From the NCBI RefSeq assembly GCF_003002055.1, contig NZ_PVZF01000010.1, forward strand, positions 62,001 to 126,000: DNA of 64,000 nt, written 5' to 3'. Below the pieces are notes generated by a model that worked only from the letters and a program-made list of their open reading frames with translations, did not search any database and was not told where the DNA came from. Origin of the DNA: Kineococcus rhizosphaerae (GTDB lineage Bacteria; Actinomycetota; Actinomycetes; Actinomycetales; Kineococcaceae). Positions 1-64,000 of this stretch are shown here, piece by piece. Position 1 is the stretch's first letter. Each line of letters begins with the position of its first letter. A program made the translations under genes and the position numbers.

Positions 1-36
1 GGGGTGCCGGGCGCCGGCGGACGACCCGGGGTGCGG

Positions 37-1500
37 TCAGTACCGGTAGTGCTCCGACTTGTACGGGCCCTCGACGTCGACGCCGAGGTAGTCGGCCTGC
101 GACTTCGTGAGCTCGGTCAGCCGGACGCCGAGCGCGTCCAGGTGCAGGCGGGCGACTTTCTCGTCGAGCTGCTTGCTCAGGCGGTACACGCCGACGGGGT
201 AGCTCTCGGGCTTGGTGAAGATCTCGATCTGCGCCAGGACCTGGTTGGCGAACGAGTTCGACATGACGAAGCTCGGGTGGCCCGTCGCGTTGCCCAGGTT
301 CAGCAGACGCCCCTCGGACAGGACGATGACGCTGTGCGCCGCGACGCCCTCGGACGCCGGGATGCGCCACTCGTGGACCTGCGGCTTGATCTCGACCTTC
401 TCGACGCCGGGGATCCGGGCGAGGCCGGCCATGTCGATCTCGTTGTCGAAGTGGCCGATGTTCCCGATCAGCGCCTGGTGCTTCATCTTCGCGATGTCGG
501 CCGCCATGACGACGTCCTTGTTGCCCGTCGCGGTGATGAAGAGGTCGGCGGTCTCGACGACGTCCTCGAGGCGGACGACCTGGTAGCCGTCCATCGCAGC
601 CTGCAGGGCGTTGATGGGGTCGACCTCGGTGACGACGACGCGCGCGCCCTGGCCGCGCAGCGACTCCGCGCAGCCCTTGCCGACGTCGCCGTAGCCGAAC
701 ACGACGGCCGTCTTGCCGCCGATGAGGACGTCGGTGCCGCGGTTGATGCCGTCGATGAGCGAGTGGCGGGTGCCGTACTTGTTGTCGAACTTCGACTTGG
801 TCACCGAGTCGTTGACGTTGATCGCCGGGAAGGGCAGGACCCCGTTGCGGAAGTACTCGTCGAGGCGGTGCACGCCCGTCGTGGTCTCCTCGGTGACGCC
901 CTTGATGCCGGCCGCGATGCGGGTCCAGCGCTCGGGGTCCTCGGCGAGGCTCTTGCGCAGGTGCTCCAGGACGACGGCGTACTCCTCGGAGTCCTCCGCG
1001 GTCGTCGCCGGGACGGCCCCGGCGGCCTCGAAGCGCTTGCCCTCCAGGACGAGCGTCGTGGCGTCGCCACCGTCGTCGAGGATCATGTTGGGGCCGATGC
1101 GGTGACCCTCGGCGTCGGTGCCCCAGTCGAAGATCCGGTCCGCGAGCGCCCAGTACTCCTCGAGGGTCTCGCCCTTCCAGGCGAAGACGGGGACCCCGGC
1201 GGGTTCGTCGACGGTGCCGTCGCCGACGACGACCGCGGCGGCGGCCTGGTCCTGGGTGGAGAAGATGTTGCAGCTCGCCCAGCGGACCTGCGCGCCGAGG
1301 GCGACGAGGGTCTCGATGAGGACGGCGGTCTGCACGGTCATGTGCAGGGAACCGGCGATGCGGGCGCCGGCGAGGGGCTTGGAGTCGCCGAACTCGGCGC
1401 GCAGCGCCATGAGCCCGGGCATCTCGTGCTCGGCCAGGCGCAGCTCGTGGCGCCCGGCCTCGGCCAGGGAAAGGTCCCGGACCTGGTACTCGAAAGACAT
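37..1500 (-). CDS. ahcY: Adenosylhomocysteinase
   Basis: Cytosolic enzyme that reversibly hydrolyses S-adenosylhomocysteine to adenosine and homocysteine, removing the inhibitory by-product of SAM-dependent methylation. The 487-residue protein has the family's full length. It carries the NAD-binding glycine motif [10 protein letters not shown] at about residues 267-276, the substrate-side [15 protein letters not shown] and [16 protein letters not shown] segments, and the conserved C-terminal KSEHYRY. The frame stays open far upstream, but the ATG at 1500 begins the family N-terminus ([14 protein letters not shown]) and follows a GAGAGGA ribosome site. It lies 62 bases downstream of a same-strand tetR gene; any shared transcript is inference. 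Identification is secure. Confidence 0.97.
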
Positions 1501-1562
1501 GCGAGTCCTCTCGTGCGGTTCGTGACGTTCCCCGGCGCGGCCTCTCTGGGCCTCGCACGGCA

Positions 1563-2162
1563 TCACCGCACGCCGGAGCTGTCTCCAGGGTACGCGCCGC
1601 GGGTCGTCGCCGGTCGCGGGCCGGGGGCGGTGAGGAGGTCCGCGGCCTCGATGACGAGGCGGTCGGCGAGGTCGGGGGGCAGCCGTCCCGAGGCCGCCAT
1701 GGCGGCCACCCCCTGCAGGGTCGCGGCCAGCAGGAGCTGGCGCAGCGGCGGGTAGCCGGGGGCGGCGGGAGGGCCGGCGGGCAGGGTGGCGGCGACGGTG
1801 GCGAAGAACCGGGCCGCGGCGGCCCGCGTCGCGGGTGACGCCTGGTCGCCCTTGGTGGTGAACATGAGGTCGAGCAGGGCCGGTTCGCGCACGGCGAAGT
1901 CGACGAAGGCGCGGGCGGCGGCGGTGACGTCGGGGCTGTCGCCCAGGGCGTCGTTCAGCCGGGTGAAGCCGCGTTCGGCCAGACCGTCGAGCAGCGCCCG
2001 GCGGTCGGCGAAGTGGCGACGGGGTGCGCTGTGGCTGACGCCGGCCTCGCGGGCCAGGGCGCGCAGGGACAGCTCGTCGAGACCGCCCTCGCGCAGGGTC
2101 CGTTCCGCGGCGTCGAGCAGCGCCGCGCGCAGGTTGCCGTGGTGGAACGGGTGCTCGCTCAC
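1563..2162 (-). CDS. TetR/AcrR family regulator
   Basis: A 199-residue one-component repressor-type protein. Residues about 10-55 form the TetR DNA-binding domain ([36 protein letters not shown]); the rest is an alpha-helical ligand domain resembling the WHG type. It is divergently transcribed from an SDR oxidoreductase at 2224, with a perfect palindrome GTTGGCATTGCCAAC (2182-2196) between them, so it probably represses itself and that gene. The GTG at 2162 lies six bases after a TAGGAT hexamer (2174-2169 on the minus strand), which suggests a leaderless transcript. The ligand is unknown. Confidence 0.9.
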
Positions 2163-2181
2163 GCGCCGATCCTAATCGGGT

Positions 2182-2217
2182 GTTGGCATTGCCAACTTTG
2201 TTGTCACCGCCTACTTT
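2182..2217. promoter_or_regulatory. TetR operator overlapping the SDR promoter
   Basis: A perfect odd-centred palindrome, GTTGGCATTGCCAAC (2182-2196), sits in the 61-base gap between divergent tetR and SDR genes. Plus-strand promoter elements overlap it: TTGCCA (2189-2194), a 17-base spacer and TACTTT (2212-2217), followed six bases later by the SDR ATG. A repressor bound to the palindrome would mask the -35 element. The operator assignment is inferred from symmetry and position. Confidence 0.7.
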
Positions 2218-2223
2218 GAGGTC

Positions 2224-3063
2224 ATGACTCCTCCCGACCACCCCGAGACCGTCGTCCTCACCGGCGGCACCAGCGGCATCGGCCTGGCCACGGCCCGGGC
2301 CCTGGCCGCGCGCGGGGACCACGTCGTCCTGGCCGTGCGCGACCCCGGCAAGGGCCACCGGGCCGCGCAGACCCTGGCGGCGGGCGTCCCGGGCACGGTC
2401 GACGTGCGCCGCCTCGACCTGGCCGACCTGGCGTCGGTGCGCGCCTTCGCCGACGACCTGCCCGGCACCGTCGACGTCCTCGTCAACAACGCCGGGCGCT
2501 CGGTGCCCACCCTGCAGCGCACCCCCGAGGGCCGGGAGCTGCAGTTCGCGACGAACCACCTGGGCCACTTCGCGCTGACGAACCTGCTGCTGCCCCGGAT
2601 CCGGCGCCGCGTCGTCACCGTCTCCTCACGGGCCGAGCGCGCGGGCCGGCTCGACGACGTGGACTTCACCCGCACGCGCTACCGGCCGTTCCGCGCCTAC
2701 GCCACGTCCAAGCTCGCCAACCTCGTCTTCACGCACGAGCTGCAGCGGCGCCTGGCCGCCACCGGGTCGGCGGTGACCGCGACGGCCGCGCACCCCGGCT
2801 ACGTCGCGACGGGCATGACCGGGGCCGACGGCGGCTGGGCGGTGCGCCACCTCGCGCAGTCGCCCGAGCAGGGCGCGTGGCCGACGCTGCTGGCCCTCGA
2901 CCCCGCCACGCCCGGCGGGACCTTCACCGGGCCGCGGCGGTGGCTGCACATGCGGGGCGAGGCCGTCGTCATCGACAGCTCGCGCCGCAGCCTCGACCCC
3001 GGGGTCGCAGAACGCCTGTGGCGGCAGTCCGAGGAGTTCACGGGCGTGCGCTTCCCCGGGTGA
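2224..3063 (+). CDS. Short-chain dehydrogenase/reductase
   Basis: A 279-residue classical SDR, probably NADP-dependent, of the retinol-dehydrogenase-like type that reduces or oxidises small carbonyl or alcohol substrates. Visible motifs are the nucleotide-binding GGTSGIG near residues 14-20, NNAG, the catalytic Tyr159 and Lys163 in YATSKLANL, and HPGYVATGM. It starts at an ATG six bases after a TACTTT hexamer, so the message is probably leaderless. The divergent TetR gene and its palindrome indicate ligand-induced expression. Substrate is not predictable from sequence. Confidence 0.92.
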
Positions 3064-3084
3064 GCCCCGCCGGTGGGGGCCGGG

Positions 3085-4254
3085 CTACCCCAGCCGGTCC
3101 TTGAGGTCGGCCACGTGCGGGGACCGCGCCGGGTCGACGCCGCAGGCCAGCGCCAGGTACGTCGAGGCGAAGTCGGTGCGCGCGATCAGCTGCGCGAGCC
3201 GCTGGGCGGGGGTCCCGTCGTCGGCCACCAGCTCGGAGGTGCGGACCCCGGCGTCGGCGGCCGTGGTCGTGATGGCGTCGGCCAGCCGCCGGTCCTCGTC
3301 GGAGACGGCGGTGGGCGCGTCGCGCAGGACGACCAGCCGCATCCGCGGACCGGCCGGGCCGTCGAGGAAGGGGTCGGCGAAGACCGGGTCGACGTCCGCC
3401 GCGGCACCCGTGGCGAAGGGGCCGCCGAAGGTCGCGACGACCTCGCTGGCGTCGTCGGGCAGGGCCCCGCTGACCGCCGGGACGCGGGAGGTGCGCGCGA
3501 GCATCCCGGCGGCCCGGCGCGCCGCGGCGGCCATCAGGTGCCCGTCGCCGAGGACCACGGGCACCGCACCGGCCAGCTCGGCCGCGAGCGCCTTCGCCGG
3601 GTTCACGAACGTCTCCGTCCAGGGCCGGGACGCCTCGGCCTCGGCGTCCAGGCGGTCGGCGACGCCGGCGAGGTCGGCCGGGGAGGCCTGCAGCAGCCCC
3701 AGGGCGTCGCAGGCCAGCAGCACGGGCGTCGCCAGCGACCACAGGGCGACGCGGGACGAGCGGGGGTCGCCCCCGTCGGCGCGCACCCCGCGGGCCGGGA
3801 CGACCTGCACGTTGCCGCTGCGGGCGCCGATCTCGGCCAGCGGGGAACCCTCCCCCGCGACCGTGACGACCCGGGCGCCGCGGCGGGAGGCCTCCACGGC
3901 CAGGGTCAGCGGCCCGGGCGCGCGCCCGGACAGCGAGACGGCCACGACGAGGTCGAGCGGGCCGACCCAGCTGGGCAGCGGGCCGCCGTGCCGGACGACG
4001 ACCGGCACGGGGCAGTTGCGGCCGGCGAGGGCCTGGACGAGGTCGGCCACGGCGGAGCTGCCGGCCAGCGCGGCGATGACCACGGCCCGGGGCCGGTCGT
4101 CGTCGGCCAGCCGCGCCACCGCCGCCTCGGCGGACAGGTCCAGGGCCTCGCGGACCTGGGCGCCGGAGCTGGCCAGCGCCCGCAGCACTCCCCCGACGTC
4201 GGCGGCCGCCAGGGCGTCCCCGTCGGCCAGGAGGGCCTCGTCGAAGGCGCTCAC
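3085..4254 (-). CDS. SIS-domain phosphosugar isomerase-like protein
   Basis: A 389-residue protein with two sugar-isomerase (SIS) halves: one around LAGSSAVADLVQALAG and VVVAVSLSGRAPGPL, and a second ending in the C-terminal quarter. It matches the bifunctional phosphoglucose/phosphomannose isomerase-like family encoded beside manB in actinobacteria (Rv3256c-type). Whether it isomerises mannose or glucose 6-phosphate or is catalytically altered cannot be judged. It overlaps the upstream Trm112-like gene by four bases (4251-4254) and so sits in a manB operon, consistent with a role in GDP-mannose supply for glycans. Confidence 0.85.
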   Translation of the reverse strand: MSAFDEALLADGDALAAADVGGVLRALASSGAQVREALDLSAEAAVARLADDDRPRAVVIAALAGSSAVADLVQALAGRNCPVPVVVRHGGPLPSWVGPLDLVVAVSLSGRAPGPLTLAVEASRRGARVVTVAGEGSPLAEIGARSGNVQVVPARGVRADGGDPRSSRVALWSLATPVLLACDALGLLQASPADLAGVADRLDAEAEASRPWTETFVNPAKALAAELAGAVPVVLGDGHLMAAAARRAAGMLARTSRVPAVSGALPDDASEVVATFGGPFATGAAADVDPVFADPFLDGPAGPRMRLVVLRDAPTAVSDEDRRLADAITTTAADAGVRTSELVADDGTPAQRLAQLIARTDFASTYLALACGVDPARSPHVADLKDRLG

Positions 4255-4433
4255 GGCTGGGTCCCGGGCTGGATCGCGGCGTCGACGAGCAGGACGGGGA
4301 CCCCGTCGAGCACGGGGTACCGGATGCCCGAGGGGGTCTGGAGGAACTCCTGCCCGTCGAGCGTCACCGGTGCGAGGGTCTGTCCCGTCAGCGGGCAGCG
4401 CAGCAGTTCCAGGACCCAGTCGGCCTGCGTCAT
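4251..4433 (-). CDS. Trm112 family small protein
   Basis: A 60-residue protein matching the Trm112/UPF0434 fold: an N-terminal LLRCPLTGQTL element, a central FLQTPSGIRYPVLDGVPVLL beta segment and a short tail. The canonical second Cys pair is missing, as is common in bacterial members. Eukaryotic Trm112 activates methyltransferases; the bacterial role is unclear. The ATG at 4433 overlaps the manB stop (ATGA), and the gene's stop overlaps the SIS gene start, so all three are probably co-translated. The open frame extends upstream into manB but only this start gives the family N-terminus. Confidence 0.85.
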   Translation of the reverse strand: MTQADWVLELLRCPLTGQTLAPVTLDGQEFLQTPSGIRYPVLDGVPVLLVDAAIQPGTQP

Positions 4434-5902
4434 CGGTTCTCCCCCCGCACGAGTCCCAGGACGCGGTCGCGCACCTGGGTCATGGTCGCCTCGTCGGCCC
4501 CCTCGGCGTTCAGCCGCAGCAGGGGCTCGGTGTTCGAGGCGCGCAGGTTGAACCACCACATGGGCTCCTTCGCGGAGGCCGGGTGGAACACCGTCACCCC
4601 GTCGAGGCGGTCGATCTCGAGCTCCTCGCCTTCTGCCGCAGCGCGTTCGCTGACGGCGGCGACGACGCGCTCGGTGGTGGCGGCCGCGTCGTCGACGGTG
4701 GAGTTGATCTCGCCGCTGGCGACGTACTTCTCGTACTCGGCGGCCAGCTCGGACAGCGGGCGGTCCTGCTCGGCCAGGGCCGCCAGGACGTGCATCGCGG
4801 CGAGCATGCCGGTGTCGGCGGACCAGAACTCGCGGAAGTAGTAGTGGGCGGAGTGCTCCCCGCCGAAGACCGCGCCCTCGGAGGCCATCTGCTCCTTGAT
4901 GAAGGAGTGCCCGACGCGCGTGCGGACGGGTTTGCCGCCGTCGGCGGCGATGAGCTCGGGGACGGCGCGGGAGGTGATGAGGTTGTGGATGACGACGGGT
5001 TCGCGGCCGGCGCGGACCTCCTTGGCGATCTCGCGGCGGGCCACCATCGCGGTGACCGCGCTGGGGCTGACCGGGTCGCCCTTCTCGTCCACGACGAAGC
5101 AGCGGTCGGCGTCGCCGTCGAAGGCCAGGCCCAGGTCCGCGCCGTGCTGCGGGACGGCCCGCTGCAGGTCGAGGAGGTTCTTCGGGTCCAGGGGGTTGGC
5201 CTCGTGGTTCGGGAACGTCCCGTCGAGCTCGAAGTAGAGCGGGACGACGTCCAGCGGCAGCGCGCCCAGGCCGGCGTCGGTGCCCAGGACCGCGGGGGCG
5301 GTGAACCCGCCCATGCCGTTGCCGGCGTCGATGACGACCTTCAGCGGCCGGCCGCCGGTCAGGTCGACCAGGGAGCGCAGGTGGTGGGCGTAGGCCTTCA
5401 GCAGGTCCTGCTCGTCGACGGTGCCGACGCGGCCGTCACCGCCGGCGGGGACCTCGCCGGCGTCCAGCCAGCGCTGCGCGAGCTCGCGGACGGCGGTCAG
5501 GCCCGAGTCCTGCCCGACGGGCCTGGCCGCGGCGCGGCACATCTTGATCCCGTTGTACCGGGCCGGGTTGTGGCTGGCGGTGAACATGGCCCCGGGGATG
5601 CCCAGGAACCCGCTGGCGAAGTACAGCCCGTCGGTGGAGCACAGGCCGATGACGGTGACGTCGACGCCGCGGGAGGCGAGGCCGTCGGCGAAGGCGCGGG
5701 ACAGCTCCGGGGAGGAGGGCCGCATGTCGTAGCCGATGACGGCCTTGGGAGACCCTTCCCCGGCGTGCTCGGGCAGGACGACGACCTCGGCGAAGGCGGC
5801 GCCGATGGCGCGGACCACGTCGGCGTCGAGCTGGTCCGGGACGGTGCCCCGGACGTCGTAGGCCTTGATGACGGACGACAGGTTCCTGGTCGGGGCGGTC
5901 AC
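4430..5902 (-). CDS. manB: Phosphomannomutase/phosphoglucomutase
   Basis: A 490-residue alpha-D-phosphohexomutase that interconverts hexose 6-phosphate and 1-phosphate, supplying mannose 1-phosphate for GDP-mannose. Seen in order: the N-terminal IKAYDVRG, the phosphoserine loop TASHNPARYNG near residue 109, the metal-binding DGDADRC near residue 262, a sugar-binding GGEHSAHYYF, and a C-terminal phosphate-binding RASNTEPLLRLNAE. The GTG at 5902 is seven bases after TAGGCT (5915-5910, minus), suggesting a leaderless start. It leads the manB/Trm112/SIS operon. The gene symbol rests on the conserved neighbourhood; glucose specificity is possible. Confidence 0.93.
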   Translation of the reverse strand: MTAPTRNLSSVIKAYDVRGTVPDQLDADVVRAIGAAFAEVVVLPEHAGEGSPKAVIGYDMRPSSPELSRAFADGLASRGVDVTVIGLCSTDGLYFASGFLGIPGAMFTASHNPARYNGIKMCRAAARPVGQDSGLTAVRELAQRWLDAGEVPAGGDGRVGTVDEQDLLKAYAHHLRSLVDLTGGRPLKVVIDAGNGMGGFTAPAVLGTDAGLGALPLDVVPLYFELDGTFPNHEANPLDPKNLLDLQRAVPQHGADLGLAFDGDADRCFVVDEKGDPVSPSAVTAMVARREIAKEVRAGREPVVIHNLITSRAVPELIAADGGKPVRTRVGHSFIKEQMASEGAVFGGEHSAHYYFREFWSADTGMLAAMHVLAALAEQDRPLSELAAEYEKYVASGEINSTVDDAAATTERVVAAVSERAAAEGEELEIDRLDGVTVFHPASAKEPMWWFNLRASNTEPLLRLNAEGADEATMTQVRDRVLGLVRGENR

Positions 5903-5967
5903 GCTGCGGAGCCTACAAGCGGCGGCCCGTCGACGGCCGTGGTGCGGCGTGGATCACTCGCGGACCG

Positions 5968-6237
5968 CTACTGCTTGCGGGTGCGCTCCAGGACGCCGTC
6001 GACCGAGATCGGGCCGCTGGGCGAGGTCCAGCTGCGCTCCTCGCAGACGTGGCAGGAGACGAACTGCACGGGGGTGCCGTCGGTCAGGGACATCGACAGC
6101 TGGGTGACGCGTTCGCTGCCGCAGTGCGCGCAGAAGGCGGTCTCGCGGTGCACGGCCTGGGTCAGGGACCCCAGCGGCGGGGCGGTCCGGGCGGCGCGGG
6201 GGCGACGGGAGGCGCGGGGCGCGTTGGCTGCGGGCAC
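5968..6237 (-). CDS. Small zinc-ribbon protein
   Basis: An 89-residue unknown protein with a basic, low-complexity N-terminus followed by a four-cysteine zinc-ribbon: C36-x2-C39 (FCAHCGSE) and C62-x2-C65 (SCHVCEE). It ends SVDGVLERTRKQ. It lies between manB and the DUF3499 gene on the same strand and is not part of the mycobacterial version of this locus as I remember it. The GTG start at 6237 has no clear ribosome site, so the true start may lie nearer the ribbon. A nucleic-acid or protein-binding role is plausible but unproven. Confidence 0.7.
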   Translation of the reverse strand: MPAANAPRASRRPRAARTAPPLGSLTQAVHRETAFCAHCGSERVTQLSMSLTDGTPVQFVSCHVCEERSWTSPSGPISVDGVLERTRKQ

Positions 6238-6319
6238 GGGGGTCCATCGGCAGCCGGCCGCGCGGGCTGAGTCGGCCGTCCGGGGGACTTGCCGCCCGAC
6301 GGGCGGCTCGCCCGCCGGC

Positions 6320-6733
6320 CTACTGCTCGTCGGCGATGACGCGCAGGTGGGAGCGGCGCACGGCCGGGGCGTCGGGGTCGATGCCCCGCGCGGCGGCGCC
6401 GTGGGTGCGGGGCTGGTCCCGGACGGCGTCGACGAGGGCGTCGAGGTCGTCGTGGTGCTTGGCGGCCTCGAGCAGCTCGGGGGCCAGCCGGACGACCTCC
6501 CAGCCGCGGGGCGCGGTGAGGCGTTCGGCGTGGTCGGCGCACAGGTCGTAGGTGTGGGGCTCGGCGAACGTGGCCAGCGGCCCGAGGACGGCCGTGGAGT
6601 CGGAGTACACGTACGTCAGGGTGGCGACCGCGGTCTTCCCGCACGCGGTCCGCGAACAGCGTCGGGCACTGGGTGCGGCGGGGCGGCCGGCTCCCGGGCG
6701 GGAGGCGTTCGTCCCTGGGCTGCGGGTGGTCAC
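6320..6733 (-). CDS. DUF3499 family protein
   Basis: A 137-residue member of the actinobacteria-restricted DUF3499 family. It shows the hallmark RRCSRTACGKTAVATLTYVYSDS, AEPHTYDLCADHAERL and PRGWEVVRL segments; C26, C31, C65 and H68 are likely metal ligands. The C-terminal third is variable and polar. I prefer the GTG at 6733 because a TAGCGT hexamer (6746-6741, minus) ends seven bases before it and overlaps the upstream GTG at 6742. The gene is divergent from the metallopeptidase-fold gene at 6818, as in mycobacteria. No function is established. Confidence 0.88.
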   Translation of the reverse strand: MTTRSPGTNASRPGAGRPAAPSARRCSRTACGKTAVATLTYVYSDSTAVLGPLATFAEPHTYDLCADHAERLTAPRGWEVVRLAPELLEAAKHHDDLDALVDAVRDQPRTHGAAARGIDPDAPAVRRSHLRVIADEQ

Positions 6734-6817
6734 CCGCGGCACGCTACCGCCCGCCGCGCGTGCCGGCGCTCAGGTCGGCGGGCTGTGTCGTGCCCGGGTC
6801 GTGGGTAGTCTCGCCCG

Positions 6818-7252
6818 GTGGTCCTCCGACGCCGGGCTCAGACCCGCCACCGCCGACGCCGAGACCGGCACGGCCGCGGGCTGCGCGGCCCCCTGCTGCC
6901 CGCCTCGCTGCCGGCGGCGCGCACCCGCGCGGAACGCTTCGACGACCTGGTCCTGGACGCCGTGGAGCTGCTCGAACGCCGCTGGGCCGAGCAGCTGGCG
7001 GGCGTCGAGTTCGCCGTCGAGGACGTGCCCCCCTCCGACCCCGCCCCGTGGGAGGACGACGTCGTGCCGCTGGGCCGGCTGTTCCCCGCGCAGGGGCAGC
7101 GCCCGGCCCGGGTCGTGCTGTACCGCCGGCCGCTGGAGACGCGCGCCGACGGCGACGAGCTCGACGACCTGGTCGCCGACGTCGTGGTGGAGCAGGTGGC
7201 CCACCTCCTCGAACTGCCGCCCGAGGACGTGGACCCCCGCTACACCGACTGA
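6818..7252 (+). CDS. Metallopeptidase-fold (zincin-like) family protein, apparently inactive
   Basis: A 144-residue protein of the small metallopeptidase family (Zincin_1/DUF1025) usually found next to DUF3499. An Arg-rich N-terminus of about 30 residues precedes the fold (RFDDLVLDAVELLERRWAEQLAGVEFAVEDVP...VVLYRRPLE). The position expected to hold HExxH reads EQVAH in VVVEQVAHLLELPPEDVDP, so the first His and catalytic Glu are absent and proteolysis is unlikely. The GTG start follows TAGTCT (6806-6811) by six bases, suggesting a leaderless mRNA divergent from the DUF3499 gene. Role unknown. Confidence 0.85.
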   Translation: MVLRRRAQTRHRRRRDRHGRGLRGPLLPASLPAARTRAERFDDLVLDAVELLERRWAEQLAGVEFAVEDVPPSDPAPWEDDVVPLGRLFPAQGQRPARVVLYRRPLETRADGDELDDLVADVVVEQVAHLLELPPEDVDPRYTD

Positions 7253-7364
7253 CGCCGTCGCGGCGAGGTCGTCCGCACCGGGTCGGCTGCACCCGGATCA
7301 GCTGCACCGGGGACCAGCGACGGGCAGGTGGTCTCCCCCGCTCAGGTTCGCGTCCCCCACCGCC

Positions 7365-10300
7365 TCAGACCGGTGTGAAGGGCACCCGGGGCAGCATCGA
7401 GGCGAGGGTGCCGGCGTGCCCCGCGCCGCGCCAGTTCTCGTACGAGGCGATCACGAAGAGCCGGTCCTTGGCTCGCGTCACGGCCACGTTGAGCAGGTTC
7501 GGGGTTTCCGCCGCCCACGACCGGGCACCGGCGCTGCCCCCACCCAGGACCAGCAGGACGACGTCGTGCTCCTTGCCCTGGAAGGTGTGGACGGTGCCGA
7601 CCTCGACGCGGGCCAGGGTCTTCTTCACCCGTTCCGCCGACCAGTCCCGGGGGAGCAGGGCCTTCAGGTGGGCCGGCACGCGGGTCGACAGCTGGGCGAC
7701 GGCGTCGCGGAACGGGCTGATCACGGCCACGCTCAACGGAGGGTGTTCCTCGTCGGCGGGGGCCGTCCAGTCGATGCGGTCCAGGATGGAACGCACCGCG
7801 GCCCAGTCCTGAGCGCCGACGTGCCCGTCGACGGGGCCCACCACGTCGATCCAGCAGCTCGGTCCCAGGGCCGCGGCGTCGTCGCGGACCGGACGGGTTC
7901 GGCCTTGGATCATCGCGTCCTGGTAGGCCATGCGGTTGGCGATGCTGAACATGACGTCGTCGCAGCGGTTGTGCACGATCAGGGGCAGCCCGATCCACTT
8001 CCCCAGCCGAGTCGTGCCCCGCGTGGTGACGGCGTCGGCCAGTCGCTGCACCGAGGTCCGGTGGGGGCTGAAATCCAGGTCGGCCCCGCGAGTGGTCATG
8101 AGCTGACGGATGAGCTGACGGGGCAGGGTCACCACCGGTTCGAGCTGTTGCGGATCACCGACGACGACCGCGCGCCGGAAACGGCCCATCGCCCCGACCG
8201 CTGCACCGGGGGTGGCCTGCCCCGCTTCGTCGACGATGAGCCAACCCAGCGATCCCGACGGCACGTGCTGCAGCAGGCGGGCCACCGAGGCGAACGTCGT
8301 GGAGACCAGCGGGACCACCAGGAACAGCGAGGCCCACACGTCCGGGGCCACGGCGGGGATCTCGTGGTCGGCGACCTTGCCGTTCTGCAGGGCGAACCAC
8401 AGCCGCAGGTTTCCGCGGACCTGCTTGTGGGCGGCGCGGGCGAACGCCTCGTGGACGGCGAGGGCGGCCTGGAACAACTCGATCCGCAGGCGCTGCAGCG
8501 ACTCGTCGACCCACGCGGTGCCCAGTTCACGGTCCTCGACGCTGCGTCGCCACCACCGTTCGTCGTCGACGTGACGCTCGGGGTCCAGGGCACCGGCGGC
8601 GGTCTGCGCCTGCGCGAGGCGGGTCTGGGCGGCGGCGAGGGCGTCGATGGACACCCCCAGCAGCGTGCGGACGGACGTCTCCTCCTCACGGGCCTCGTCG
8701 AGAGCCCGGTGGGCGCCGTCGGCCGCACGCGAGGCCGTCTCCTCGGCCGTGACGGCGGCGTCGCGTTCACGCTGCCACGCCCGGGCCGCCCCGCTGCCGA
8801 AGGTCCTGGCCAGCCGGCCCGGTCGCCCCGCGGCGCTCTCGGTGAGGCGGGCGCGTGCTTCCGACAGGCCGGTGTCGGCCCGATCAGCTGCATTCGCGAG
8901 TGTGGTGACCGCGGTGCGGGCGGCAGCCAGGTCACCGCGGTGCGCCTCCACGGTCCGGGCGGCCTCGTCGCGGGCGGACTGCAGCAGCGGGAGCCGGGTC
9001 ACCTCCTGACGGGTCCGCTGCAGCTGCTCGATCGCTTCGTCGACGGCGCGGCGCCTGTCGTGGAAGTTCCGCCGGGCCTGTTGCCAGGTGAGGGGCCCGG
9101 GGCGGGTGAGCTCGGCGAACAGGTGGTGCCACGGCGTGCTGTCCCCGGTGTAGGGGTCCAGGACCTGCTGGAAGGCGCCGACGCGGTCCCGGCTGCCGAG
9201 GGCGGCTGCGCCCAGACCCCACGCCTGCTTGCCCTCGGGCAGCAACCCCGGGCGGGTCACTTCTTCCGGGGCCCGGTCTAGGGTCGAGGCGACTGCGCCC
9301 TTCTTCTTGACCGTCTTCTGGACGGTCTCGGCTCCGGTGACGGTGCGGAAGTAGGTGGTGTTCTCGCGGTGGGTCTTGCCCAGCGCCTCCAGGTCGGGGA
9401 TCTCCCGGGTGACGTTCTCGACGGCGGCGTTGTTGCTGGAGGCCACGAGCATCTCGAAGCCGCGAGCGTCAGCGGGAGGGGCGTAGCAGTAGCCGGTCTC
9501 GGTGCCGCCCAGGTCGACCGTGCGCCCCTTGCCGAACGCGGCGGCGGGATCGGCGCAGGTGACCAGGACACCGGCGCGGTCGGTGATGACGTTGGCGTAC
9601 ACGTCGCGCAGGAACGTCGTCTTGCCCGTCCCCGGCGGACCGTTCACCCCCGACACCGGCGCCTGCCCGTTCAGCAGGGCCGTGAGGGCGATCTGCTGGG
9701 ACAAGCGGGGGAGGTGCTCGCTCGGCCAGGCCGCGCGAGGCAGCAGCGCGGGGTCCAGCAGGTCCACGGCAGGGTGCTCACCGGCCCGCACGTCGACGGC
9801 TCCCGGAGGGGCGCTCGCCTGGTCCCCCTGCAGGTAGTGGTGCAGCAGGGCGGAGGTCGGCCCGGTGGCGGCGGCTTCCAAGTCGTCGTGGAAGAACGCC
9901 GGCAGCAGACGCGGAGGTTCGCTGTCGCGCTCGATCCACGTCACCGACACCCGGTGGTTCCTGCTGCCCCCCGCCTCGACGGCCGCCAGGCACTGCTGCA
10001 CAGCGGCGAACGGCGACGAGGCGCGGCTGCCCTCGATCGCCTTCCCCCACCGCTCGCGCAGCTCCTGCTGGAAGACGTCCAGCTTGCCCAGGCCGGTGCG
10101 GACCACGTCGTCGACCCCGCGCCCACCGCGCACCTCGTGCTCGACGTGACGCACGAAGTCCAGCAGCACCGCGTGGTCGAAGGAGTCCGGCAGGGGCCTG
10201 CCCGTCTCGTCGAGCAGGAACGAGGCTCGGCACGTGTGGGCCGGGACCGACGCCCCGCCCCGGCGGGGCTTGAGACCGTGCGCCTGCAGGCGCAGGTCAC

Positions 10301-10601
10301 CGAAGACCCGGTCCAAGGCGTCCTCCACCTCGGGGACCGGGATGCATCCCACCAGCACCTGCGTGCACCGGACCTGAGACCCCGATCCCGGGGCCTTGAC
10401 CGTCGCCGGGGGCCAGACGGCCGGCTCGTGGGCGGGAAAGGCGTCGACGTGGTGGTAGTCCCCACCGCGCATCGGGACGTCGGGGGCCTCGAAACGGTCC
10501 AGGTCCGCCCACGCCGTCAGCAGGCGGGTCGCGGCGGCGGGCAGGCGACGCAGCGGAGCCGGCGACGTGGCCGACCACGGACCTGAACGCGCTGGGGCCA
10601 T
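7365..10601 (-). CDS. Large SF1 (UPF1/DNA2-like) helicase or AAA-type ATPase with coiled-coil insertion
   Basis: A 1078-residue protein. About 300 N-terminal residues are unrecognised. Then come Walker A GPPGTGKTTFL (near 320), a long Arg/Glu/Ala-rich, probably coiled-coil insertion (about 500-650), Walker B WLIVDEAGQATPG (near 789), motif III GDPQQLEP (near 815), VGTVHTFQGKEHDVV (near 1005) and motif VI NVAVTRAKDRLF (near 1040). This order is diagnostic of superfamily 1B helicases. The ATG at 10601 follows TACTCT (10614-10609, minus) by seven bases. The gene stands alone, interrupts a conserved block, and could belong to DNA repair, RNA metabolism or phage defence. Confidence 0.85.
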   Translation of the reverse strand: MAPARSGPWSATSPAPLRRLPAAATRLLTAWADLDRFEAPDVPMRGGDYHHVDAFPAHEPAVWPPATVKAPGSGSQVRCTQVLVGCIPVPEVEDALDRVFGDLRLQAHGLKPRRGGASVPAHTCRASFLLDETGRPLPDSFDHAVLLDFVRHVEHEVRGGRGVDDVVRTGLGKLDVFQQELRERWGKAIEGSRASSPFAAVQQCLAAVEAGGSRNHRVSVTWIERDSEPPRLLPAFFHDDLEAAATGPTSALLHHYLQGDQASAPPGAVDVRAGEHPAVDLLDPALLPRAAWPSEHLPRLSQQIALTALLNGQAPVSGVNGPPGTGKTTFLRDVYANVITDRAGVLVTCADPAAAFGKGRTVDLGGTETGYCYAPPADARGFEMLVASSNNAAVENVTREIPDLEALGKTHRENTTYFRTVTGAETVQKTVKKKGAVASTLDRAPEEVTRPGLLPEGKQAWGLGAAALGSRDRVGAFQQVLDPYTGDSTPWHHLFAELTRPGPLTWQQARRNFHDRRRAVDEAIEQLQRTRQEVTRLPLLQSARDEAARTVEAHRGDLAAARTAVTTLANAADRADTGLSEARARLTESAAGRPGRLARTFGSGAARAWQRERDAAVTAEETASRAADGAHRALDEAREEETSVRTLLGVSIDALAAAQTRLAQAQTAAGALDPERHVDDERWWRRSVEDRELGTAWVDESLQRLRIELFQAALAVHEAFARAAHKQVRGNLRLWFALQNGKVADHEIPAVAPDVWASLFLVVPLVSTTFASVARLLQHVPSGSLGWLIVDEAGQATPGAAVGAMGRFRRAVVVGDPQQLEPVVTLPRQLIRQLMTTRGADLDFSPHRTSVQRLADAVTTRGTTRLGKWIGLPLIVHNRCDDVMFSIANRMAYQDAMIQGRTRPVRDDAAALGPSCWIDVVGPVDGHVGAQDWAAVRSILDRIDWTAPADEEHPPLSVAVISPFRDAVAQLSTRVPAHLKALLPRDWSAERVKKTLARVEVGTVHTFQGKEHDVVLLVLGGGSAGARSWAAETPNLLNVAVTRAKDRLFVIASYENWRGAGHAGTLASMLPRVPFTPV

Positions 10602-11214
10602 GACCGGCAGAGTAGGGCCCCACCACGTCCGCGACGCTGCGTCCACCGCGGCACCCCGCCGTTCGTCACCGGGAGGATGACGAGAGCGAGCACCCCGCAG
10701 GACGAGGGCCGGCTTGCTCCGGGGGGCCCGGCAGCAGTGCTCAGCGGGCACCGGACCGGCCAGGAATCGCGCACGCTGCTGCCGGGGAAGGCTCAGGCGT
10801 CCGGCCGAAGTCGACAGGACCCGGAGCCTGCGTGGAGACGACGGCAGCGGGATCGACCCGGCCGAACGGTCTCCGGAGCATCGGCTCGTGGGGTTCCACC
10901 TCGCGAGGTTCTCCACCGCAGACCTCCCAGCGAGACCGCGCAACGGTCCGCTGCAACACCTCAGCCAGGCAGGCGGCGGTCTTCTCGACCAGCCGCACCT
11001 GCCTCGACGACGGCGAGGGCTCTGCGAGGAAGCCTGTCCTGTTCCCGGTTCCAGGCAGCCCCACGGAGGACACCTGCAGAGTCGTCCCCGGTGTCGGCGA
11101 GCAACTGCTCGCGGGAACGCACGGGTTCGTCCTCCACGAGAACGACGACGGGGGCGGTGGCCCCAGGACCACCACCCCCGTCTCGATCAGGCTCTGTCGT
11201 TGCGCCGCAGAGTT
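10602..11214. other. Gap without a convincing gene
   Basis: This 613-base stretch between the helicase start and the end of cvnD has open frames on both strands (the longest on the minus strand at 10741-11175), but none has an actinobacterial codon pattern, recognised motif or ribosome site. Short plausible protein-like fragments occur in two different minus frames, so a decayed gene is possible. The first bases hold the helicase promoter. Otherwise I see nothing specific. Confidence 0.5.
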
Positions 11215-11823
11215 TCAGGCCGCGCGGGCCCGGGACAGGATGAGCTGCAGCAGCGTCAGGACAGCGCGCTTGACGTCCTCGCGCTGGCGGGCGTCGAGGG
11301 CGACGACCGGCACGGCCGGGTCGACGTTCGCCGCCGCGCGCACCTGCTCCAGCGACAGCTGGGAACGGCCCGCGAAGGAGTTGACGGCCAGCACGAACGG
11401 CAGGCCGATCTTCTCGAAGTAGTCCAGCGCGACGAAGCAGTCGTCGATGCGGCTGGGGTCGACCAGGACGATGCCCCCGAGGGCGCCGTCGGCGAGGTCG
11501 TTCCACATGAAGCCGAACCGGTCCTGCCCGGGCGTGCCGAACATGTACAGGATGATGCTCTCGTCGATCGTGACGCGGCCGAAGTCCATCGCGACCGTCG
11601 TCGTGGTCTTCTCGCTGCCCTCCCCCGCGTAGTCCACGCCCACCGAGGCGGACGTCATGGCCGCCTCGGTGCTCAGCGGCTCGATCTCGGACAGCGCGCC
11701 CACGGTCGTCGTCTTGCCGACGCCGAAGCCGCCGGAGACGAGGATCTTGACGGGGATCGGGGGGCGCTTGGCGGGGGCCGAGGGGGCCGCCGCGGCGGGG
11801 CGGACGTCAGAGTGCAGCGACAC
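11215..11823 (-). CDS. cvnD: Conservon GTPase (CvnD-type)
   Basis: A 202-residue small GTP-binding protein of the conservon family. The P-loop GGFGVGKT spans residues 31-38; a DFGR...FGTPGQDRF switch region and a guanine-specificity-like AVNSFAG follow. In Streptomyces, conservon products form a membrane-associated complex resembling eukaryotic G-protein signalling, with CvnD as the GTPase. The GTG start at 11823 lies 17 bases inside cvnC, making this the last gene of a four-gene operon. Nothing downstream indicates the output. Confidence 0.93.
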   Translation of the reverse strand: MSLHSDVRPAAAAPSAPAKRPPIPVKILVSGGFGVGKTTTVGALSEIEPLSTEAAMTSASVGVDYAGEGSEKTTTTVAMDFGRVTIDESIILYMFGTPGQDRFGFMWNDLADGALGGIVLVDPSRIDDCFVALDYFEKIGLPFVLAVNSFAGRSQLSLEQVRAAANVDPAVPVVALDARQREDVKRAVLTLLQLILSRARAA

Positions 11824-12271
11824 CGGTGATCAACCTCTCGATGAACGAGACGTCGAACGCGAGGGACTTCGCGGTGGACGTCGTGATGAGCAGTTCTCGG
11901 GCGACGAGGTCGCCGACCAGCACCTGGGCCACCCCCAGCGGGATGCCGACGAGGGCGGCGACCTCGGCCACGGACCGGGCCTGGGCGCAGGTCGCGGCGA
12001 CCTGGCCCAGTTCGAACGGGAGCGTCCCGCCCGCCACCGCGAACTCCCCCACCGGGGTGAGGACGGCGGTGGTCTCCATGGCGATGCCGGCCGCGCCGCC
12101 GCCGGTGCGGCCCCCCGTGAGCAGGTAGGCGCGCACCTCCCCGTCCTCCTCCTCCGCGGTCGCGGAGGAGGAGGCGGTGGGAGCGGCCGGGGCCGCAGCA
12201 CCCCCGAGGAACGGGCGGTCGAACTCGTCGAACTCGTCGACGTCCTCGGGGTCGAACCCGGCCGGGCTCAC
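11807..12271 (-). CDS. cvnC: Conservon DUF742 protein (CvnC-type)
   Basis: A 154-residue DUF742 protein. An acidic N-terminus (PEDVDEFDEFDRPF) and an Ala-rich linker lead into VRAYLLTGGRTGG and a winged-helix-like C-terminal part (RSVAEVAALVGIPLGVAQVLVGDLVARELL). In conservons this partner associates with CvnA and CvnB and may bind DNA or protein. The GTG at 12271 overlaps the cvnB stop as GTGA and gives the expected N-terminus; the open frame itself runs on upstream into cvnB. Confidence 0.9.
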   Translation of the reverse strand: MSPAGFDPEDVDEFDEFDRPFLGGAAAPAAPTASSSATAEEEDGEVRAYLLTGGRTGGGAAGIAMETTAVLTPVGEFAVAGGTLPFELGQVAATCAQARSVAEVAALVGIPLGVAQVLVGDLVARELLITTSTAKSLAFDVSFIERLITGVAAL

Positions 12272-12714
12272 AGCTGCAGCGAGGTCTTGAGCTCGGTGAC
12301 GAGCTCGGGGGTCAGGAGCGAGCCGACGCGCTCGACGAGCATCGTCGTCTCGTAGCCGACCAGGCCCAGGTCGCAGTCGGCGGAGGTGACGACGCCCAGG
12401 CAGGCGCGCCCGGCGATCGAGGACACCAGCAGGTACCCCGCGCCGAACTCGGTGATGACCTGGCTCAGCGGGCCCTTGGACAGCAGCCGGGAGGCCGAGA
12501 CCGCCAGGGTCGTCAGACCCGAGACGGTCGCCGCGAGCTTGTCGGCGTCGGCGCGGGCCAGGTCGGCCTTCATCGTCATGAGCAGGCCGTCGGAGGAGAC
12601 GCCGATGGCCTGTTCGACACCGGGGGTCTGGTCGACGAACCGCTCGAGCAGGAAGTTGACGTCCTGCGCGTTCTGGCTGACGTTCGCAGTGGTGACGTTG
12701 ACGCTCATGGTCAC
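12268..12714 (-). CDS. cvnB: Conservon roadblock/LC7 protein (CvnB-type)
   Basis: A 148-residue roadblock/LC7-fold protein, a likely GTPase-activating or scaffolding partner of CvnD. The fold is visible from DVNFLLERFVDQTPGVEQAIGVSSDGLLMTMK through GYLLVSSIAGRACLGVV and ETTMLVERVGSLLTPEL. It starts at GTG 12714 in a GTGA overlap with cvnA; an ATG two codons in (12708) is an alternative. It lies between cvnA and cvnC with four-base overlaps at both ends, so equimolar synthesis is likely. Confidence 0.93.
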   Translation of the reverse strand: MTMSVNVTTANVSQNAQDVNFLLERFVDQTPGVEQAIGVSSDGLLMTMKADLARADADKLAATVSGLTTLAVSASRLLSKGPLSQVITEFGAGYLLVSSIAGRACLGVVTSADCDLGLVGYETTMLVERVGSLLTPELVTELKTSLQL

Positions 12715-14819
12715 TCGCTCTCGGTGGTCGGGTCGGTGGACTGGGCGGCGCTGTCGCGGCGGGCGCGGGAGACACCGCTCTGCAGGCCGGACAGGCCGCG
12801 GCGGACCTGCTCGGCCGAGCGCTGGGTGGTGGCGGTCGCCGCGGCGTCGTCACCGGTGTCGGGCAGCTGCGCCCCGCGGACCCGGGTGGGGACCGTGGGC
12901 ACGACCGCGTCGGCCGGCAGCGCGGCCACCTGCGGGCCCTGGCCGGTCTCGGCCGTGCGGCCGAGGTCGCGACCGAGCTCGCCGAGCTGGGCGCCGCGCA
13001 CCCGCGCCGACGGCTGCGCCGGGACCGAGGGGGCCGGCTGCACCGGGGCGGGGGCCGGCACGACCGGGGCCGCCGGGGCGACCGGGGCCGCCGAGGCGAC
13101 GGGCTGGACCGGGACGACCGGCTGGACCGGGGCGACGGGCTCGACCGCCTGGACGGCGGCGACGGCCGCGACCAGGGCGGGCTCGGCGACGGGGACGACG
13201 GGCTGGGTGACCGGCTGGACCGGCACCTCGGCCGCGATCTCGGCCGCGATCTCCTGGACCGGGTCGACCGGGGCGGCGACGAACAGCGTCGGCGGCAGGT
13301 CGACGACCGCCACGACCCCGCCGGCCGCGCCGGCGCTGAGGGTCACGGACAGGTTCCACCGGTCGGCCAGCAGGCCGACGACGTGGTGGCCGAGGAGCTT
13401 GGAGTCGGGGCGCGTCAGGGCCGCGTTCGCGATGCGGCTGTTGGCCACGGCGAGCTCGTCGGAACCCATCCCGATGCCGGAGTCGGCGATGCTGAGGCGG
13501 AAACCGCCCTCGGACTGCGCCACGCCGGTGACGACGACGCGGGTGCTGCCCGCCGAGAAGGCCGTGGCGTTCTCCAGGAGCTCGGCCAGCAGGTGGGTGA
13601 TGTCGGCGGCCGCGCTGCCGTGCAGCGTGAGGTCGTCGAAGCGCGCCAGGTCGACGCGGGGGTAGTCCTCGATCTCGGCGAGGGCGGCGCGCACGACGCT
13701 GGAGACCTTCACCGGGCGCGACTTCGCACGGGTCTGGTCGGCGCCGGCCAGGACGAGCATCGACTCGGCGTTGCGGCGGACGCGGGTGGACAGGTGGTCG
13801 AGCTTGAACAGCTTCTCCAGGACCTGCGGGTCGCGCTCGCTGCGTTCGAGGTCGGACAGGAAGGCCAGGGTGCGGCTGAGCAGGTTCTGGTTGCGGCGGC
13901 CGAGGTTGACGAGCATCTCGGCGGCGGCGCGGTCGGCGCGGTGCTGCTCCACGGCCAGGTCCAGGGCGCTGTCCTGGACGTGGTTGAAGGCGACGGCAAG
14001 GTCGGCCAGCTCGTCCTTGGTGGTGACGGCGAAGGCCGGCAGCGTCGGCGGGGTCGCGTCGGCGGCCATGACCTGGATCTGGGCGATGGCCTGCGGCAGG
14101 CGCTCGGAGGCGACCTCGTCGGCGCGCTGGGTGAGCTGGCGCAGCGGCGTGACGACGGTGCGGACCAGGGCGACGAGCATGAGGGCCACGAGGACGACGG
14201 CCAGGACGGCGAAGCCGATGATGAAGGCCCGGGCGACCTGCGCGACGTGGGCGGCGTGGGCCTCGGCGGCGGCGCTGCGGGCGGTGACGGACGTCTCCAG
14301 CTTGTCCATCTCGGTGAGGATCTGCTGGTAGACGGGGTAGCCGCCCTGCAGGATGTGCTCCTCGGCGTCGGCGGTGCGCCCTTCCTGGTAGGCGATGACG
14401 GCGCGGTTGTCGTAGTCGATGAACTGGTCCCACAGGCCGATGAGCTCGACGTTGAGGGCCTTCTCCTGGGCCGTCATGAGGTTCAGCGGGGCGCTCTTGA
14501 GGGCCGTGACGAGGTCGGTGCGGTCCTGCAGGTAGCGCGCGCGGTTCGGGTTGTCGTCGGCCAGCGCGCCGTCGACGCCGATGCGGTAGGTGTCCCACGC
14601 GTAGGCGGCCTGCCAGCCGCTGATGTCGGCGTCGTAGTACCGCTGCTGGTCGACGTACTTCACCAGCCGGGACGCGTCGCGCGTCTGCTGCACGGTCTTG
14701 GACTGCTCGTTGCTCCCGATGAAGGCGACGGCCCCCGTCAGCAGCGTCAGCGCGAGGATCACCCCGAACGCGATGGCGAAGCGCGCGCCCACCCGGACGC
14801 GGCGCAACAGGAAGGTCAT
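12711..14819 (-). CDS. cvnA: Conservon sensor histidine-kinase-like protein (CvnA-type)
   Basis: A 702-residue membrane sensor. TM1 lies near residues 14-32, an extracellular nitrate/sensing-type four-helix domain follows, and TM2 (FIIGFAVLAVVLVALMLVALV) is near 200-220. After a HAMP segment comes a kinase core with LDHLSTRVRRNAESMLVLAG and an ATPase domain (LLAELLENATAFS near 413, DSGIGMGSDEL near 452). The last ~180 residues are Pro/Val/Ala-rich with low complexity. No response regulator is adjacent, as usual for conservons, which couple to CvnB, CvnC and CvnD. A GTGCGCC/GGCGCAC hairpin (14838-14854) lies just upstream of the ribosome site. Confidence 0.93.
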   Translation of the reverse strand: MTFLLRRVRVGARFAIAFGVILALTLLTGAVAFIGSNEQSKTVQQTRDASRLVKYVDQQRYYDADISGWQAAYAWDTYRIGVDGALADDNPNRARYLQDRTDLVTALKSAPLNLMTAQEKALNVELIGLWDQFIDYDNRAVIAYQEGRTADAEEHILQGGYPVYQQILTEMDKLETSVTARSAAAEAHAAHVAQVARAFIIGFAVLAVVLVALMLVALVRTVVTPLRQLTQRADEVASERLPQAIAQIQVMAADATPPTLPAFAVTTKDELADLAVAFNHVQDSALDLAVEQHRADRAAAEMLVNLGRRNQNLLSRTLAFLSDLERSERDPQVLEKLFKLDHLSTRVRRNAESMLVLAGADQTRAKSRPVKVSSVVRAALAEIEDYPRVDLARFDDLTLHGSAAADITHLLAELLENATAFSAGSTRVVVTGVAQSEGGFRLSIADSGIGMGSDELAVANSRIANAALTRPDSKLLGHHVVGLLADRWNLSVTLSAGAAGGVVAVVDLPPTLFVAAPVDPVQEIAAEIAAEVPVQPVTQPVVPVAEPALVAAVAAVQAVEPVAPVQPVVPVQPVASAAPVAPAAPVVPAPAPVQPAPSVPAQPSARVRGAQLGELGRDLGRTAETGQGPQVAALPADAVVPTVPTRVRGAQLPDTGDDAAATATTQRSAEQVRRGLSGLQSGVSRARRDSAAQSTDPTTESE

Positions 14820-14837
14820 GCCTGCTCCTCTTCCAGC

Positions 14838-14854
14838 GTGCGCCGGTGGCGCAC
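14838..14854 (-). promoter_or_regulatory. Hairpin in the cvnA leader
   Basis: Seven-base perfect arms, GTGCGCC and GGCGCAC, with a three-base loop lie between the probable promoter and the GAAGAGGAG ribosome site of cvnA. The hairpin could affect translation or mRNA stability, but its function is only inferred from position. Confidence 0.4.
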
Positions 14855-14975
14855 CAACGGTCGTCAGTGACGTTCAGCCGGGGATCCGGCGCTGGTTGAG
14901 TGATCGTCGGGCGGAACGGCGTCCCTGAGGGTCCGTTCGGGTGGTTCCAGGGGTTCGTGAGCGCGGACGGGCGTG

Positions 14976-15332
14976 TCAGCGTTGCCAGAGGAGCGCGGCG
15001 AGCTCGGAGGCCACGGCCGCCGGGGCGGGCTCGGCGACGCTGAGGGAGACCACGGCGACCACGACGCGACCGTCGGGCCCGGTGTGGACGCGGACGCCGT
15101 GGGCACCCGAGGGCAGACCGAGGACGACGTCGTAGCCGGGGTCGCCGGCGGCCAGGTGAGCGACGGCGGTGACGGCGCGGGCGAGGTGGCCGTGGGGGTC
15201 GACGTCGGCGGGCTGCAGCGACGCGGCGGCCAGGGCCGTCGCGAACTCGTCCTTGACGACGCGGTCGACCTTGCCGTGCTCCTCCAGTCGTGAGGCGACG
15301 GCCTGCCGCCGCTCCCAGATCGACTGGCTCAT
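14976..15332 (-). CDS. Hypothetical protein
   Basis: A 118-residue soluble protein that I do not recognise. It begins MSQSIWERRQAVASRLEEHGKV, contains a predicted alpha/beta body (GYDVVLGLPSGAHGVRVHTGPDGRVVVAVVSLSVAEPAP) and ends with an amphipathic helix, ELAALLWQR. No signal peptide, membrane segment or metal motif is seen. The ATG at 15332 has a G-rich upstream sequence. It lies between cvnA and whiB on the same strand, inside the segment that interrupts the conserved metallopeptidase-whiB order, so it may belong to the conservon cargo. Confidence 0.65.
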   Translation of the reverse strand: MSQSIWERRQAVASRLEEHGKVDRVVKDEFATALAAASLQPADVDPHGHLARAVTAVAHLAAGDPGYDVVLGLPSGAHGVRVHTGPDGRVVVAVVSLSVAEPAPAAVASELAALLWQR

Positions 15333-15384
15333 GGAACCGCCCCCCGTGACCCGTGCTGACTCCGAGGACCGGCGGTCCCCCCGT

Positions 15385-15401
15385 CCTGACTTCTCGTCAG
15401 G
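15385..15401 (-). terminator. Hairpin downstream of whiB
   Basis: CCTGAC and GTCAGG arms around a five-base TTCTC loop lie 37 bases beyond the whiB stop, with G/C-rich flanks that could extend pairing. There is no T-run. Position suggests a whiB terminator or mRNA 3-prime end stabiliser. Confidence 0.4.
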
Positions 15402-15437
15402 TCCGGGGTGCGACTTCAGCGCGCGGGGGGAGGAATC

Positions 15438-15797
15438 TCAGCTGATCTGGCGCTTGAGGCGACGGCGCTCGCGCTCGGACAGCCCGCCCCAGATGCCGAA
15501 GCGCTCGTCGTTGCCGAGCGCGTACTCGAGGCACTCCTGGCGGACCTCGCAGCCGAGGCAGACGCGCTTGGCCTCGCGGGTGGACCCGCCCTTCTCGGGG
15601 AAGAAGGCCTCGGGGTCGGTCTGGGCGCAGAGCGCGAGCTCCTGCCAGCCCGGGTCCTCCGGGGTCAGGCCGGACAGGCCGGTCAGGCCCCCGGTCAGGT
15701 CGACGAGCGCGAGTTCGGGGCGACCGTCCGCCGACGGGAAGCCGACACCGTCCTCCGCGCCGTCCTCGTCCTCGAGGTACTCGATGTCATCGCTCAC
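15438..15797 (-). CDS. whiB: WhiB family iron-sulfur regulator (WhiB2-like)
   Basis: A 119-residue WhiB protein with the four [4Fe-4S] ligands C57, C80, C83 and C89 (C-x22-C-x2-C-x5-C), the GIWGG turn at 101-105 and a basic tail, RERRRLKRQIS. WhiB proteins bind the primary sigma factor and tune transcription in response to redox or development. Adjacency to divergent cofD mirrors whiB2/fbiA of mycobacteria, suggesting the WhiB2/WhmD/WhiB cell-division-linked subfamily. Its promoter (15868-15896) has near-consensus elements and a palindrome at the likely start site. Confidence 0.93.
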   Translation of the reverse strand: MSDDIEYLEDEDGAEDGVGFPSADGRPELALVDLTGGLTGLSGLTPEDPGWQELALCAQTDPEAFFPEKGGSTREAKRVCLGCEVRQECLEYALGNDERFGIWGGLSERERRRLKRQIS

Positions 15798-15856
15798 TGG
15801 TGCCCCCGCAGCCTCGGTCTGTCACTCCGCGTGATGTGCAAGTCACCGTGCGACCA

Positions 15857-15896
15857 CCACTAGTGGAATTACACGCGTGTCGTCCCTCAGAGTCAA
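15857..15896 (-). promoter_or_regulatory. whiB promoter with palindrome at the start site
   Basis: On the minus strand TTGACT (15896-15891), a 17-base spacer and TGTAAT (15873-15868) form a near-consensus sigma-70 type promoter. The predicted transcription start, near 15861, falls in the perfect palindrome CCACTAGTGG (15857-15866), a candidate operator. The 5-prime leader would be about 64 bases. Elements are seen directly; activity is inferred. Confidence 0.7.
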
Positions 15897-16015
15897 GCCC
15901 ACCGTGGTATCTCGTGCTCCTCGTGCGGAGACCCTGACCACATCCGTCACACCAGGCACACGACCGGAACCCCTCGCCCGCTGGTCCGTTCGGGTGAGCA
16001 GGGTCGCGCCGGGGG

Positions 16016-17032
16016 ATGATGGCCCCCGTGAGCGACGCGATCAGACCCCTTCGGATCACCGCACTGGCCGGTGGTGTGGGCGGCGCCCGGTTCCTGCGCG
16101 GCCTGCTGAACCACCTGGCCGCCGCCCAGGACCCCGTGCGCCGCGACGCCCGCGTCACCGTGATCAGCAACACCGCCGACGACATCACCCTGCACGGCCT
16201 GCGGATCTCCCCCGACCTCGACTCCGTGATGTACACCCTCGGCGGCGGCATCGACGAGGTCCGCGGCTGGGGGCGGGCCGAGGAGTCCTCCGGCGTCGCG
16301 GCCGAACTGGCCGTCTACGGCGCCGAACCGTCGTGGTTCACCCTGGGCGACAAGGACATCGCCACCCACCTCGTCCGCACCCGGATGCTCGCCGAGGGCG
16401 CCACCCTCTCGCAGGTCACCGCCCGGCTGTGCGAGCGCTGGCAGCCCGGGGTCCGCCTCCTGCCGATGACCGACGACGTCGTCGAGACGCACGTCGACCT
16501 CGCCGGACCGGACGGCTCGACGCGCCGCGTGCACTTCCAGGAGTGGTGGGTCCGCCTGCACGCGGCCGTGCCCGCGCTGGCCATCGAACCCGTCGGCGCG
16601 GCCGCCGCGACCCCCGCCCCCGGCGTGCTCGAGGCGGTCCGCGACGCCGACGTCGTCGTCCTGCCGCCCAGCAACCCCGTCGTCTCGATCGGGACGATCC
16701 TGCAGGTCCCCGGGATCCGCGACGCCCTCGCCGCGACGGCGGCCCCCGTCGTGGGCGTCTCCCCCGTGATCGGCGGCGCCCCCGTGCGCGGGATGGCCGA
16801 CGCCTGCCTGGCCGCGATCGGCGTCCCCACGACCGCGGCCGCCGTCGCGGGTCTGTACGCCGACTTCCTCGACGGCTGGCTCGTGGCCGAGGAGGACGAG
16901 CCCCCGGTGCGCGCCGGTCTGCACGTGCGCCGCCGGCCGCTGCTCATGAGCGACCCGCGGGCCACGGCCGACCTGGCCGGCGCCGCGCTCGACCTCGCGC
17001 TCGAACTCGTCGACGCCGAGCGTGCCGCGTGA
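16016..17032 (+). CDS. cofD: 2-phospho-L-lactate transferase
   Basis: Transfers a phospholactate-type moiety (2-phospholactate or phosphoenolpyruvate-derived) to the deazaflavin Fo during coenzyme F420 synthesis. The 338-residue protein has the N-terminal TALAGGVGGARFLRGL, ISNTADDITLHGLRISPDLDSVMYTL, and a late PVVGVSPVIGGAPVRGMAD typical of CofD/FbiA. ATG 16016 is the annotated start, but GTG 16028 is better spaced from the GGGGGATGATGG purine stretch and may be used instead. It is divergent from whiB, and its stop overlaps the cofE start as GTGA. Confidence 0.93.
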   Translation: MMAPVSDAIRPLRITALAGGVGGARFLRGLLNHLAAAQDPVRRDARVTVISNTADDITLHGLRISPDLDSVMYTLGGGIDEVRGWGRAEESSGVAAELAVYGAEPSWFTLGDKDIATHLVRTRMLAEGATLSQVTARLCERWQPGVRLLPMTDDVVETHVDLAGPDGSTRRVHFQEWWVRLHAAVPALAIEPVGAAAATPAPGVLEAVRDADVVVLPPSNPVVSIGTILQVPGIRDALAATAAPVVGVSPVIGGAPVRGMADACLAAIGVPTTAAAVAGLYADFLDGWLVAEEDEPPVRAGLHVRRRPLLMSDPRATADLAGAALDLALELVDAERAA

Positions 17033-18066
17033 GCGCCCACTCCCCCCACCCCGTCCAGATCGTCGGGCTGACGGGCATCGGCGAGGTGCACGCCGGGGAC
17101 GACGTCGCCCGGCTCGTCGTCGACGCCCTGCACCTGCAGCGGGCCTCCCTCAACGACGGCGACGTGATCGCGATCTCCAGCAAGGTCGTGTCCAAGGCCG
17201 CCGGCCTGAGCGTGCCCGCGACCGACCGCGACGAGGTCGTCCTGCGCGAGTCCCGGCGCCTGGTCGCCGCGCGCCGCACCCCGGCGGGCGTCTCGCGCGT
17301 CGTGCAGTCCGCGGCCGGGCCCGTCATGGCCGCCGCCGGCGTCGACGCCTCCAACGTCGAGGGCGACGTCGTGCTGACGCTGCCGCCCGACCCCGACGCC
17401 GCGGCCCGCGACCTGCGGGCCCGGCTGCACGAGCTGACCGGCGCCGTCGTCGGCGTCGTCGTCACCGACACCGCCGGGCGCCCCTGGCGCGCCGGGCAGA
17501 CCGACTTCGCCCTCGGCGCCGCCGGGCTCGACGTCCTCGACGACCTGCGCGGGACCGTCGACGCGCAGGGCCGGGACCTGTCGGTGACCGCCCGCGCCCT
17601 CGTGGACGAGATCGCCGCCGCCGCCGACCTCGTCAAGGGCAAGACCTCGGGGGTCCCCGCCGCCCTGTTCCGGGGGTTCGCCGAGCTCGTCCTGCCGGCC
17701 GACGACCCCGGCCCGGGCGCCCGCTCGCTCGTGCGGGACGCGGCCGGCGACTGGTTCCGCCTCGGTCACGTCGAGGCCGTGCGCGCCGCCCTGGGCGCCG
17801 GCGCCGTCGAACCCCCGCCCGTGACGCCCGGCACCCTGACCGAACGCCTCGAACGCACCGCCGAGGTGGCCCTGGCCGCCGGGCCCGTCCTCGACGGGAA
17901 GGTGTTCGTGAAGGGCCCGGCGCTGCACCTGGAGGCCGCCGACGACTTCTCCCTCGGCGTCCTCACCCAGCGGGTGCTGTCGGCGCTGTGGACGGAGTTC
18001 CTCGCCGGTCTCGTCCACCGCGTCCCCGACGGGGTCGTCGTGCGGGTCGTCGAACTCCCCCGCTGA
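17029..18066 (+). CDS. cofE: Coenzyme F420-0:L-glutamate ligase with unusual C-terminal extension
   Basis: Adds L-glutamate residues to F420-0. Residues 1 to about 245 are a CofE domain (VQIVGLTGIGEV, DGDVIAISSKVVSKAAG, VVVTDTAGRPWRAGQTDFALGAAGL, DEIAAAADLVKGKTSGVPAALFRG). The 345-residue protein is longer than stand-alone CofE but much shorter than mycobacterial FbiB, whose C-terminal nitroreductase domain reduces the dehydro-F420 intermediate. The extra ~100 residues show no FMN nitroreductase motif I recognise. The GTG at 17029 overlaps cofD; the stop overlaps the next ATG (TGATG). The three genes likely form an operon. Confidence 0.9.
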   Translation: MSAHSPHPVQIVGLTGIGEVHAGDDVARLVVDALHLQRASLNDGDVIAISSKVVSKAAGLSVPATDRDEVVLRESRRLVAARRTPAGVSRVVQSAAGPVMAAAGVDASNVEGDVVLTLPPDPDAAARDLRARLHELTGAVVGVVVTDTAGRPWRAGQTDFALGAAGLDVLDDLRGTVDAQGRDLSVTARALVDEIAAAADLVKGKTSGVPAALFRGFAELVLPADDPGPGARSLVRDAAGDWFRLGHVEAVRAALGAGAVEPPPVTPGTLTERLERTAEVALAAGPVLDGKVFVKGPALHLEAADDFSLGVLTQRVLSALWTEFLAGLVHRVPDGVVVRVVELPR

Positions 18067-18659
18067 TGTGGGTCGACCTGACCCGGCCCCTGCACCCGGG
18101 GATGCCGGTGTTCCCCGGCGACCCGGAGTTCTCGGCCCGGGTCGTGGCGGGTGACGGTTTCCGCATCACCGAGCTCGCGCTGGGCTCGCACACGGGGACC
18201 CACGTCGACGCCCCGGCGCACGTCGACCCCGACGGTCCGGCGATCGACGAACTCCCCCTGGACCTGTTCGCCGGCGAGGCCGTCGTGCTCGACGTCCGCG
18301 GGGCCACGGCGATCGAGCGGCTGCCCGACGTCTCCGGGTGCCGGATCGTGCTGCTGCGCAGCGGGTCCGACGAGACCCACCTCACGGTCGCGGCAGCCCG
18401 GGCGCTGCGGGAGGCGGGGGTGCGGACCGTCGGGATCGACGGCCCCAGCGTCGACGCCCCCGGCACCCTCGCCGTCCACCGGGTCCTGCTCGGGACGCGG
18501 GACGACCCGGGGGTCCTCGTGGAGAACCTCACGAACCTGGCGGCACTGCCGGGGCGGGTGGAGTTCTTCGCCGTGCCGCTGGCCCTGAGCGGCGGGGACG
18601 GGTCGCCGGTGCGGGCGTTCGCGCGGGCGCTCGGGACGCTGCGCGGTCCGGGCGCCTGA
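18066..18659 (+). CDS. Cyclase family protein (kynurenine formamidase-like)
   Basis: A 197-residue metal-dependent hydrolase fold of the cyclase/KynB family, whose members hydrolyse N-formylkynurenine or act on other amides and lactones. The metal-binding HTGTHVDAPAHV signature (near residues 41-52) and the N-terminal DLTRPLHPGMPVFPGDP are clear. The ATG overlaps the cofE stop (TGATG), implying translational coupling with the F420 genes; a link to F420 is not otherwise supported. It is shorter than many KynB proteins but looks complete. Confidence 0.85.
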   Translation: MWVDLTRPLHPGMPVFPGDPEFSARVVAGDGFRITELALGSHTGTHVDAPAHVDPDGPAIDELPLDLFAGEAVVLDVRGATAIERLPDVSGCRIVLLRSGSDETHLTVAAARALREAGVRTVGIDGPSVDAPGTLAVHRVLLGTRDDPGVLVENLTNLAALPGRVEFFAVPLALSGGDGSPVRAFARALGTLRGPGA

Positions 18660-18674
18660 ACGGTCATCGATCGT

Positions 18675-18690
18675 GCCCGGCTCACCGGGC
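18675..18690. terminator. Hairpin between convergent genes
   Basis: GCCCGG, a four-base loop and CCGGGC form a perfect six-pair stem in the 37-base gap between the convergent cyclase and DNA glycosylase genes. It could act as a bidirectional terminator, though no T-run follows on either side. Confidence 0.45.
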
Positions 18691-18696
18691 CCCGCC

Positions 18697-19644
18697 TCAG
18701 CGCGCGGAGAACGCCCCCCGCCGCACCGCCCGGTTCGGGGTGTGCGTCGGCAGGGTCATCCGCGGCGCCCGCCGCGGCCGCACCACCCCGGCGAAGGCCA
18801 GCAACTGCTGCACGCGGTAGCGGTGCCCGCGGTAGCACTCGATGACCTCGGCGCAGCCGGCGTCGTCGAGGACCTCCCCCGTCAGCGCGAACGACACGTT
18901 CTTGGCGACGTGGTAGTCGCCGAAGCTGAACGCGTCGGCGTGGCCGTGGGCGCGCTGGCGGACCTCCGCCGACGTCCACACCCCGATCCCCGGCAGCGAC
19001 CGCAACGCGCGGTCGGCCTCCTCCGGGCCCATCCCCAGCGTGCGTTCGAGGCCCGTGGCGCGGGACGCGGCGAGGATCGTGACCTTGCGGCGGCGCAGCT
19101 CCACCCCGGCCTGCAGCCACTCCCAGGACGGGATGCGGGTCCACTGCTCGGGGGTCGGCGACAGCATCAGCCCGCCCGGCCCGGGGGCGGGTTCGCCGAA
19201 CCGCTGCACGAGTCGGCGCCACGCGGCGAACGCCTCGACGCAGGTGACGACCTGCTCCAGCGCCGAGGCGGAGACCGCCTCGAACACGGCGCGGGTGCGG
19301 GTGGTGCGCCAGTGCGGGTTCGCCCGCCAGGACTGGACCAGGAGCGGGTGCTCGGGGTTCGGGACGAAGTCGGCCCAGGTGTCGTCGGCGGCGCCCAGCA
19401 GCTCGGGGACCCCGGCGAGCACCCAGTCCGCGCCGGGCCCCCAGGCCTGCGCCTCGACGGCGTCGCGCAGGCCCCGCACGCGCAGCGTCACGGGGCCTTC
19501 CGGGGTGCGCGTGGCGCGCCAGAACGTCCCGTCGGGGTCGAGGCGGTGGGTCGGGTCCCCGGCCCCGCGGCGCAGCGGGGTGAGCATGGCGGCGACGGGG
19601 ACGGGGCGGCCGGGGGTCCAGCGCAGTTCCCCGTCCGGCGTCAT
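18697..19644 (-). CDS. HhH-GPD DNA glycosylase (AlkA-like)
   Basis: A 315-residue base-excision repair protein of the AlkA/3-methyladenine glycosylase II type. The C-terminal half has the helix-hairpin-helix LRSLPGIGVWTSAEVRQ followed by DAFSFGDYHVAKNV, which holds the candidate catalytic aspartate. The N-terminal half resembles the divergent AlkA N-domain. It overlaps the upstream EamA gene by four bases (19641-19644), so the two are co-transcribed. An exact substrate cannot be read from sequence. Confidence 0.87.
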   Translation of the reverse strand: MTPDGELRWTPGRPVPVAAMLTPLRRGAGDPTHRLDPDGTFWRATRTPEGPVTLRVRGLRDAVEAQAWGPGADWVLAGVPELLGAADDTWADFVPNPEHPLLVQSWRANPHWRTTRTRAVFEAVSASALEQVVTCVEAFAAWRRLVQRFGEPAPGPGGLMLSPTPEQWTRIPSWEWLQAGVELRRRKVTILAASRATGLERTLGMGPEEADRALRSLPGIGVWTSAEVRQRAHGHADAFSFGDYHVAKNVSFALTGEVLDDAGCAEVIECYRGHRYRVQQLLAFAGVVRPRRAPRMTLPTHTPNRAVRRGAFSAR

Positions 19645-20579
19645 GCCTCCACGGTAAGCGGCGCCGCGGGCTGCCCGGGCGCGTTCCGGGCGGGTTCGCG
19701 GGGGCCGCGGGTCGTCAGGAAGGAACCGGCGAGCACCAGCGCGAACCCGGCGACGGTGGTGAGGGTGATCCGCTCCCCCAGCACGACGGCCCCGGCCACG
19801 ACGGCGACGACGGGGTTGACGTAGACGATGGAGGTGGAGCGCACCGGGCCGATCTCGCCCACGAGGGCGAACAGCAGGAGGAAGGCCCCCGCGGTGCAGA
19901 CGAGGGCGAGGACGACGACCGAGGCCACGACGGGGGCGGACACCGCGTCCGGCAGGCCCGGCCCGAGCGCCACGACGGGGACGTAGACGAGGGCGGAGAG
20001 CACGAGGCTGGCGAGGACGACGGCCATCCCGGGCAGCTCGGACAGGTGGCGGGCGAGGATCGCGGGCCCGACGGCGTACCCGACCACGACGACGGCCAGC
20101 TCGGCGACGGCGCCGAACTGGGTGGGGACGAGGTCGAAGCCGACGAGGGTCGCCACCCCCAGGGTCCCCAGGGCCAGACCGGCCCAGCCGAGGCCGCCGA
20201 GGCGCTCGGAGCGCCGGGTCGCGAGGGCGAGGACCGCACCGACCACGGGCACCGCGGAGATGATGACGGCGGTCGTGGAGCTGGGCAGGTCGTGCTCGGC
20301 CCGGGCCAGGAACAGCCAGGGGCCGACGATCTCGAACCCGGTGTAGGCGACGACGGCCTTCCAGTGCCGCGCCAGCGTCGGCAGGCTGTCGCGCACCTCC
20401 TTGCGGGACAACGCGATGGGTGCGAGCACGAGCGCGGCGACGGCCGTGCGGGCCAGCACGAGCGTGGACGGGGCGAGCTCGTCGCCCGCGACCTTGATGA
20501 GCAGGTAGGGGATGCCCCAGGCGACGCCGAGGGCGGCGAACATCAGGGCGGCGCGGCGGGTCACGCCTCGATCGTCCAC
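19641..20579 (-). CDS. EamA family transporter
   Basis: A 312-residue inner-membrane protein with about ten hydrophobic segments arranged as two EamA (DMT) repeats, ending in a short polar tail after FLTTRGPREP. Such proteins export amino acids, drugs or metabolites; the substrate here is unknown. It is divergent from the LysR gene at 20615, a common regulator/exporter pairing. Two in-frame GTG starts exist (20579 and 20564), and neither has a strong ribosome site. It is coupled to the DNA glycosylase by an ATGA overlap. Confidence 0.87.
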   Translation of the reverse strand: MDDRGVTRRAALMFAALGVAWGIPYLLIKVAGDELAPSTLVLARTAVAALVLAPIALSRKEVRDSLPTLARHWKAVVAYTGFEIVGPWLFLARAEHDLPSSTTAVIISAVPVVGAVLALATRRSERLGGLGWAGLALGTLGVATLVGFDLVPTQFGAVAELAVVVVGYAVGPAILARHLSELPGMAVVLASLVLSALVYVPVVALGPGLPDAVSAPVVASVVVLALVCTAGAFLLLFALVGEIGPVRSTSIVYVNPVVAVVAGAVVLGERITLTTVAGFALVLAGSFLTTRGPREPARNAPGQPAAPLTVEA

Positions 20580-20614
20580 CCCCGGCGAACGTTCAGTCCA
20601 GCTAGAGTTTCCTC

Positions 20615-21553
20615 ATGAGTCTCGACAGTGAGGACTTCACGATCGACCTGCGCAGGCTCCGCCTCCTGCGCGAGGTGGAGCGGCGCGGCACGGTCGCCGC
20701 GACCGCCGCCGCCCTGCACCTGACCCCCTCGGCCGTCTCGCAGCAGCTCGCCGGCCTGGCCCGCGACCTCGACGTCCCGCTCTTCGAGCGCCAGGGCCGC
20801 GGCGTCCGGCTCACGGGTCAGGCCCGCGTCCTGCTCGCGCACGCCGACGCCGTCGCCGCCCAGCTCGAGAAGGCCCGCGCCGACCTCGTCGCCTTCGACG
20901 CCGGGGCGGTCGGGGAGGTCCGGATCGGGTCGCTGGCCACCGCCGTCTTCGCCGTCGTCGCCCCCGCGTTGCGACGGCTGCGCCGCGACCGCCCCGGGCT
21001 GCGGCTGCTGGTGCGCGAACGCGACCCCGTCGTGGCGATCGCGGGGCTGGACGCCGGCGAGCTCGACGTCGTGGTCGCCGTCGACCACCCGGGCGGCCCG
21101 CGCCGCGATGACGCCCGCTACGACCGCGTCGACCTGCTGACCGACGTCCTGGACGTCCTGCTGCCGGCCGACCACCGGCTCGCCGACCGCGACGAGGTCG
21201 ACCTCGCCGAACTGGCCCGCGAGGAGTGGATCGCCGCGGCCGCCGACGACGCGTGCGCGCAGATCACCATGGGCGCCTGCGCGGCCGCGGGCTTCTCCCC
21301 CGACGTGCGTCACCACACCGGCGAGTACGACGCCCTGGCGGCCCTGGTGGCTGCGGGGGCGGGGGTCGCGCTCGTCCCGCGACTGGCGCACCCGTTGCGG
21401 CCCAGCGGGTTGCGCGTGGTGCCCCTGACCGGCCCGCCGCCCGCGCGGTCGATCTACGCGGCGACCCGGGCCGGGCGCGGCACCGACGCCCCGACGGCCG
21501 CGGTGCTCGAGGAGTTCCGGCGGGTCGCCACGGAGCGCCCCGACGCCTCGTGA
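20615..21553 (+). CDS. LysR family transcriptional regulator
   Basis: A 312-residue LysR regulator. The N-terminal winged helix is visible (LRLLREVERRGTVAATAAALHLTPSAVSQQLAGLARDLDVPLFERQGRGV), followed by a periplasmic-binding-type effector domain. It begins at ATG 20615, six bases after TAGAGT (20603-20608), suggesting a leaderless mRNA. The 35-base gap to the divergent EamA gene includes the palindrome GAACGTTC (20587-20594), a possible binding site. It probably controls the exporter and glycosylase pair; the effector is unknown. Confidence 0.9.
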   Translation: MSLDSEDFTIDLRRLRLLREVERRGTVAATAAALHLTPSAVSQQLAGLARDLDVPLFERQGRGVRLTGQARVLLAHADAVAAQLEKARADLVAFDAGAVGEVRIGSLATAVFAVVAPALRRLRRDRPGLRLLVRERDPVVAIAGLDAGELDVVVAVDHPGGPRRDDARYDRVDLLTDVLDVLLPADHRLADRDEVDLAELAREEWIAAAADDACAQITMGACAAAGFSPDVRHHTGEYDALAALVAAGAGVALVPRLAHPLRPSGLRVVPLTGPPPARSIYAATRAGRGTDAPTAAVLEEFRRVATERPDAS

Positions 21554-21557
21554 CCCC

Positions 21558-21586
21558 TTGACTGTGCAACGGCGTAATCGTGTAAT
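21558..21586 (+). promoter_or_regulatory. Near-consensus leaderless promoter
   Basis: TTGACT (21558-21563), a 17-base spacer and TGTAAT (21581-21586) are followed six bases later by the ATG at 21593. The hexamers are identical to those of the whiB promoter, and the spacer holds a repeated GTAATCG. It is among the best core promoter matches in the window. Confidence 0.7.
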
Positions 21587-21592
21587 CGCTGC

Positions 21593-22111
21593 ATGAGCGA
21601 TGACGCCGACATCGCGGCCTGGCTCTCCGGCCGGTTGCCGCAGGACTGGTTCGAGACCGCCCCCGCGGTCTCCGTCGACCGCGAGGAGATCGTGGTCACC
21701 GGACGGCTCGCCGTCCCCGAGAGCACCGAGGGCGGTGACGGCACCGGCAGCGGGGCCACCCGTCGCGCCGAAGCGGGCCGCGTCGCCCGCTTCCGCGAGG
21801 AGACCCGCCCCGCCCGCATGCGGATCGCCGACGAGGCCGAGTCCCTGTTCGGCCGCAAGGTCGCCTGGGGCGCGGCGTGCGGTCAGACCGAGGAGCTGTT
21901 CACCAACCTCGCCACCCCCGTCATGACGCGGCTGCGCCAACCCCAGCGCCAGGTGCTCGACACCCTCGTCGACGCCGGCGTCGCCCGGACCCGCTCCGAG
22001 GCGCTCGCCTGGTGCGTGCGCCTCGTCGGGCAGCACCAGCGGGACTGGATCGAGTCGCTGCGCGAGGCGCTCGCGGGGGTCGAGGAGGCGCGGGCGGCCG
22101 GGCCCGCCTGA
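21593..22111 (+). CDS. Hypothetical protein with strong promoter
   Basis: A 172-residue soluble protein. The N-terminus (DIAAWLSGRLPQDWF) is followed by EEIVVTGRLAVPE, an Arg/Glu-rich stretch (RFREETRPARMRIADEAESLFGRKVAWG) and a C-terminal helical part (VLDTLVDAGVARTRSEALAWCVRLVGQHQRDWIESLREALAGVEEA). The last part resembles a ribbon-helix-helix-like segment also seen in other actinobacterial unknowns. No membrane or catalytic motif is visible. The gene has an exceptionally good leaderless promoter and no coupled neighbour, suggesting strong independent expression. Confidence 0.8.
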   Translation: MSDDADIAAWLSGRLPQDWFETAPAVSVDREEIVVTGRLAVPESTEGGDGTGSGATRRAEAGRVARFREETRPARMRIADEAESLFGRKVAWGAACGQTEELFTNLATPVMTRLRQPQRQVLDTLVDAGVARTRSEALAWCVRLVGQHQRDWIESLREALAGVEEARAAGPA

Positions 22112-22142
22112 CCGGGGCGGCTCCGGTCGCGGGTGCCCGGCG

Positions 22143-22259
22143 TCAGTCGACGGTCCAGTTCTCCCAGCGGTCCTGCTCCCACAACGTGGTGCGCAGGTCG
22201 TCGGTGTCGGTCACGACGGGCAGCGGCGAGTCCAGGACGACGGCGGTCTGGGGGGTCAT
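22143..22259 (-). CDS. 38-residue tryptophan-rich small protein
   Basis: A complete small ORF: ATG at 22259, a good GAGAGGAA ribosome site seven or eight bases upstream, and TGA at 22145-22143. The product starts MTPQTAVVLDSPLPVV, is acidic in the middle (TDTDDLRTT) and ends LWEQDRWENWTVD, with three Trp in its last eleven residues. It is 57 bases downstream of the GGDEF gene on the same strand and could share its transcript. Peptide precursor, regulatory peptide or small protein are all possible; no maturation enzyme is nearby. Confidence 0.6.
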   Translation of the reverse strand: MTPQTAVVLDSPLPVVTDTDDLRTTLWEQDRWENWTVD

Positions 22260-22315
22260 GGCGGTTCCTCTCGTGGTGGGCTGACCCGGCCAGTCTCAGC
22301 GCCGGTCCGGGCCCG

Positions 22316-23800
22316 TCACCCCGTGCTCACGGGAGAAGTTCGGGCGTTCTTCACGCTCGCGGAAGACCGCGCGCGCAGGCGCCGGGACCTCTTCTTGCCC
22401 TCGTACATCCGGGCGTCCGCCGCGCGCAGCAGCCCGGGCACGTCCTGCCCGTGTTCGGGCAGCAGCGCGGTCCCGACGCTCGCCCCCACGCCCACCCGGA
22501 CGCCGTCGACCGTCAGGGGTTCGGCCACGGCCGCCGCGACCCGGCGGGCGAGCGCCGCGGCCTCCGGGGCCGACACCCCGCGCGCCAGGACGGCGAACTC
22601 GTCGCCGCCGAGCCGGGCGGGGACGTCGCCCTCCCGGACGACGGCGCCCAGGCGCCGGGCGACCACCCGCAGGAGCTCGTCGCCGGCGTGGTGGCCCAGG
22701 GTGTCGTTGACCTGCTTGAACCCGTCGAGGTCGAGGAGCAGCAGCGCACCCCCGTCCTGCGGCGCGGCGGGCAGGAGCTCGGCGAGCGCCGTGAGCAGCC
22801 TTCCGCGGTTGGGCAGCCCGGTCAGCCCGTCGTGGTCGGCGCGGTGCCGCAGCTCGGCGAGCAGCTCGTGCTCGGCCTGGCGCGAGCGGGCGCTGTCGAC
22901 GACCAGCGCGCCCTGCAGGGACAGCTGCCGCGCCACCCGGCGCTCGTGCTCGGTCCAGGTGCGGGTGCGGCTCACGTCCCCGCACAGGACCATCCCGACG
23001 AACCCGCGCGCCGACCGCAGCGGCAGCGCGGCGTACGAGAGCAGTTCCATGGTGGCGACGAACCCGCCCGGGCGGCCCGGCGTGGCCACGGCGCAGTCGG
23101 CCAGCACCGGCTCGCCGAGCTCCTGGGCGCGCCGCCACACGGGCGAGCCCAGCGCGGACCGGCCGACGAGCTGCGCCCGCAGCGCGGCCGCGACGGACTC
23201 GGGGACGCCGAGGCCGAGCAGGTCGAGGATGCGCCCGTCCTCCTCGCACAGGTGCACGGCGACGCGCTCGGTCCGCAGCGCGTCGGCGCTGACCCGCGCG
23301 AGCACCTCGGCGGCCTGGTGGACGGACGTGGCCCGGGTGCCCTCCTCGAACAGGCGCCGCACGGCGTCGGCTGCGACGGCGTCCAGCTCCCGGGCGCGCC
23401 GGATGGTCTCGGCCTTGAGCAGGACGGCCACGTGGTGCGCGACGGCGGCCAGCACGGACGGCGCGGGGGCCGCGGCACCCGGGCCGGTGCACCGCAGCTG
23501 CAGCCGCCCGACCGCCTCGCCGAGCAGCAGCAGCGGGACGACCAGCGCGCCCGCGGCGGCCGGTTCCCCCGGCGCCAGGACGCGGGCGTCGCGGACACCG
23601 CACGGGCCGGCCAGCCGGTCGACGACGAGGGCCAGAACGTCCTCGAGCCCGACGTCCTCGCGCGTGACGGCGTCGAGCAGGTCGGCGGGCAGCGCCCACT
23701 GCGCGTCGCGCGACGGCGCAGTCGGGAGCTCCACCCCCGGTACGTCGGCCGGCCCCGGGCGGGGCTGGACCCGTCCGGGAGCCGTCGCGCCGGGAATCAC
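22316..23800 (-). CDS. GAF-domain diguanylate cyclase
   Basis: A 494-residue cytosolic protein expected to make c-di-GMP from two GTP. The N-terminal ~310 residues contain two GAF-like sensor regions (VLALVVDRLAGPCGVRDARVL and VLARVSADALRTERVAVHLCEEDGRILDLLG). The C-terminal GGDEF domain starts at HRADHDGLTGLPNRGRLL and has the intact active motif RLGGDEF near residues 398-404, plus DLDGFKQVNDTLGHHAGDELL. No EAL domain is present. The start at 23800 lacks a clear ribosome site. The signal sensed is unknown. Confidence 0.9.
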   Translation of the reverse strand: MIPGATAPGRVQPRPGPADVPGVELPTAPSRDAQWALPADLLDAVTREDVGLEDVLALVVDRLAGPCGVRDARVLAPGEPAAAGALVVPLLLLGEAVGRLQLRCTGPGAAAPAPSVLAAVAHHVAVLLKAETIRRARELDAVAADAVRRLFEEGTRATSVHQAAEVLARVSADALRTERVAVHLCEEDGRILDLLGLGVPESVAAALRAQLVGRSALGSPVWRRAQELGEPVLADCAVATPGRPGGFVATMELLSYAALPLRSARGFVGMVLCGDVSRTRTWTEHERRVARQLSLQGALVVDSARSRQAEHELLAELRHRADHDGLTGLPNRGRLLTALAELLPAAPQDGGALLLLDLDGFKQVNDTLGHHAGDELLRVVARRLGAVVREGDVPARLGGDEFAVLARGVSAPEAAALARRVAAAVAEPLTVDGVRVGVGASVGTALLPEHGQDVPGLLRAADARMYEGKKRSRRLRARSSASVKNARTSPVSTG

Positions 23801-23830
23801 CCGACTGCCGCAGGGACCGGTCGCGCAGGG

Positions 23831-24508
23831 CTACCCGGAGACGGCCTCGGCCCGCACGCCCAGGCCCGACAGGATCCCGGTCCCGTCCTCGACGGCCAGC
23901 AGCGCGAGCAGGACGTGGACGGCGTCGACGTGCTCGGCCCCCCGGGCCTGCGCCTGGGCGAACGTGCCCTCCAGCACCGCCCTGGTCTGCGCGTCGAAGG
24001 GGATCAGCGCGGGCACGTCCGCGGACGCCGGGGGCAGGCAGGCCCGCGCGACGCGCCGGACCTCCTCCAGGGACACGCCCTGGGCCGTGACGGCCTGCCC
24101 CACGGCGTCCTGGTCCAGCGCGGCCAGCAGGAGGTGCGGGACGGCGATCGTCGCGCTGCTCCCCGCGCGGGCGAGTTCCTGCGCCCCGACGACGACGGCG
24201 CGCGCGGAGTCGGTGAAGCGGCTGAACCCCTGGCTGGCGTCGAGCGGTTCCGGCGTCCCGTCGTCCTTGCTGACGAAGCGCTTCTGGGCCGCCTGGCGGG
24301 TCACGCCCATGCTGACGCCGATCTGCGACCAGGAGGCCCCGGAGCGGCGTGCCTGGTCGACGAAGTGGCCGATGAGCGCGTCGGCGGTCTCCCCGAGGTG
24401 GTCCCCGAGGACGACGGCGTCGCTGAGGCGTTCGAGCGGGGTGTCGTGGCGGCCGGCGACGGCGCGGATGAGGTCGTCGAGCCGGACGAGCTGCGTGGAG
24501 TCGGTCAT
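23831..24508 (-). CDS. HTH protein with Clp N-terminal repeat domain
   Basis: A 225-residue protein fusing an N-terminal helix-turn-helix (ASWSQIGVSMGVTRQAAQKRF, about 59-78) to a C-terminal Clp_N double repeat (FTDSARAVVVGAQELAR...VPHLLLAALDQD...HVDAVHVLLALLAVEDGTG). The Clp_N module normally recruits substrates or adaptors to ClpA/C-type ATPases, so this may be a DNA-binding protein whose activity or turnover is tied to Clp proteolysis; that is inference. Two perfect palindromes cover its promoter, indicating autoregulation. The ATG is only seven bases from the end of the -10, so the mRNA is probably leaderless. Confidence 0.87.
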   Translation of the reverse strand: MTDSTQLVRLDDLIRAVAGRHDTPLERLSDAVVLGDHLGETADALIGHFVDQARRSGASWSQIGVSMGVTRQAAQKRFVSKDDGTPEPLDASQGFSRFTDSARAVVVGAQELARAGSSATIAVPHLLLAALDQDAVGQAVTAQGVSLEEVRRVARACLPPASADVPALIPFDAQTRAVLEGTFAQAQARGAEHVDAVHVLLALLAVEDGTGILSGLGVRAEAVSG

Positions 24509-24510
24509 GC

Positions 24511-24555
24511 GTCAACCGTAGGTTGACACTGTCGGGGCGTCAACCGCTGGTTGAC
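24511..24555 (-). promoter_or_regulatory. Twin palindromic operators on a leaderless promoter
   Basis: Two perfect inverted repeats, GTCAACC-N3-GGTTGAC, occupy 24511-24527 and 24539-24555, centres 28 bases apart. On the minus strand, the half-site of the distal copy supplies the -35 TTGACG (24543-24538) and the proximal copy contains the -10 TACGGT (24520-24515), spaced by 17. The start codon at 24508 begins seven bases after the -10. Binding would fully occlude the promoter, so repression, most simply by the encoded HTH protein, is likely. Confidence 0.8.
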
Positions 24556-24596
24556 ACCTGCGGCCTCCGACGGTCCGGGGCTCGCCCGGGGGGGGT

Positions 24597-24647
24597 GGGT
24601 CGTGGACGCATCGCGCCAATGGGTTCGGCGCGATGCGTCCACGACCC
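24597..24647 (-). terminator. 21-base-pair perfect hairpin after the glycan operon
   Basis: A perfect 21-base inverted repeat (arms 24597-24617 and 24627-24647, nine-base loop) begins 18 bases beyond the stop of the last gene in the minus-strand operon. Without a T-run it resembles an actinobacterial hairpin terminator. It also insulates the operator region of the downstream HTH/Clp-N gene. The arm length is unusual. Confidence 0.6.
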
Positions 24648-24664
24648 GGTCCCGAGCGGGCGGG

Positions 24665-25633
24665 TCAGCGGCGGGAGCGCTCGGCCTTGACCTTCGCCGC
24701 GATCTCGGCGCGGTGACCGGCCAGGGCGGCGAAGGCGAGCACCAGGTCCGAGACGGTCAGCAGCACCCGGGACCCGAGGACGACGACGGCCGCTCCCCCA
24801 CCGCCGAGGGCCAGGCCGAGCACCGCCCCCAGGACGAGTTCGCGCGCCCCGGCCCCCGCGGGCGCCAGGACGACGAAGAACCCGACCATCCACGCCACGA
24901 CGTACCCGCCGAGCGCGAGCGCCAGCGTGGACCCGGTCGACCAGTCCGACCCCACCGCGCGGGCGAGGACGAAGACCTGCAGCCCGACGGCGATCCAGGA
25001 CCCCGTCGCCCAGCCGGCGGAGGCGAGCAGCCCGCGCAGGGTGACGCGGTGCTCGAGGGGTTCCTGACGGGCCAGGCGCAGCAGGAGCGCCAGCAGCCGG
25101 TTGGTGACGGCGGGCACCAGCAGGACGAGCAGCAGCGGTGTGGTCCAGCGCAGCCAGCCGGTCCACTCCCAGCCGGCGATGGCCCTGCCGTGCAGGGCGA
25201 TCGGCAGGACGCCGGTGACGATCAGCGACGCCGTCGTGAGGGAGACGAGCAGGGCGACGACGAGCGCGGACCCCGTGCGCCGCCGCGGCACGCCGTGGTC
25301 GCGGGCGAGCTCGGCCTGGGCGACGAACTGGAACACGCTGCCGGGGATGTACCGGCCGAGCTGGCCGACGAAGAACACCCGGGAGGCGGCGCCGACGGGC
25401 AGCTTCGAGCCGAGGTCGCCCATGACCGAGCGCCACGACGCCCCGGACAGCGCGACGTTGGCCAGGGAGCAGACGAGCGCGAGCAGCACCGACAGCGCGT
25501 CGAGCCGGGACCACGCGGCGGCGATCTCGGTGCGGTCGCGCACGACGTACGCGACGGCCAGGCCGAGGGCGACGACGAGGAACCCGATCCGGACGGCGCG
25601 CGAGCGCAGGACCCCCAGGAGCGTGGAGACCAC
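24665..25633 (-). CDS. Lysylphosphatidylglycerol synthase/UPF0104-type membrane protein
   Basis: A 322-residue integral membrane protein with about eight hydrophobic segments, a central FFVGQLGRYIPGSVFQFVAQAELARDHG and APAGAGARELVLGAVLG. These motifs place it in the LPG_synthase_TM/UPF0104 flippase-like family without the cytosolic aminoacyl-transferase domain. Such proteins beside glycosyltransferases are often thought to move lipid-linked sugars or modify lipids. It abuts the preceding GT4-methyltransferase gene (its start at 25633 borders that gene's stop at 25634). A hairpin terminator follows. Confidence 0.83.
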   Translation of the reverse strand: MVSTLLGVLRSRAVRIGFLVVALGLAVAYVVRDRTEIAAAWSRLDALSVLLALVCSLANVALSGASWRSVMGDLGSKLPVGAASRVFFVGQLGRYIPGSVFQFVAQAELARDHGVPRRRTGSALVVALLVSLTTASLIVTGVLPIALHGRAIAGWEWTGWLRWTTPLLLVLLVPAVTNRLLALLLRLARQEPLEHRVTLRGLLASAGWATGSWIAVGLQVFVLARAVGSDWSTGSTLALALGGYVVAWMVGFFVVLAPAGAGARELVLGAVLGLALGGGGAAVVVLGSRVLLTVSDLVLAFAALAGHRAEIAAKVKAERSRR

Positions 25634-27625
25634 TCAGCGCCGCACGAACGTCAGCAGGACGAACGTGTAGTCGAGCCCGGTCCGCTTCCAGTGCACGGGC
25701 CGTTCGGGGTGGGCCAGGACGTCGTCGGTGAGGTCACCCACGAGGTCGAGGCCGACGCGGCCGGCGAGCGCGACGAGGTCGCGCAGGTCGGCCGGGGAGA
25801 AGATCTTCACGGGTGCGCCGTAGGCGGTGACCCCGGTGGTGTCCGGCGGGTCCTGGTCGTAGTCGGTGGACAGGGCCAGGACGCCACCGGGGCGCAGGAC
25901 GCGGGCGGTCTCGGTGAGGAAACCCTCGATCGGGACCCCGTGCTCGATGACGGACATGCACGTCACGGCGTCGAGGGAGGCGTCGGCCAGGCCCGTGTCG
26001 GTGACGTCGCCGCGGCGGAACTCGACGCCGTCGCGGTGCACGGTGGCCCCGAACTCCAGGTTGATCCCGGCCAGGGAGCCCCTCTCGCGGCCCAGGCCGT
26101 ACAGCCGCAGCCACGGCAGGACCGGTGAGTAGCGGGCCGAGCCGGCGTCGAGGACGCGGGCGGTGCGCGAGCCGTCGTCGGCGAGGGTCAGGACGGCGGC
26201 GACGGCGCCGAGCGCGTCCCAGTTCTTCGGGGCGTCGGGGTGGGCGGGCAGGCGCAGCCGGGCGGTCTGGGCGACGGCGTCGGCGACCTCGGCGGAGTCG
26301 TGCAGGACGCCGGTGCGCGGGACGCCGGAGGGCACGGGCCGGTCCGCGGGGGCCAGTCCGAGCCGGTGCTTCGCCAGCTGCTCGCCCACGCGGCGCTGGA
26401 CGCCGACACGGGTCCACAGGGCGTGCTCGGCGCCGCGCTTGGCGACGGCGAGCAGCCGGCCCCCGGGCGGGGCGGCGGCCGTGCCGCCCTCGGCGGCGTG
26501 GTCGACGGCGGCGGCGTAGGCGTCCCAGGGACCCTCGAGGTCGGGGGCTTCGACGTTGTCCCGCAGGCGTTTCAGCCCGCCGTCGGCCAGCCGCAGGATG
26601 CCGTCGGCGAGGGCCCGGACGCTGCCGGGTTCGACGAGGACCCCGTCGACGTCGTCGCGGACCTGCGCGGGGAAGGAGCCGACGCGGGTGGCGAGGACGG
26701 GCAGGCCGTGGGCGAAGGCGAGGACCGCGTTCTGCGAGGCCGTCCCCGACCGGTAGGGCAGGACGACGGCGTCGTGGGCGGCCATCAGCCCGGCGATCTC
26801 GGACGCGGGGACGTACCCCTCGCGCAGCTCGACGTGGCCGCGCATCCCGGGGGCGGTGGCGAGCTCGCGGACGCGGCGGCCGGCCGCGCCCCACAGCTCA
26901 CCGGCGATGGTGAGGCGGGCGTCGAACCCGCGCTGGTGGACCTCGGCGAGAGCCTCGAGGAGCAGGTCGAGGCCCTTGTACTCGCGCACGACGCCCAGGC
27001 TCAGCAGCCGGACGCCGCCGTCGCGCGGGACGCGGGACCCGGCTTCGCCCGCGAGCCGGGGACCGCCGGGCAGGTGCGGGGGCAGGTCGGCCTGCACGAC
27101 GCGGCGGGCGCCGTGGGCGTGGGCCAGCGCGGCCTGCGCGTCGGAGTGCACGACGACGCCGTCGACGGCCGCGAACAGGCGGCGGACGAGGAGCTCGTCA
27201 CCGGGCTTCGGCTCGTGGGGCAGGACGTTGTGCGCGACGACGACGGTGCGGGCCGTGCTGCGGGCGACCTTCATCGCGGCCAGGACCGTCAGCAGCGCGG
27301 GGACCTGCAGCGGGACGACGTGGGCCAGGACGACGAGGTCCGCCCCGGCCAGCCGGCGGCCCGTCGACCACCAGGACGCCGGCGACGACCAGGACAGCGG
27401 GCGCAGGGTCGGGGTGAATTCGGGCACCTCGGGAGTGGCGTCGGGCAGGCCCACCTGCCCCGGGTAGAGCAGCTCGGGGTACAGCCTGCTCCACGAGACG
27501 AGCTTCACGTCGGCGGCCGGGTCCTGCGCCAGGTGCCGGGCGAGCTCGGTGGTGTGGACGGCGATGCCGCCCTTGTTCGGGTGGGCCGGGCCGACGACCG
27601 CGATCTTGCGCCGCTCGTCGCTCAC
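25634..27625 (-). CDS. GT4 glycosyltransferase fused to a methyltransferase
   Basis: A 663-residue bifunctional protein. Residues 1 to about 400 are a GT-B glycosyltransferase of family 4: KIAVVGPAHPNKGGIAVHTTELARHL, LLSLGVVREYKGLDLLLEAL and HDAVVLPYRSGTASQNAVLAFAHGLPVLAT. From about 430 a class I SAM methyltransferase follows, with VLDAGSARYSPVLPWL near 491 in place of a canonical glycine loop, then CMSVIEHGVPIEGFLTETARVLRPGGVLALSTDYD. It could transfer and then methylate a sugar. The GTG at 27625 overlaps the stop of the 47-residue ORF. A natural fusion is more likely than a frame error because both halves read through without disruption. Confidence 0.85.
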   Translation of the reverse strand: MSDERRKIAVVGPAHPNKGGIAVHTTELARHLAQDPAADVKLVSWSRLYPELLYPGQVGLPDATPEVPEFTPTLRPLSWSSPASWWSTGRRLAGADLVVLAHVVPLQVPALLTVLAAMKVARSTARTVVVAHNVLPHEPKPGDELLVRRLFAAVDGVVVHSDAQAALAHAHGARRVVQADLPPHLPGGPRLAGEAGSRVPRDGGVRLLSLGVVREYKGLDLLLEALAEVHQRGFDARLTIAGELWGAAGRRVRELATAPGMRGHVELREGYVPASEIAGLMAAHDAVVLPYRSGTASQNAVLAFAHGLPVLATRVGSFPAQVRDDVDGVLVEPGSVRALADGILRLADGGLKRLRDNVEAPDLEGPWDAYAAAVDHAAEGGTAAAPPGGRLLAVAKRGAEHALWTRVGVQRRVGEQLAKHRLGLAPADRPVPSGVPRTGVLHDSAEVADAVAQTARLRLPAHPDAPKNWDALGAVAAVLTLADDGSRTARVLDAGSARYSPVLPWLRLYGLGRERGSLAGINLEFGATVHRDGVEFRRGDVTDTGLADASLDAVTCMSVIEHGVPIEGFLTETARVLRPGGVLALSTDYDQDPPDTTGVTAYGAPVKIFSPADLRDLVALAGRVGLDLVGDLTDDVLAHPERPVHWKRTGLDYTFVLLTFVRR

Positions 27626-27765
27626 GCGATCCCCCCGGTCCGCTCCGTCGCGCCGCCGGTGACGGCGCCTTCTTCCGGGACCGCGCAGCGAATCCGTCTG
27701 GAGCCGGCGCCCAGCGCCGGACGCGTTCCCTGCGTCCAGGCGCCGTCGCGGCGCTCGTCGCTCAC
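27622..27765 (-). CDS. 47-residue peptide, conserved MSDERR-WTQGTR type (copy 1)
   Basis: A small gene fitted exactly between two glycosyltransferase genes with GTGA overlaps at both ends. The product begins MSDERRDGAWTQGTRP and ends PEEGAVTGGATERTGGIA; it is basic then neutral, without membrane segment. The first 15 residues match the ORF at 54532-54606 at 13 positions, and several codons differ synonymously (GAG/GAA, CGC/CGG, ACG/ACC, GGA/GGG, CGT/CGC), which favours selection on the peptide. The next gene also starts MSDERR, so local duplication of a start region is an alternative. Function unknown. Confidence 0.6.
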   Translation of the reverse strand: MSDERRDGAWTQGTRPALGAGSRRIRCAVPEEGAVTGGATERTGGIA

Positions 27766-28688
27766 GCGCTGTCCCTCGAGCGCACGACGAGGTCGGCGAG
27801 CAGCGCGACCGCCCCCACGAGCAGACCCGACACCAGCAGCAGCACCGTGTTGGCCGGGAAGTAGAAGGGGTGGCGGACCATGTCGACGACGCCCTTGACG
27901 AACCCGAGGCCGAACAGGGTCAGCGCCAGCGGCATGAGCACGCGCAGCGGCTCGAAGTACATGATCATCCGCAGCACCTGCAGGATGTACCGGTAGGCGT
28001 CCTTGGTGAAGTGGAACTTCGACTTCCCCGCCCGCTTGGCGTAGGTCGTCGGCACGTACTTGATGTCGTGCTGGTTGCACAGGAACGACAGCGTGATCGT
28101 CGTGACGCACGAGAAACCGGCCGGCAGCAGCCGCAGGTACGGCAGCGACACCGACTTGCGGAACGCGCGCAGCCCGGAGTTCAGGTCCGGGATGCGCTGG
28201 CGGGCCAGGACCTCGGCGACCTTGCGGATGACGAACTTGGCCGGCACGCGCAGCGCCTTGTGCGAGCCCTCCTCGGTGGTGCGCGCGCCGACGACCTGGT
28301 CGTAGGAGTCGTCGTCCAGCAGCACCCGGACCAGCTCGGGGATGCGCTCGTTCTCGTACGACATGTCGGCGTCGGTCCACACGACGATCTCGCCGCGGGC
28401 CATCTGGGTGCCGATGCGCCGGACCGTGCCTGAGCCGCCGTTGCGGCGGAAGGCCACGACGCGCAGGTGCGGGTACTCGTCCTCGACCGAGCGCAGCACC
28501 TTCAGGGTGTCGTCGGTGGAGCAGTCGTCGACCGCCAGCAGCTCGTACGGCATGCCGTCGTCGTCCATCACCTTGGTGATGCGCTGGATCTCCAGCAGGA
28601 CGTGCGCCTCCTCGTTGTAGCAGGGCAGCACGATGGTGGCGACGGGGGCTGGTCCGCTCAGGGGCTGGACCTCATCTTCGACAGGCAT
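27762..28688 (-). CDS. Family 2 glycosyltransferase (polyprenyl-phosphate sugar transferase type)
   Basis: A 308-residue GT-A enzyme anchored by two C-terminal membrane helices (LMPLALTLFGLGFVKGVV and TVLLLVSGLLVGAVALLADLVV). The N-terminal IVLPCYNEEAHV, VDDCSTDDT and the metal-binding WTDADMSY near residue 106 are typical of DPM-like transferases that load a sugar on a polyprenyl phosphate. It is first in a four-gene operon with a small peptide, a GT4-methyltransferase and a flippase-like protein. TAAGCT (28703-28698, minus) nine bases before the ATG could be its -10. Confidence 0.9.
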   Translation of the reverse strand: MPVEDEVQPLSGPAPVATIVLPCYNEEAHVLLEIQRITKVMDDDGMPYELLAVDDCSTDDTLKVLRSVEDEYPHLRVVAFRRNGGSGTVRRIGTQMARGEIVVWTDADMSYENERIPELVRVLLDDDSYDQVVGARTTEEGSHKALRVPAKFVIRKVAEVLARQRIPDLNSGLRAFRKSVSLPYLRLLPAGFSCVTTITLSFLCNQHDIKYVPTTYAKRAGKSKFHFTKDAYRYILQVLRMIMYFEPLRVLMPLALTLFGLGFVKGVVDMVRHPFYFPANTVLLLVSGLLVGAVALLADLVVRSRDSA

Positions 28689-28757
28689 GGCGGGGTGAGC
28701 TTACCCACGGACGGGGCGGTTCCCGGGGAGCCGCCGCGGGGCGGCACGATGGCGGGC

Positions 28758-29522
28758 ATGAGCCAGCCCGGGCCCCCTGGAGACCGAACCGGAGATCGCG
28801 TCGTGGACCGCGCCCGGTCCTTCGGGGCCGTCGCCGACGTCTACGACCGCGCCCGCCCCAGCTACCCCGCCGAGGCGCTCGACTGGCTGCTGCCCGACGG
28901 TGCCCGCCGGGTCCTGGACCTGGGCGCCGGCACCGGCAAGCTGACGCGGTCGCTGGTGGCCCGCGGCCTGGACGTCGTCGCCGTCGAACCGGCGCCGGGG
29001 ATGCGCGAGCAGTTCGCGAAGGTGCTGCCCGGGGTCGAGGTCCTCGACGGCACGGGCGAGTCGATCCCCCTGCCCGACGGGTCCGTCGACGCCGTGCTCA
29101 TGGCGCAGGCCTGGCACTGGGTGGACCCCGCCACCGCCTCCCCCGAGGTCGCCCGCGTCCTGCGCCCCGGGGGCCGCCTCGGCCTGCTGTGGAACGTGCG
29201 CGACGCGGGCGTCGACTGGATCGCCCGCCTGGACCGCCTCCTGCCCGGACCCGGGGAGGAGCAGCTCGGCAGCCTCGCGCCCCGCGTCGGGCCGCCGTTC
29301 GGGCCCGTCGAGCGCTACGACGTGCGCTGGTCGGACCCGGTCACGCTCGACTCCCTGCTGGACCTGACGCGCTCGCGGTCCTGGGTGATCGCCCTGACGC
29401 CGCAGCGGCGCGAGGAGGTGCTCGAGGACGTGCGGGCCCAGGCGCAGGCGCACCTGGCCGAGACGGGGTCGCTGGCGCTGGAGTACGTCACGCGGTGCTC
29501 GCGGGCGACGCTGCCGCGCTGA
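28758..29522 (+). CDS. Class I SAM-dependent methyltransferase
   Basis: A 254-residue methyltransferase of the Methyltransf_11 type. SFGAVADVYDRARPSYP precedes the SAM-binding loop VLDLGAGTGKLTRSL, then VEPAPGMREQ, DAVLMAQAWHWVDP and RVLRPGGRLGLLWN. Small-molecule methylation is likely but the acceptor is unknown. ATG 28758 is chosen; ATG 28749, three codons upstream, is an alternative and no strong ribosome site distinguishes them. It is divergent from the glycan operon and converges on the unknown gene ending at 29569. Confidence 0.87.
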   Translation: MSQPGPPGDRTGDRVVDRARSFGAVADVYDRARPSYPAEALDWLLPDGARRVLDLGAGTGKLTRSLVARGLDVVAVEPAPGMREQFAKVLPGVEVLDGTGESIPLPDGSVDAVLMAQAWHWVDPATASPEVARVLRPGGRLGLLWNVRDAGVDWIARLDRLLPGPGEEQLGSLAPRVGPPFGPVERYDVRWSDPVTLDSLLDLTRSRSWVIALTPQRREEVLEDVRAQAQAHLAETGSLALEYVTRCSRATLPR

Positions 29523-29568
29523 GCCGTCCCACGCGACGGGCCGCGCACCGGTCGACCCCGCGACGCTC

Positions 29569-30009
29569 TCAACCCCGCCGACCGGCCCGCTGCAGGTGGT
29601 CCGTGAGCTCGGCGAGCTCGGCCTGCTCCACCCGCGGCGCGAAGTCCAGCCCCTCCGACGCCACGACGCCCGTGCCGCTGCCGGCGACGGTCACGAACCA
29701 GGCCGCCTCCGCCCCGAACCAGTGCGCCTGCCCCAGCGCCCCGTGGTCCTCGGGAACGTCCCGGCTGGTGATGCGCACCAGCTGCCCGTCGCGTCCGTAG
29801 GGCGGGCGCGGCACCACCAGCTCCACCGCGACCTGCTCCGGCCGCACCCCCAGCAGCCGTGCGGCACCCTCCGCGGCCAGCCGGTCCAGCTGCCCGGTCT
29901 CGTTCGTCGCCCCCACCTCGACCTCCCCGGCGGGGCCGACGACGAGCACGGTGTACGAGCGGTCCGGCTCGTGCCGCACCCGCGCGCGGACCACCGTCTC
30001 CTCAGCCAT
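29569..30009 (-). CDS. Hypothetical protein
   Basis: A 146-residue soluble protein of unknown function. It contains VRARVRHEPDRSYTVLVVGPAGEVEVGATNETGQLD, LGVRPEQVAVELVVPRPP, and an aromatic AHWFGAEAAWFVTVAG, giving an alpha/beta impression with no catalytic motif I know. The ATG at 30009 follows GAGAGGGTGG, a good ribosome site, so I prefer it to an in-frame start 63 bases upstream. It converges with the methyltransferase gene and is not linked to the quinone-reductase pair upstream. Confidence 0.7.
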   Translation of the reverse strand: MAEETVVRARVRHEPDRSYTVLVVGPAGEVEVGATNETGQLDRLAAEGAARLLGVRPEQVAVELVVPRPPYGRDGQLVRITSRDVPEDHGALGQAHWFGAEAAWFVTVAGSGTGVVASEGLDFAPRVEQAELAELTDHLQRAGRRG

Positions 30010-30139
30010 CCCGCCACCCTCTCCCCACGAGCCTCCGGGCGCCAGGGACTCCACGGTCGTCCCGCCGGCCACGAGGTCACGGTCGTGCCGGTGAGCGGGA
30101 GATCGCCGAGCCGGTTCTGCTGACGCGGTGCGAGGGCAG

Positions 30140-30814
30140 TCAATCGCCCAGGAGGTTCGCGATGTGGGCTTGGACGTGCGCCAGGGCCGCGGCGCGTTCG
30201 GCCCCGTCGAGGCGGGTCGGGCCGTAGGTGATCACGGGCGGCAGGACGTCGTAGCCGACGAACTCGAGCATGCCGCGGTGGATGTGGAAGAGGAAGGCAT
30301 CGATGTCCCCGTACCCGCCGGGCGCCGCTGGAGCGAAGGCGGGCTGAGCGCCACCAGTGGTCAGCACCACGATGGCCTTCTTCCCCCGCAGGCCACCTCG
30401 CTCGAAGATTCCGTGCTCACCGCCGAAGGTGGCACCCATGACGAAGACGCGGTCCACCCACCCCTTCATGATGGCCGGCATCGAGAACCACCACAGCGGG
30501 AACGACAACACGAGCAGGTCGGCCTGCTGCACCTGTCGCAGGTGGGCGGCAACCGGATCGTCGAGGGTGCCGGTGACCACGGCCTGCATCTGCTCGGCTT
30601 GAGGCTTGAAGTAGCCGGGACCGTCCATGAAGTGCTCGCGCGCGAGCACTGGATCCCACCCCTCGGCGTAGAGGTCGATCTGGTGGACCTGGACATCTCG
30701 TGAGCGCAACTGCTCGGCGACAGCAGCGGCCTGAGCCGAGGAGAAGGAATCGGGTTCGGGGTGGGCGTGGACGATCAGGGCGCTGCGCGTGGGAGCGGCA
30801 GGGGGCGTCGACAT
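30140..30814 (-). CDS. NAD(P)H dehydrogenase (quinone)-like flavodoxin-fold protein
   Basis: A 224-residue flavodoxin-fold oxidoreductase of the NQO1/MdaB type, likely reducing quinones with NAD(P)H and FMN or FAD. SALIVHAHPEPDSFSSA, the LLVLSFPLWWFSMPAIMKGWVDRVF segment and the TTGGAQPAF loop are typical. It lies 34 bases downstream of an ArsR-type gene on the same strand, so a small redox-responsive operon is likely. Antioxidant or electrophile-detoxifying function is inferred from family. Confidence 0.87.
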   Translation of the reverse strand: MSTPPAAPTRSALIVHAHPEPDSFSSAQAAAVAEQLRSRDVQVHQIDLYAEGWDPVLAREHFMDGPGYFKPQAEQMQAVVTGTLDDPVAAHLRQVQQADLLVLSFPLWWFSMPAIMKGWVDRVFVMGATFGGEHGIFERGGLRGKKAIVVLTTGGAQPAFAPAAPGGYGDIDAFLFHIHRGMLEFVGYDVLPPVITYGPTRLDGAERAAALAHVQAHIANLLGD

Positions 30815-30848
30815 GCCGCCATCGTATCGACGACCTTCGAAATGTCGA

Positions 30849-31166
30849 TTAGACGTGGTCCCTGATCTGCTCGAGCAGGTCGGCGACCCGCGCGTCGTTG
30901 CGGCGGTAGTGGGTCCACTTGCCGACCCGGGTCGCCCTCACGAGACCGAGGCGCTCGAGAGAGGCCATGTACGTGGACACCGTCGACTGAGCCAGGCCGG
31001 TCTTGGCGGCCAGGTGAGTGACGCACACACCCACCTCGGCCCGGTCGGCGATGGGCTCGTACTCGCGGAAGGAATCCTCCGGGGTCCGCAACCACTCCAT
31101 GATCTGCAGCCGAGTGGGGTTGGCGAGCACCTTGAGGGTTCCGATCAGATCCATGCCCACGTCCAT
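30849..31166 (-). CDS. ArsR-type HTH regulator
   Basis: A 105-residue winged-helix protein: LIGTLKVLANPTRLQIMEWLR, then VGVCVTHLAAKTGLAQSTVSTYMASLERLGLVRATRVGKWTHYRRND. Only one Cys (in VGVCVTH) lies near the recognition helix, so a classical ELCVCDL metal box is absent and a thiol- or ligand-based response is more likely. It precedes the quinone-reductase-like gene and probably regulates it. TTCGA-containing repeats occur upstream of both genes (near 30833 and 31178), but they are too weak to call as operators. Confidence 0.87.
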   Translation of the reverse strand: MDVGMDLIGTLKVLANPTRLQIMEWLRTPEDSFREYEPIADRAEVGVCVTHLAAKTGLAQSTVSTYMASLERLGLVRATRVGKWTHYRRNDARVADLLEQIRDHV

Positions 31167-31332
31167 GGGATCAGGGTCTCATCGATGCTTCGAGGTTCGA
31201 GGGACCGTCGTGCCGGTGCCCGGAGCGACGCACGGTCATCCCGCTGTCGTGGACGTCACCACCGCAGCCCTCAGCCGCCGTCCGCCGGAGTCGCCCACCT
31301 CCGGGTCTGCCGCAGGGAGCAGGCTCTCCCCC

Positions 31333-32262
31333 GTGAGACGTCCCCTGAGCTTCGCCGCCTTCGTCCTGGTCCTGGCCGGCTGCACCTCCACCCCGGCCGA
31401 CGACACCCCTGCCGGCAGCAGCGGCTCCCCCGGCGTCAGCGCCGGCGCGTCCCCCAGCGCGTCCCCGGCCGACGCGGCCGTGCAGGCGCGGTTCGCGCAG
31501 CTGGAGGAGTCGTTCGACGCCCGCCTGGGCGTGTTCGCCGTCGACACCGGGTCCGGGAGGACCGTCGTGCACCGCGGCGACGAACGCTTCGGCTTCGCGT
31601 CCACCTACAAGGCGCTCGCTGCCGGGGCCCTCCTCGAACGGACCGGCGACGCCGAGCTCGACGCCGTGGTGACCTGGACGGCGGACGAGGTCGTGGCCCA
31701 CTCCCCCGTCACCGGGCAGCACACGGCCTCCGGGCTGCCGCTGCGCCAGGTCGCCGAAGCCGCGGTCACCGTCAGCGACAACACCGCGGCCAACGTCGTG
31801 CTCGCGCACCTCGGCGGTCCGGCCGGTCTCGAAGAGGATCTGCGGGCGCTCGGGGACGACACCACCGAGGTGGAGCACACCGAGCCGGACGTCAACGACA
31901 TCACCCCCGGCGACCCCGCGGACACCAGCACCCCCCGCGCGATGGCCACGACGTTGCAGGCGTACGCCACCGGGGACGTCCTCGCGCCCGCCGGTCGCGA
32001 CCAGCTGGTGCGGTGGCTGCAAGCGGGCACCACCGGCGGCGGGCAGATCCGCGCCGGGGTGCCGGCGGGCTGGGTCGTGGGTGACAAGACCGGTCACGCC
32101 GGGGTCTACGGGAACCAGAACGACATCGGCGTGGTCTGGCCCACCGGTGGACGCGCGCCGTGGGTCCTGGCGATCCTCACCGACCGCGCCGACGTCGACG
32201 CGACGTCCGACGAGGCCCTGCTCGCGCGGGCCACCGAGGTCGTCGTCGACGAGTTGAGCTGA
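31333..32262 (+). CDS. Class A beta-lactamase, lipoprotein
   Basis: A 309-residue serine beta-lactamase. A lipobox LAGC puts the lipidated cysteine at residue 17, followed by a Ser/Pro/Ala-rich linker. Active-site motifs are complete: S90-T-Y-K93, S148-D-N150, E184-P-D-V-N188 on the omega loop, and K252-T-G254. It should hydrolyse penicillin-type substrates at the outer membrane face. The GTG at 31333 is selected because it starts the signal peptide; the frame remains open upstream. It is an intrinsic-looking chromosomal gene with no mobile element nearby. Confidence 0.92.
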   Translation: MRRPLSFAAFVLVLAGCTSTPADDTPAGSSGSPGVSAGASPSASPADAAVQARFAQLEESFDARLGVFAVDTGSGRTVVHRGDERFGFASTYKALAAGALLERTGDAELDAVVTWTADEVVAHSPVTGQHTASGLPLRQVAEAAVTVSDNTAANVVLAHLGGPAGLEEDLRALGDDTTEVEHTEPDVNDITPGDPADTSTPRAMATTLQAYATGDVLAPAGRDQLVRWLQAGTTGGGQIRAGVPAGWVVGDKTGHAGVYGNQNDIGVVWPTGGRAPWVLAILTDRADVDATSDEALLARATEVVVDELS

Positions 32263-32323
32263 GGGACGTCGCACCGCTGCAGGAGGGCGACGACCCGGGA
32301 CGTGCGTTCCGAACCCGACGGGA

Positions 32324-32352
32324 CCGCGACGGGGAGAAGAACTCCGTCGCGG
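32324..32352. terminator. Hairpin between convergent genes
   Basis: Nine-base perfect arms CCGCGACGG and CCGTCGCGG around an 11-base loop lie between the beta-lactamase stop (32262) and the stop of the convergent gene at 32398. A bidirectional hairpin terminator is plausible; no T-run is present. Confidence 0.5.
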
Positions 32353-32397
32353 TGAGCGGCCGCGCCGGGGACCGGACCCTTCGCCCGGGGCCGCCGT

Positions 32398-33498
32398 CTA
32401 GGCCAGTTGCTTCCAGTTGGTCGCCCCCTTGCAGAACCACAACCGGCCCGTGCTGTCGACGTGCAGGTCACCCACCAACCCCGACGGGGGGTGCGTGGGG
32501 TTCGGGCCGGGCATGAGACGGACCTGTGCCGCCTTGCCGCGGAACCTGCCCCCGCGGCCCGCGGTCCCCTCCGACCAGCCCACGACGGCCGCCTCGGTCG
32601 ACGCGACGTTCGGCTGGTGACCCCAGACCCCTGCCCCGGTGCCGTTGTTCACCCCCGTCACCGCACCCTTGTCGTTGACCGGGTTCGACGACGTGGCCAG
32701 GAACGCCCTCCCCCGGCCCGCGTTGTCGACCACGACCGAGTCGGCTCCCGAATCCTTCCCGGTGGTCGTGGCGACCATCGCCTGCCCACCCCCGGAGGCC
32801 GTCCGGATCCCGACGCCGATCCCCGCCGCGGTGTCGATCCCCACCCCGGGCGTCGGGACGTCCCGGTCGACGGGACCGAACTCGTGACGCACACCGTCGT
32901 TGCCCCGGACGACGAGGGCCGGCGCCTCGGTGGACGCGACGCTGACCGCCGTCTCCCCCGTCACGTCCCAACGGCCGAGTTCCTCACCCGTGACCTGCAG
33001 GAACGGGCCACGACCGCCACGGACGGACAACTCCGGGGCGGTTCCCCAGCTGTCCGCCCGGTGAGTGGTCAGGTACACCAGCTGCGGCACCTCGTCGGCC
33101 GGAACCCGGATCGACAACGTGCCCCGGCTCAGCGAACTCCCGCCCGTCGGCAGGGGGAAGCGGATCTCGTCGTCCTGGAAGGTGGCATCGCCGACGCTCA
33201 CCTGCCCCGACACGTACAGGGGACCGAGCAGGCCCGTGGCGACACCGTCCGAGTCGTTCTCCTTCCCCATCAGCACGGGGTTCCCGGCAGCGGCGGCCGC
33301 AGGCCGCGCCGTCGCCACGGAGGCGACGGCCCCTGCGGCCAGGGCGAGGGGAACCGCCAGCACGGCACGGCGCGAACTCCGCGCGTTCCCTCCCGGTGAC
33401 CCGTCGGCGACCGCAGGTCGATCCCTCTGCAGCTGCTGGACGAGTTCTGTCACCGTGCGTTCCAGCTCGTCGATCCGCTGCGCGTCGCTCTGGCTCAT
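32398..33498 (-). CDS. Tat-type exported repeat protein of unknown function
   Basis: A 366-residue protein. An N-terminal coiled-coil-like segment (AQRIDELERTVTELVQQLQRD) precedes a twin-Arg signal-like stretch, SSRRAVLAVPLALAAGAVASVATARPAAAAA. The mature part is Gly/Thr/Val-rich with recurring pseudo-repeats (VGIDTAAGIGVGIRTASGGGQAMVA, GAVTGVNNGTGAGVWG, GGRFRGKAAQVRL), suggesting a beta-solenoid-like surface protein. It ends GDLHVDSTGRLWFCKGATNW, a terminus I associate with phage-tail-like or surface repeat proteins. No enzyme motif is seen. Confidence 0.72.
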   Translation of the reverse strand: MSQSDAQRIDELERTVTELVQQLQRDRPAVADGSPGGNARSSRRAVLAVPLALAAGAVASVATARPAAAAAGNPVLMGKENDSDGVATGLLGPLYVSGQVSVGDATFQDDEIRFPLPTGGSSLSRGTLSIRVPADEVPQLVYLTTHRADSWGTAPELSVRGGRGPFLQVTGEELGRWDVTGETAVSVASTEAPALVVRGNDGVRHEFGPVDRDVPTPGVGIDTAAGIGVGIRTASGGGQAMVATTTGKDSGADSVVVDNAGRGRAFLATSSNPVNDKGAVTGVNNGTGAGVWGHQPNVASTEAAVVGWSEGTAGRGGRFRGKAAQVRLMPGPNPTHPPSGLVGDLHVDSTGRLWFCKGATNWKQLA

Positions 33499-33797
33499 CG
33501 CGTCCCCCCGGACGAAGCTCGAGTTCTACCCCCAGGACTTCCTAGCACTCGACACCGCGGTCGCACAGGAGTTCCCGCGAAGTTCCTCAGGCCGATCCCG
33601 GCCGGAGGAGTTGGATCCTCGACCGTCGTGCGAGTTCCACGACGCGGTGGGGCCGGAACTGCGCGGGACGACCCGTGCTCGTCCGAGGGGCCGCCGGCGA
33701 CGTCCTCCGGGTGCCGGGTGACGACGAGCGCGCCGTCGCGGTCCTGGTGGAGTCCACGGCGCGTCTCCGCGTGCGGCACCCCCTCAGCGGGGCCGGG

Positions 33798-34169
33798 TCA
33801 GGACAGGGCCAGCAGGAGCCCGGCGACGACGAGGACCGCGGCGGTGGAGGCGTGCACGCTCAGCGCGTGGCGCACGGTGCCCCCGTTCCTGGTCACGATG
33901 AGCGCGTCCCCGACCGGGGTGATCGCCGCGGCGAGGAGGACCCAGCCGAGGGCGTGCTGCCCGGCGGCGGCGAGCACGACCAGGGGCACGATCCCGGAGG
34001 TGATGTCGCGCACGCCCTTGATGTTCGTCAGGGCCCGCGGGTCGTCCTGCGGGACACCGAAACCGGTCAGCGCCACCCGCGGGGCGAGGAGGAAGCGGGC
34101 ACCGATGGACAGGATGAAGAGGCAGCCGGCGATCGCGACGGCCAGGGCGACGGCGGTGAGGACGGTCAT
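33798..34169 (-). CDS. DUF4267-type small membrane protein
   Basis: A 123-residue protein with four predicted membrane helices and the signature FLLAPRVALTGFGVP...LTNIKGVRDITSGIVPLVVL, matching the DUF4267 family of unknown function. It starts at ATG 34169 after an AGGG-type ribosome site and is divergent from the TetR gene at 34277. A TAGCGT hexamer (34220-34215, minus) that could be its -10 lies within one copy of a repeated site also found at the tetR promoter, so joint control is likely. Confidence 0.82.
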   Translation of the reverse strand: MTVLTAVALAVAIAGCLFILSIGARFLLAPRVALTGFGVPQDDPRALTNIKGVRDITSGIVPLVVLAAAGQHALGWVLLAAAITPVGDALIVTRNGGTVRHALSVHASTAAVLVVAGLLLALS

Positions 34170-34210
34170 GGCGGGAGAACCCTTCGGGAGATGGTGCGAC
34201 GACGTTGAAT

Positions 34211-34269
34211 AACGACGCTAGGCTACGATCCCACCGATGTCTACCGCTGATACCTAACGGCGCTAGACT
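34211..34269. promoter_or_regulatory. Repeated operator in a divergent TetR promoter
   Basis: Two direct copies of AACGRCGCTAGRCT (34211-34224 and 34256-34269), 45 bases apart, lie between the DUF4267 gene and tetR. Copy 1 contains a minus-strand TAGCGT; copy 2 contains a plus-strand TAGACT ending seven bases before the tetR GTG at 34277. Repressor bound to each copy would cover the -10 element of each gene. Sites are seen; binding is inferred. Confidence 0.6.
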
Positions 34270-34276
34270 GGGGGTC

Positions 34277-34822
34277 GTGAGCCCGAGACCAGCCCCCGAC
34301 CTGACCCTGCGGCGCGAACGCATCACGCGCCTGACCCGCCAGGTCGCCGAAGCCGAGGGCTGGGCCGCGGTCACCACGCGCCGCCTGGCCGCCGAGCTCG
34401 GCGTCACCCAGCCGGTGCTGTACTCCGCCTTCGCCAGCCGCCAGGACCTCCTCGACGCCGTCGCCCTGGACGGCTTCACCGCGCTGAGCTCGGCCCTCGA
34501 AGCCGTCCCGGCCACGCCGCTGGCCCGGATGGGCGCCTACCTCGACTTCGCCGCCGCCCACCCCCGCACCTACGAGGCCATGTTCTCCCTGCCCTCCCAG
34601 CTGCACTTCGGCGACGACACCCACGCACCCCTCGGCCGCGCCTTCGCCGCCGTCCGCGAGGCCTTCCCCCCCACCGAGGACCGCGACGGCGACGACGTGC
34701 GCGCCGAGGTGGCCTGGTCGACCCTGCACGGCCTGGTCACCCTGGGAGCCGGCGGACGGCTGCCCCCGGAACGCGCCCGAGCGCGGCTGCAGGCCGCCCA
34801 CCGGATGCTCACCCGCCCCTGA
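34277..34822 (+). CDS. TetR/AcrR family regulator
   Basis: A 181-residue regulator. The DNA-binding domain reads RRERITRLTRQVAEAEGWAAVTTRRLAAELGVTQPVLYSAFASRQDLLDAVALDGF; the C-terminal part (MGAYLDFAAAHPRTYEAMFSLP) is a WHG-type ligand domain. The GTG start lies seven bases after TAGACT, suggesting a leaderless mRNA. It is divergent from the DUF4267 membrane protein, its probable target. The stop codon overlaps the left arm of a strong hairpin. Confidence 0.9.
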   Translation: MSPRPAPDLTLRRERITRLTRQVAEAEGWAAVTTRRLAAELGVTQPVLYSAFASRQDLLDAVALDGFTALSSALEAVPATPLARMGAYLDFAAAHPRTYEAMFSLPSQLHFGDDTHAPLGRAFAAVREAFPPTEDRDGDDVRAEVAWSTLHGLVTLGAGGRLPPERARARLQAAHRMLTRP

Positions 34823-34843
34823 GCCGGGCCCGGGGGCCCGGCT
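34822..34843. terminator. GC hairpin at the end of tetR
   Basis: Ten-base perfect arms AGCCGGGCCC and GGGCCCGGCT separated by two bases start at the last base of the tetR stop codon. It lies between convergent genes (tetR and the membrane protein ending at 34943) and probably terminates one or both. Confidence 0.55.
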
Positions 34844-34942
34844 TCGACGCGGCACCACCGGAGCACCACCGGACCCGAGTCGGCGCCGCACTCGTCCCCA
34901 CCCCGGTCGCCACGCCGAGCGCAGCCCCGCCACGGCTAGCCC

Positions 34943-36067
34943 TCAGGCGGGGACCCCGGCACGGGTCGTGCTGTCCCGCAGCACCAGCAGCGGGACGAGC
35001 AGCGCGACCGCGAGCAGCACCCCGCCTCCGACCAGCGGCAACCCGTCGTAGCCGACGTGGGCACCGGCCGGCGCCGTCACCACCAGACCGAGCACCCCGC
35101 CCACGACGATCGGCAGCACGAGCAGCTGGGGAGCCGCCGCGAACAGGACGCCCAGCACGGCCAACACGACGGCGGTGACGACCCGGCGCCTCGGTGCGGG
35201 GGTGCCGGCGGCTGCCGCGGCGAGCACCAGCGGCGCGTAGGCCAGCACCAGCACCACCCCCAGGACCCACCGCGCCTCGCGCACCTGCCACCCCGGACCC
35301 GAACGCTCCAGGACGAGCACCAACGCCGCGACGGGCAGCACGACCCCCAGGACGACGTCCAGCGCGCTGCGCGCCAGCACGACAGCCGCCGTCACCACCA
35401 CCGCCGCCAGTCCGAGGGTCGTCGTCGAGTACGCCGCGACCAGGTCACCCGGGACCCACTCGCGGTACCGCTGCGACGCCGCCCCCTGCACCACCAGCAC
35501 CGGCAGGGTTCCCGCGGCCAGGACGCCCGCCCCCACCACGGACCACTGCCCGCCCGCACCGACCGCCGGCCTCCCTCGTCGCCGGGCGCCCACCCGGTGA
35601 CCCACGAGGTGACCCACGAGGTGACCCACGAGGTGACCCACGAGGTGACCCACGAGGTGACCCACGAGGTGGGCGCCCGCGCCCGCCGCGGCGACCACCA
35701 GCACCAGCACACCCGCGGCGAGCGCCACCGGGCCGCCGTCGACGGCCGACCCGAGGACCGTGTTGGCCACCACCACGGCCAGGACCCCGCCCGACCACCA
35801 GGACACCGCCACCGGGCGCGAGGCGGCGGACAGGGCCAGCGCGAGCCCGGCGGCCGCGAGGATCGTCGTGGCCAGCCGCGCGTCGTGCGCCAGCAACGCC
35901 AACTCGTCCTCCCCCGGCATCTCCGCGGTGTGCCCGGGGCCCAGCGCACGGGCCTCACCGGCCTGGACCGCCGTCATGGACGTCGCAGCCAGCGCCCAGG
36001 CCACCGCGGCCAGCAGGACGATCACCACTCCGAGGCAGGCGGTGGCGCGACGGTGACGAAGGGCCAT
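34943..36067 (-). CDS. Multi-pass membrane protein with GHLV tandem repeat
   Basis: A 374-residue hypothetical membrane protein with roughly ten hydrophobic segments. After the fourth segment it carries six consecutive GHLV-type tetrads (ending GHRVG), encoded by a 12-base tandem repeat at 35596-35667, followed by an Arg-rich loop. The repeated His at four-residue spacing would line one face of a helix, perhaps binding metal, though replication slippage alone could explain it. ATG 36067 follows an AGGAGAG ribosome site. No homologous family is recognised. Confidence 0.7.
   Translation of the reverse strand: MALRHRRATACLGVVIVLLAAVAWALAATSMTAVQAGEARALGPGHTAEMPGEDELALLAHDARLATTILAAAGLALALSAASRPVAVSWWSGGVLAVVVANTVLGSAVDGGPVALAAGVLVLVVAAAGAGAHLVGHLVGHLVGHLVGHLVGHLVGHRVGARRRGRPAVGAGGQWSVVGAGVLAAGTLPVLVVQGAASQRYREWVPGDLVAAYSTTTLGLAAVVVTAAVVLARSALDVVLGVVLPVAALVLVLERSGPGWQVREARWVLGVVLVLAYAPLVLAAAAAGTPAPRRRVVTAVVLAVLGVLFAAAPQLLVLPIVVGGVLGLVVTAPAGAHVGYDGLPLVGGGVLLAVALLVPLLVLRDSTTRAGVPA
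35596..35667. repeat. 12-base tandem repeat inside a coding gene
   Basis: Six exact head-to-tail copies of GGTGACCCACGA occur in phase with the reading frame of the membrane protein on the minus strand and encode GHLV units. A partial seventh copy follows. Exact identity, including third codon positions, points to recent slippage expansion, so copy number may vary between strains. Confidence 0.9.
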
Positions 36068-36200
36068 GTCCGAACTCTCCTGGATCCGGCAGGACTCGCC
36101 CAGGGGCTCGGAAGACGTCCGCGGGGTGTTCACCACGACGTCGATCCGTCGTGGTGCGGACCCCGTGCCCGACGACCCGGTGTCGCGTCCCCCTGCGGGC

Positions 36201-36289
36201 GCGCACGATCGATGCACCCGTCCGGCGACACACCGGTTCCCGGGCGGTCAGTCGCGGCGTGTCGGCGGACGGCCGCATCGATCGTGCGC
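36201..36289. repeat. Long imperfect inverted repeat
   Basis: Arms of 31 bases (36201-36231 and 36259-36289) pair at 28 positions; the outer 15, starting GCGCACGATCGATGC, are perfect. The loop is 27 bases. It starts 17 bases beyond the stop of the TetR gene at 36307 and could terminate it, but it is much longer than a simple terminator. A 12-base piece of the arm (CATCGATCGTGC) recurs near 18665, so a dispersed repeat family is possible. Confidence 0.65.
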
Positions 36290-36306
36290 ACCTCAGCGCC
36301 GGTGGG

Positions 36307-37089
36307 TCACCTCGCCGCGTCGAGGCGTTCCAGCCAGCGCTCCAGCAGCGCCACCTCGGCGGGCTCCAGGGCGGTGGTGCTCTCCAGCCGCAGCTGGGCG
36401 TGCAGCTGGCGCGCCGCACCCCGCACCGAGCGCGTGCGCGCCGCCGCGCCGGCCTCGTCGAGGACCGCGGCGAACACGGCCTCGCGGGTGCGCCGGGACA
36501 GGTCGGGGTCGTCGAAGAGGGCGGGACGGGCGATCAGGGCCAGGGCCAGGCCGGTGTTGGCCGGCAGGATCAGCTGCGCCGCGAGCCGGGGGGTCGTGGT
36601 GAGCGCCCCGACGGCCGCGCACCGCGTCAGCGTCGCCTCCAGGAGGGTGAGAGTGCGCTCGTGGACGGTGGCGGACGACCCGGGGCGTGGGGCGAACATC
36701 AGGCGGTAGAGCGCGGGGTTCTCCAGGGCGAAGGCGGTGTGGTCGTCCCAGCCGGTGCGCAGGTCCGCCACGGGGTCGTCGGTGACCTCCAGACCGCTCT
36801 TGCGCTGCGCGTACCGCTCCAGCGCCGCCTCGCTCACGGCGTCGAGCAGGCCCTGCTTGTCCCCGAAGAGCCGGTAGAGGACCGGCTGCGTCACCCCGGC
36901 CTCCTGGCACACGGCCCGGGTGGCGACGTCGGCGTCGGCCGAGCCGGCCAGCTGGCGTTCGGCCGCGGCGATCAGGGCGGCGCGCAGGTCGGCGTCCCCG
37001 GCGAGCCCGGCGGCACTGCGCCGGCGTGGCCGCGCGGGCGGCCCCGGGTCGGGGACGGGCTCGGGCCGGAAGCGCTGGGTCGTCGACAC
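36307..37089 (-). CDS. TetR/AcrR family regulator
   Basis: A 260-residue regulator with a proline-rich N-terminal extension, then ADLRAALIAAAERQLAGSADADVATRAVCQEAGVTQPVLYRLFGDKQGLLDAVSE (DNA-binding domain) and a long ligand domain. It is divergent from the tautomerase at 37214. GTG 37089 is chosen because it is six bases after TACCAT (37101-37096, minus), a leaderless arrangement; the frame is open further upstream into the promoter. A 36201-36289 inverted repeat follows the gene. It likely controls the tautomerase. Confidence 0.88.
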   Translation of the reverse strand: MSTTQRFRPEPVPDPGPPARPRRRSAAGLAGDADLRAALIAAAERQLAGSADADVATRAVCQEAGVTQPVLYRLFGDKQGLLDAVSEAALERYAQRKSGLEVTDDPVADLRTGWDDHTAFALENPALYRLMFAPRPGSSATVHERTLTLLEATLTRCAAVGALTTTPRLAAQLILPANTGLALALIARPALFDDPDLSRRTREAVFAAVLDEAGAAARTRSVRGAARQLHAQLRLESTTALEPAEVALLERWLERLDAAR

Positions 37090-37111
37090 AGAGCAATGGT
37101 ACGACGAAAGC

Positions 37112-37139
37112 TTAGCGATGCTCCGGCGTCGTGCTACGG
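37112..37139 (+). promoter_or_regulatory. Promoter of the tautomerase gene
   Basis: TTAGCG (37112-37117), a 17-base spacer and TACGGT (37134-37139) precede the tautomerase by about 70 bases; a GGAGGAG ribosome site stands before its ATG. The -35 overlaps the region upstream of the divergent tetR -10, so one repressor could control both. Confidence 0.45.
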
Positions 37140-37213
37140 TCTCCGTATCGCTGGTTTGAACAAGGCGTACCAGCACTATCGAGGGTGGGCGACCACCCGG
37201 AGGAGACCCGACC

Positions 37214-37420
37214 ATGCCCTTCGCCAACCTCAAGGTCCCCGCCGGCACCCTGACGCCGGAGTCGAAGAAGAAGCTCTCGGACGCGGTGGTCGACGCCTAC
37301 GCCTCCGTCTACGGCGAGCGCGCCCGCGCCACCACCCTCGTGGTCGTCGACGAGGTCGTGGACGGCGGCTGGAACCTCGGCGGCACGATCCTGACCGCGG
37401 ACCTGCTGGGCCGCAGCTGA
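37214..37420 (+). CDS. 4-oxalocrotonate tautomerase family protein
   Basis: A 68-residue tautomerase-superfamily subunit, expected to be a small oligomer. After removal of Met the N-terminal Pro (PFANLKVPAGTLTPESKKKLSDAVVDAYASVYGERA) would be the catalytic base. It ends VDEVVDGGWNLGGTILTADLLG, typical of the family. It converts enol/keto isomers of unsaturated acids or has promiscuous dehalogenase-like activity; the substrate is unknown. Divergence from a TetR gene suggests induction by an aromatic or electrophilic compound. Confidence 0.9.
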   Translation: MPFANLKVPAGTLTPESKKKLSDAVVDAYASVYGERARATTLVVVDEVVDGGWNLGGTILTADLLGRS

Positions 37421-37528
37421 CGACGTCACCCGCCGGCGCCGGGGTGCGGAGGACGGGTCGCCGGGGCAGGGTGGTTGTGTCGAGACACCGGCGCGTCCCC
37501 CGTCTGCCCTCTCGACCCTGAGGTCCCG

Positions 37529-38236
37529 ATGACGACCTACCTCCCCCCGCTCCCGCACGACACCCTGCCCCCCACCCGCGTCCGGCGGCCGGTCCTGCGC
37601 CTGCCCGGCACGTACCCCGCGCAGGGCGACACGTTCCTGCTGGCTCGCACGGCCGTCGGGCGCGACGCCGTGGCCGGCAGGGACCTCCTCGACGTCGGGA
37701 CGGGGGGCGGGACCCTGGCGGTGACCGCGGCCCGGGCCGGGGCCCGGTCGGTGACGGCCGTGGACATCTCCTGGCGCTCGGTCCTGACGGCCCGGCTGAA
37801 CGGCCTCGTGCACCGGGCGTCGCTGACGGTCCGGCACGGCGACCTGTTCGCCCCGGTCGCGGGACGGCGGTTCGACGTCGTCCTGGCCAACCCGCCCTAC
37901 GTCCCCGCCGCCACCGACCGGCTGCCCCGGCACCGGCCGGGCCGCTCGTGGGACGCCGGGCGCGACGGGCGCGCGGTGATCGACCGGATCTGCGACGGGA
38001 TCGGCGACGTGCTGGCCCCCGACGGGCGCCTGCTCATGGTCCACTCGGTCCTCGCCGGCGAGGAGGCGACGTTGGACAGGTTGCGGGACAGGGGTTTCGA
38101 AGCCTCCGTCGTCGCCCGTGCCGACGAACCGTTCGGTCCCGTGATGCGGGCGCGGGCGCAGGTCCTGCGCGAGCGCGGACTGCTGGGGGCCGACCAGGTC
38201 CACGAGGAGCTCGTCGTCGTGGAGGCGTTCCGGTGA
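37529..38236 (+). CDS. HemK2/MTQ2-type protein methyltransferase
   Basis: A 235-residue SAM-dependent N5-glutamine-type methyltransferase. The SAM loop LLDVGTGGGTLAV (about 53-65), VDIS and the diagnostic NPPY at residues 121-124 are intact. The family methylates Gln in release factors or other proteins. It heads a three-gene operon in which its stop overlaps the CDGSH gene start (GTGA at 38233-38236), and that gene overlaps the oxidase-like gene. The small size and partners suggest a dedicated substrate rather than being the housekeeping PrmC. Confidence 0.87.
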   Translation: MTTYLPPLPHDTLPPTRVRRPVLRLPGTYPAQGDTFLLARTAVGRDAVAGRDLLDVGTGGGTLAVTAARAGARSVTAVDISWRSVLTARLNGLVHRASLTVRHGDLFAPVAGRRFDVVLANPPYVPAATDRLPRHRPGRSWDAGRDGRAVIDRICDGIGDVLAPDGRLLMVHSVLAGEEATLDRLRDRGFEASVVARADEPFGPVMRARAQVLRERGLLGADQVHEELVVVEAFR

Positions 38237-38436
38237 GCGGCGCTCAGGTCCCGCGGATCACCGTCACCGACGGGCCGGTGCTGGTCGAGGGACCCGTCGA
38301 CATCGACCTGCCCGACGGCCGGCGCGTGCGGTCCGAACGTCCCGTCACGGCGCTGTGCGTGTGCCGCCGCAGCGCCCGCTACCCGTTGTGCGACACCAGC
38401 CACCGCTCGCGCGCCACGAAGGAGGACCACCGGTGA
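38233..38436 (+). CDS. CDGSH-type iron-sulfur protein
   Basis: A 67-residue protein with a CDGSH-class [2Fe-2S] site: C42-x-C44, C53 and H57 (CVCRRSARYPLCDTSH). The usual DGSH tetrad reads DTSH. The 3Cys-1His cluster is redox-active and labile, suiting electron transfer or Fe-S/redox sensing. It starts at a GTG overlapping the methyltransferase stop, and its own stop overlaps the start of the diiron-oxidase-like gene, so it is probably that enzyme's redox partner. No membrane anchor is present. Confidence 0.92.
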   Translation: MSGAQVPRITVTDGPVLVEGPVDIDLPDGRRVRSERPVTALCVCRRSARYPLCDTSHRSRATKEDHR

Positions 38437-39437
38437 GCACCACCACCGTCCTGTCCCGGGGACCGCTGCTGCCCGCCGGCCGCGGGCCGCTCAGCACCGC
38501 CGTCCTGGAGCACCTCCGCGGCGCTCCCCTGCTCGTGTCCGAGGCCGACCTGGCCGCGGACCCGTTCGGCGACGACCTGCAGCTGGCCCTCTACTGCTGC
38601 TACGAACTGCACTACCGGGGGTTCGCCGGGGTGGATCCCGCCCTGGAGTGGGACCCGGACCTCCTCGCCCTGCGCCGGGTCCTGGAGCTGACCTTTCTGC
38701 AGGCCCTGCGCCGGGCCGTGCGCGGCGGGGACGACGTCGCCGCCGAGATCGCCGGGCTGGTCACCGAGGACCCGGCGGCCCGCGGCGTCTCGCACCACCT
38801 GCGCCGCGCCGGCGAGCTGTGGCAGCTGCGCGAGTACGTCGCGCTGCGCTCCACCTACCACCTGAAGGAGGCCGACCCGCAGGCGTGGGTGATCCCGCGC
38901 CTGGAGGGGGCGGCCAAGGCCGCGCTGGTCTCGGTCGAGCACGACGAGTACGGCGGGGGCCGTCCCGAACGCATGCACGCCCGGTTGTGGGGCGACATGA
39001 TGCTCGAGCTCGGCCTCAGCGACGAGTACGGGCACTACCTCGACCACGCCCCCGCCCCGGTCCTGGCCGAGGTGAACTTCATGTCGATGGCCGGTCTGCA
39101 CCGCGAGCTGCGCGGCGCGCTCGTCGGGCAGTTCGCGGTCGTGGAACTCACCTCCTCCCCCGGGTCGGCCCGGCTGGTCGCGGCCGCCGAACGGCTCGGC
39201 TGCGGCCCGGCGACCGTGGAGTTCTACGCCGAGCACGTCGAGGCGGACGCCGTCCACGAGCAGGTCGTCCGGCACGGCATCATCGCGCCGCTGGTGGCCG
39301 ACGACCCGTCGATGGCCGCCGACGTCGTCTTCGGGATGCAGGCGGCCGCGTTCATCGACGACCTGCTGGGCGAGCACGTCCTGGGCCGCTGGGCGGCGGG
39401 CACCTCGGCCCTGACCCGGCCGCTGGAGCCGCGCTGA
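38433..39437 (+). CDS. Heme-oxygenase-like diiron oxidase family protein
   Basis: A 334-residue protein of the iron-containing redox enzyme family (Haem_oxygenas_2, HDO-type). Diagnostic stretches are RSTYHLKEADPQAWVIPRLEG, VEHDEYGGGRPERMHARLWG, NFMSMAGLHRELRGALVG and FYAEHVEADAVHEQV (H268, D272, H275 as candidate iron ligands). HDOs use a dinuclear iron centre for oxidative cleavage, desaturation or N-oxygenation. Its GTG overlaps the CDGSH stop. The conserved coupling with a CDGSH protein and a methyltransferase suggests one unsolved oxidative pathway. Confidence 0.88.
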   Translation: MSTTTVLSRGPLLPAGRGPLSTAVLEHLRGAPLLVSEADLAADPFGDDLQLALYCCYELHYRGFAGVDPALEWDPDLLALRRVLELTFLQALRRAVRGGDDVAAEIAGLVTEDPAARGVSHHLRRAGELWQLREYVALRSTYHLKEADPQAWVIPRLEGAAKAALVSVEHDEYGGGRPERMHARLWGDMMLELGLSDEYGHYLDHAPAPVLAEVNFMSMAGLHRELRGALVGQFAVVELTSSPGSARLVAAAERLGCGPATVEFYAEHVEADAVHEQVVRHGIIAPLVADDPSMAADVVFGMQAAAFIDDLLGEHVLGRWAAGTSALTRPLEPR

Positions 39438-39450
39438 CCCCGCGCGGACC

Positions 39451-40842
39451 TCAGACGTCGAGCACCCCGTCGACGGCGTCCTCCACGGGCGGCAGGGCAC
39501 GCGTGTCGAGGTCCTCCATGAGGTGGATCTGGGCGTGCTCGGGCTTGGCCACCGCACCCAGCTCGTCGAACAGGTCCAGACGGCGGCGCAACCGCACCCC
39601 CGGGCAGGGGGCGAAGGCGAACGTGCACTCAAGCTGCGTGCGGGGCCACTCGCCCACTGACCGCACGGCGACCGCGCTCATCCCCCGCGCCAGCGGCTCG
39701 CTGCCTTCTGCCCCCTGCCAGTAGCTCTCCAGCCGGCTCCAGTCGTCCAGGACCTGCCGCACGTACGACCCGGCGTCGAGCGGGCGAGGACCCACGGGCC
39801 AGCACGCGGAACCGATGTCCACCGTGCCCTCCGCCGGCCACGACCGCACGGTCCGCTCGACCGGGTCCACCACCAGGACACGAGCGGGTGCCGGACCGGT
39901 GGAGACCACGACCGCGAGACGGTCCCCGGCGGCAGTCGCCGCCACGACGGTGCGACCCCCCAGGTCGATCAGGGCCGGTGCCGCGTCGGAGGGTCCCGTG
40001 CCCGGGAACGCCGCCGCGACCGCTCTCGGCCGGCGGCCACGGTCGTTCCCGTCCCAGCCCAGACGCCAGGTCCACTCCCCGGCACGGACCGCGACGCCCG
40101 ACTCCACGCTGCTGTCCGGGTCGTAGGCGTGACCGGGCCAGGAGCCGTCGCCGGTGGACGCGCGCCAGGACCCGGCCGGGACGTGCTCCTGCCCCTCGGC
40201 CGCCGTCAGCCGCTCGGGCAGGTCCCCGTCCCAGGGCAGGGGCACCCAGCGGCTGGACCAGAGGACCTCGTAGGTGCCGGCACCCAGGCTGCGCAGCGAC
40301 CACGGTTCGGCGTCGAGCTGCACCCACAGCGCCCGTGCGGTGGTGCGCAACCCCCGGACCGGGCGGTCGGTGTGCACGCGCTGGACCCGTCCGTCGGCGT
40401 CGGCGCGCAGCAGCGTGCCCGACCCTCCCCACCCCACCGGGGCGGCGTCGGCTCCGTGGACGATCTCCTGCGGGGGAAGAGGCGACGTGCACCAGGCGCT
40501 GGAACGACCGGCCGCGGCCAAGGTCAGCCCGTCCGTCCACACCGCCAGCGCGTCGTCGCCGACCCGCAGCCGCAGGAGCGGGCCCGCGGGACCGTTCTGG
40601 ACCCACAGGGCCTCACCGTCGACCCGGGCGGTCACCGGCTCACCGGGCGGTGGGGGCGGCAGCTCGGTCCAGGACACCACCCGGCGCACCCTGCCCCCGA
40701 CCGGGTCGAGGACGACGGCCACGGGCTGGGTCTCGTCCAGCACCCACACCCCGGCCGTCGTGGTGAACAACCGTCCCGGTCGCAACGTCCGCACGCACCG
40801 ATCATCGTCAGCGGCGACGCACGCCGCGACCGACGTGGTCAC
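39451..40842 (-). CDS. Hypothetical beta-propeller-like protein
   Basis: A 463-residue soluble protein of unknown function, rich in Trp and repeated short beta strands (GVWVLDETQPVAVVLDP, GEALWVQNGPAGPLLRLRVG, ALWVQLDAEPWSLRSLGAG, GDRLAVVVSTGPAPARVLVVDP), which suggests a beta-propeller. No signal peptide or active-site motif is seen. It ends in an acidic helix (LMEDLDTRALPPVEDAVDGVLDV). It converges on the oxidase-like gene with a gap of only 13 bases. The ATG at 40842 gives a Cys-containing N-terminus with no clear ribosome site, so the start is uncertain. Confidence 0.65.
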   Translation of the reverse strand: MTTSVAACVAADDDRCVRTLRPGRLFTTTAGVWVLDETQPVAVVLDPVGGRVRRVVSWTELPPPPPGEPVTARVDGEALWVQNGPAGPLLRLRVGDDALAVWTDGLTLAAAGRSSAWCTSPLPPQEIVHGADAAPVGWGGSGTLLRADADGRVQRVHTDRPVRGLRTTARALWVQLDAEPWSLRSLGAGTYEVLWSSRWVPLPWDGDLPERLTAAEGQEHVPAGSWRASTGDGSWPGHAYDPDSSVESGVAVRAGEWTWRLGWDGNDRGRRPRAVAAAFPGTGPSDAAPALIDLGGRTVVAATAAGDRLAVVVSTGPAPARVLVVDPVERTVRSWPAEGTVDIGSACWPVGPRPLDAGSYVRQVLDDWSRLESYWQGAEGSEPLARGMSAVAVRSVGEWPRTQLECTFAFAPCPGVRLRRRLDLFDELGAVAKPEHAQIHLMEDLDTRALPPVEDAVDGVLDV

Positions 40843-40896
40843 GGCGAGCTGGACGCCCGACGACCTCGCGGTCTTGGCGGGATGCGGACGGTCGGC

Positions 40897-41328
40897 TCAT
40901 CCGCGTCCAGGGCGAGCCGACCGTGTCAGCGGAAGACGTGATCGGCGCAGCCGCACGAGCACGAGTGCTGTGGCCGAACCCGAGGCGACGACAGCACCTA
41001 CCAGCCACCGCCACGCGCCCCAAGGACCGCTGCCACCATCTGTTGCATCCGCCAACTCCACACTCTCGACCAGCCACCGTCCTGCGGCCACGACCGCGAC
41101 GATCCACAGCAACGAGCCGAGCGGTGACCACCTGCGCGTCCGCTCCCACAGCGCCTTCATCAACGCCACCGGCGTCGCCATGACGAGCACCACCACAGCC
41201 GTTGGCGCCAAGGCCGTCAGGACCTCCCACAGGAACACTGAGCCAGCATCTCGGACCCCTTGAGCGTTCGGACCGCTTCCGCCGGATGAGCACGACATCC
41301 GCGCTGCCGTCCGTCGCCTCGTCGCCAT
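40897..41328 (-). CDS. Hypothetical membrane protein
   Basis: A 143-residue protein with three predicted membrane helices (VLTALAPTAVVVLVMATPVALM, LGSLLWIVAVVAAGRWL, WRWLVGAVVASGSATALVLV) and a basic C-terminus. Not recognised. The start is uncertain: the ATG at 41328 adds a polar N-terminus, while GTG 41238 would begin just before the first helix. It neighbours a second unknown membrane protein on the same strand, separated by 83 bases containing a CACGGTCATCCCGC repeat on the plus strand. Confidence 0.55.
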   Translation of the reverse strand: MATRRRTAARMSCSSGGSGPNAQGVRDAGSVFLWEVLTALAPTAVVVLVMATPVALMKALWERTRRWSPLGSLLWIVAVVAAGRWLVESVELADATDGGSGPWGAWRWLVGAVVASGSATALVLVRLRRSRLPLTRSARPGRG

Positions 41329-41411
41329 CGCCCGGCCAGCACGGCAGCACCAGGAGGGGCGGTGGGGAAGTCGCTGGCGACGAACGCACGGTCATCCCGC
41401 GCACCGCGTCA

Positions 41412-42062
41412 TCAAGACGGGGCGCCGACATCAGCTGAAGTGCCGCAGCTCCGGCGATCCGACCAACGCCGCAGCAGCAAGACCACGCCCACCGCGGCCG
41501 CGACCCACACCGTCCACCGCGCCCACACCGCCTGCGGGTACACGATCGCCCCCTCCAGGCCCGGTGCCAGGACGACCATCTGCACCGCCGCCCCGACCGG
41601 CACGACAAGCCCAGCCACCAGTCCCCGGGCATCCCGGCGCCGGGCGCACGCCCCCACCAGCCCCAGCGGCGCGCACAGCAGCACGCACGCCGCCAGCCAC
41701 AGCAACACCTCCCCGACGTAGGAGGAGAACGACTCACCGCGCACCTGGGCATCGGTGAGGTAGTAGGCCAGCACCGCACCCGACACGCTCACCCACCCCG
41801 CGGCCGCGCCCAGCAACCACGTCCGCGCCCACCAGCCGGCCAGCACCGCCAACGCTGCCCACGCCCACCCCGCGTCGAGCAGGTAGCTGAGGAAGCGCGC
41901 CACCTGCTGAGCGGTGGTGATCGCGGCAGGGTCAGTGACGGAAGAGACGCGGTTGACCACGGAGTCGAAGGCGCCGAACGCGGCGCCGGCGAGCAGGCAG
42001 CTCAGCGATCGGGGAGTCCCTCGCACGGAAGCACCCTGAAGATCATGGAGGGCCGTGGTCAA
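41412..42062 (-). CDS. Hypothetical membrane protein
   Basis: A 216-residue protein with about five membrane helices (SCLLAGAAFGAFDSVVN, YLLDAGWAWAALAVLAGWWA, GAAAGWVSVSGAVLAYYLTD, EVLLWLAACVLLCAPLGLVG and a C-terminal VWVAAAVGVVLLLRRW). Features such as YYLTDAQVRGES resemble other actinobacterial unknown membrane proteins, but I cannot name a family with confidence. The ATG at 42062 has no strong ribosome site. It lies just left of the direct repeat at 42070. Confidence 0.6.
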   Translation of the reverse strand: MTTALHDLQGASVRGTPRSLSCLLAGAAFGAFDSVVNRVSSVTDPAAITTAQQVARFLSYLLDAGWAWAALAVLAGWWARTWLLGAAAGWVSVSGAVLAYYLTDAQVRGESFSSYVGEVLLWLAACVLLCAPLGLVGACARRRDARGLVAGLVVPVGAAVQMVVLAPGLEGAIVYPQAVWARWTVWVAAAVGVVLLLRRWSDRRSCGTSADVGAPS

Positions 42063-42069
42063 GAGGACG

Positions 42070-42094
42070 TCACGGTCGTCCCGCGGTGCGCAGG
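42070..42094 (+). repeat. 25-base direct repeat, left copy
   Basis: This sequence (beginning TCACGGTCGTCCCGCGG) recurs with one mismatch at 42668-42692. The two copies bracket the DUF6924 gene about 600 bases apart. Shorter relatives (CACGGTCATCCCGC) occur at 31231-31244 and 41387-41400, all in non-coding DNA and the same orientation. Confidence 0.75.
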
Positions 42095-42217
42095 CGCGCC
42101 CCGACCCGTGGGAAGCTCCCCCGCCTGGGGATCAGCAGTCCCGTCCGCCCCTCGCAGGTGCGGACCACGGGCCTGGTCGACGTTGAGGCATCGAGTAGTC
42201 GATGCGTGGAGGTAGCG

Positions 42218-42622
42218 GTGGCGGCGTTGTCGTGGGATCGGGGAACTCTGCTCGTCCGTACCGACTTCTCCCGACCGCAGCGGTGGGACACCTTGCTCCG
42301 CGCCCTCCACACCCCCAGCGACGAAGGGTTCACGGCGGCCTTCGAGACGGTCGACGACCCGGAGTGGCGTGACGCGACTGCCGAGCAGCTCATCGCCGAC
42401 GCGCCCGATTGGGCGCTGTTCATCGTCGCTGACGCTGTGGCGCTGTCCTCCCCGGAGCTGCCGGCCCTGGTGATCTCCATCGAGGACGGCACCGCGCGGC
42501 AGTTGCGGGTCACGCCCGCCGTCATGTGGGCGGTGGAGAACAACCTCTCGATCGCCAACATGGACTGGGAGGACTTCGCGTCCGCGGCGGACTCCGACGG
42601 CATCTACCGCGGGCGCACCTGA
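42218..42622 (+). CDS. DUF6924 family protein
   Basis: A 134-residue protein matching the DUF6924 pattern: TLLVRTDFSRPQRWDTLL, FETVDDPEWRDATAEQL, LFIVADAVALSSPELPALVISI and a conserved C-terminal VENNLSIANMDWEDFASAADSDGIYRG. Function is unknown; in other actinobacteria such genes appear singly or near toxin/immunity-like proteins. GTG 42218 is preferred because GGAGGT stands five bases upstream, but the frame is open earlier. The gene is bracketed by a 25-base direct repeat, hinting at cassette-like acquisition. Confidence 0.8.
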   Translation: MAALSWDRGTLLVRTDFSRPQRWDTLLRALHTPSDEGFTAAFETVDDPEWRDATAEQLIADAPDWALFIVADAVALSSPELPALVISIEDGTARQLRVTPAVMWAVENNLSIANMDWEDFASAADSDGIYRGRT

Positions 42623-42667
42623 TCTCACCCCGGTGCCGCACCGGACCGTTCGGCGGCACCGCCCGCT

Positions 42668-42692
42668 TCACGGTCATCCCGCGGTGCGCAGG
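42668..42692 (+). repeat. 25-base direct repeat, right copy
   Basis: The partner of 42070-42094, identical except at one position (TCACGGTCATCCCGCGG here). It lies 45 bases after the DUF6924 stop. No transposase, integrase or tRNA gene is adjacent. Confidence 0.75.
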
Positions 42693-42819
42693 TGCACGGC
42701 CGTCCCGCCGGCGCGACGGTGCCCGGTCGTGGACCGTCGCGCGCCGGGCGTGTCCAGCCGCCACCGGCTCCGTCCCGCGACGGCCACCGGACCCGTGACA
42801 CCGACGCGGCGCCGACCCC

Positions 42820-43413
42820 TCAGCGGTGCCGCCCGAGCGCGACGGCGACCGCGCGCCGGGCGTCGTCGAACGCCGAGGCGTCAGCACCCGCGGTGACGAC
42901 GACGAGGGTCCCCTCGTAGACCAGGTGCACGTGCGCCCCGAGGTCCCGGTCGCCGGTCAGGACGTCGAACAGCGCCCGCATCCACGCCTTCTCGGCGCGG
43001 ATGACGGGCAGGGCGGGGTGGTCGGTGCCGCCGAGCTCGGCGTGGGCGTTGACGAAGGCGCACCCGCGGGACTGCTCCCCCATCCACTCCTGCAGCGCGT
43101 CGAGGACCAGCAGCGGGTCGGGTTCGGCGAGCCGGGCCAGCAGGTGCTCGCGCCAGCGGTGGGCGCGGCGCAGCAGGTACAGGGTGACGAGGGCGTCCTT
43201 GGAGCCGAACCGGTCGTACAGGGTCTTCTTCGTCGTGCCGGCGGTCTCGGCGATGAGGTCGACGCCGACGGCGCGCACACCGTGGGCGTAGAACAGGTCG
43301 GAGGCCGCCTCCAGCAGCCGGGTCCCGGCCTCCGTCGTCGGCGGCAGGGGCGCCAGCACCGCGCGCGCGGCGGGCGGGGTGGTCTCGTCCAGGGCCGTCA
43401 GTCCGGTCAGCAC
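42820..43413 (-). CDS. TetR/AcrR family regulator
   Basis: A 197-residue regulator. The DNA-binding domain is TRLLEAASDLFYAHGVRAVGVDLIAETAGTTKKTLYDRFGSKDALVTLYL; the ligand domain contains GCAFVNAHAELG, typical of the TetR_C_6/AcrR group. GTG 43413 follows a GAGGAGG ribosome site and a TATACT -10 (43446-43441, minus) set in a CGGTCGGT/ACCGACCG inverted repeat. It is divergent from an EamA exporter, which it probably represses along with itself. Confidence 0.92.
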   Translation of the reverse strand: MLTGLTALDETTPPAARAVLAPLPPTTEAGTRLLEAASDLFYAHGVRAVGVDLIAETAGTTKKTLYDRFGSKDALVTLYLLRRAHRWREHLLARLAEPDPLLVLDALQEWMGEQSRGCAFVNAHAELGGTDHPALPVIRAEKAWMRALFDVLTGDRDLGAHVHLVYEGTLVVVTAGADASAFDDARRAVAVALGRHR

Positions 43414-43424
43414 GGGGTCCTCCT

Positions 43425-43453
43425 CGGTCGGTGCACTGCGAGTATACCGACCG
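43425..43453. promoter_or_regulatory. TetR operator in a divergent promoter
   Basis: Perfect eight-base arms CGGTCGGT (43425-43432) and ACCGACCG (43446-43453) flank 13 bases that contain overlapping -10 hexamers: TATACT on the minus strand (43446-43441) and TATACC on the plus strand (43443-43448). One dimer pair bound here would silence tetR and the exporter together. Confidence 0.7.
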
Positions 43454-43471
43454 GTGTGGTTACCTCACGGG

Positions 43472-44422
43472 GTGAGCGTCCGCAGCGTCGTCCTGGTCGT
43501 CGTCTGGAGCTCCGGCTTCGTCGGCGCCGAGCTCGGGGCCCGGCACGCCGGACCCGACACCGTGCTCGCCTGGCGCAGCCTGGCCACCGCCGTCCTGCTC
43601 CTGCCCTGGCTCGTCCCCGCGGTCCGGCGGTTCAGCCGGCGCGACTGGCTGCGCCAGGCCGTGGTGGGGCTGCTGAGCCAGGTCGTCTACCTCGGCGGGG
43701 TGTTCTGGGCCGCGGCCGCCGGGGTCCCCGCCGGCACGTCGGCGCTCGTCACCTCCCTGCAACCGGCCGTGGTCCTGGTCGCCACGACGCGGCTGACGCG
43801 CCGGCGGCTGCGCCCGGCCCACCTGGCGGGACTGGCGCTGGGCACCGCCGGGGTCGCCCTGACGGCCCTGGGCGACCTGCGCGCCGGGGTCGCCGTCGTC
43901 GCGCTGGCCCTGCCCGCGCTGGCGATGGCGGGGTTGTCGGCCGGGACCCTGCTGCAGGACCGCTGGTGGGCGGGGTCGACGCCGCCACCGGGACCGACGC
44001 TGGCCGTGCAGTCGCTCGTCACCGCCGGCTCCTTCACCGCCGTCGCGGCCGGGGCCGGGCACCTCGCCCCGCCGCCGACGACGGGGTTCTGGACCGCCGT
44101 CGCGTGGTCGGCGATGGCGGGGATCGGCAGCTACGGCGTCTACCACCTCGTCACCACCCGGGACGGGGCGGGCCGGGCGAGCACGCTGCTCTACCTGACG
44201 CCCGCGGTGACCGCCGGGTGGGCCGCCGCCGTGTTCGGCCAGGGACTGCGCCCGGCGAGCGTGGCCGGGCTGCTCGTCGCCGCCGGCGCCGTCGTCCTGC
44301 TGCGCGACGCCCCCGGCACCGGGCGCGCCCCCGCCCGCGACGACGACCGCACCCCCGCCCGCGACGTCAGGCCGGTCCGTCCCCGCCCGCCCGGACCAGC
44401 CCGAACTCGTACGCCGCGATGA
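43472..44422 (+). CDS. EamA family transporter
   Basis: A 316-residue DMT-superfamily exporter with ten predicted helices in two EamA repeats (VVVWSSGFVGAELGARHAGPDTVLAWRSLATAVLLLPWLVP and TGFWTAVAWSAMAGIGSYGVYHLV) and a basic, Ala/Arg-rich cytosolic tail. GTG 43472 is chosen over upstream codons that overlap the operator. Expression is probably controlled by the divergent TetR. Its 3-prime end overlaps the convergent response-regulator gene by 56 bases (44367-44422), so the tail may be under constraint from both genes. Confidence 0.88.
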   Translation: MSVRSVVLVVVWSSGFVGAELGARHAGPDTVLAWRSLATAVLLLPWLVPAVRRFSRRDWLRQAVVGLLSQVVYLGGVFWAAAAGVPAGTSALVTSLQPAVVLVATTRLTRRRLRPAHLAGLALGTAGVALTALGDLRAGVAVVALALPALAMAGLSAGTLLQDRWWAGSTPPPGPTLAVQSLVTAGSFTAVAAGAGHLAPPPTTGFWTAVAWSAMAGIGSYGVYHLVTTRDGAGRASTLLYLTPAVTAGWAAAVFGQGLRPASVAGLLVAAGAVVLLRDAPGTGRAPARDDDRTPARDVRPVRPRPPGPARTRTPR

Positions 44423-45053
44423 CGGCCTGCACCCGGTCGCGCAGCCCCAGCTTGGCCAGGACGTTGCCCACGTGGCTCTTGACCGTCGTGGTGGACACGA
44501 CCAGGCGCTCGGCGATCTCGCCGTTGGACAACCCCTCGGCGATGCCCCGCAGGACGTCGAGCTCGCGCGGCGTCAGGGACCGCAACCGGGCGTGCAGCCC
44601 GTCGTCGCGCTCGGCCTGCCCCGGGACCGGGAACTGCCCGGCGAACAGGTCGAGCATGCGCCGCACGACGCGCGGGGCCACGACGGAACTGCCCGAGGCG
44701 ACGACCCGGACGGCCTCGACGAGCTCCTCGGGCCGCGCGCTCTTGACCAGGAACCCGCTGGCCCCCGACCGCAACGCGGCGAAGGCGTACTCGTCGACGT
44801 CGAACGTGGTCAGCACCAGGACCTTCGAGGCCGGGTGCTCGGCGGCGATGCGCCGGGTGGCCTCGATGCCGTCCACCCCGGGCATCCGCACGTCCATCAG
44901 CACCACGTCCGGGGCCAGGGCGGCGACCTGCTCCAGCGCCACGGCGCCGTCGGAGGCCTCACCGACCACCCGCAGGTCCGGCTCGGACTCCAGGACCAGC
45001 CGGAACCCCATGCGCAGCAACGCCTGGTCGTCCACCAGCAGCACGCTCGTCAC
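44367..45053 (-). CDS. NarL/LuxR-type response regulator
   Basis: A 228-residue two-component regulator. The receiver domain has LVDDQALLRMGF, phospho-acceptor Asp in VVLMDVRMPGVDG and Lys in FLVKSARPEELVEAV. The C-terminal LuxR helix-turn-helix is LTPRELDVLRGIAEGLSNGEIAERLVVSTTTVKSHVGNVLAKLGLRDR. GTG 45053 overlaps the kinase stop (GTGA), so it is coupled to the histidine kinase, and it is last in the five-gene ABC exporter operon. It likely autoregulates the operon. Confidence 0.95.
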   Translation of the reverse strand: MTSVLLVDDQALLRMGFRLVLESEPDLRVVGEASDGAVALEQVAALAPDVVLMDVRMPGVDGIEATRRIAAEHPASKVLVLTTFDVDEYAFAALRSGASGFLVKSARPEELVEAVRVVASGSSVVAPRVVRRMLDLFAGQFPVPGQAERDDGLHARLRSLTPRELDVLRGIAEGLSNGEIAERLVVSTTTVKSHVGNVLAKLGLRDRVQAVIAAYEFGLVRAGGDGPA

Positions 45054-46447
45054 GCCCCGCACCCTCCCTCGCCCGGCGCACCGGCCGGCAGCACGACACG
45101 CACCCGCCACCCCCCGCCAGGGGCGGGACCGGCCTCGACGTGCCCGCCGAGCAGCGCGGCCCGCTCCCGCATCCCGACCAGACCGCGACGGGACCCGCCC
45201 GTCTCCCCCGGGCCGGTGCCCCCGGCGTCGACGACCTCCACCTCCACGGCCGTGCCGGTGCGCCGCAGCGTCACCGCGGTGGACGGGGTGCCCGGGGCGT
45301 GCCGCAGCACGTTCGTGAGCGCCTCGGTGACGACGCGGACCACGGCCAGCCGCAGCGCGGTGTCGGCGGGCAGGTCGGCGTCCAGCCCGGTGGTCGTCAG
45401 CGGCAGGCCCGCGGCCCGGAACCGCTCGACGACCGCGTGCAGGTCCGTCTCCGTCGGGGCCGTCAGGGCCGGCCGGTCGTCGTCCGGCGCACCGTCCGGT
45501 CCCAGCGAGCCCAGGACGCTGCGCATGTCGCCCAGCGCGGCCCGGCCCGTCCGCGACAGTTCCGCCAGGGCCTGCCGGGAGGCCTCCGGGGCGCGGTCCA
45601 GGGCCGAGGCCGCGCCGTCGGACAGGGCCACCATCACCGAGACGCTGTGGGCGACGATGTCGTGCACCTCCCGCGCGATCCGGGCCCGCTCGGCCGAGCG
45701 GGCCAGGGCCGCGCTCGCGTCGCGCTCGCGGGCCAGCGCCGCGTACCGCTCGGCGAGGTCGCGCGCGTGCAGGCGACGGGCCTGCGCCCCGGCCCCGGTG
45801 ACCGCGCCCAGGACCAGCAGCGCGAGCAGCAGCAGCACCGTCCACGACCGGCGCCCCGCCGAGAACCCCGGCTCGGCCACCTGCCAGGCCGGCGGCCCGT
45901 CCCCGAGCGGGACCTCGTCGCTCCACAGCAGGACCTCGGCCAGACCGACGTCCTGCCACCACCACACGGCCACCGTCACGACGGCCAGCACCGCCGACCC
46001 CGCGACCCACGCGGTGCGGGCGCTGCGCCGAGCGGCCACCGCGTGCAGCGACCACGCCAGGCACAGCCCCAGCACCCCAAGGACGCCCCCGACCGCCAGC
46101 GACGCCACCGCGAGCGCCGTCAGCACCCCCGTGACGGCCAGCGGCCACCGGCGCCGGGCGAGCAGGACGACCGCTCCCAGACCCGCCCCGGCCAGCCAGG
46201 TCCGCACGACCCGGTCGTGCACGGGGGAACCGGGCTCGAACAGGCCCAGCGCCGTGGCCCCCCGGACCGTCTCGGAGGCCAGCAGCGCGGTGAACGCCCC
46301 CACCAGCAGCACGACCGCGACGAGCAGCACGTGGCCGATCCACGGGTGCGCGAGCAGGACCCGGCCGGTCGTCGTCCGCCGCTGCACCTGCGAGGCGGTC
46401 AGGGCCGGTGCGGGGGTCACCGGCCCACCCTCCCACCGGCCGTTCAC
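45050..46447 (-). CDS. Sensor histidine kinase (NarX/DesK-like)
   Basis: A 465-residue membrane kinase. Five or six N-terminal helices occupy about residues 30-215 without a large extracellular domain, as in intramembrane-sensing or DesK-like kinases. The dimerisation/phosphoacceptor motif ERARIAREVHDIVAHSVSVMV is followed by a HATPase (VVTEALTNVLRHAPG, RRGLVGMRERAALLGG). GTG 46447 overlaps the permease stop. Its pairing with an ABC exporter suggests sensing of a cell-envelope-active compound, a role only inferred from similar modules. Confidence 0.93.
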   Translation of the reverse strand: MNGRWEGGPVTPAPALTASQVQRRTTTGRVLLAHPWIGHVLLVAVVLLVGAFTALLASETVRGATALGLFEPGSPVHDRVVRTWLAGAGLGAVVLLARRRWPLAVTGVLTALAVASLAVGGVLGVLGLCLAWSLHAVAARRSARTAWVAGSAVLAVVTVAVWWWQDVGLAEVLLWSDEVPLGDGPPAWQVAEPGFSAGRRSWTVLLLLALLVLGAVTGAGAQARRLHARDLAERYAALARERDASAALARSAERARIAREVHDIVAHSVSVMVALSDGAASALDRAPEASRQALAELSRTGRAALGDMRSVLGSLGPDGAPDDDRPALTAPTETDLHAVVERFRAAGLPLTTTGLDADLPADTALRLAVVRVVTEALTNVLRHAPGTPSTAVTLRRTGTAVEVEVVDAGGTGPGETGGSRRGLVGMRERAALLGGHVEAGPAPGGGWRVRVVLPAGAPGEGGCGA

Positions 46448-47244
46448 GTGACGTCCCGGCGGGCGAGCCGGTACCCGGCGAGCAGGGCCAGCCCCGCGCA
46501 CCAGGCGCCCAGGACGAGCCCGGCCCCCCACGGGCCCAGGTCGGGCCCGGGACCGGCGGCCAGCGCGGCGAGCCGGGCGTCGTCGGCGAACAGCCCCGCG
46601 CCGCCGCTGGGCAGCAGGGCGCGGACGGTGTCGGCGACCCGCCCGGGGTTCGCGGCCAGCACCTGGTCGAGGAGGACGAACAGGGCCACCCCGCTCGTCA
46701 GCGCCGCCAGCGGCCGGCGCAGCAGCGCCCCGAGACCGACCCCGCACACGCCGACCCCGGCCAGGAACAGCACGTACCCCACCGCCGCGCGCAGGTCCCC
46801 GGGGTCGGCCGCCGACCACGCCAGCCCTGTCGTCCGCCGGGCCCCGGTGGTCGCCGCGACCGAGGCCGCGAGCGCGAGCAGCCCGGCGGCCAGGGTCAGG
46901 GCCGCGGTCACGACGACCTGGGCCCCCAGCACGGGCAGGCGGCGGGGCACGGCGGCGTACGTCGTCAGGCTGGTGCCGGTGGCGAAGTCCGCGCTGCCGA
47001 CCAGCACCCCCAGCACGAGCGCACCGAGCTGGGCCGGCTGGTACCCGGAGGTGACCAGGGACGTCGCGCTCACCGCGTGCCCGGGCCCGGCGAACAGGCC
47101 CAGGACGAACGCCAGCACCCCCGCGGACCCGACCGTGCCCACGACGGTCCAGGGGGTCGAGGCCAGGCTCGCGACCTTCGTCCACTCCGCGGCCAGCACC
47201 CGCGACGGGGTGACCGCCCCGGAGGGGACCTCAGCCGAGGTCAC
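46444..47244 (-). CDS. ABC-2 type transporter permease
   Basis: A 266-residue integral membrane protein with about six helices. The N-terminal VLAAEWTKVASLASTPWTVVGTV and PGHAVSATSLVTSGYQPAQLGALVLGVLVGSADFATGTSLTTYAAVPRRLPVL are ABC-2 permease features. It resembles the second permease of the operon, with which it probably forms a heterodimer driven by the ATPase. Its GTG lies 14 bases inside the upstream permease gene, and its stop overlaps the kinase start. Confidence 0.9.
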   Translation of the reverse strand: MTSAEVPSGAVTPSRVLAAEWTKVASLASTPWTVVGTVGSAGVLAFVLGLFAGPGHAVSATSLVTSGYQPAQLGALVLGVLVGSADFATGTSLTTYAAVPRRLPVLGAQVVVTAALTLAAGLLALAASVAATTGARRTTGLAWSAADPGDLRAAVGYVLFLAGVGVCGVGLGALLRRPLAALTSGVALFVLLDQVLAANPGRVADTVRALLPSGGAGLFADDARLAALAAGPGPDLGPWGAGLVLGAWCAGLALLAGYRLARRDVT

Positions 47245-48094
47245 GACGACGCAACCGGAACGCGGCGACGGTCAGCGGCAGCGCCACCCAGCCGGCCAGG
47301 ACCAGGGCCGAGCCGGCACCCCCGAGGTCGGGGGCGCCGTCGAGCCCGCCGCCGCCGGGGTTCGTCAGCGCCGCCCCCGCGCCGACGGGGGTGAAGGTCT
47401 CCACGGTGTTGACCAGCGCCGTAGCGGTCGGGACGTGCTGCGGGTCGTACGCGGCCATCGGGTCGTTCCCGGCCTCGGCCGCGAACGCGAGCACCACGGG
47501 GGCGACGAGCAGGACGACGACGGCCGTGACCACCGCGGGCACCGGGCGGCGCAGCAGCGCCCCGATCGCCAGGCCGAGCAGCCCGGCGCCGAGCAGGTGG
47601 CCCACCGACCCGAGCAGCAGCTGCGGGACGCCGGCCCCGGCCAGGTCCGGGGTCATCTGCCGGGAGGCGGCCGCGGGCAGGATGCCCAGCACCGCCGCGC
47701 CGACGCTCAGCACGCCGGTGACCAGCACCACGGCGGCGGTGACGACGGCCTGCGCGAGCAGCACCGGCACCCGCCGGGGCACCGCGGCGAACGTCGTGCG
47801 GAAGGTCCCCGTGCTGAACTCACCGGTCCCCACGAGGATCCCCAGGAGCAGCGGCCCGAGGAACGCCAGCGGCAGCGCGGCCCCCAGCTCGCGCGTCGGG
47901 ACGAATCCGGGGTCGCCGGAGGAGGCGCTGGCGAACAGGTGCGTCAGCAGGCCCGTCCCGGCGACCGTGGCGACGGCGATGACGGTCGTGGAGCGCAGCC
48001 CGGTCAGCTTCGTCCACTCGGCGCGCACGACCCGTGCGAACGAGGGATCCACGGCGGCCCGTGGACGGTCGAGCAGGTTCGCGGGCGCGCTCAC
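47231..48094 (-). CDS. ABC-2 type transporter permease
   Basis: A 287-residue permease with about six membrane helices and the same layout as its neighbour: FARVVRAEWTKLTGLRSTTVIAVATVAGTGLL near the start and LLGILVGTGEFSTGTFRTTFAAVPRRVPVLLAQ. The related sequences of the two permeases suggest an ancient duplication. The GTG at 48094 overlaps the ATPase stop as GTGA. Export of a peptide antibiotic or lipid-like compound is typical of such systems, but no substrate is indicated. Confidence 0.9.
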   Translation of the reverse strand: MSAPANLLDRPRAAVDPSFARVVRAEWTKLTGLRSTTVIAVATVAGTGLLTHLFASASSGDPGFVPTRELGAALPLAFLGPLLLGILVGTGEFSTGTFRTTFAAVPRRVPVLLAQAVVTAAVVLVTGVLSVGAAVLGILPAAASRQMTPDLAGAGVPQLLLGSVGHLLGAGLLGLAIGALLRRPVPAVVTAVVVLLVAPVVLAFAAEAGNDPMAAYDPQHVPTATALVNTVETFTPVGAGAALTNPGGGGLDGAPDLGGAGSALVLAGWVALPLTVAAFRLRRRDLG

Positions 48095-49005
48095 CGGGCA
48101 CCCCCCGCGCGGTACTGCACCGACCCGGTCGTGAGTTCCAGGTAGGCCGCTTCCAGGGAGCCGGTCTCGGCCGCCAGCTCCAGGACGGTCACCCCGTCCC
48201 GGCCCGCCGCGGCCCCCACCTCCTCGGCCCCGATCCCCCGCACGTGCAGGACACCGTCCGGCTGCGGGGCGACCTCGGCGCCCAGCCGCACCAGCGAGCG
48301 GGCCAGGACGTCGGGTTCGGTGGTGCGGACCCGGACCAGCCCGGCGCCCGCGGAGCGTTCCAGCAGGTCCCGGACCGAGGCGTCGGCCAGCAGCCGGCCC
48401 CGTCCGAGGACCACGACCCGGTCGGCGCACAGCGCCAGCTCGTGCATGAGGTGCGAGGACAGGAACACGGTGCGGCCCTCGGCGGCCAGTCCCCGCACGA
48501 GGTCGCGCACCCACAGCACCCCGTCGGGGTCCAGGCCGTTGACCGGCTCGTCGAGCACCAGCGTCCCCGGGTCGCCCAGCAGCGCCCCGGCGATCCCGAG
48601 GCGCTGGCCCATGCCGAGGGAGAAGGTCCTGACGCGCTGGCCGGCGACCGCCTCCAGCCCGGTCAGCCCGATGACCTCCTCCACCCGCGAGCGCGGGATC
48701 CCGTGGGTGCGGGCCAGGCCCAGCAGGTGCCGGAAGGCGGTGCGGCCCGGGTGCACCGAGCGGGCGTCGAGCATCGCCCCGACGGTGCGCAGCGGCGAGG
48801 GCAGGTCGGCGTAGCGCCGCCCGTCGACCGTGACCGTCCCGGCCGTGGGCCGCTCCAGGCCCAGGACCAGCAGCATCGTGGTGGACTTGCCCGCGCCGTT
48901 GGGGCCGAGGAACCCGGTCACCGCCCCGGGCCCGGCGGTGAACGACAGCCCGTCCACCGCCGTCGTCGTCCCGTAGCGCTTCGTCAGCGCCTCAGCCGTG
49001 ATCAT
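48091..49005 (-). CDS. ABC transporter ATP-binding protein
   Basis: A 304-residue ATPase of the BcrA/DrrA-like exporter class. Walker A GPNGAGKST spans residues 34-42, the signature is FSLGMGQRLGIA near 135, Walker B LVLDEPVNGLDP near 155, and the switch His is in SSHLMHE. A ~90-residue C-terminal extension follows. ATG 49005 is selected because it starts the family N-terminus (ITAEALTKRYG). It leads an operon with two permeases, a kinase and a response regulator and is divergent from an esterase gene 259 bases away. Confidence 0.93.
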   Translation of the reverse strand: MITAEALTKRYGTTTAVDGLSFTAGPGAVTGFLGPNGAGKSTTMLLVLGLERPTAGTVTVDGRRYADLPSPLRTVGAMLDARSVHPGRTAFRHLLGLARTHGIPRSRVEEVIGLTGLEAVAGQRVRTFSLGMGQRLGIAGALLGDPGTLVLDEPVNGLDPDGVLWVRDLVRGLAAEGRTVFLSSHLMHELALCADRVVVLGRGRLLADASVRDLLERSAGAGLVRVRTTEPDVLARSLVRLGAEVAPQPDGVLHVRGIGAEEVGAAAGRDGVTVLELAAETGSLEAAYLELTTGSVQYRAGGAR

Positions 49006-49118
49006 GCGTCCCCCTCGGTCTCGACCGCGCCGGTGCCCCCGCGGCCCGACGTCGACGACGCTAGGGACGCCCGCACCGGGCCGGGACCTGCCCGCGGAGG
49101 AGATCACCGCGGCGCCGG

Positions 49119-49138
49119 CCTCCTCCCCGGGGAGGAGG
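49119..49138. promoter_or_regulatory. 20-base perfect palindrome
   Basis: CCTCCTCCCCGGGGAGGAGG, perfectly self-complementary, lies in the 259-base gap between the divergent ABC operon and the esterase gene. Another GGAGGAG stands 23 bases to the left (49096-49102) and could pair alternatively. It may bind a regulator or form RNA structure; nothing else in the gap is recognised. Confidence 0.4.
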
Positions 49139-49264
49139 GACCCCCGCCCCGGGACGTCCCCGACGCACCGGCCGCGCCAGGTGGCGGCCGACGTCCGCCG
49201 CCCGGCGCCGCCGCACCGCGGGCCCCGGGTGCACGCTGGGTCCCCCACCGACGAGAGGTCGACG

Positions 49265-49312
49265 ATGACCACCCAGACGACCACCCAGACGACCACCCAG
49301 ACGACCACGCAG
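49265..49312. repeat. 12-base tandem repeat at the esterase start
   Basis: Four near-identical 12-base units (core ACGACCACCCAG) encode TTQT repeats at the N-terminus of the esterase, beginning with its start codon. Unit 4 has one substitution. Like the repeat at 35596 it is in frame and can expand or contract without frameshift. Confidence 0.85.
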
Positions 49313-50278
49313 ACCACCACCCCACCCGTCCCCTTCGACCCCGAGGTCGCGGCGGCCCTGGCCGCCGCCGGCGGGTTCCCGGCCATCACCCCCGACGTGA
49401 TCCCGCTGGTGCGGCAGGGGCTGCCCGGCCAGGAACCGCCCACCGACGCCGACCTGGCCCGCGGCGGCGCGTTCAGCGTCGAGGAACGCTCCGTCCCCGG
49501 CCCCGCGGGCGATCCCGACGTCCGGCTGCTCGTCTGCCGGCCCACCGGCCGGCCCACCCCGACCGCGGCCGTCTACTGGATCCACGGCGGCGGGATGGTC
49601 TTCGGCGACAACCGCGGCGGGGTCCTCGAAGCCCTCGACTGGGCCGCCGACCTGGGCCTGGCCGTGGTCTCCGTCGAGTACCGGCTGGCCCCCGAGACCC
49701 CGCACCCGGGGCCGGTCGAGGACTGCTACGCCGGGCTGGTCTGGACCGCCGGGCACGCCGGCGAGCTGGGGATCGACCCCGACCGCCTCGTCGTCGCCGG
49801 GGCCAGCGCGGGCGGTGGGCTGGCCGCCGCCGTCGCCCTGCTCGCCCGCGACCGCGGCGGCCCGGCCCTGGCGGGGCAGGTGCTGATCTACCCGATGCTC
49901 GACGACCGCAACGACTCCGGCTCGGCGCAGCAGATGGGCGACACCGGCACCTGGGGCCGCACCGCGAACGACACGGGGTGGACCGCGCTGCTCGGCGCCG
50001 CCCGCGGCGGTCCCGACGTCTCCCCCTACGCCGCCCCCGCCCGCGCCACCGACCTGTCGGGCCTGCCCCCGGCGTTCGTCGACGTCGCCTCCGCGGAGAA
50101 CTTCCGCGACGAGGACGTCGCCTACGCCACCCGCATCTGGCAGGCCGGGGGCCGCGCCGAGCTGCACGTGTGGCCCGGCGGGTGCCACGGGTTCGACGTG
50201 TTCGCCCCCGAGGCGGGCATCTCCCGCGAGGCCCGCCGGGCGCGGCTGACCTGGCTGCGCCGTCTGCTCGAACCCTGA
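49265..50278 (+). CDS. Alpha/beta-hydrolase (HSL-family esterase)
   Basis: A 337-residue carboxylesterase of the hormone-sensitive-lipase family. The oxyanion-hole HGGG is at residues 107-110, the nucleophile Ser181 in GASAGGG, and the catalytic His is in GGCHGFD; an Asp in VASAENFRDED-type context completes the triad by inference. The first ~19 residues are Thr/Gln repeats (MTTQTTTQ...) from a 12-base tandem repeat, probably disordered. It likely hydrolyses short acyl esters in the cytosol. The PucR-type gene follows 43 bases downstream on the same strand. Confidence 0.9.
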   Translation: MTTQTTTQTTTQTTTQTTTPPVPFDPEVAAALAAAGGFPAITPDVIPLVRQGLPGQEPPTDADLARGGAFSVEERSVPGPAGDPDVRLLVCRPTGRPTPTAAVYWIHGGGMVFGDNRGGVLEALDWAADLGLAVVSVEYRLAPETPHPGPVEDCYAGLVWTAGHAGELGIDPDRLVVAGASAGGGLAAAVALLARDRGGPALAGQVLIYPMLDDRNDSGSAQQMGDTGTWGRTANDTGWTALLGAARGGPDVSPYAAPARATDLSGLPPAFVDVASAENFRDEDVAYATRIWQAGGRAELHVWPGGCHGFDVFAPEAGISREARRARLTWLRRLLEP

Positions 50279-50321
50279 TCCCGGGCCCGCCCCCGCAGTA
50301 GGGTCCGGGCGAGGAGGGTTC

Positions 50322-51302
50322 GTGCGAGACCTGACGGTTCGTCTCGCGGCGCTGGACCCCGAGGCCGGCGCCGCGATCCGTGTCGTGTCCTACTTCGACG
50401 AGCTGGCCGCCGGGCACGCGGGCCTGCACGCGGTCGTCCGCGGCGCCGCCGCCCTGACCGGTTGCGGCGCAGGCCTGTCCGACGACCGGCGGAACGTCCA
50501 CGTCCGCGTCGACCCCGAGGGCCGGCCCGCGCCGCGCTGCGTGCCCGACCCCGGCTGGCTGCACCACGCCGTCGACGGCGGGGCGACGTTGTGGCTCGAG
50601 CGGCCGGGCCCGGCGCGCGTCGTGGACGCCGTGGTGCTCGAACGGGCCTCGGCCCTGGCCCTGGCCGTCCTCGAACGCACCCGGCCGATCACCGGCGGAC
50701 CGGTGCCGCCGGACCCGGCGCTGCTGGAGGTGCTCCTGGACCCCGCGGCCTGCCCGCCGGACCGGCGCCGGGCCGGGCAGGCCCTCGGCTGCCCGGACAC
50801 CGTGCGGGTCGCGGCGCTGAGCGACGGGTCCGCGCTCCTCGTGGGCGACCACCTCGACCTCAGCGCCGTCCGGGCGGGCGTCGGCCCGCGCGTCGACGTC
50901 GCCGACGCGCCCGCCTCGCACGCCGCGGCGCGGGCGGCCCTGCGGTTGACGGCCGAGGGGACCCCGGCCGACCCGGGCCCGCGGGTCGTGCACGCCGAGG
51001 CGGTCCCGGCGCTGCTGCTGCTGGCCGGCGCCGTCGACGGCCGGACCCCGCCGAACGCGGACGTGCGTGCCGTGGACCGTTGCGCCGCGGCCGGACCCGC
51101 GATGCTGCAGACCCTGCACGTGCTCACCACCAGCACCACCCAGCGGGCCGCGGCCACCACCCTCGGACTGCACCACTCGACGCTGCAGAAGCGGCTCGCC
51201 ACCGCCTCGCGGCTGCTCGGGTGGGACCTGCACACCCCCGACGGCGTGCACCGGCTGCACCTGGCGCTCGCGGTCCGGCGGCTGCACCGCAACCCCCGGT
51301 GA
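50322..51302 (+). CDS. PucR-type helix-turn-helix regulator
   Basis: A 326-residue protein whose C-terminus is an HTH_30/PucR DNA-binding domain (LHVLTTSTTQRAAATTLGLHHSTLQKRLATASRLLGWDLHTP). The N-terminal and central parts (ALDPEAGAAIRVVSYFDELAAGHAGLHAVVRGAAALTGCGAGL) resemble a GAF-like sensor found in related actinobacterial regulators. The GTG start follows a GAGGAGG ribosome site; TAGGGT at 50299-50304 may be its -10. It may regulate the upstream esterase; the inducer is unknown. Confidence 0.85.
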   Translation: MRDLTVRLAALDPEAGAAIRVVSYFDELAAGHAGLHAVVRGAAALTGCGAGLSDDRRNVHVRVDPEGRPAPRCVPDPGWLHHAVDGGATLWLERPGPARVVDAVVLERASALALAVLERTRPITGGPVPPDPALLEVLLDPAACPPDRRRAGQALGCPDTVRVAALSDGSALLVGDHLDLSAVRAGVGPRVDVADAPASHAAARAALRLTAEGTPADPGPRVVHAEAVPALLLLAGAVDGRTPPNADVRAVDRCAAAGPAMLQTLHVLTTSTTQRAAATTLGLHHSTLQKRLATASRLLGWDLHTPDGVHRLHLALAVRRLHRNPR

Positions 51303-51397
51303 ACGGCCGCCGGCTCCTCACGGTGGCGCGGCGGCCGACGTCGAGACGGTGCCCGGTGTGCGCCGGCTCCGCGTCCTCGTCGCGCCCCGCGCGGGGG

Positions 51398-51958
51398 TCA
51401 CTCCCCCGACGTGCGGTGCTGCTCGAAGACGTCGACGAGCTCGGCGGCGGCGCGTTCGAGCTCGGCGATCTCGCCGGGGGTGAACTCGTGCGGGTCCACG
51501 CCCAGCACGCAGTGGGCACCGACGACCTGACCGTCCGGCGCGCGCAGCGGGACGCCCGCGTAGCTGCGCACGCCTCCGTCCGTCACGACCGGGTTCTGAC
51601 GCTGGTGGGCGTCCTCGAGGGCGTCGACGACGACGTACGGCGCACCCTCCACGACGGTCGTGGTGCAGAAGGACCACTCGGCGGGCACGCCCCCGACGTC
51701 GGCGACCCAGCCCACGAGGCCGTGGCTGCCGGCGAACAGGGTGGAGGAGTCCAGCACGAGGCTCACCAGGCTCAGCGGGAACCCGAGCCGGGCGGCCGTG
51801 CGGGCCGCGACCTCGTCCAGGCGGCGCTTGAGCGCGGGGTGCTCCCCGTCCCAGGCGGCGACGGCCTCCAGGCGGGTCCGGTCGGTCAGCACACCGGTGC
51901 CGTCCGGCTGGTCTCGTTCCTCGGCTCCGGCCGGGTCCGCCGGCTGCAGGGTGTCCAC
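51398..51958 (-). CDS. GAF-domain protein
   Basis: A 186-residue stand-alone GAF sensor: LDEVAARTAARLGFPLSLVSLVLDSSTLFAGSHGLVGWVADVGGVPAEWSFCTTTVVEGAPYVVVDA and SYAGVPLRAPDGQVVGAHCVLGVDPHEFTPGEIAELERAA. Cys residues in SFCTT and AHCVL could make it redox- or ligand-sensitive. There is no output domain, so it must act on a partner. GTG 51958 is chosen for a nearby AGGA; an upstream TTG at 52039 would add 27 low-complexity residues. It converges with the PucR gene. Confidence 0.8.
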   Translation of the reverse strand: MDTLQPADPAGAEERDQPDGTGVLTDRTRLEAVAAWDGEHPALKRRLDEVAARTAARLGFPLSLVSLVLDSSTLFAGSHGLVGWVADVGGVPAEWSFCTTTVVEGAPYVVVDALEDAHQRQNPVVTDGGVRSYAGVPLRAPDGQVVGAHCVLGVDPHEFTPGEIAELERAAAELVDVFEQHRTSGE

Positions 51959-52160
51959 GTCCTGACCATCGGCCGGCCCCGCCGCCCGCTGCAGCGCACG
52001 GGGCGTCGACCACCCGGGTGCGCCACCCGTGCGGGCCAACCGTGATCACCCCGCGGCGGCACGACCGGCCGGACGGGGTGGCCCCGCGACGTGATCACCC
52101 GTCCGCCTCACCTGCTCGGCGCCCTGCGCGTGGACGCCCGCACCGCCGATGTCTCGGAGC

Positions 52161-52472
52161 ATGAGCACTGAGCAGGTGGAGCGGGGGGTCGGTCTGCGCA
52201 GCGTCCCCCGCACCGTGGAACCGCCGAGGGCGCTCGAGTGGCTGCAGCGGTTCGCCGAGGTCTCCAGCCCCCTGTACGCCGTGGAGGAGTGGAACCACGC
52301 CGCCCTGGCCACCGGCTGCGCGGGCATGGACCTGAGCGCTGCCGAGCTGCAGCGGCTGGCCGAGTGGCTGGTGGCGCACTGCTCCGACCAGCCGATCCGG
52401 ATGGCCGCCCGCAGCTGCCTGGTGCGGCTGCGCGTCCACGCGACGATGCTCACGGCCCTCGGGGACCGCTAG
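52161..52472 (+). CDS. Hypothetical small protein
   Basis: A 103-residue, largely helical protein: RALEWLQRFAEVSSPLYAVEEWNHAALATGCAGMDLSAAELQRLAEWLVAHCSDQPIRMAARSCLVRLRVHATMLTALGDR. It has Trp/Cys-rich helices and no membrane segment or known motif. A start four codons upstream at ATG 52149 is equally possible. Its stop overlaps the end of the convergent membrane-glycosyltransferase gene (52469). It is divergent from the GAF protein. Function unknown. Confidence 0.65.
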   Translation: MSTEQVERGVGLRSVPRTVEPPRALEWLQRFAEVSSPLYAVEEWNHAALATGCAGMDLSAAELQRLAEWLVAHCSDQPIRMAARSCLVRLRVHATMLTALGDR

Positions 52473-54535
52473 GGCGCGACGCCCGTCACGAGCCGGACGT
52501 CGATGCGCTGCAGCCCGTCGGGGCGTTCGGTGAGGACCCGTTCGTCCTCGGCGGTGCGACGCACGGCGACGGTCCGGACGCCGGTCGCTCCCAGCTTCTG
52601 CAGCACCTCCACGGGGTCGGTGTCCCCGCCCGCGGCGACGAGGACGGGGGTGCCGCCGGCGGCCCGGACCCGCTGCGCCTCGCGGTCCACGGCAGCCCCC
52701 AGCGCCGACCAGTACTCCGTCGTCCCGGGACGGCCCTGCGCGGTGGGGACGGTGATCGAGGCCGTCGGCACCCCGCACGTGCCGCGCAGGACCTGCGGCC
52801 ACTCGTTGCGCGAGCGCGGGTCGACGGCGAGCGCGACGTCACCGGCGGCGAAGCTGCGGCAGGCCTGCGCGACGGCCGCCGGTTCCCCCACCTCGGTGCG
52901 GGCCCACGCGAGCGGCGCGGTCCCGACCGCGGCGGGCACGAGGAGCAGGACGGCGGCGATCGCGACGCGCAGCCCCGTGAGGCGCTGGGCCGCGTAGCGG
53001 TCCACGACGAACCGGCACGCCGCCACCGCGAGCACGACGACGGCCGGGAGCACGACGACGACGAACCGGCGGTCGGCCCACGGGTGGTCGGGGGTGATGC
53101 CGGGGCGGTACAGCGTCAGCAGGGTCGAGCCGAGCGCCACGACGTAGGGGGCGGTCCACGACGGCAGGGGGCTGTGCTGCTGCACGCCGCGGACCAGCCG
53201 GGGCAGCAGGACGACGGCCGCGGCCCCGGCCAGGACGACGGCGGGCCAGCCCAGGTACCAGGCGATCCAGTTCACCGAGTGCTCGGCGTAGGTGCGGCCC
53301 CCGTCGACGGGCAGGCCCTGGGCCAGCTGCAGCCCCGCGACGAGCTTGCTGCCGGGGTCCTCGGGGTCCTGGCGCACGACCAGCCACAGCGGCCGGCTGG
53401 CCAGGACGGCGAGGACGACGCCGAGCGCGACGGCCAGCACGAGCGGCAGCCGGTCCGAGACGAGCCAGCGCCGCCGGGCCAGGAAACCGCCGCGCGCCAG
53501 CCGCGTCAGCACGAGGCAGACGGCGGTGAGGAACACCAGCCCCGCCACCAGCGGCAGCAGCGACCCCGCGATCGTCCCCAGGTAGGGCCGCGAGGTCAGC
53601 AGGGCCGAGCCCACCGCGAGCGCCGAGACGAGACCCGTGCCGGTGACGAGGGCGCGGGCGCCGGGGTGCCGGACGGCGAGCAGGAGGGCGACGACGGGGA
53701 CGAGGACGGCGACCTCGCGCAGGAAGTCGATGCGGACGAACCCGCACGCGCCGACGAGCAGGCCCGCGCCGCCGCCGAGGCGCGCGGCGGTGCGGCCGGT
53801 GGCGGGCAGCAGCGCGACCAGCAGCGACGCGGCGCCGAGCAGGACGAGCAGCGCGGGCGGTTCGGAGTAGGTGGAGCGGTTGGCGTGCAGGACGGGCTGG
53901 GCCAGCGCGAAGGCGCCGGCGGCCAGCGGCGCCCACGTCGCGCCGACGACGCGGGCGGTGAACCCGGCCAGGGCCAGCACGCCGAACGCGCCGAGGACGG
54001 CGGGCACGACGAACATCCCGGTCCAGCCGCCGGCCCACTCGCCCAGGGAGTACAGGGCGGGGGCGCCGAGCAGGAACTGCGGGACGACGTGGTCGCCGAC
54101 CTCGTAGAAGGCCGGCGAGGCGAGGGTGAGGTTCGGGTCGGCCAGGGCCGCGGCCCCGCCGAGGGCGGCGACGGACGCGTCGACGGGCAGGCCGTGGTGG
54201 GTGGCGAGCTGGTGGGCGTACAGGGCCACCGACCCGGCGTCGCGGCGCAGGACGACGTGCTCGGCGTGCGTGAGCGCGGCCCAGAGCCCGGCGGCGAGGG
54301 CGATCGCGGCGCTGCCGCCGGCGCTGCCCCACCCGGCGGCCACCACGGGGGTCCCCCACGCGAGGCGGCCGGCGAGGACGGCGACGACGAGGGCGACGGG
54401 CCAGGCGACGGCCGGGGTCCACAGGTCCAGCAGGACGAGGGGGACGGCGACGGCCGTGACCGCGGCGACCGCGGCGGCCAGGACGACGGGGACCCGGGTC
54501 AGCAGGATCCCGGCGGCGCGGGGGCTGTCGCTCAC
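52469..54535 (-). CDS. Large multi-pass membrane protein, glycosyltransferase 39/87-like
   Basis: A 688-residue integral membrane protein with about twelve or more hydrophobic helices and a C-terminal soluble part (from about 560). The first loop contains HLVLRRD-like ALTHAEHVVLRRDAGSVALYAHQLATHHG and LTLASPAFYEVGDHVVPQFLLG, resembling polyprenyl-phosphate-sugar-dependent GT-C transferases with an acidic catalytic loop. A polyprenol-linked sugar donor is inferred. GTG 54535 overlaps the stop of the 24-residue MSDERR-type ORF. Likely surface glycan or glycoprotein biosynthesis; the acceptor is unknown. Confidence 0.75.
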   Translation of the reverse strand: MSDSPRAAGILLTRVPVVLAAAVAAVTAVAVPLVLLDLWTPAVAWPVALVVAVLAGRLAWGTPVVAAGWGSAGGSAAIALAAGLWAALTHAEHVVLRRDAGSVALYAHQLATHHGLPVDASVAALGGAAALADPNLTLASPAFYEVGDHVVPQFLLGAPALYSLGEWAGGWTGMFVVPAVLGAFGVLALAGFTARVVGATWAPLAAGAFALAQPVLHANRSTYSEPPALLVLLGAASLLVALLPATGRTAARLGGGAGLLVGACGFVRIDFLREVAVLVPVVALLLAVRHPGARALVTGTGLVSALAVGSALLTSRPYLGTIAGSLLPLVAGLVFLTAVCLVLTRLARGGFLARRRWLVSDRLPLVLAVALGVVLAVLASRPLWLVVRQDPEDPGSKLVAGLQLAQGLPVDGGRTYAEHSVNWIAWYLGWPAVVLAGAAAVVLLPRLVRGVQQHSPLPSWTAPYVVALGSTLLTLYRPGITPDHPWADRRFVVVVLPAVVVLAVAACRFVVDRYAAQRLTGLRVAIAAVLLLVPAAVGTAPLAWARTEVGEPAAVAQACRSFAAGDVALAVDPRSRNEWPQVLRGTCGVPTASITVPTAQGRPGTTEYWSALGAAVDREAQRVRAAGGTPVLVAAGGDTDPVEVLQKLGATGVRTVAVRRTAEDERVLTERPDGLQRIDVRLVTGVAP

Positions 54536-54606
54536 GCCGCGACCCCGGAGCCCTCGCGCCGGCGCGTCCCCTGGGTCCAGACGCCGCCGCGCCGTTCGTC
54601 GCTCAC
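54532..54606 (-). CDS. 24-residue peptide, conserved MSDERR-WTQGTR type (copy 2)
   Basis: A short ORF from GTG 54606 to a TGA overlapping the next gene's GTG (GTGA). The product is MSDERRGGVWTQGTRRR followed by EGSGVAA. It matches copy 1 (27622-27765) at 13 of its first 15 residues with several synonymous codon changes, and like copy 1 it immediately precedes a glycan-type gene. TAGGTT (54620-54615, minus) ends eight bases before the GTG, so it may be the first, leaderless cistron of the operon. An upstream-ORF regulatory role is one possibility. Confidence 0.6.
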   Translation of the reverse strand: MSDERRGGVWTQGTRRREGSGVAA

Positions 54607-54614
54607 GCGGGGAG

Positions 54615-54624
54615 AACCTACAGT
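54615..54624. promoter_or_regulatory. Overlapping divergent leaderless -10 elements
   Basis: TAGGTT on the minus strand (54620-54615) and TACAGT on the plus strand (54619-54624) overlap in two bases, between the start codons of the 24-residue ORF (GTG 54606) and the TIGR03089 gene (GTG 54631). Only one polymerase could open this DNA at a time. No -35 is obvious for either. Confidence 0.5.
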
Positions 54625-54630
54625 GACGCC

Positions 54631-55347
54631 GTGCTCCCCCTGCTGCGTCGGCTGCTGGACGACGACCCCACCGCTCCCCGGCTGACGTGGTACGCGGGCG
54701 ACTACGCGAGCAGCGGCGAGCGGATCGAGCTGTCGGCGCGGGTCCTGGCGACGTGGGTGGCCAAGACGGCGAACCTCCTGGAGGAGGAGTTCGAGGTCGG
54801 CCCGGGCTCGGTCGTGGCGATCGACCTGCCGACGCACTGGCGGACCCCGGTGTTCCAGCTCGCGGTGTGGTCGACGGGTGCGGCGGTGCGCCTGGGCGCG
54901 TCGGGCGCGGCCGACGTCCTCGTGTCGTCGTCGCCGCAGACGCTGGCGCGCGACGCCTCCGCCGAGCGGATCGCGGTGTCGCTGGCCCCGCTGGCGGTGA
55001 ACTTCGGCGCGCAGGTCCCGGCCGGGGTCCTGGACTACGCGCGGGTCGTGACGGGCTACGGCGACACCCACCTGCCGCTGCAGGCGCCCGGACCGGAGGA
55101 CCCGGCGATCGAGCTGGCCGACGGCTCGACCATCGCGCACCCGGCGATGGCCGCGGCGGCCGCGGCGGCCGGGGAGCAGTGGCCTGTGGGGGTCCGGCTG
55201 CTGACGGACGTCGGCCCGGGGGACGTGGTGCGCGGGCCGCTGGCGGCGTGGGCGCGGACGGGGTCGGTGGTCCTCACCCCGTCGCTGGCGGCGCTGCCGG
55301 AGAAGGTCGTCGCCTCCGAGCGGGCGACGGCGACGCTCACGGCCTGA
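54631..55347 (+). CDS. TIGR03089 family protein
   Basis: A 238-residue actinobacterial protein of the TIGR03089 family, distantly related to AMP-forming acyl-CoA synthetases but too short for a complete enzyme. Seen: LTWYAGDYASSGERIELSARVLATWVAKTANLLEEEFEVGPGSVVAIDLPTHWRTPVFQLAVWSTGAAVRLG, equivalent to the N-terminal lobe. The ATP-binding and C-terminal domains are absent. Its GTG follows TACAGT by six bases, so leaderless expression is likely. It is usually near cell-envelope genes; its function is unknown. Confidence 0.87.
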   Translation: MLPLLRRLLDDDPTAPRLTWYAGDYASSGERIELSARVLATWVAKTANLLEEEFEVGPGSVVAIDLPTHWRTPVFQLAVWSTGAAVRLGASGAADVLVSSSPQTLARDASAERIAVSLAPLAVNFGAQVPAGVLDYARVVTGYGDTHLPLQAPGPEDPAIELADGSTIAHPAMAAAAAAAGEQWPVGVRLLTDVGPGDVVRGPLAAWARTGSVVLTPSLAALPEKVVASERATATLTA

Positions 55348-55421
55348 GGGGCCCGGCCCCCGGTCGGGGGAACCCGGAACCACCCCTCACGTCCGCGTCA
55401 CCGGGTGCCGATACTGCGGTC

Positions 55422-57380
55422 ATGGTCAGCCAGGTGGACCGGGACCACCGCCCCGTCGTCGTCGTCGCGGACTTCCTGGGCGCCTACTCGCTGCGGCTCA
55501 TCCCCGGCGTCCGCGAGGTCCTGCAGGCCCGGGGAGTGCCCCTGCTGGTCCACGTCCACGACTTCTTCACCCCCGGCGTCTCCCCGCTGCTGCGCCACGC
55601 CTTCGCCGACGGCGGCGTGCGGGCCGCGATCGTCCTGCCCATGTCGAAGGCGCAGTCGCACGACGACGTGGACCGGCTCCTCGCCGCCCACCCCGACGTG
55701 CCCGCCGTCGCGCTGGGCGCCCCGACCGGGCAGCGGCCCGTGGTGCGCGCCGACAACCGGGCCGGCACGGCCGCGCTCGTGCGCCACGTGGCCGGGCAGG
55801 AGGGGGTGCGGCGCATCGGCCTGGTCCGCGGCGTGCGCCACCACGTCGACTCGGCCGAGCGCGAGGCGGCGGTGCGCGAGACCCTGGCCGAGCTCGGCAC
55901 CCGCCTCGACGAGGCGCTCGTCGTCGACGGCGAGTTCGCCCGGGACGTGACCTACGACGCGGTCTCCGCGCTCGTCCGCGCCGGGCACCGCTTCGACGCG
56001 CTCATCGCCCTGAACGACGAGATGGCGCTCGCCGCCGTGGACGCCCTGCACGACCACGGCCTGGACGTGCCCGGCGACGTCCTCGTCACCGGCTTCGACG
56101 ACGACGAGACCCCCCACCCCCGGTGCAGCCTCACCACCGTCTCCCAGCAGCTGCACCAGCAGGGGCGGCGGGCCGCGGAGCTGGTGCTGGGGCTGCTGGA
56201 CGGCACGGCGGCCGAGGACGTCCTCGTGGAGACCACCCTGGTGCGGCGCTCCTCCACGCAGCGGCCCGTGCCCGGCACCACGCGGGTCCCCCCGGGCCCG
56301 GACGTCGTCCCCGCCGGTCAGGCGACGGTCACGAACGCGGCCCTGGACCTGAACCGCGCGTTCATGGCGTGCTCCGACGAGCGGGACGTCCTGCGCGAGC
56401 TGGGGTCCCGGCTGGCGCGGCTGCAGGTCTCGCGCTGCTTCGTCGTGCTCTACGAGCCGGTGGCGGACGACCCGGCGCAGCAGCGCCTCGGGCGCCTGGC
56501 GCTCGCGCACCCCGGCGGGGTGGACGCCCTGGCGGCCGGGGACGCGTCCCTCTTCCCGGTCGCCGACCTCCTGCCCGCCGGGGTCCGGCACGAGCTGGGG
56601 CGCGGCACCCTGCTCCTGCAGCCCCTGGGGGTCCGCGGTCACGAGCTCGGCCACGTCCTGTACGAGCAGACGTCCCTGCTGCAGCACACCGCGGAGGTCC
56701 TGCGGATGGACGTCAGCTCGGCGCTGGCCGCCATCGCCCGCCACCGGGAGCTGGAGGCGACCGTCGCCCGGCGCACCGAGCAGCTGCGCCGCGAGATCGG
56801 GGTCCGCGAGCGCGCCGAAGCGGACCTGCGGGAGGCCAACGCCGAACTGCGCCGCTCCCTGCGCCGCGACGGTCTGACCGGCATCGCCAACCGCAGCGCG
56901 TTCGACGAGCACCTGGCCTGGGCGTGGGCGCACCACCTGCGCGACGGGGACGAGCTGTCCCTGCTGTTCGTCGACGTCGACTGCTTCAAGCTCTACAACG
57001 ACACCCGGGGGCACCTGCGCGGGGACGCGGCCCTGCGCGCGGTGGCCCGCGCGCTGGAGGCCTCCGTCCTGGCGCCGGGCGACCTCGCGGCGCGCTTCGG
57101 CGGCGAGGAGTTCGCCGTCGTGCTCCCCGCCACGGGTCCGGCCGGCGCCCTGGTCGTGGCCGAACGCGTCCGGCACGAGGTGCGCCGGTGCGCCGTCGAG
57201 CACCCGGCCTCGCCCGTGGTGCCCTGGTTGACGGTCAGCATCGGCGTGGCGACCGCCCGCCCGAGCGCCTCGACCGGGCCCCGGGACCTGCTGGCGGCCG
57301 CCGACGGGGCCGTCTACGAGGCCAAGGCGGCGGGCCGCAACCGCGCGGTCCTCGCCGCCGGGAACCGGCCCGCGCGCTGA
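55422..57380 (+). CDS. Sugar-binding-type sensor fused to a GGDEF diguanylate cyclase
   Basis: A 652-residue cytosolic fusion. Residues about 10-285 are a LacI/periplasmic-binding-protein-type domain without the HTH and without signal peptide (VVVADFLGAYSLRLIPGVREVL, DALIALNDEMALAAVDALHDHGLDVPGDVLVTGFDDDE, SLTTVSQQLHQQGRRAAELVLGLL). A helical/GAF-like middle region and a coiled coil lead to a GGDEF domain with RFGGEEF near 559-565 and DVDCFKLYNDTRGHLRGDAALR. It should link an intracellular sugar-like ligand to c-di-GMP synthesis. ATG 55422 is the start. Confidence 0.9.
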   Translation: MVSQVDRDHRPVVVVADFLGAYSLRLIPGVREVLQARGVPLLVHVHDFFTPGVSPLLRHAFADGGVRAAIVLPMSKAQSHDDVDRLLAAHPDVPAVALGAPTGQRPVVRADNRAGTAALVRHVAGQEGVRRIGLVRGVRHHVDSAEREAAVRETLAELGTRLDEALVVDGEFARDVTYDAVSALVRAGHRFDALIALNDEMALAAVDALHDHGLDVPGDVLVTGFDDDETPHPRCSLTTVSQQLHQQGRRAAELVLGLLDGTAAEDVLVETTLVRRSSTQRPVPGTTRVPPGPDVVPAGQATVTNAALDLNRAFMACSDERDVLRELGSRLARLQVSRCFVVLYEPVADDPAQQRLGRLALAHPGGVDALAAGDASLFPVADLLPAGVRHELGRGTLLLQPLGVRGHELGHVLYEQTSLLQHTAEVLRMDVSSALAAIARHRELEATVARRTEQLRREIGVRERAEADLREANAELRRSLRRDGLTGIANRSAFDEHLAWAWAHHLRDGDELSLLFVDVDCFKLYNDTRGHLRGDAALRAVARALEASVLAPGDLAARFGGEEFAVVLPATGPAGALVVAERVRHEVRRCAVEHPASPVVPWLTVSIGVATARPSASTGPRDLLAAADGAVYEAKAAGRNRAVLAAGNRPAR

Positions 57381-57457
57381 ACCCCCGGGCGGCCGGCGCC
57401 CCGGGCGGTGGGTGGGGCCAGACGGTTGGTGGGGCCGGGTCCGGGTAAGCACCCGCC

Positions 57458-58795
57458 GTGAGCACCACGACCTCGACCGACGCACCTCCCACGCTGCGCC
57501 GGGCCATCAGCGGCGAGCTGCTGTTCCTGTTCATCCTCGGCGACGTCCTGGGCGCGGGCATCTACGCCCTCGTCGGGAACCTGGCCGGTGAGGTCGGCGG
57601 GGCGATCTGGGTCCCCCTGGTGGTGGCCCTGGCCATGGCGATGCTGACGGCGGCCTCGTACGCCGAGCTCGTCACGAAGTACCCCAAGGCGGGCGGGGCG
57701 GCCGTGTTCGCCCAGCGCGCGTTCGGCCGTCCCCTCGTCTCGTTCCTCGTCGGGTTCTCGATGCTGGCGGCGGGGGTGACGAGCGTGGCCGGGCTGGCGC
57801 TGGCGTTCTCCGGGAACTACCTGGGGGCCCTGGTCGACGTCCCGCCGCTCCCGGCGGCCCTGGTGTTCCTCGTCCTGGTGGCCCTGCTGAACGCGCGCGG
57901 CATCAAGGACTCGTTGCGCGCCAACGTCGTCATGACCGTCGTCGAGGTCGGCGGGCTGCTGCTGGTCGTGGCGCTGGCCGCGGTGGTCCTGGGCCGCGGC
58001 GACGGGTCCCCGGGCCGGGTCCTGGAGTTCTCCCCCGAGCACTCCGTGGCCGGGGGGATCCTCGCGGCGGCCGTGCTGGCGTTCTACTCCTTCGTGGGGT
58101 TCGAGACGTCGGCCAACGTCGCCGAGGAGGCCGTGGACCCCAGCCGCACCTACCCGCGGGCCCTGTTCGGCGGGCTCGCCGTCGCCGGCGTCGTCTACGT
58201 CCTGGTGGGTCTGGCCGTGTCCACGGCCGTCGCGCCGGAGCAGATCCAGGACTCCAGCGGGCCGCTGCTGGAGGTCGTGCGCGTCGCCGACGTCGGCCTG
58301 CCGGGCTGGCTGTACTCGCTCATCGCCCTCGTCGCCGTCGCCAACGGGGCGCTGCTGACGGCCATCATGAGCAGCCGCCTGACGTACGGCATGGCCACCG
58401 AGGGGCTGCTGCCGCCGGTGCTGGCGCGGGTGCTGCCCGGCCGGCGCACCCCGTGGGTCGCGATCGTCGTCACGACGGTCGTCTCGATGGCGCTCGTGCT
58501 CAGCGGCGACCTCGAGACGCTGGCCGCCACCGTCGTGCTGCTGCTGCTGATCGTGTTCATCAGCACCAACGTCGCGGTGCTCGTGCTGCGCCGGGACCGG
58601 GTGGAGCAGCGCCACTTCCGCGCGCCGACGGTGCTGCCGGTGCTGGGGGTCGTGGCCTGCGTGGGCCTGCTGACGCAGCAGGAGGCGGGCGTCTGGTTGC
58701 GCGCCGCGGTCCTGCTCGCGGTCGGTGTCGCCCTCTACGCCCTCACGCGGAGGGCGTCCCGGGGGACGCCGCAGCCAGCCGCCCGGACCCGCTGA
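57458..58795 (+). CDS. APC family amino acid permease
   Basis: A 445-residue secondary transporter with twelve predicted helices. LRRAISGELLFLFILGDVLGAGIYALVGNLAGEVGGAIWVPLVV and AFYSFVGFETSANVAEEAVDPSRTYPRALFGGLAVAG are typical of amino-acid-polyamine-organocation permeases. The substrate is probably a cationic or neutral amino acid. GTG 57458 may be leaderless (TAAGCA ends six bases before). Its last 53 bases overlap the end of manA on the opposite strand (58743-58795). Confidence 0.9.
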   Translation: MSTTTSTDAPPTLRRAISGELLFLFILGDVLGAGIYALVGNLAGEVGGAIWVPLVVALAMAMLTAASYAELVTKYPKAGGAAVFAQRAFGRPLVSFLVGFSMLAAGVTSVAGLALAFSGNYLGALVDVPPLPAALVFLVLVALLNARGIKDSLRANVVMTVVEVGGLLLVVALAAVVLGRGDGSPGRVLEFSPEHSVAGGILAAAVLAFYSFVGFETSANVAEEAVDPSRTYPRALFGGLAVAGVVYVLVGLAVSTAVAPEQIQDSSGPLLEVVRVADVGLPGWLYSLIALVAVANGALLTAIMSSRLTYGMATEGLLPPVLARVLPGRRTPWVAIVVTTVVSMALVLSGDLETLAATVVLLLLIVFISTNVAVLVLRRDRVEQRHFRAPTVLPVLGVVACVGLLTQQEAGVWLRAAVLLAVGVALYALTRRASRGTPQPAARTR

Positions 58796-59906
58796 TCGTC
58801 AGCGGGTGCTCGGCCGCCGTCACGAACGCGCTCTGCCCCTGCGCCAGTTCCAGGGTCCCCGCGCCGGAGGACAGCTCCACCGCGCCCTCCAGGACGATCA
58901 CCGCCCGCGGCAGGGGGTCCGCCCACACGCGCTCGGCGCGCACGGTCAGGACGGTGAGCGCGAAGTCGGGCACGGGGGAGAACACGAGCTCGTCGTCCGA
59001 GACGACCTCCGGCGCGCACAGCGGCGGGGGCAGTTCCCGGAAGTCCAGGACGGCGAGGAGTTCGGGGACGTCGACGTGCTTGGGCGTGAGCCCGCCGCGC
59101 AGGACGTTGTCGGAACTGGCCATGAGTTCCACGCCCGTGCCCTCCAGGTAGGCGTGGACGTTGCCGGCGGGCAGGAACAACGCCTCCCCCGGCGCGAGCC
59201 GCACCTGGTTCAGCAGCACCGAGACGAGGACGCCCGCGTCACCGGGGTAGCTGGCGGCGAGTTCCACGACGCACTGCGCCGACGGGTCGTCCGACCCCGC
59301 GCACGCCGTCGCGACGGCCTCCACGAGGGGGGCGACCGCCTCGGCGGGAGCCGTCAGCAGCAGCCGGGTCGCCTCCCGCAGCGCGTCCTCGCCCGCCAGC
59401 GCGGCGAGCAGCGCGTCGAGCAGGTCCTGCGCGTCCGGCGGCAGCGCGGGCAGGTCGAGGCCGGCCAGCAGCTCGCGCGCCGCGGCGGGTGAGCGGAAAC
59501 CGGCCATCGCCGCGAACGGCTCGAGGGCGAACAGCAGTTCCGGTTTGTGCGAGGTGTCCTTGTACAACCGGTGGGGGGCGTCCAGCGGGACGCCGGCGGC
59601 CTCCTCCTCGGCGAACCGGCGCGCGGCCGTGGCCGCGTCGGGGTGGGCCTGCAGGGACAGCGGCGCGGCCGCCGCCAGGACCTTCAGCAGGTACCCCAGC
59701 CGTTCCCCGGACCCCAGGAACTCCCCGGGCGAGGCGGCGATGAGTTCGTCCAGGCCCTTCCCGTCGGCCGTCGAGGGCAGCGAGGGGTGCGCACCGATCC
59801 ACAGCTCGGCCTGAGGGCCGCCGTCCGGTTCGTGCCCGAGCAACCGCGGGATCGCCGTGGTCGAGCCCCACGCGTAGGGCTGCACGGGGTTCGTCAGTCT
59901 CAGCAC
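58743..59906 (-). CDS. manA: Mannose-6-phosphate isomerase
   Basis: A 387-residue type I phosphomannose isomerase interconverting fructose 6-phosphate and mannose 6-phosphate. Zinc- and substrate-binding stretches are intact: PLSLQAHPDAATAA, YKDTSHKPELLFALEPFAAMAGFR and GNVHAYLEGTGVELMASSDNVLRGGLTPKHVDVPELL. GTG 59906 is six bases after TAGCCT (59918-59913, minus), indicating a leaderless message divergent from galE. Together with manB at 4430 it completes the route to mannose 1-phosphate, although the two genes are 53 kb apart here. Confidence 0.95.
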   Translation of the reverse strand: MLRLTNPVQPYAWGSTTAIPRLLGHEPDGGPQAELWIGAHPSLPSTADGKGLDELIAASPGEFLGSGERLGYLLKVLAAAAPLSLQAHPDAATAARRFAEEEAAGVPLDAPHRLYKDTSHKPELLFALEPFAAMAGFRSPAAARELLAGLDLPALPPDAQDLLDALLAALAGEDALREATRLLLTAPAEAVAPLVEAVATACAGSDDPSAQCVVELAASYPGDAGVLVSVLLNQVRLAPGEALFLPAGNVHAYLEGTGVELMASSDNVLRGGLTPKHVDVPELLAVLDFRELPPPLCAPEVVSDDELVFSPVPDFALTVLTVRAERVWADPLPRAVIVLEGAVELSSGAGTLELAQGQSAFVTAAEHPLTISGSGRLAAASPGTPSA

Positions 59907-59912
59907 ACCCCG

Positions 59913-59940
59913 AGGCTACTGTCCGGGGTCCCCGTAGGCT
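59913..59940. promoter_or_regulatory. Divergent leaderless promoters of manA and galE
   Basis: TAGCCT on the minus strand (59918-59913) and TAGGCT on the plus strand (59935-59940) each end exactly six bases before the start codon of manA or galE. The 40-base intergenic region leaves each -35 inside the other promoter, so the two sugar genes may compete for polymerase. Confidence 0.55.
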
Positions 59941-59946
59941 CGGACC

Positions 59947-60915
59947 ATGAGCGTTCTCGTGACCGGCGGCGCCGGCTACATCGGATCCCACGTCGTGCGG
60001 CTGCTGCAGCAGCGCGGCACCGACGTCGTCGTGGTGGACGACCTGTCGAACGGCCGCGCGCAGCGCGTCGGGGACGCGCCGGTCGTCGAGCTCGACCTGG
60101 CCACCGACGCCGCCGCGCCCGCGCTGGAACGGGCCTTCGCCGAGCACGACGTCGACGCCGTCATCCACTTCGCGGCCCGCAAGCAGGTCGGCGAATCGGT
60201 CGCCAAACCCGCGCGGTACTGGTCGCAGAACGTCGGCGGCACGGCGAACCTGCTGCAGGCCATGGAGTCCGCGGGCGTCGGCAAGCTCGTCTTCTCCTCC
60301 TCCGCGGCCACCTACGGCGCCCCCGCCGTCGAGGTCGTGCGCGAGGACGGCCCCGCCGAACCCATCAACCCCTACGGCCAGACGAAGCTCGTGGGCGAGT
60401 GGATGACGCGCGCCGCCGGCGTCGCGTGGGGCCTGCGCGCGGCGAACCTGCGCTACTTCAACGTCGCCGGCGCCGGCTGGGACGACCTGGGCGACTCGGC
60501 CGTCATGAACCTCATCCCGATCGTGTTCACCGCCCTGGACGCGGGGCGGGCGCCCGCGGTGTTCGGCGACGACTACCCCACGCCCGACGGGTCCTGCATC
60601 CGCGACTACGTCCACGTCCTGGACCTGGCGAAGGCCCACCTCGCGGCCCTGGACCACCTGGCCGGTGAGGACCGCCCGCACGACACCTTCAACGTCGGCA
60701 CCGGCCGCGGCGCCTCGGTGTTCGAGGTGCTCGCCGAGATCCGCGCGGTCACCGGCGTCGACCTCGACCCCGTCGTCAACGCCCGCCGCGCGGGCGACCC
60801 GCCGCGCCTGGTCGCCGACGTCGAGCGCATCACGAGCACCCTGGGCTGGAGCGCCACCCAGGACCTGCACGACATCGTGGCCAGCGCCTGGTCGGCCTGG
60901 CGCGCGAAGGGCTGA
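59947..60915 (+). CDS. galE: UDP-glucose 4-epimerase
   Basis: A 322-residue extended SDR that interconverts UDP-glucose and UDP-galactose using bound NAD. GGAGYIG is at residues 7-13, the catalytic S119-region SSSAATYG, Y143 and K147 in NPYGQTKLVGEW, and FNVGTGRGASVFEV near the C-terminus. The N-acetyl-tolerant subclass cannot be excluded. ATG 59947 follows TAGGCT by six bases. It is divergent from manA. UDP-galactose is needed for galactan-type cell-wall polymers in many actinobacteria. Confidence 0.93.
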   Translation: MSVLVTGGAGYIGSHVVRLLQQRGTDVVVVDDLSNGRAQRVGDAPVVELDLATDAAAPALERAFAEHDVDAVIHFAARKQVGESVAKPARYWSQNVGGTANLLQAMESAGVGKLVFSSSAATYGAPAVEVVREDGPAEPINPYGQTKLVGEWMTRAAGVAWGLRAANLRYFNVAGAGWDDLGDSAVMNLIPIVFTALDAGRAPAVFGDDYPTPDGSCIRDYVHVLDLAKAHLAALDHLAGEDRPHDTFNVGTGRGASVFEVLAEIRAVTGVDLDPVVNARRAGDPPRLVADVERITSTLGWSATQDLHDIVASAWSAWRAKG

Positions 60916-60942
60916 GCGTCGGGGCCCCGGGCCGTCGCGCGC

Positions 60943-61857
60943 TCAGTGCGGCAGCACCAGGCTGATCACGAGCAGCACGGGCGCGACCAGGACCGTCGTC
61001 ACCAGCACGGTGTCGCGGGCCAGGTCGCGCCCCACCCCGTACCGGACGGCGTAGGTGAAGACGTTCTGGGCCGTCGGCAGCGCCGCCACGACGGTCGCCG
61101 CGTAGACGGCCCCGGGCCCCAGGCCCAGCAGCCGCGCCACGGCGTACGTCACGAGCGGCTGCACGAACGCCTTCAGGGCACTGGCCAGGAGCACCTCCGG
61201 CGAGCGCCACCCCTGCGTGCTGCGCCCGTGCAGGGAGATGCCGAAGGCGACGAGCGCGCCGGGGATCGCGAACCCCGCCAGCAGCCCCAGCGGCTGGGAC
61301 AGGGCCGTCGGCAGCCGCCAGCCCGTCACCGACAACCCGATCCCGACGGCGCTGGCCAGGAGCACCGGGTTGGCCAGCGGCGCCAGCAGCCGCTTCGCGC
61401 TCGCCCCGCCCGGGTGCCGGGAGACGTCGAGGACCCCCAGGGCGATGGGCGAGAGCACGACCATCTGCAGCAGCATCGCCGGCAGCACGGCCGTCAGGTC
61501 CTTCAGCACGTACGCCGCCACGGGCAGCCCGATGTTGGCGGCGTTGACGAACGCGCTCGCCAGCCCGCCCACGACGAGGTCGTCGCGCGACAGGCGCAGC
61601 CGGTACCGGGCGATCAGGACCCACAGGACGACCGCGGCGACGACCCCGCTGCTGGCGACGACGAGCTGCTCGGAGAACAGGACGTGCACGTCGGCGTCGG
61701 CGAGGGTCTGCACGAGCAGCGCCGGGGACCCGACGAAGAACACCAGCCGCGACACGACCGTCTGACCGGCCGGGCCGAGCACCCCGGTGCGGCCCAGGAC
61801 GTACCCCACGGCGATGAGGCTGGCGACGACGACGAACCCGGTGAGCACTCCGCTCAC
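60943..61857 (-). CDS. AEC family transporter
   Basis: A 304-residue auxin-efflux-carrier-type membrane protein with about ten helices, beginning VSGVLTGFVVVASLIAVGYVLGRTGVLGPAGQTVVSRLVFFVGSPALLVQTLADADV. AEC transporters move malate, lactate or other anions. GTG 61857 starts the hydrophobic N-terminus; an upstream start would only add a proline-rich extension. It converges on galE and is divergent from dprE2. No substrate evidence is available. Confidence 0.87.
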   Translation of the reverse strand: MSGVLTGFVVVASLIAVGYVLGRTGVLGPAGQTVVSRLVFFVGSPALLVQTLADADVHVLFSEQLVVASSGVVAAVVLWVLIARYRLRLSRDDLVVGGLASAFVNAANIGLPVAAYVLKDLTAVLPAMLLQMVVLSPIALGVLDVSRHPGGASAKRLLAPLANPVLLASAVGIGLSVTGWRLPTALSQPLGLLAGFAIPGALVAFGISLHGRSTQGWRSPEVLLASALKAFVQPLVTYAVARLLGLGPGAVYAATVVAALPTAQNVFTYAVRYGVGRDLARDTVLVTTVLVAPVLLVISLVLPH

Positions 61858-61992
61858 GGGCGGGCGGGACGGGCGCGGCGCACGGGGGACACCGCAGGAG
61901 GGTAGCCGCGGGGTCACGGTCGGCTCACGATCACCGGGCCCGGGGGGCTGCTCGCAGGGAGCGGTCAGCCGCCGTTGCTAGGGTCGAACGTT

Positions 61993-62748
61993 GTGATCGA
62001 CGCCCTCGGGAACCCGCGCTCCGTCCTGCTGCTCGGCGGCACCTCCGACATCGGTCTGGCGATCGTGGAACGGCTCAGCCCCGAACGCCCGCTGCAGGTC
62101 ACCCTGGCCGCGCGCCCGGGTGCCCGCCGCGAGGAGGCCGTGGCCCGGCTGCACCGCCGCGGCCACGAGGTCCGCACGGTCGACTTCGAGGCGACCGCGC
62201 TCGAGACGCACGCGCAGGTCGTCGAGGAGTGCTTCGACGGCGGCGACGTCGACGTGACCGTCCTGGCCTTCGGCGTCCTCGGCGACAACGAGGTGTCCTG
62301 GCAGGACGCCGACGCCGCCGTGCGGGTCGCGACCGTGAACTACACCGCCCCCGTCAACCTGGGCGTGCACCTGGCCGCGAAGCTGAAGCTGCAGGGCCAC
62401 GGCGTCCTCGTCGCGCTGTCCAGCGTCGCGGGCGAGCGCGCCCGCCGCTCGAACTTCGTCTACGGCTCCTCCAAGGCCGGCTTCGACGCCTTCTTCACGG
62501 GCCTGCGCGAGGCCCTGCGCCCGAGCGGGGTGCGCGTCGTCGTCGTGCGGCCCGGCTTCGTGCACACCAAGATGACCGAAGGGCTCAAGACGGCCCCGCT
62601 GTCCGTGTCCGCCGAGCAGGTCGCCGAGGTGGCCGTCGACGCGGTCCGCACCGGCAAGGAGACCGTCTGGGCTCCCGAGCCGATGCGCTGGGTCATGTCG
62701 GCCCTGCGTCACGTCCCGGCGCCGGTGTTCCGCAAGCTGTCCCTCTGA
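61993..62748 (+). CDS. dprE2: DprE2-like decaprenylphosphoryl-ketoribose reductase
   Basis: A 251-residue SDR matching decaprenylphospho-2-keto-erythro-pentofuranose reductase, the second step in making decaprenylphosphoryl arabinose. Motifs are GGTSDIG (15-21), S143-S144, Y157 and K161 (NFVYGSSKAGFD) and RPGFVHTKMTEGL. The GTG follows TAGGGT by eight bases (leaderless). DprE1 is not adjacent upstream, as it would be in mycobacteria; a GT39-type membrane protein gene follows. Assignment depends on overall similarity; another SDR function is possible. Confidence 0.8.
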   Translation: MIDALGNPRSVLLLGGTSDIGLAIVERLSPERPLQVTLAARPGARREEAVARLHRRGHEVRTVDFEATALETHAQVVEECFDGGDVDVTVLAFGVLGDNEVSWQDADAAVRVATVNYTAPVNLGVHLAAKLKLQGHGVLVALSSVAGERARRSNFVYGSSKAGFDAFFTGLREALRPSGVRVVVVRPGFVHTKMTEGLKTAPLSVSAEQVAEVAVDAVRTGKETVWAPEPMRWVMSALRHVPAPVFRKLSL

Positions 62749-62756
62749 ACGGTCCC

Positions 62757-64000
62757 GTGCCCCACCGCCTGAACAGCCACCCCCACCGCGAGGTCACCCT
62801 GTCGAGCACGCACGCCCGGCCCACCACGGCCGGTGTCCCCGCCGCACGACGGCGCCCGGGCCAGCAGGCCCCGGTGCCGGTGCGCCACCGGGTCGACGTG
62901 CTCGCCGGGCTCGCGTCGGTGCTCGCCGCGGCGGTCGTGTTCTCCTGGCGCCTCGGGACCCCGAGCCCCTGGCGCGACGAGGCCGTCACCATCGCGGTGG
63001 CGTCGCGCACGACCGGGCAGATCTGGGCGCTGGTGCAGAAGGTGGACCTGGTCCACGCACCGTTCTACTTCCTGGCCCACCTCCTGTTCGGCACGGACGT
63101 CGACATCGTCGAGGCCCGCTGGATCTCGGTCGTCGCCGCGTCGTTGACCGCCCCCCTCCTGTACGGGCTGGGCCGCCGGGCCGCGGCCCTCGCCGTCGGT
63201 CCCGGGCAGGCCCGGCTGACCGGCGGGGTCGCCGCGGCGCTGTTCGTGTCGATGCCGTTCGTCAGCCGCTACGCCCAGGAGGCCCGGCCCTACGCCCTGG
63301 CCACCCTCGTCGCCACGCTGGGGACGTACCTGCTGGTGCGGGCCTCGGCCGCGCGCCGGCGCTCCACCGGCTGGTGGGTCGGCTACGGCCTGTCGGTGCC
63401 CGTGCTCGTCGCCCTGAACACCGTCGCCGCGCTCGTGCTCGTCGCGCACGCCGGCTGGGCGCTGGCCTGCGGCCGCCGGGTGCGCTGGCGGGCGGCGGTC
63501 GCGGCCGGGACGGGGGTGGTCCTGTCGGTCCCGCTGCTGCTGGCCCAGGACGCCCAGAGCGGGCAGGTCGCCTTCCTGCAGCGCCCCACGCCCGCCGAGC
63601 TCGGCAGCCACGTGCTGTTCGCGCTGGGGTCGTCGTGGACGGCGCTGGCCGTGGCGGCGCTCGCGGTCGCAGTCGCGGTGCGGTGGGCCCGGGCCCGCCG
63701 CCTCGTGCTGCTGGGCCTGCTGTGGGGCGTCCTGCCCTGGCCGCTGCTGTGGACCGTCTCGCAGGTCACGCCGTTCTGGACGACGCGCTACCTCGTGTTC
63801 GTGGCCCCGGGCACGGCCCTGCTGCTGGCGTCGGTGGTCACGGTCGCCGTCCGGCTGCGGGTCGCGGCCGTCGTGGCCGCCGCCCTCGTGGGGGCCCTGG
63901 CCGTGACGGGGGTGCACATGCAGTTCGTGTTCCGCTCCCCCACCATCGGGCACGCGGAGGACCTGCGGGGCACGGCCGAGTACGTCGGCCTGAACGCCCG
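62757..64000 (+). CDS. GT39-like mannosyltransferase-type membrane protein (partial, cut by window end)
   Basis: An open frame from GTG 62757, eight bases after the dprE2 stop, runs without a stop through the window end (about 414 codons visible). After a ~50-residue polar N-terminus (R/P-rich) it encodes a GT-C-type protein with many helices. The first loop has an acidic WRDEAVTIA motif, and then come HAPFYFLAHLLFG and RYAQEARPYALATL, matching ArnT/PMT-like transferases using polyprenyl-phosphate sugars. Tight linkage to dprE2 suggests a role in wall arabinan/mannan assembly. The true start may be later, such as near 62877. Confidence 0.85.
   Translation, partial: MPHRLNSHPHREVTLSSTHARPTTAGVPAARRRPGQQAPVPVRHRVDVLAGLASVLAAAVVFSWRLGTPSPWRDEAVTIAVASRTTGQIWALVQKVDLVHAPFYFLAHLLFGTDVDIVEARWISVVAASLTAPLLYGLGRRAAALAVGPGQARLTGGVAAALFVSMPFVSRYAQEARPYALATLVATLGTYLLVRASAARRRSTGWWVGYGLSVPVLVALNTVAALVLVAHAGWALACGRRVRWRAAVAAGTGVVLSVPLLLAQDAQSGQVAFLQRPTPAELGSHVLFALGSSWTALAVAALAVAVAVRWARARRLVLLGLLWGVLPWPLLWTVSQVTPFWTTRYLVFVAPGTALLLASVVTVAVRLRVAAVVAAALVGALAVTGVHMQFVFRSPTIGHAEDLRGTAEYVGLNA

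Follow-up and report, generated by a model that had tools for sequence, protein, structure and literature searches.

A short open reading frame between two glycosyltransferase genes of Kineococcus rhizosphaerae belongs to a dispersed hairpin-forming repeat that probably works like MIRU

Results

Copy 1 and copy 2 in the window

The window, that is, the whole stretch of DNA analysed here, comprises 64,000 nucleotides of Kineococcus rhizosphaerae (contig NZ_PVZF01000010.1, positions 62,001 to 126,000 of the forward strand). As shown in Table 1, a short open reading frame (ORF; copy 1) lies between a GT2 gene and a GT4-methyltransferase gene and overlaps each of them by a GTGA, as a preliminary description of this DNA had reported. 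Its likeness to a second short ORF of the window (copy 2) was also confirmed, the starts of the two agreeing at 13 of the first 15 residues and at 38 of the 45 bases, with five synonymous codon differences. The residues MSDERR do open the gene after copy 1 as well, and in the relative G001 this gene has a different start, MNAPARRRVAVVG (translated by hand). In the match of copy 1 to the covariance model R2, the hairpin tip is split by a nested insert.

Copy 2 is common to the window genome (G000) and G001, where it takes another form: the G001 copy (L043, 1501-1653) contains an in-frame extra hairpin of about 47 bases with two 21-base arms, which the window copy does not have. Judging by the position of TAGGTT, copy 2 may be read from a leaderless mRNA. 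Two more hairpins in the window, at 24591-24653 and 36195-36296, obtained weak R2 scores (E about 0.007-0.009) and are most likely ordinary terminators.

Table 1. Positions of the two copies, their parts and the neighbouring genes in the window.
Feature	Position	Strand	Remarks
Copy 1 (L006), 47-codon mini-cistron	27622..27765	-	From the GTGA ending the GT2 gene to the GTGA beginning the GT4-methyltransferase gene
Sense-strand hairpin of copy 1	27644..27759	-	51.3 bits against covariance model R2, which includes copy 1 among its sequences
Left GTGA overlap	27762..27765	-	Stop of GT2 gene / start of mini-cistron
Right GTGA overlap	27622..27625	-	Stop of mini-cistron / start of GT4-methyltransferase gene
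Nested palindromic insert, 23 bp	27699..27721	-	Net +21 bp, in frame; in 4/24 copies, also alone elsewhere in the genome
Second copy of element head, 18 bp	27608..27625	-	First six codons (MSDERR) of the GT4-methyltransferase gene
Copy 2 (L020), 24-codon mini-cistron	54532..54606	-	Internally shortened derivative; no overlapping upstream gene
TAGGTT, possible -10 box	54615..54620	-	8 nt before the GTG of copy 2; kept in G001
Upstream gene, glycosyltransferase family 2	27765..28688	-	Pfam; stop codon not included
Downstream gene, glycosyltransferase group 1 + methyltransferase	25637..27625	-	Pfam; stop codon not included

The short ORF is one copy of a dispersed repeat

Searched against its own genome, the peptide of copy 1 gave 5 matches and the DNA 46, eight of the latter being the nested palindrome only and others fragments. 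The resemblance of copy 1 to other places therefore goes beyond chance, and the earlier view that it exists at the peptide level rather than as DNA repetition was not confirmed. The short ORF belongs to a dispersed repeat whose copies measure about 120 bp, or 144 bp where the nested insert is present, and the suggestion of a duplicated start region came close to the truth, the actual object being a dispersed repeat with an ORF.

We examined 24 ORF-bearing copies, 21 of 120-144 bp and three shortened ones (75, 48 and 45 bp), with the tandem pair L011/L012 among the 24; the set excludes matches that are only a gene-fused element head (L033, L035) and relatives that are hairpins alone. The copies resemble each other, similarity to a typed consensus reaching 97%. 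Nested in four of them is a 23-bp palindrome, TCCGGCGCTGGGCGCCGGCTCCA, which also stands alone, slightly changed, elsewhere in the genome (L026, L028, L029, L030, L032).

By eye, the standalone palindrome lies within a larger inverted repeat, CGGCACGTTG/CAACGTGCCG, at L028, L030 and L032, and close to an ORF start at L029. At L033 (on the minus strand, near position 1510 of the reverse complement) and L035 (near 1503), an element head seems to form the in-frame new N-terminus of a long ORF, beginning MSDERRGGASAGGG... and MSEEGRDGADRG... in turn. Apparently, element heads have been turned into N-termini of genes, and the GT4-methyltransferase gene of the window is among them.

Copies sit on stop/start overlaps between genes of different kinds

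The position of the ORF relative to its neighbours was then compared over the 24 copies. The next start lies 4 nt before the ORF end in 23 of them (for L011 it belongs to the next tandem copy), the sole exception being L024, where it lies at +2; for L017 and L164 an in-frame start farther upstream is also possible for the next gene. The upstream frame ends in the same GTGA as the ORF starts from in 18 of the 24, counting L012, where it is the frame of the first tandem copy. The upstream stop falls slightly before the element at L008 and L164, a remnant appears to sit between upstream stop and element at L019, and no such upstream gene end was found within 40 nt of L020, L025 and L061. All 24 lengths are multiples of three, but this is a consequence of the definition of the ends and carries no evidential weight; the valid test is the count of the coupling geometry. 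A Shine-Dalgarno-like stretch gave a modest signal, with a mean duplex energy of -8.7 vs -7.5 +/- 0.42 in shuffled sequences (reached by 0/200).

Pfam searches at five sites showed that the genes beside the copies are mutually unrelated: besides the window pair, copies lie between mraY/murD-, gatC/gatA-, purK/purE- and glyA/folD-type genes. The supposed preference for glycosylation genes was thus not confirmed, and we rejected a particular tie to glycan genes. A ZMP/ZTP riboswitch match was seen upstream of the glyA-type gene (L015, 68-176), scoring 36.0 bits vs a gathering score of 39.

The element arrived by insertion

Comparison with related genomes showed sites without the element. At the glyA/folD site (L015), compared over ten relatives, a single plain GTGA without insert was present in 9/9 relatives showing both flanks, the tenth (G005) having no match at the site. 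In G001 the sites of copy 1, L007 and L024 are empty, that of L024 being CTGA. L009 is missing in the six relatives with an orthologous site (G001-G005, G010), where the sequence varies and in G003 consists of about 72 other bases.

The bases before the left and right GTGA also resemble each other. Over 6-14 bases, identity was 0.48-0.54 between the two flanks of a site vs 0.34-0.40 in mismatched pairs (19 sites, tandem cases removed; p <= 0.0005 at all five lengths). We rely on this test rather than on an earlier one with 20 copies (0/20000 permutations), which took in four tandem or partly tandem cases. The direct repeats are clearest at L009 (14 bp) and L016 (16 bp, one mismatch); at some sites they are weak or absent, as at L015, where little is repeated beyond GTGA and the bases after it. 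The empty sites at five loci, together with these direct repeats, are what MIRU-like insertion at DTGA with duplication would leave, and the duplication over the 19 sites, weak or absent at some, is of the kind expected of a MITE. These results indicated that the element arrived by insertion.

The frame is kept and the peptide is not

Selection on the peptide was examined in 16 of the 24 copies over the first 108 bases, the nested insert being omitted in three. The pN/pS was 0.87, within the null range of 0.68-1.36 from 60 simulations, and the other five frames gave 0.76-1.19. Changes from the consensus numbered 54 at the first, 66 at the second and 61 at the third codon position, the evenness that the preliminary description had named as telling against its peptide reading. 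At L008 the middle stretch runs in another frame and then returns, and 7/9 changes within the one full-length orthologous pair (described below) alter the peptide. No selection on the peptide was detected in the 16 copies by pN/pS or codon position, or in the orthologous pair, and such selection was rejected on the pN/pS together with the peptide-altering changes between the orthologues. Of the earlier interpretation, the expectation of many copies before different genes stood, and that of low dN/dS, with the conserved regulatory peptide or small subunit it was to support, fell.

The frames themselves were open in 16/16 copies vs 13.0 expected when the same changes were placed at random, and all 16 were open in 3% of 400 random runs (P 0.03). 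The frame is kept, the peptide is not; the ORF of the repeat must stay open and in register, beside a conserved hairpin.

A covarying hairpin is conserved in the repeat

A second repeat set in the genome has the same pieces as the ORF-bearing repeat. The main alignment contained 10 sequences aligned by MAFFT without structure, and the structure was taken from the fold of one of them. In this alignment 90.2% of cells are paired and 18/37 pairs change on both sides; covariation was 0.408 vs 0.138 after shuffling and at most 0.122 when the structure was slid. Further pair types gave a weaker signal, their count being reached by 19/500 shuffles. In 32 matches aligned by the model, an alignment that leans towards the structure and in which one match is the reverse strand within a palindromic copy, 26/37 pairs change on both sides and covariation was 0.361 vs 0.116. 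Nearly invariant parts are the apical CGACGGAGTCG with a small bulge, a 4-nt bulge, and a basal internal loop in which GACGAN faces GNGAGGAG or CGACGGAG.

Among the pairs that are mostly Watson-Crick, G-U occurs over 31 rows in 30 cells vs 13 for A-C (p 0.014, the cells not being independent); the counts are 8 vs 0 in the hairpins alone and 21 vs 4 in the ORF-bearing copies alone. The excess points to a fold on the transcribed strand. Against dinucleotide shuffles, two ORF-bearing copies reached z -2.9 and -2.4, values almost matched by the shuffles, and three hairpins folded alongside reached z -5.3 to -11.9. Searches of Rfam at five loci gave nothing above the gathering score at the elements, the sub-threshold matches being nearly all to microRNA families, and a known structured RNA family was rejected on this ground.

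Some copies suggest that the hairpin is not strictly required: the three short ones lack most of it and are unable to hold it, and a nested palindrome splits its tip in four, copy 1 included. Constraint in place was seen in one full-length orthologous pair, L021 and its counterpart L037 at the same site in the sister species G001, which differ at 9/123 positions; four-fold sites of the flanking genes are identical at 165/235 and 76/106, about 71%. The second shared copy, L020/L043, is less alike than this pair.

Related hairpins occur without the ORF

Nine related hairpins, sharing the conserved structure with the element, were found at six places, three of which hold tandem pairs. Judged by eye from stop codons, L145/L148, L149, L150 and L151 look like convergent gene ends. 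At the L149 site, 10/10 relatives have other intergenic sequences, mostly ordinary hairpins, and the conserved loops were seen in none of the ten. The tandem pair L152/L155 lies inside a GTGA-bounded frame of 80 codons, drawn by hand from stops. At L176-L184 and L195, the intergenes between the same two genes differ almost wholly among the relatives, and in most of these they form long near-perfect hairpins.

The element was found in few genomes

DNA searches within the genus gave matches at E <= 0.001 in 6/11 genomes, and readable element copies occur only in G000 and G001, the weak matches of the other four genomes having no element head. G001 yielded only two copies, and the remaining nine relatives no full one. 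The model R1 matched in 3/11 genus genomes, weakly in G005 (E 1.8e-4). Over the class, G000 was the only genome matched, both by DNA (1/394 genomes; two candidates per genome scored, E <= 1e-7) and by R2 under stricter filters (1/197 genomes), settings at which remote relatives could be missed in either search. Strict patterns gave 0 matches in viral contigs and 0 in genome contigs, collections that may omit the window genome or a very near one.

As for a mover, Y1_Tnp (IS200-like transposase) matched in 0/11 genus genomes (control positive in 5/14), and RVT_1 reverse transcriptase matched in 6/11 genus genomes and was not found in G000 (control positive in 3/14). On these results a Y1 transposase and a reverse transcriptase were both rejected as the present mover in the window genome. 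A parent element of the MITE kind, encoding a transposase and ending like the repeat, was not seen in the search of two enzyme families, Y1_Tnp and RVT_1.

Discussion

Copy 1 is, in our judgement with good confidence, a copy of a small non-autonomous mobile element working like MIRU. Such an element would insert at NTGA stop/start sites, mostly within operons and in the direction of transcription, and would duplicate the GTGA with some preceding bases. Its own start codon would take over the overlap of the upstream gene, followed by the open frame, usually an SD-like stretch, and a GTGA restoring the coupling to the downstream gene. With a start, an open frame and a new GTGA thus supplied, the operon would keep its translational coupling and the peptide would be a by-product; the mini-cistron itself is presumably translated. 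The transcript would fold into a long hairpin with conserved loops, and an enzyme acting in trans and recognising this hairpin would move the element. The hairpin may also have a role in the host.

Among the other explanations, the one that fares best is a host-useful intercistronic RNA element, bound or processed by an RNA-binding protein or RNase and spread by duplication, with mobility secondary. The near-invariant loops on covarying stems, the G-U excess on the sense strand, the related hairpins at other places and the slow divergence of the orthologous pair (7.3% vs about 29% at four-fold sites) all agree with it. It remains doubtful in view of only two copies being seen in G001 and no full one in the remaining nine relatives, the single full-length orthologous pair, and the existence of short and split copies.

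We regard as unlikely a second possibility, in which a recombinase or transposase would act on the hairpin as folded single-stranded DNA, with attC-like or REP-like logic, and RNA folding would be incidental. A structure kept while the stem sequence varies, conserved bulges and flanking direct repeats would suit such a substrate, but no Y1 transposase was found in the 11 genus genomes and G-U exceeds A-C on the transcribed strand, although a G-T-tolerant fold of sense-strand DNA is compatible with that excess.

A decaying, inert MITE or satellite, its structure and open frame being leftovers of a recent common origin, would account for the similarity of the copies to each other and to the consensus, and for three of them being shortened and four interrupted. 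This reading is largely contradicted, and we find it quite improbable, in the face of compensatory both-side changes in 18 to 26 of 37 pairs, frames that are kept and the slow in-place divergence of the one full-length pair. A conserved regulatory or functional short peptide, such as a leader peptide or small subunit, with the genes duplicated, is contradicted and very improbable: despite an ORF that in the examined copies links the left GTG with the next start and the N-terminal residues common to the two window copies, the pN/pS and codon-position counts fit the null, most changes between orthologous copies alter the peptide, L008 runs partly in another frame, and the neighbouring genes at the five sites tested are unrelated.

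A bolder form of the mobile-element reading, which we would hold at low probability, is a lineage-specific family of mobile RNA hairpins targeting stop/start codons. The conserved loops would be recognised by a single enzyme or RNA-binding protein, belonging to a class that has so far not been connected with repeats of this sort, which would spread the hairpin to gene ends, and the ORF-bearing subfamily would be specialised in entering operons with the coupling unbroken.

Comparison with known systems

Among the literature matches listed, we saw none that reported such elements from Kineococcus and none that described them as having a hairpin of this kind. The REP/BIME sequences are dispersed palindromic repeats accompanied by REP-associated tyrosine transposases, as far as the text consulted goes (PMC2817692). 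The Kineococcus element is likewise dispersed and palindromic; unlike them, it carries an ORF, sits on stop/start overlaps, and comes with no Y1_Tnp match in the window genome or ten relatives. The enterobacterial RU-1 (127 bp), RU-2 and RU-3, as summarised in their abstract, are intergenic repeats, mobile and 103-168 bp long, that contain open reading frames and are found fused into genes (PMC2759123). The Kineococcus element resembles them in being an intergenic, apparently mobile repeat with an ORF, whose heads are apparently fused into genes, and differs in its placing on stop/start overlaps and its translational bridge, neither of which the abstract mentions (PMC2759123).

The closest likeness is to MIRU. 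MIRU loci serve to type tuberculosis, and MIRU is reported to insert at DTGA, which is duplicated (Supply et al. 1997); as far as we know, its mover and the reason for its ORFs are open. In the parts of the literature consulted, MIRU is a short dispersed repeat, apparently mobile, inserted at start codons, with an ORF coupled by a 4-nt overlap, and a 2025 review ascribes to it the keeping of an operon coupled on insertion (PMC12548453); tandem units occur (PMC12548453, PMC4213456). The 24 copies described here are also dispersed between genes with the ORF in the direction of the downstream gene, the ends of the ORF overlap the upstream stop (18/24) and the downstream start (23/24), with one tandem case in each count, and tandem units exist in L011/L012. 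By layout, the Kineococcus element would therefore be said to work like MIRU. Unlike MIRU, it belongs to another lineage of Actinobacteria and has a covarying hairpin, with hairpin relatives that do not have this ORF. With some two dozen copies, relatives in which sites are empty, and a hairpin that covaries, it would be a second case of the MIRU layout and another system for testing how start codons are targeted, how translation is bridged and what the hairpin does.
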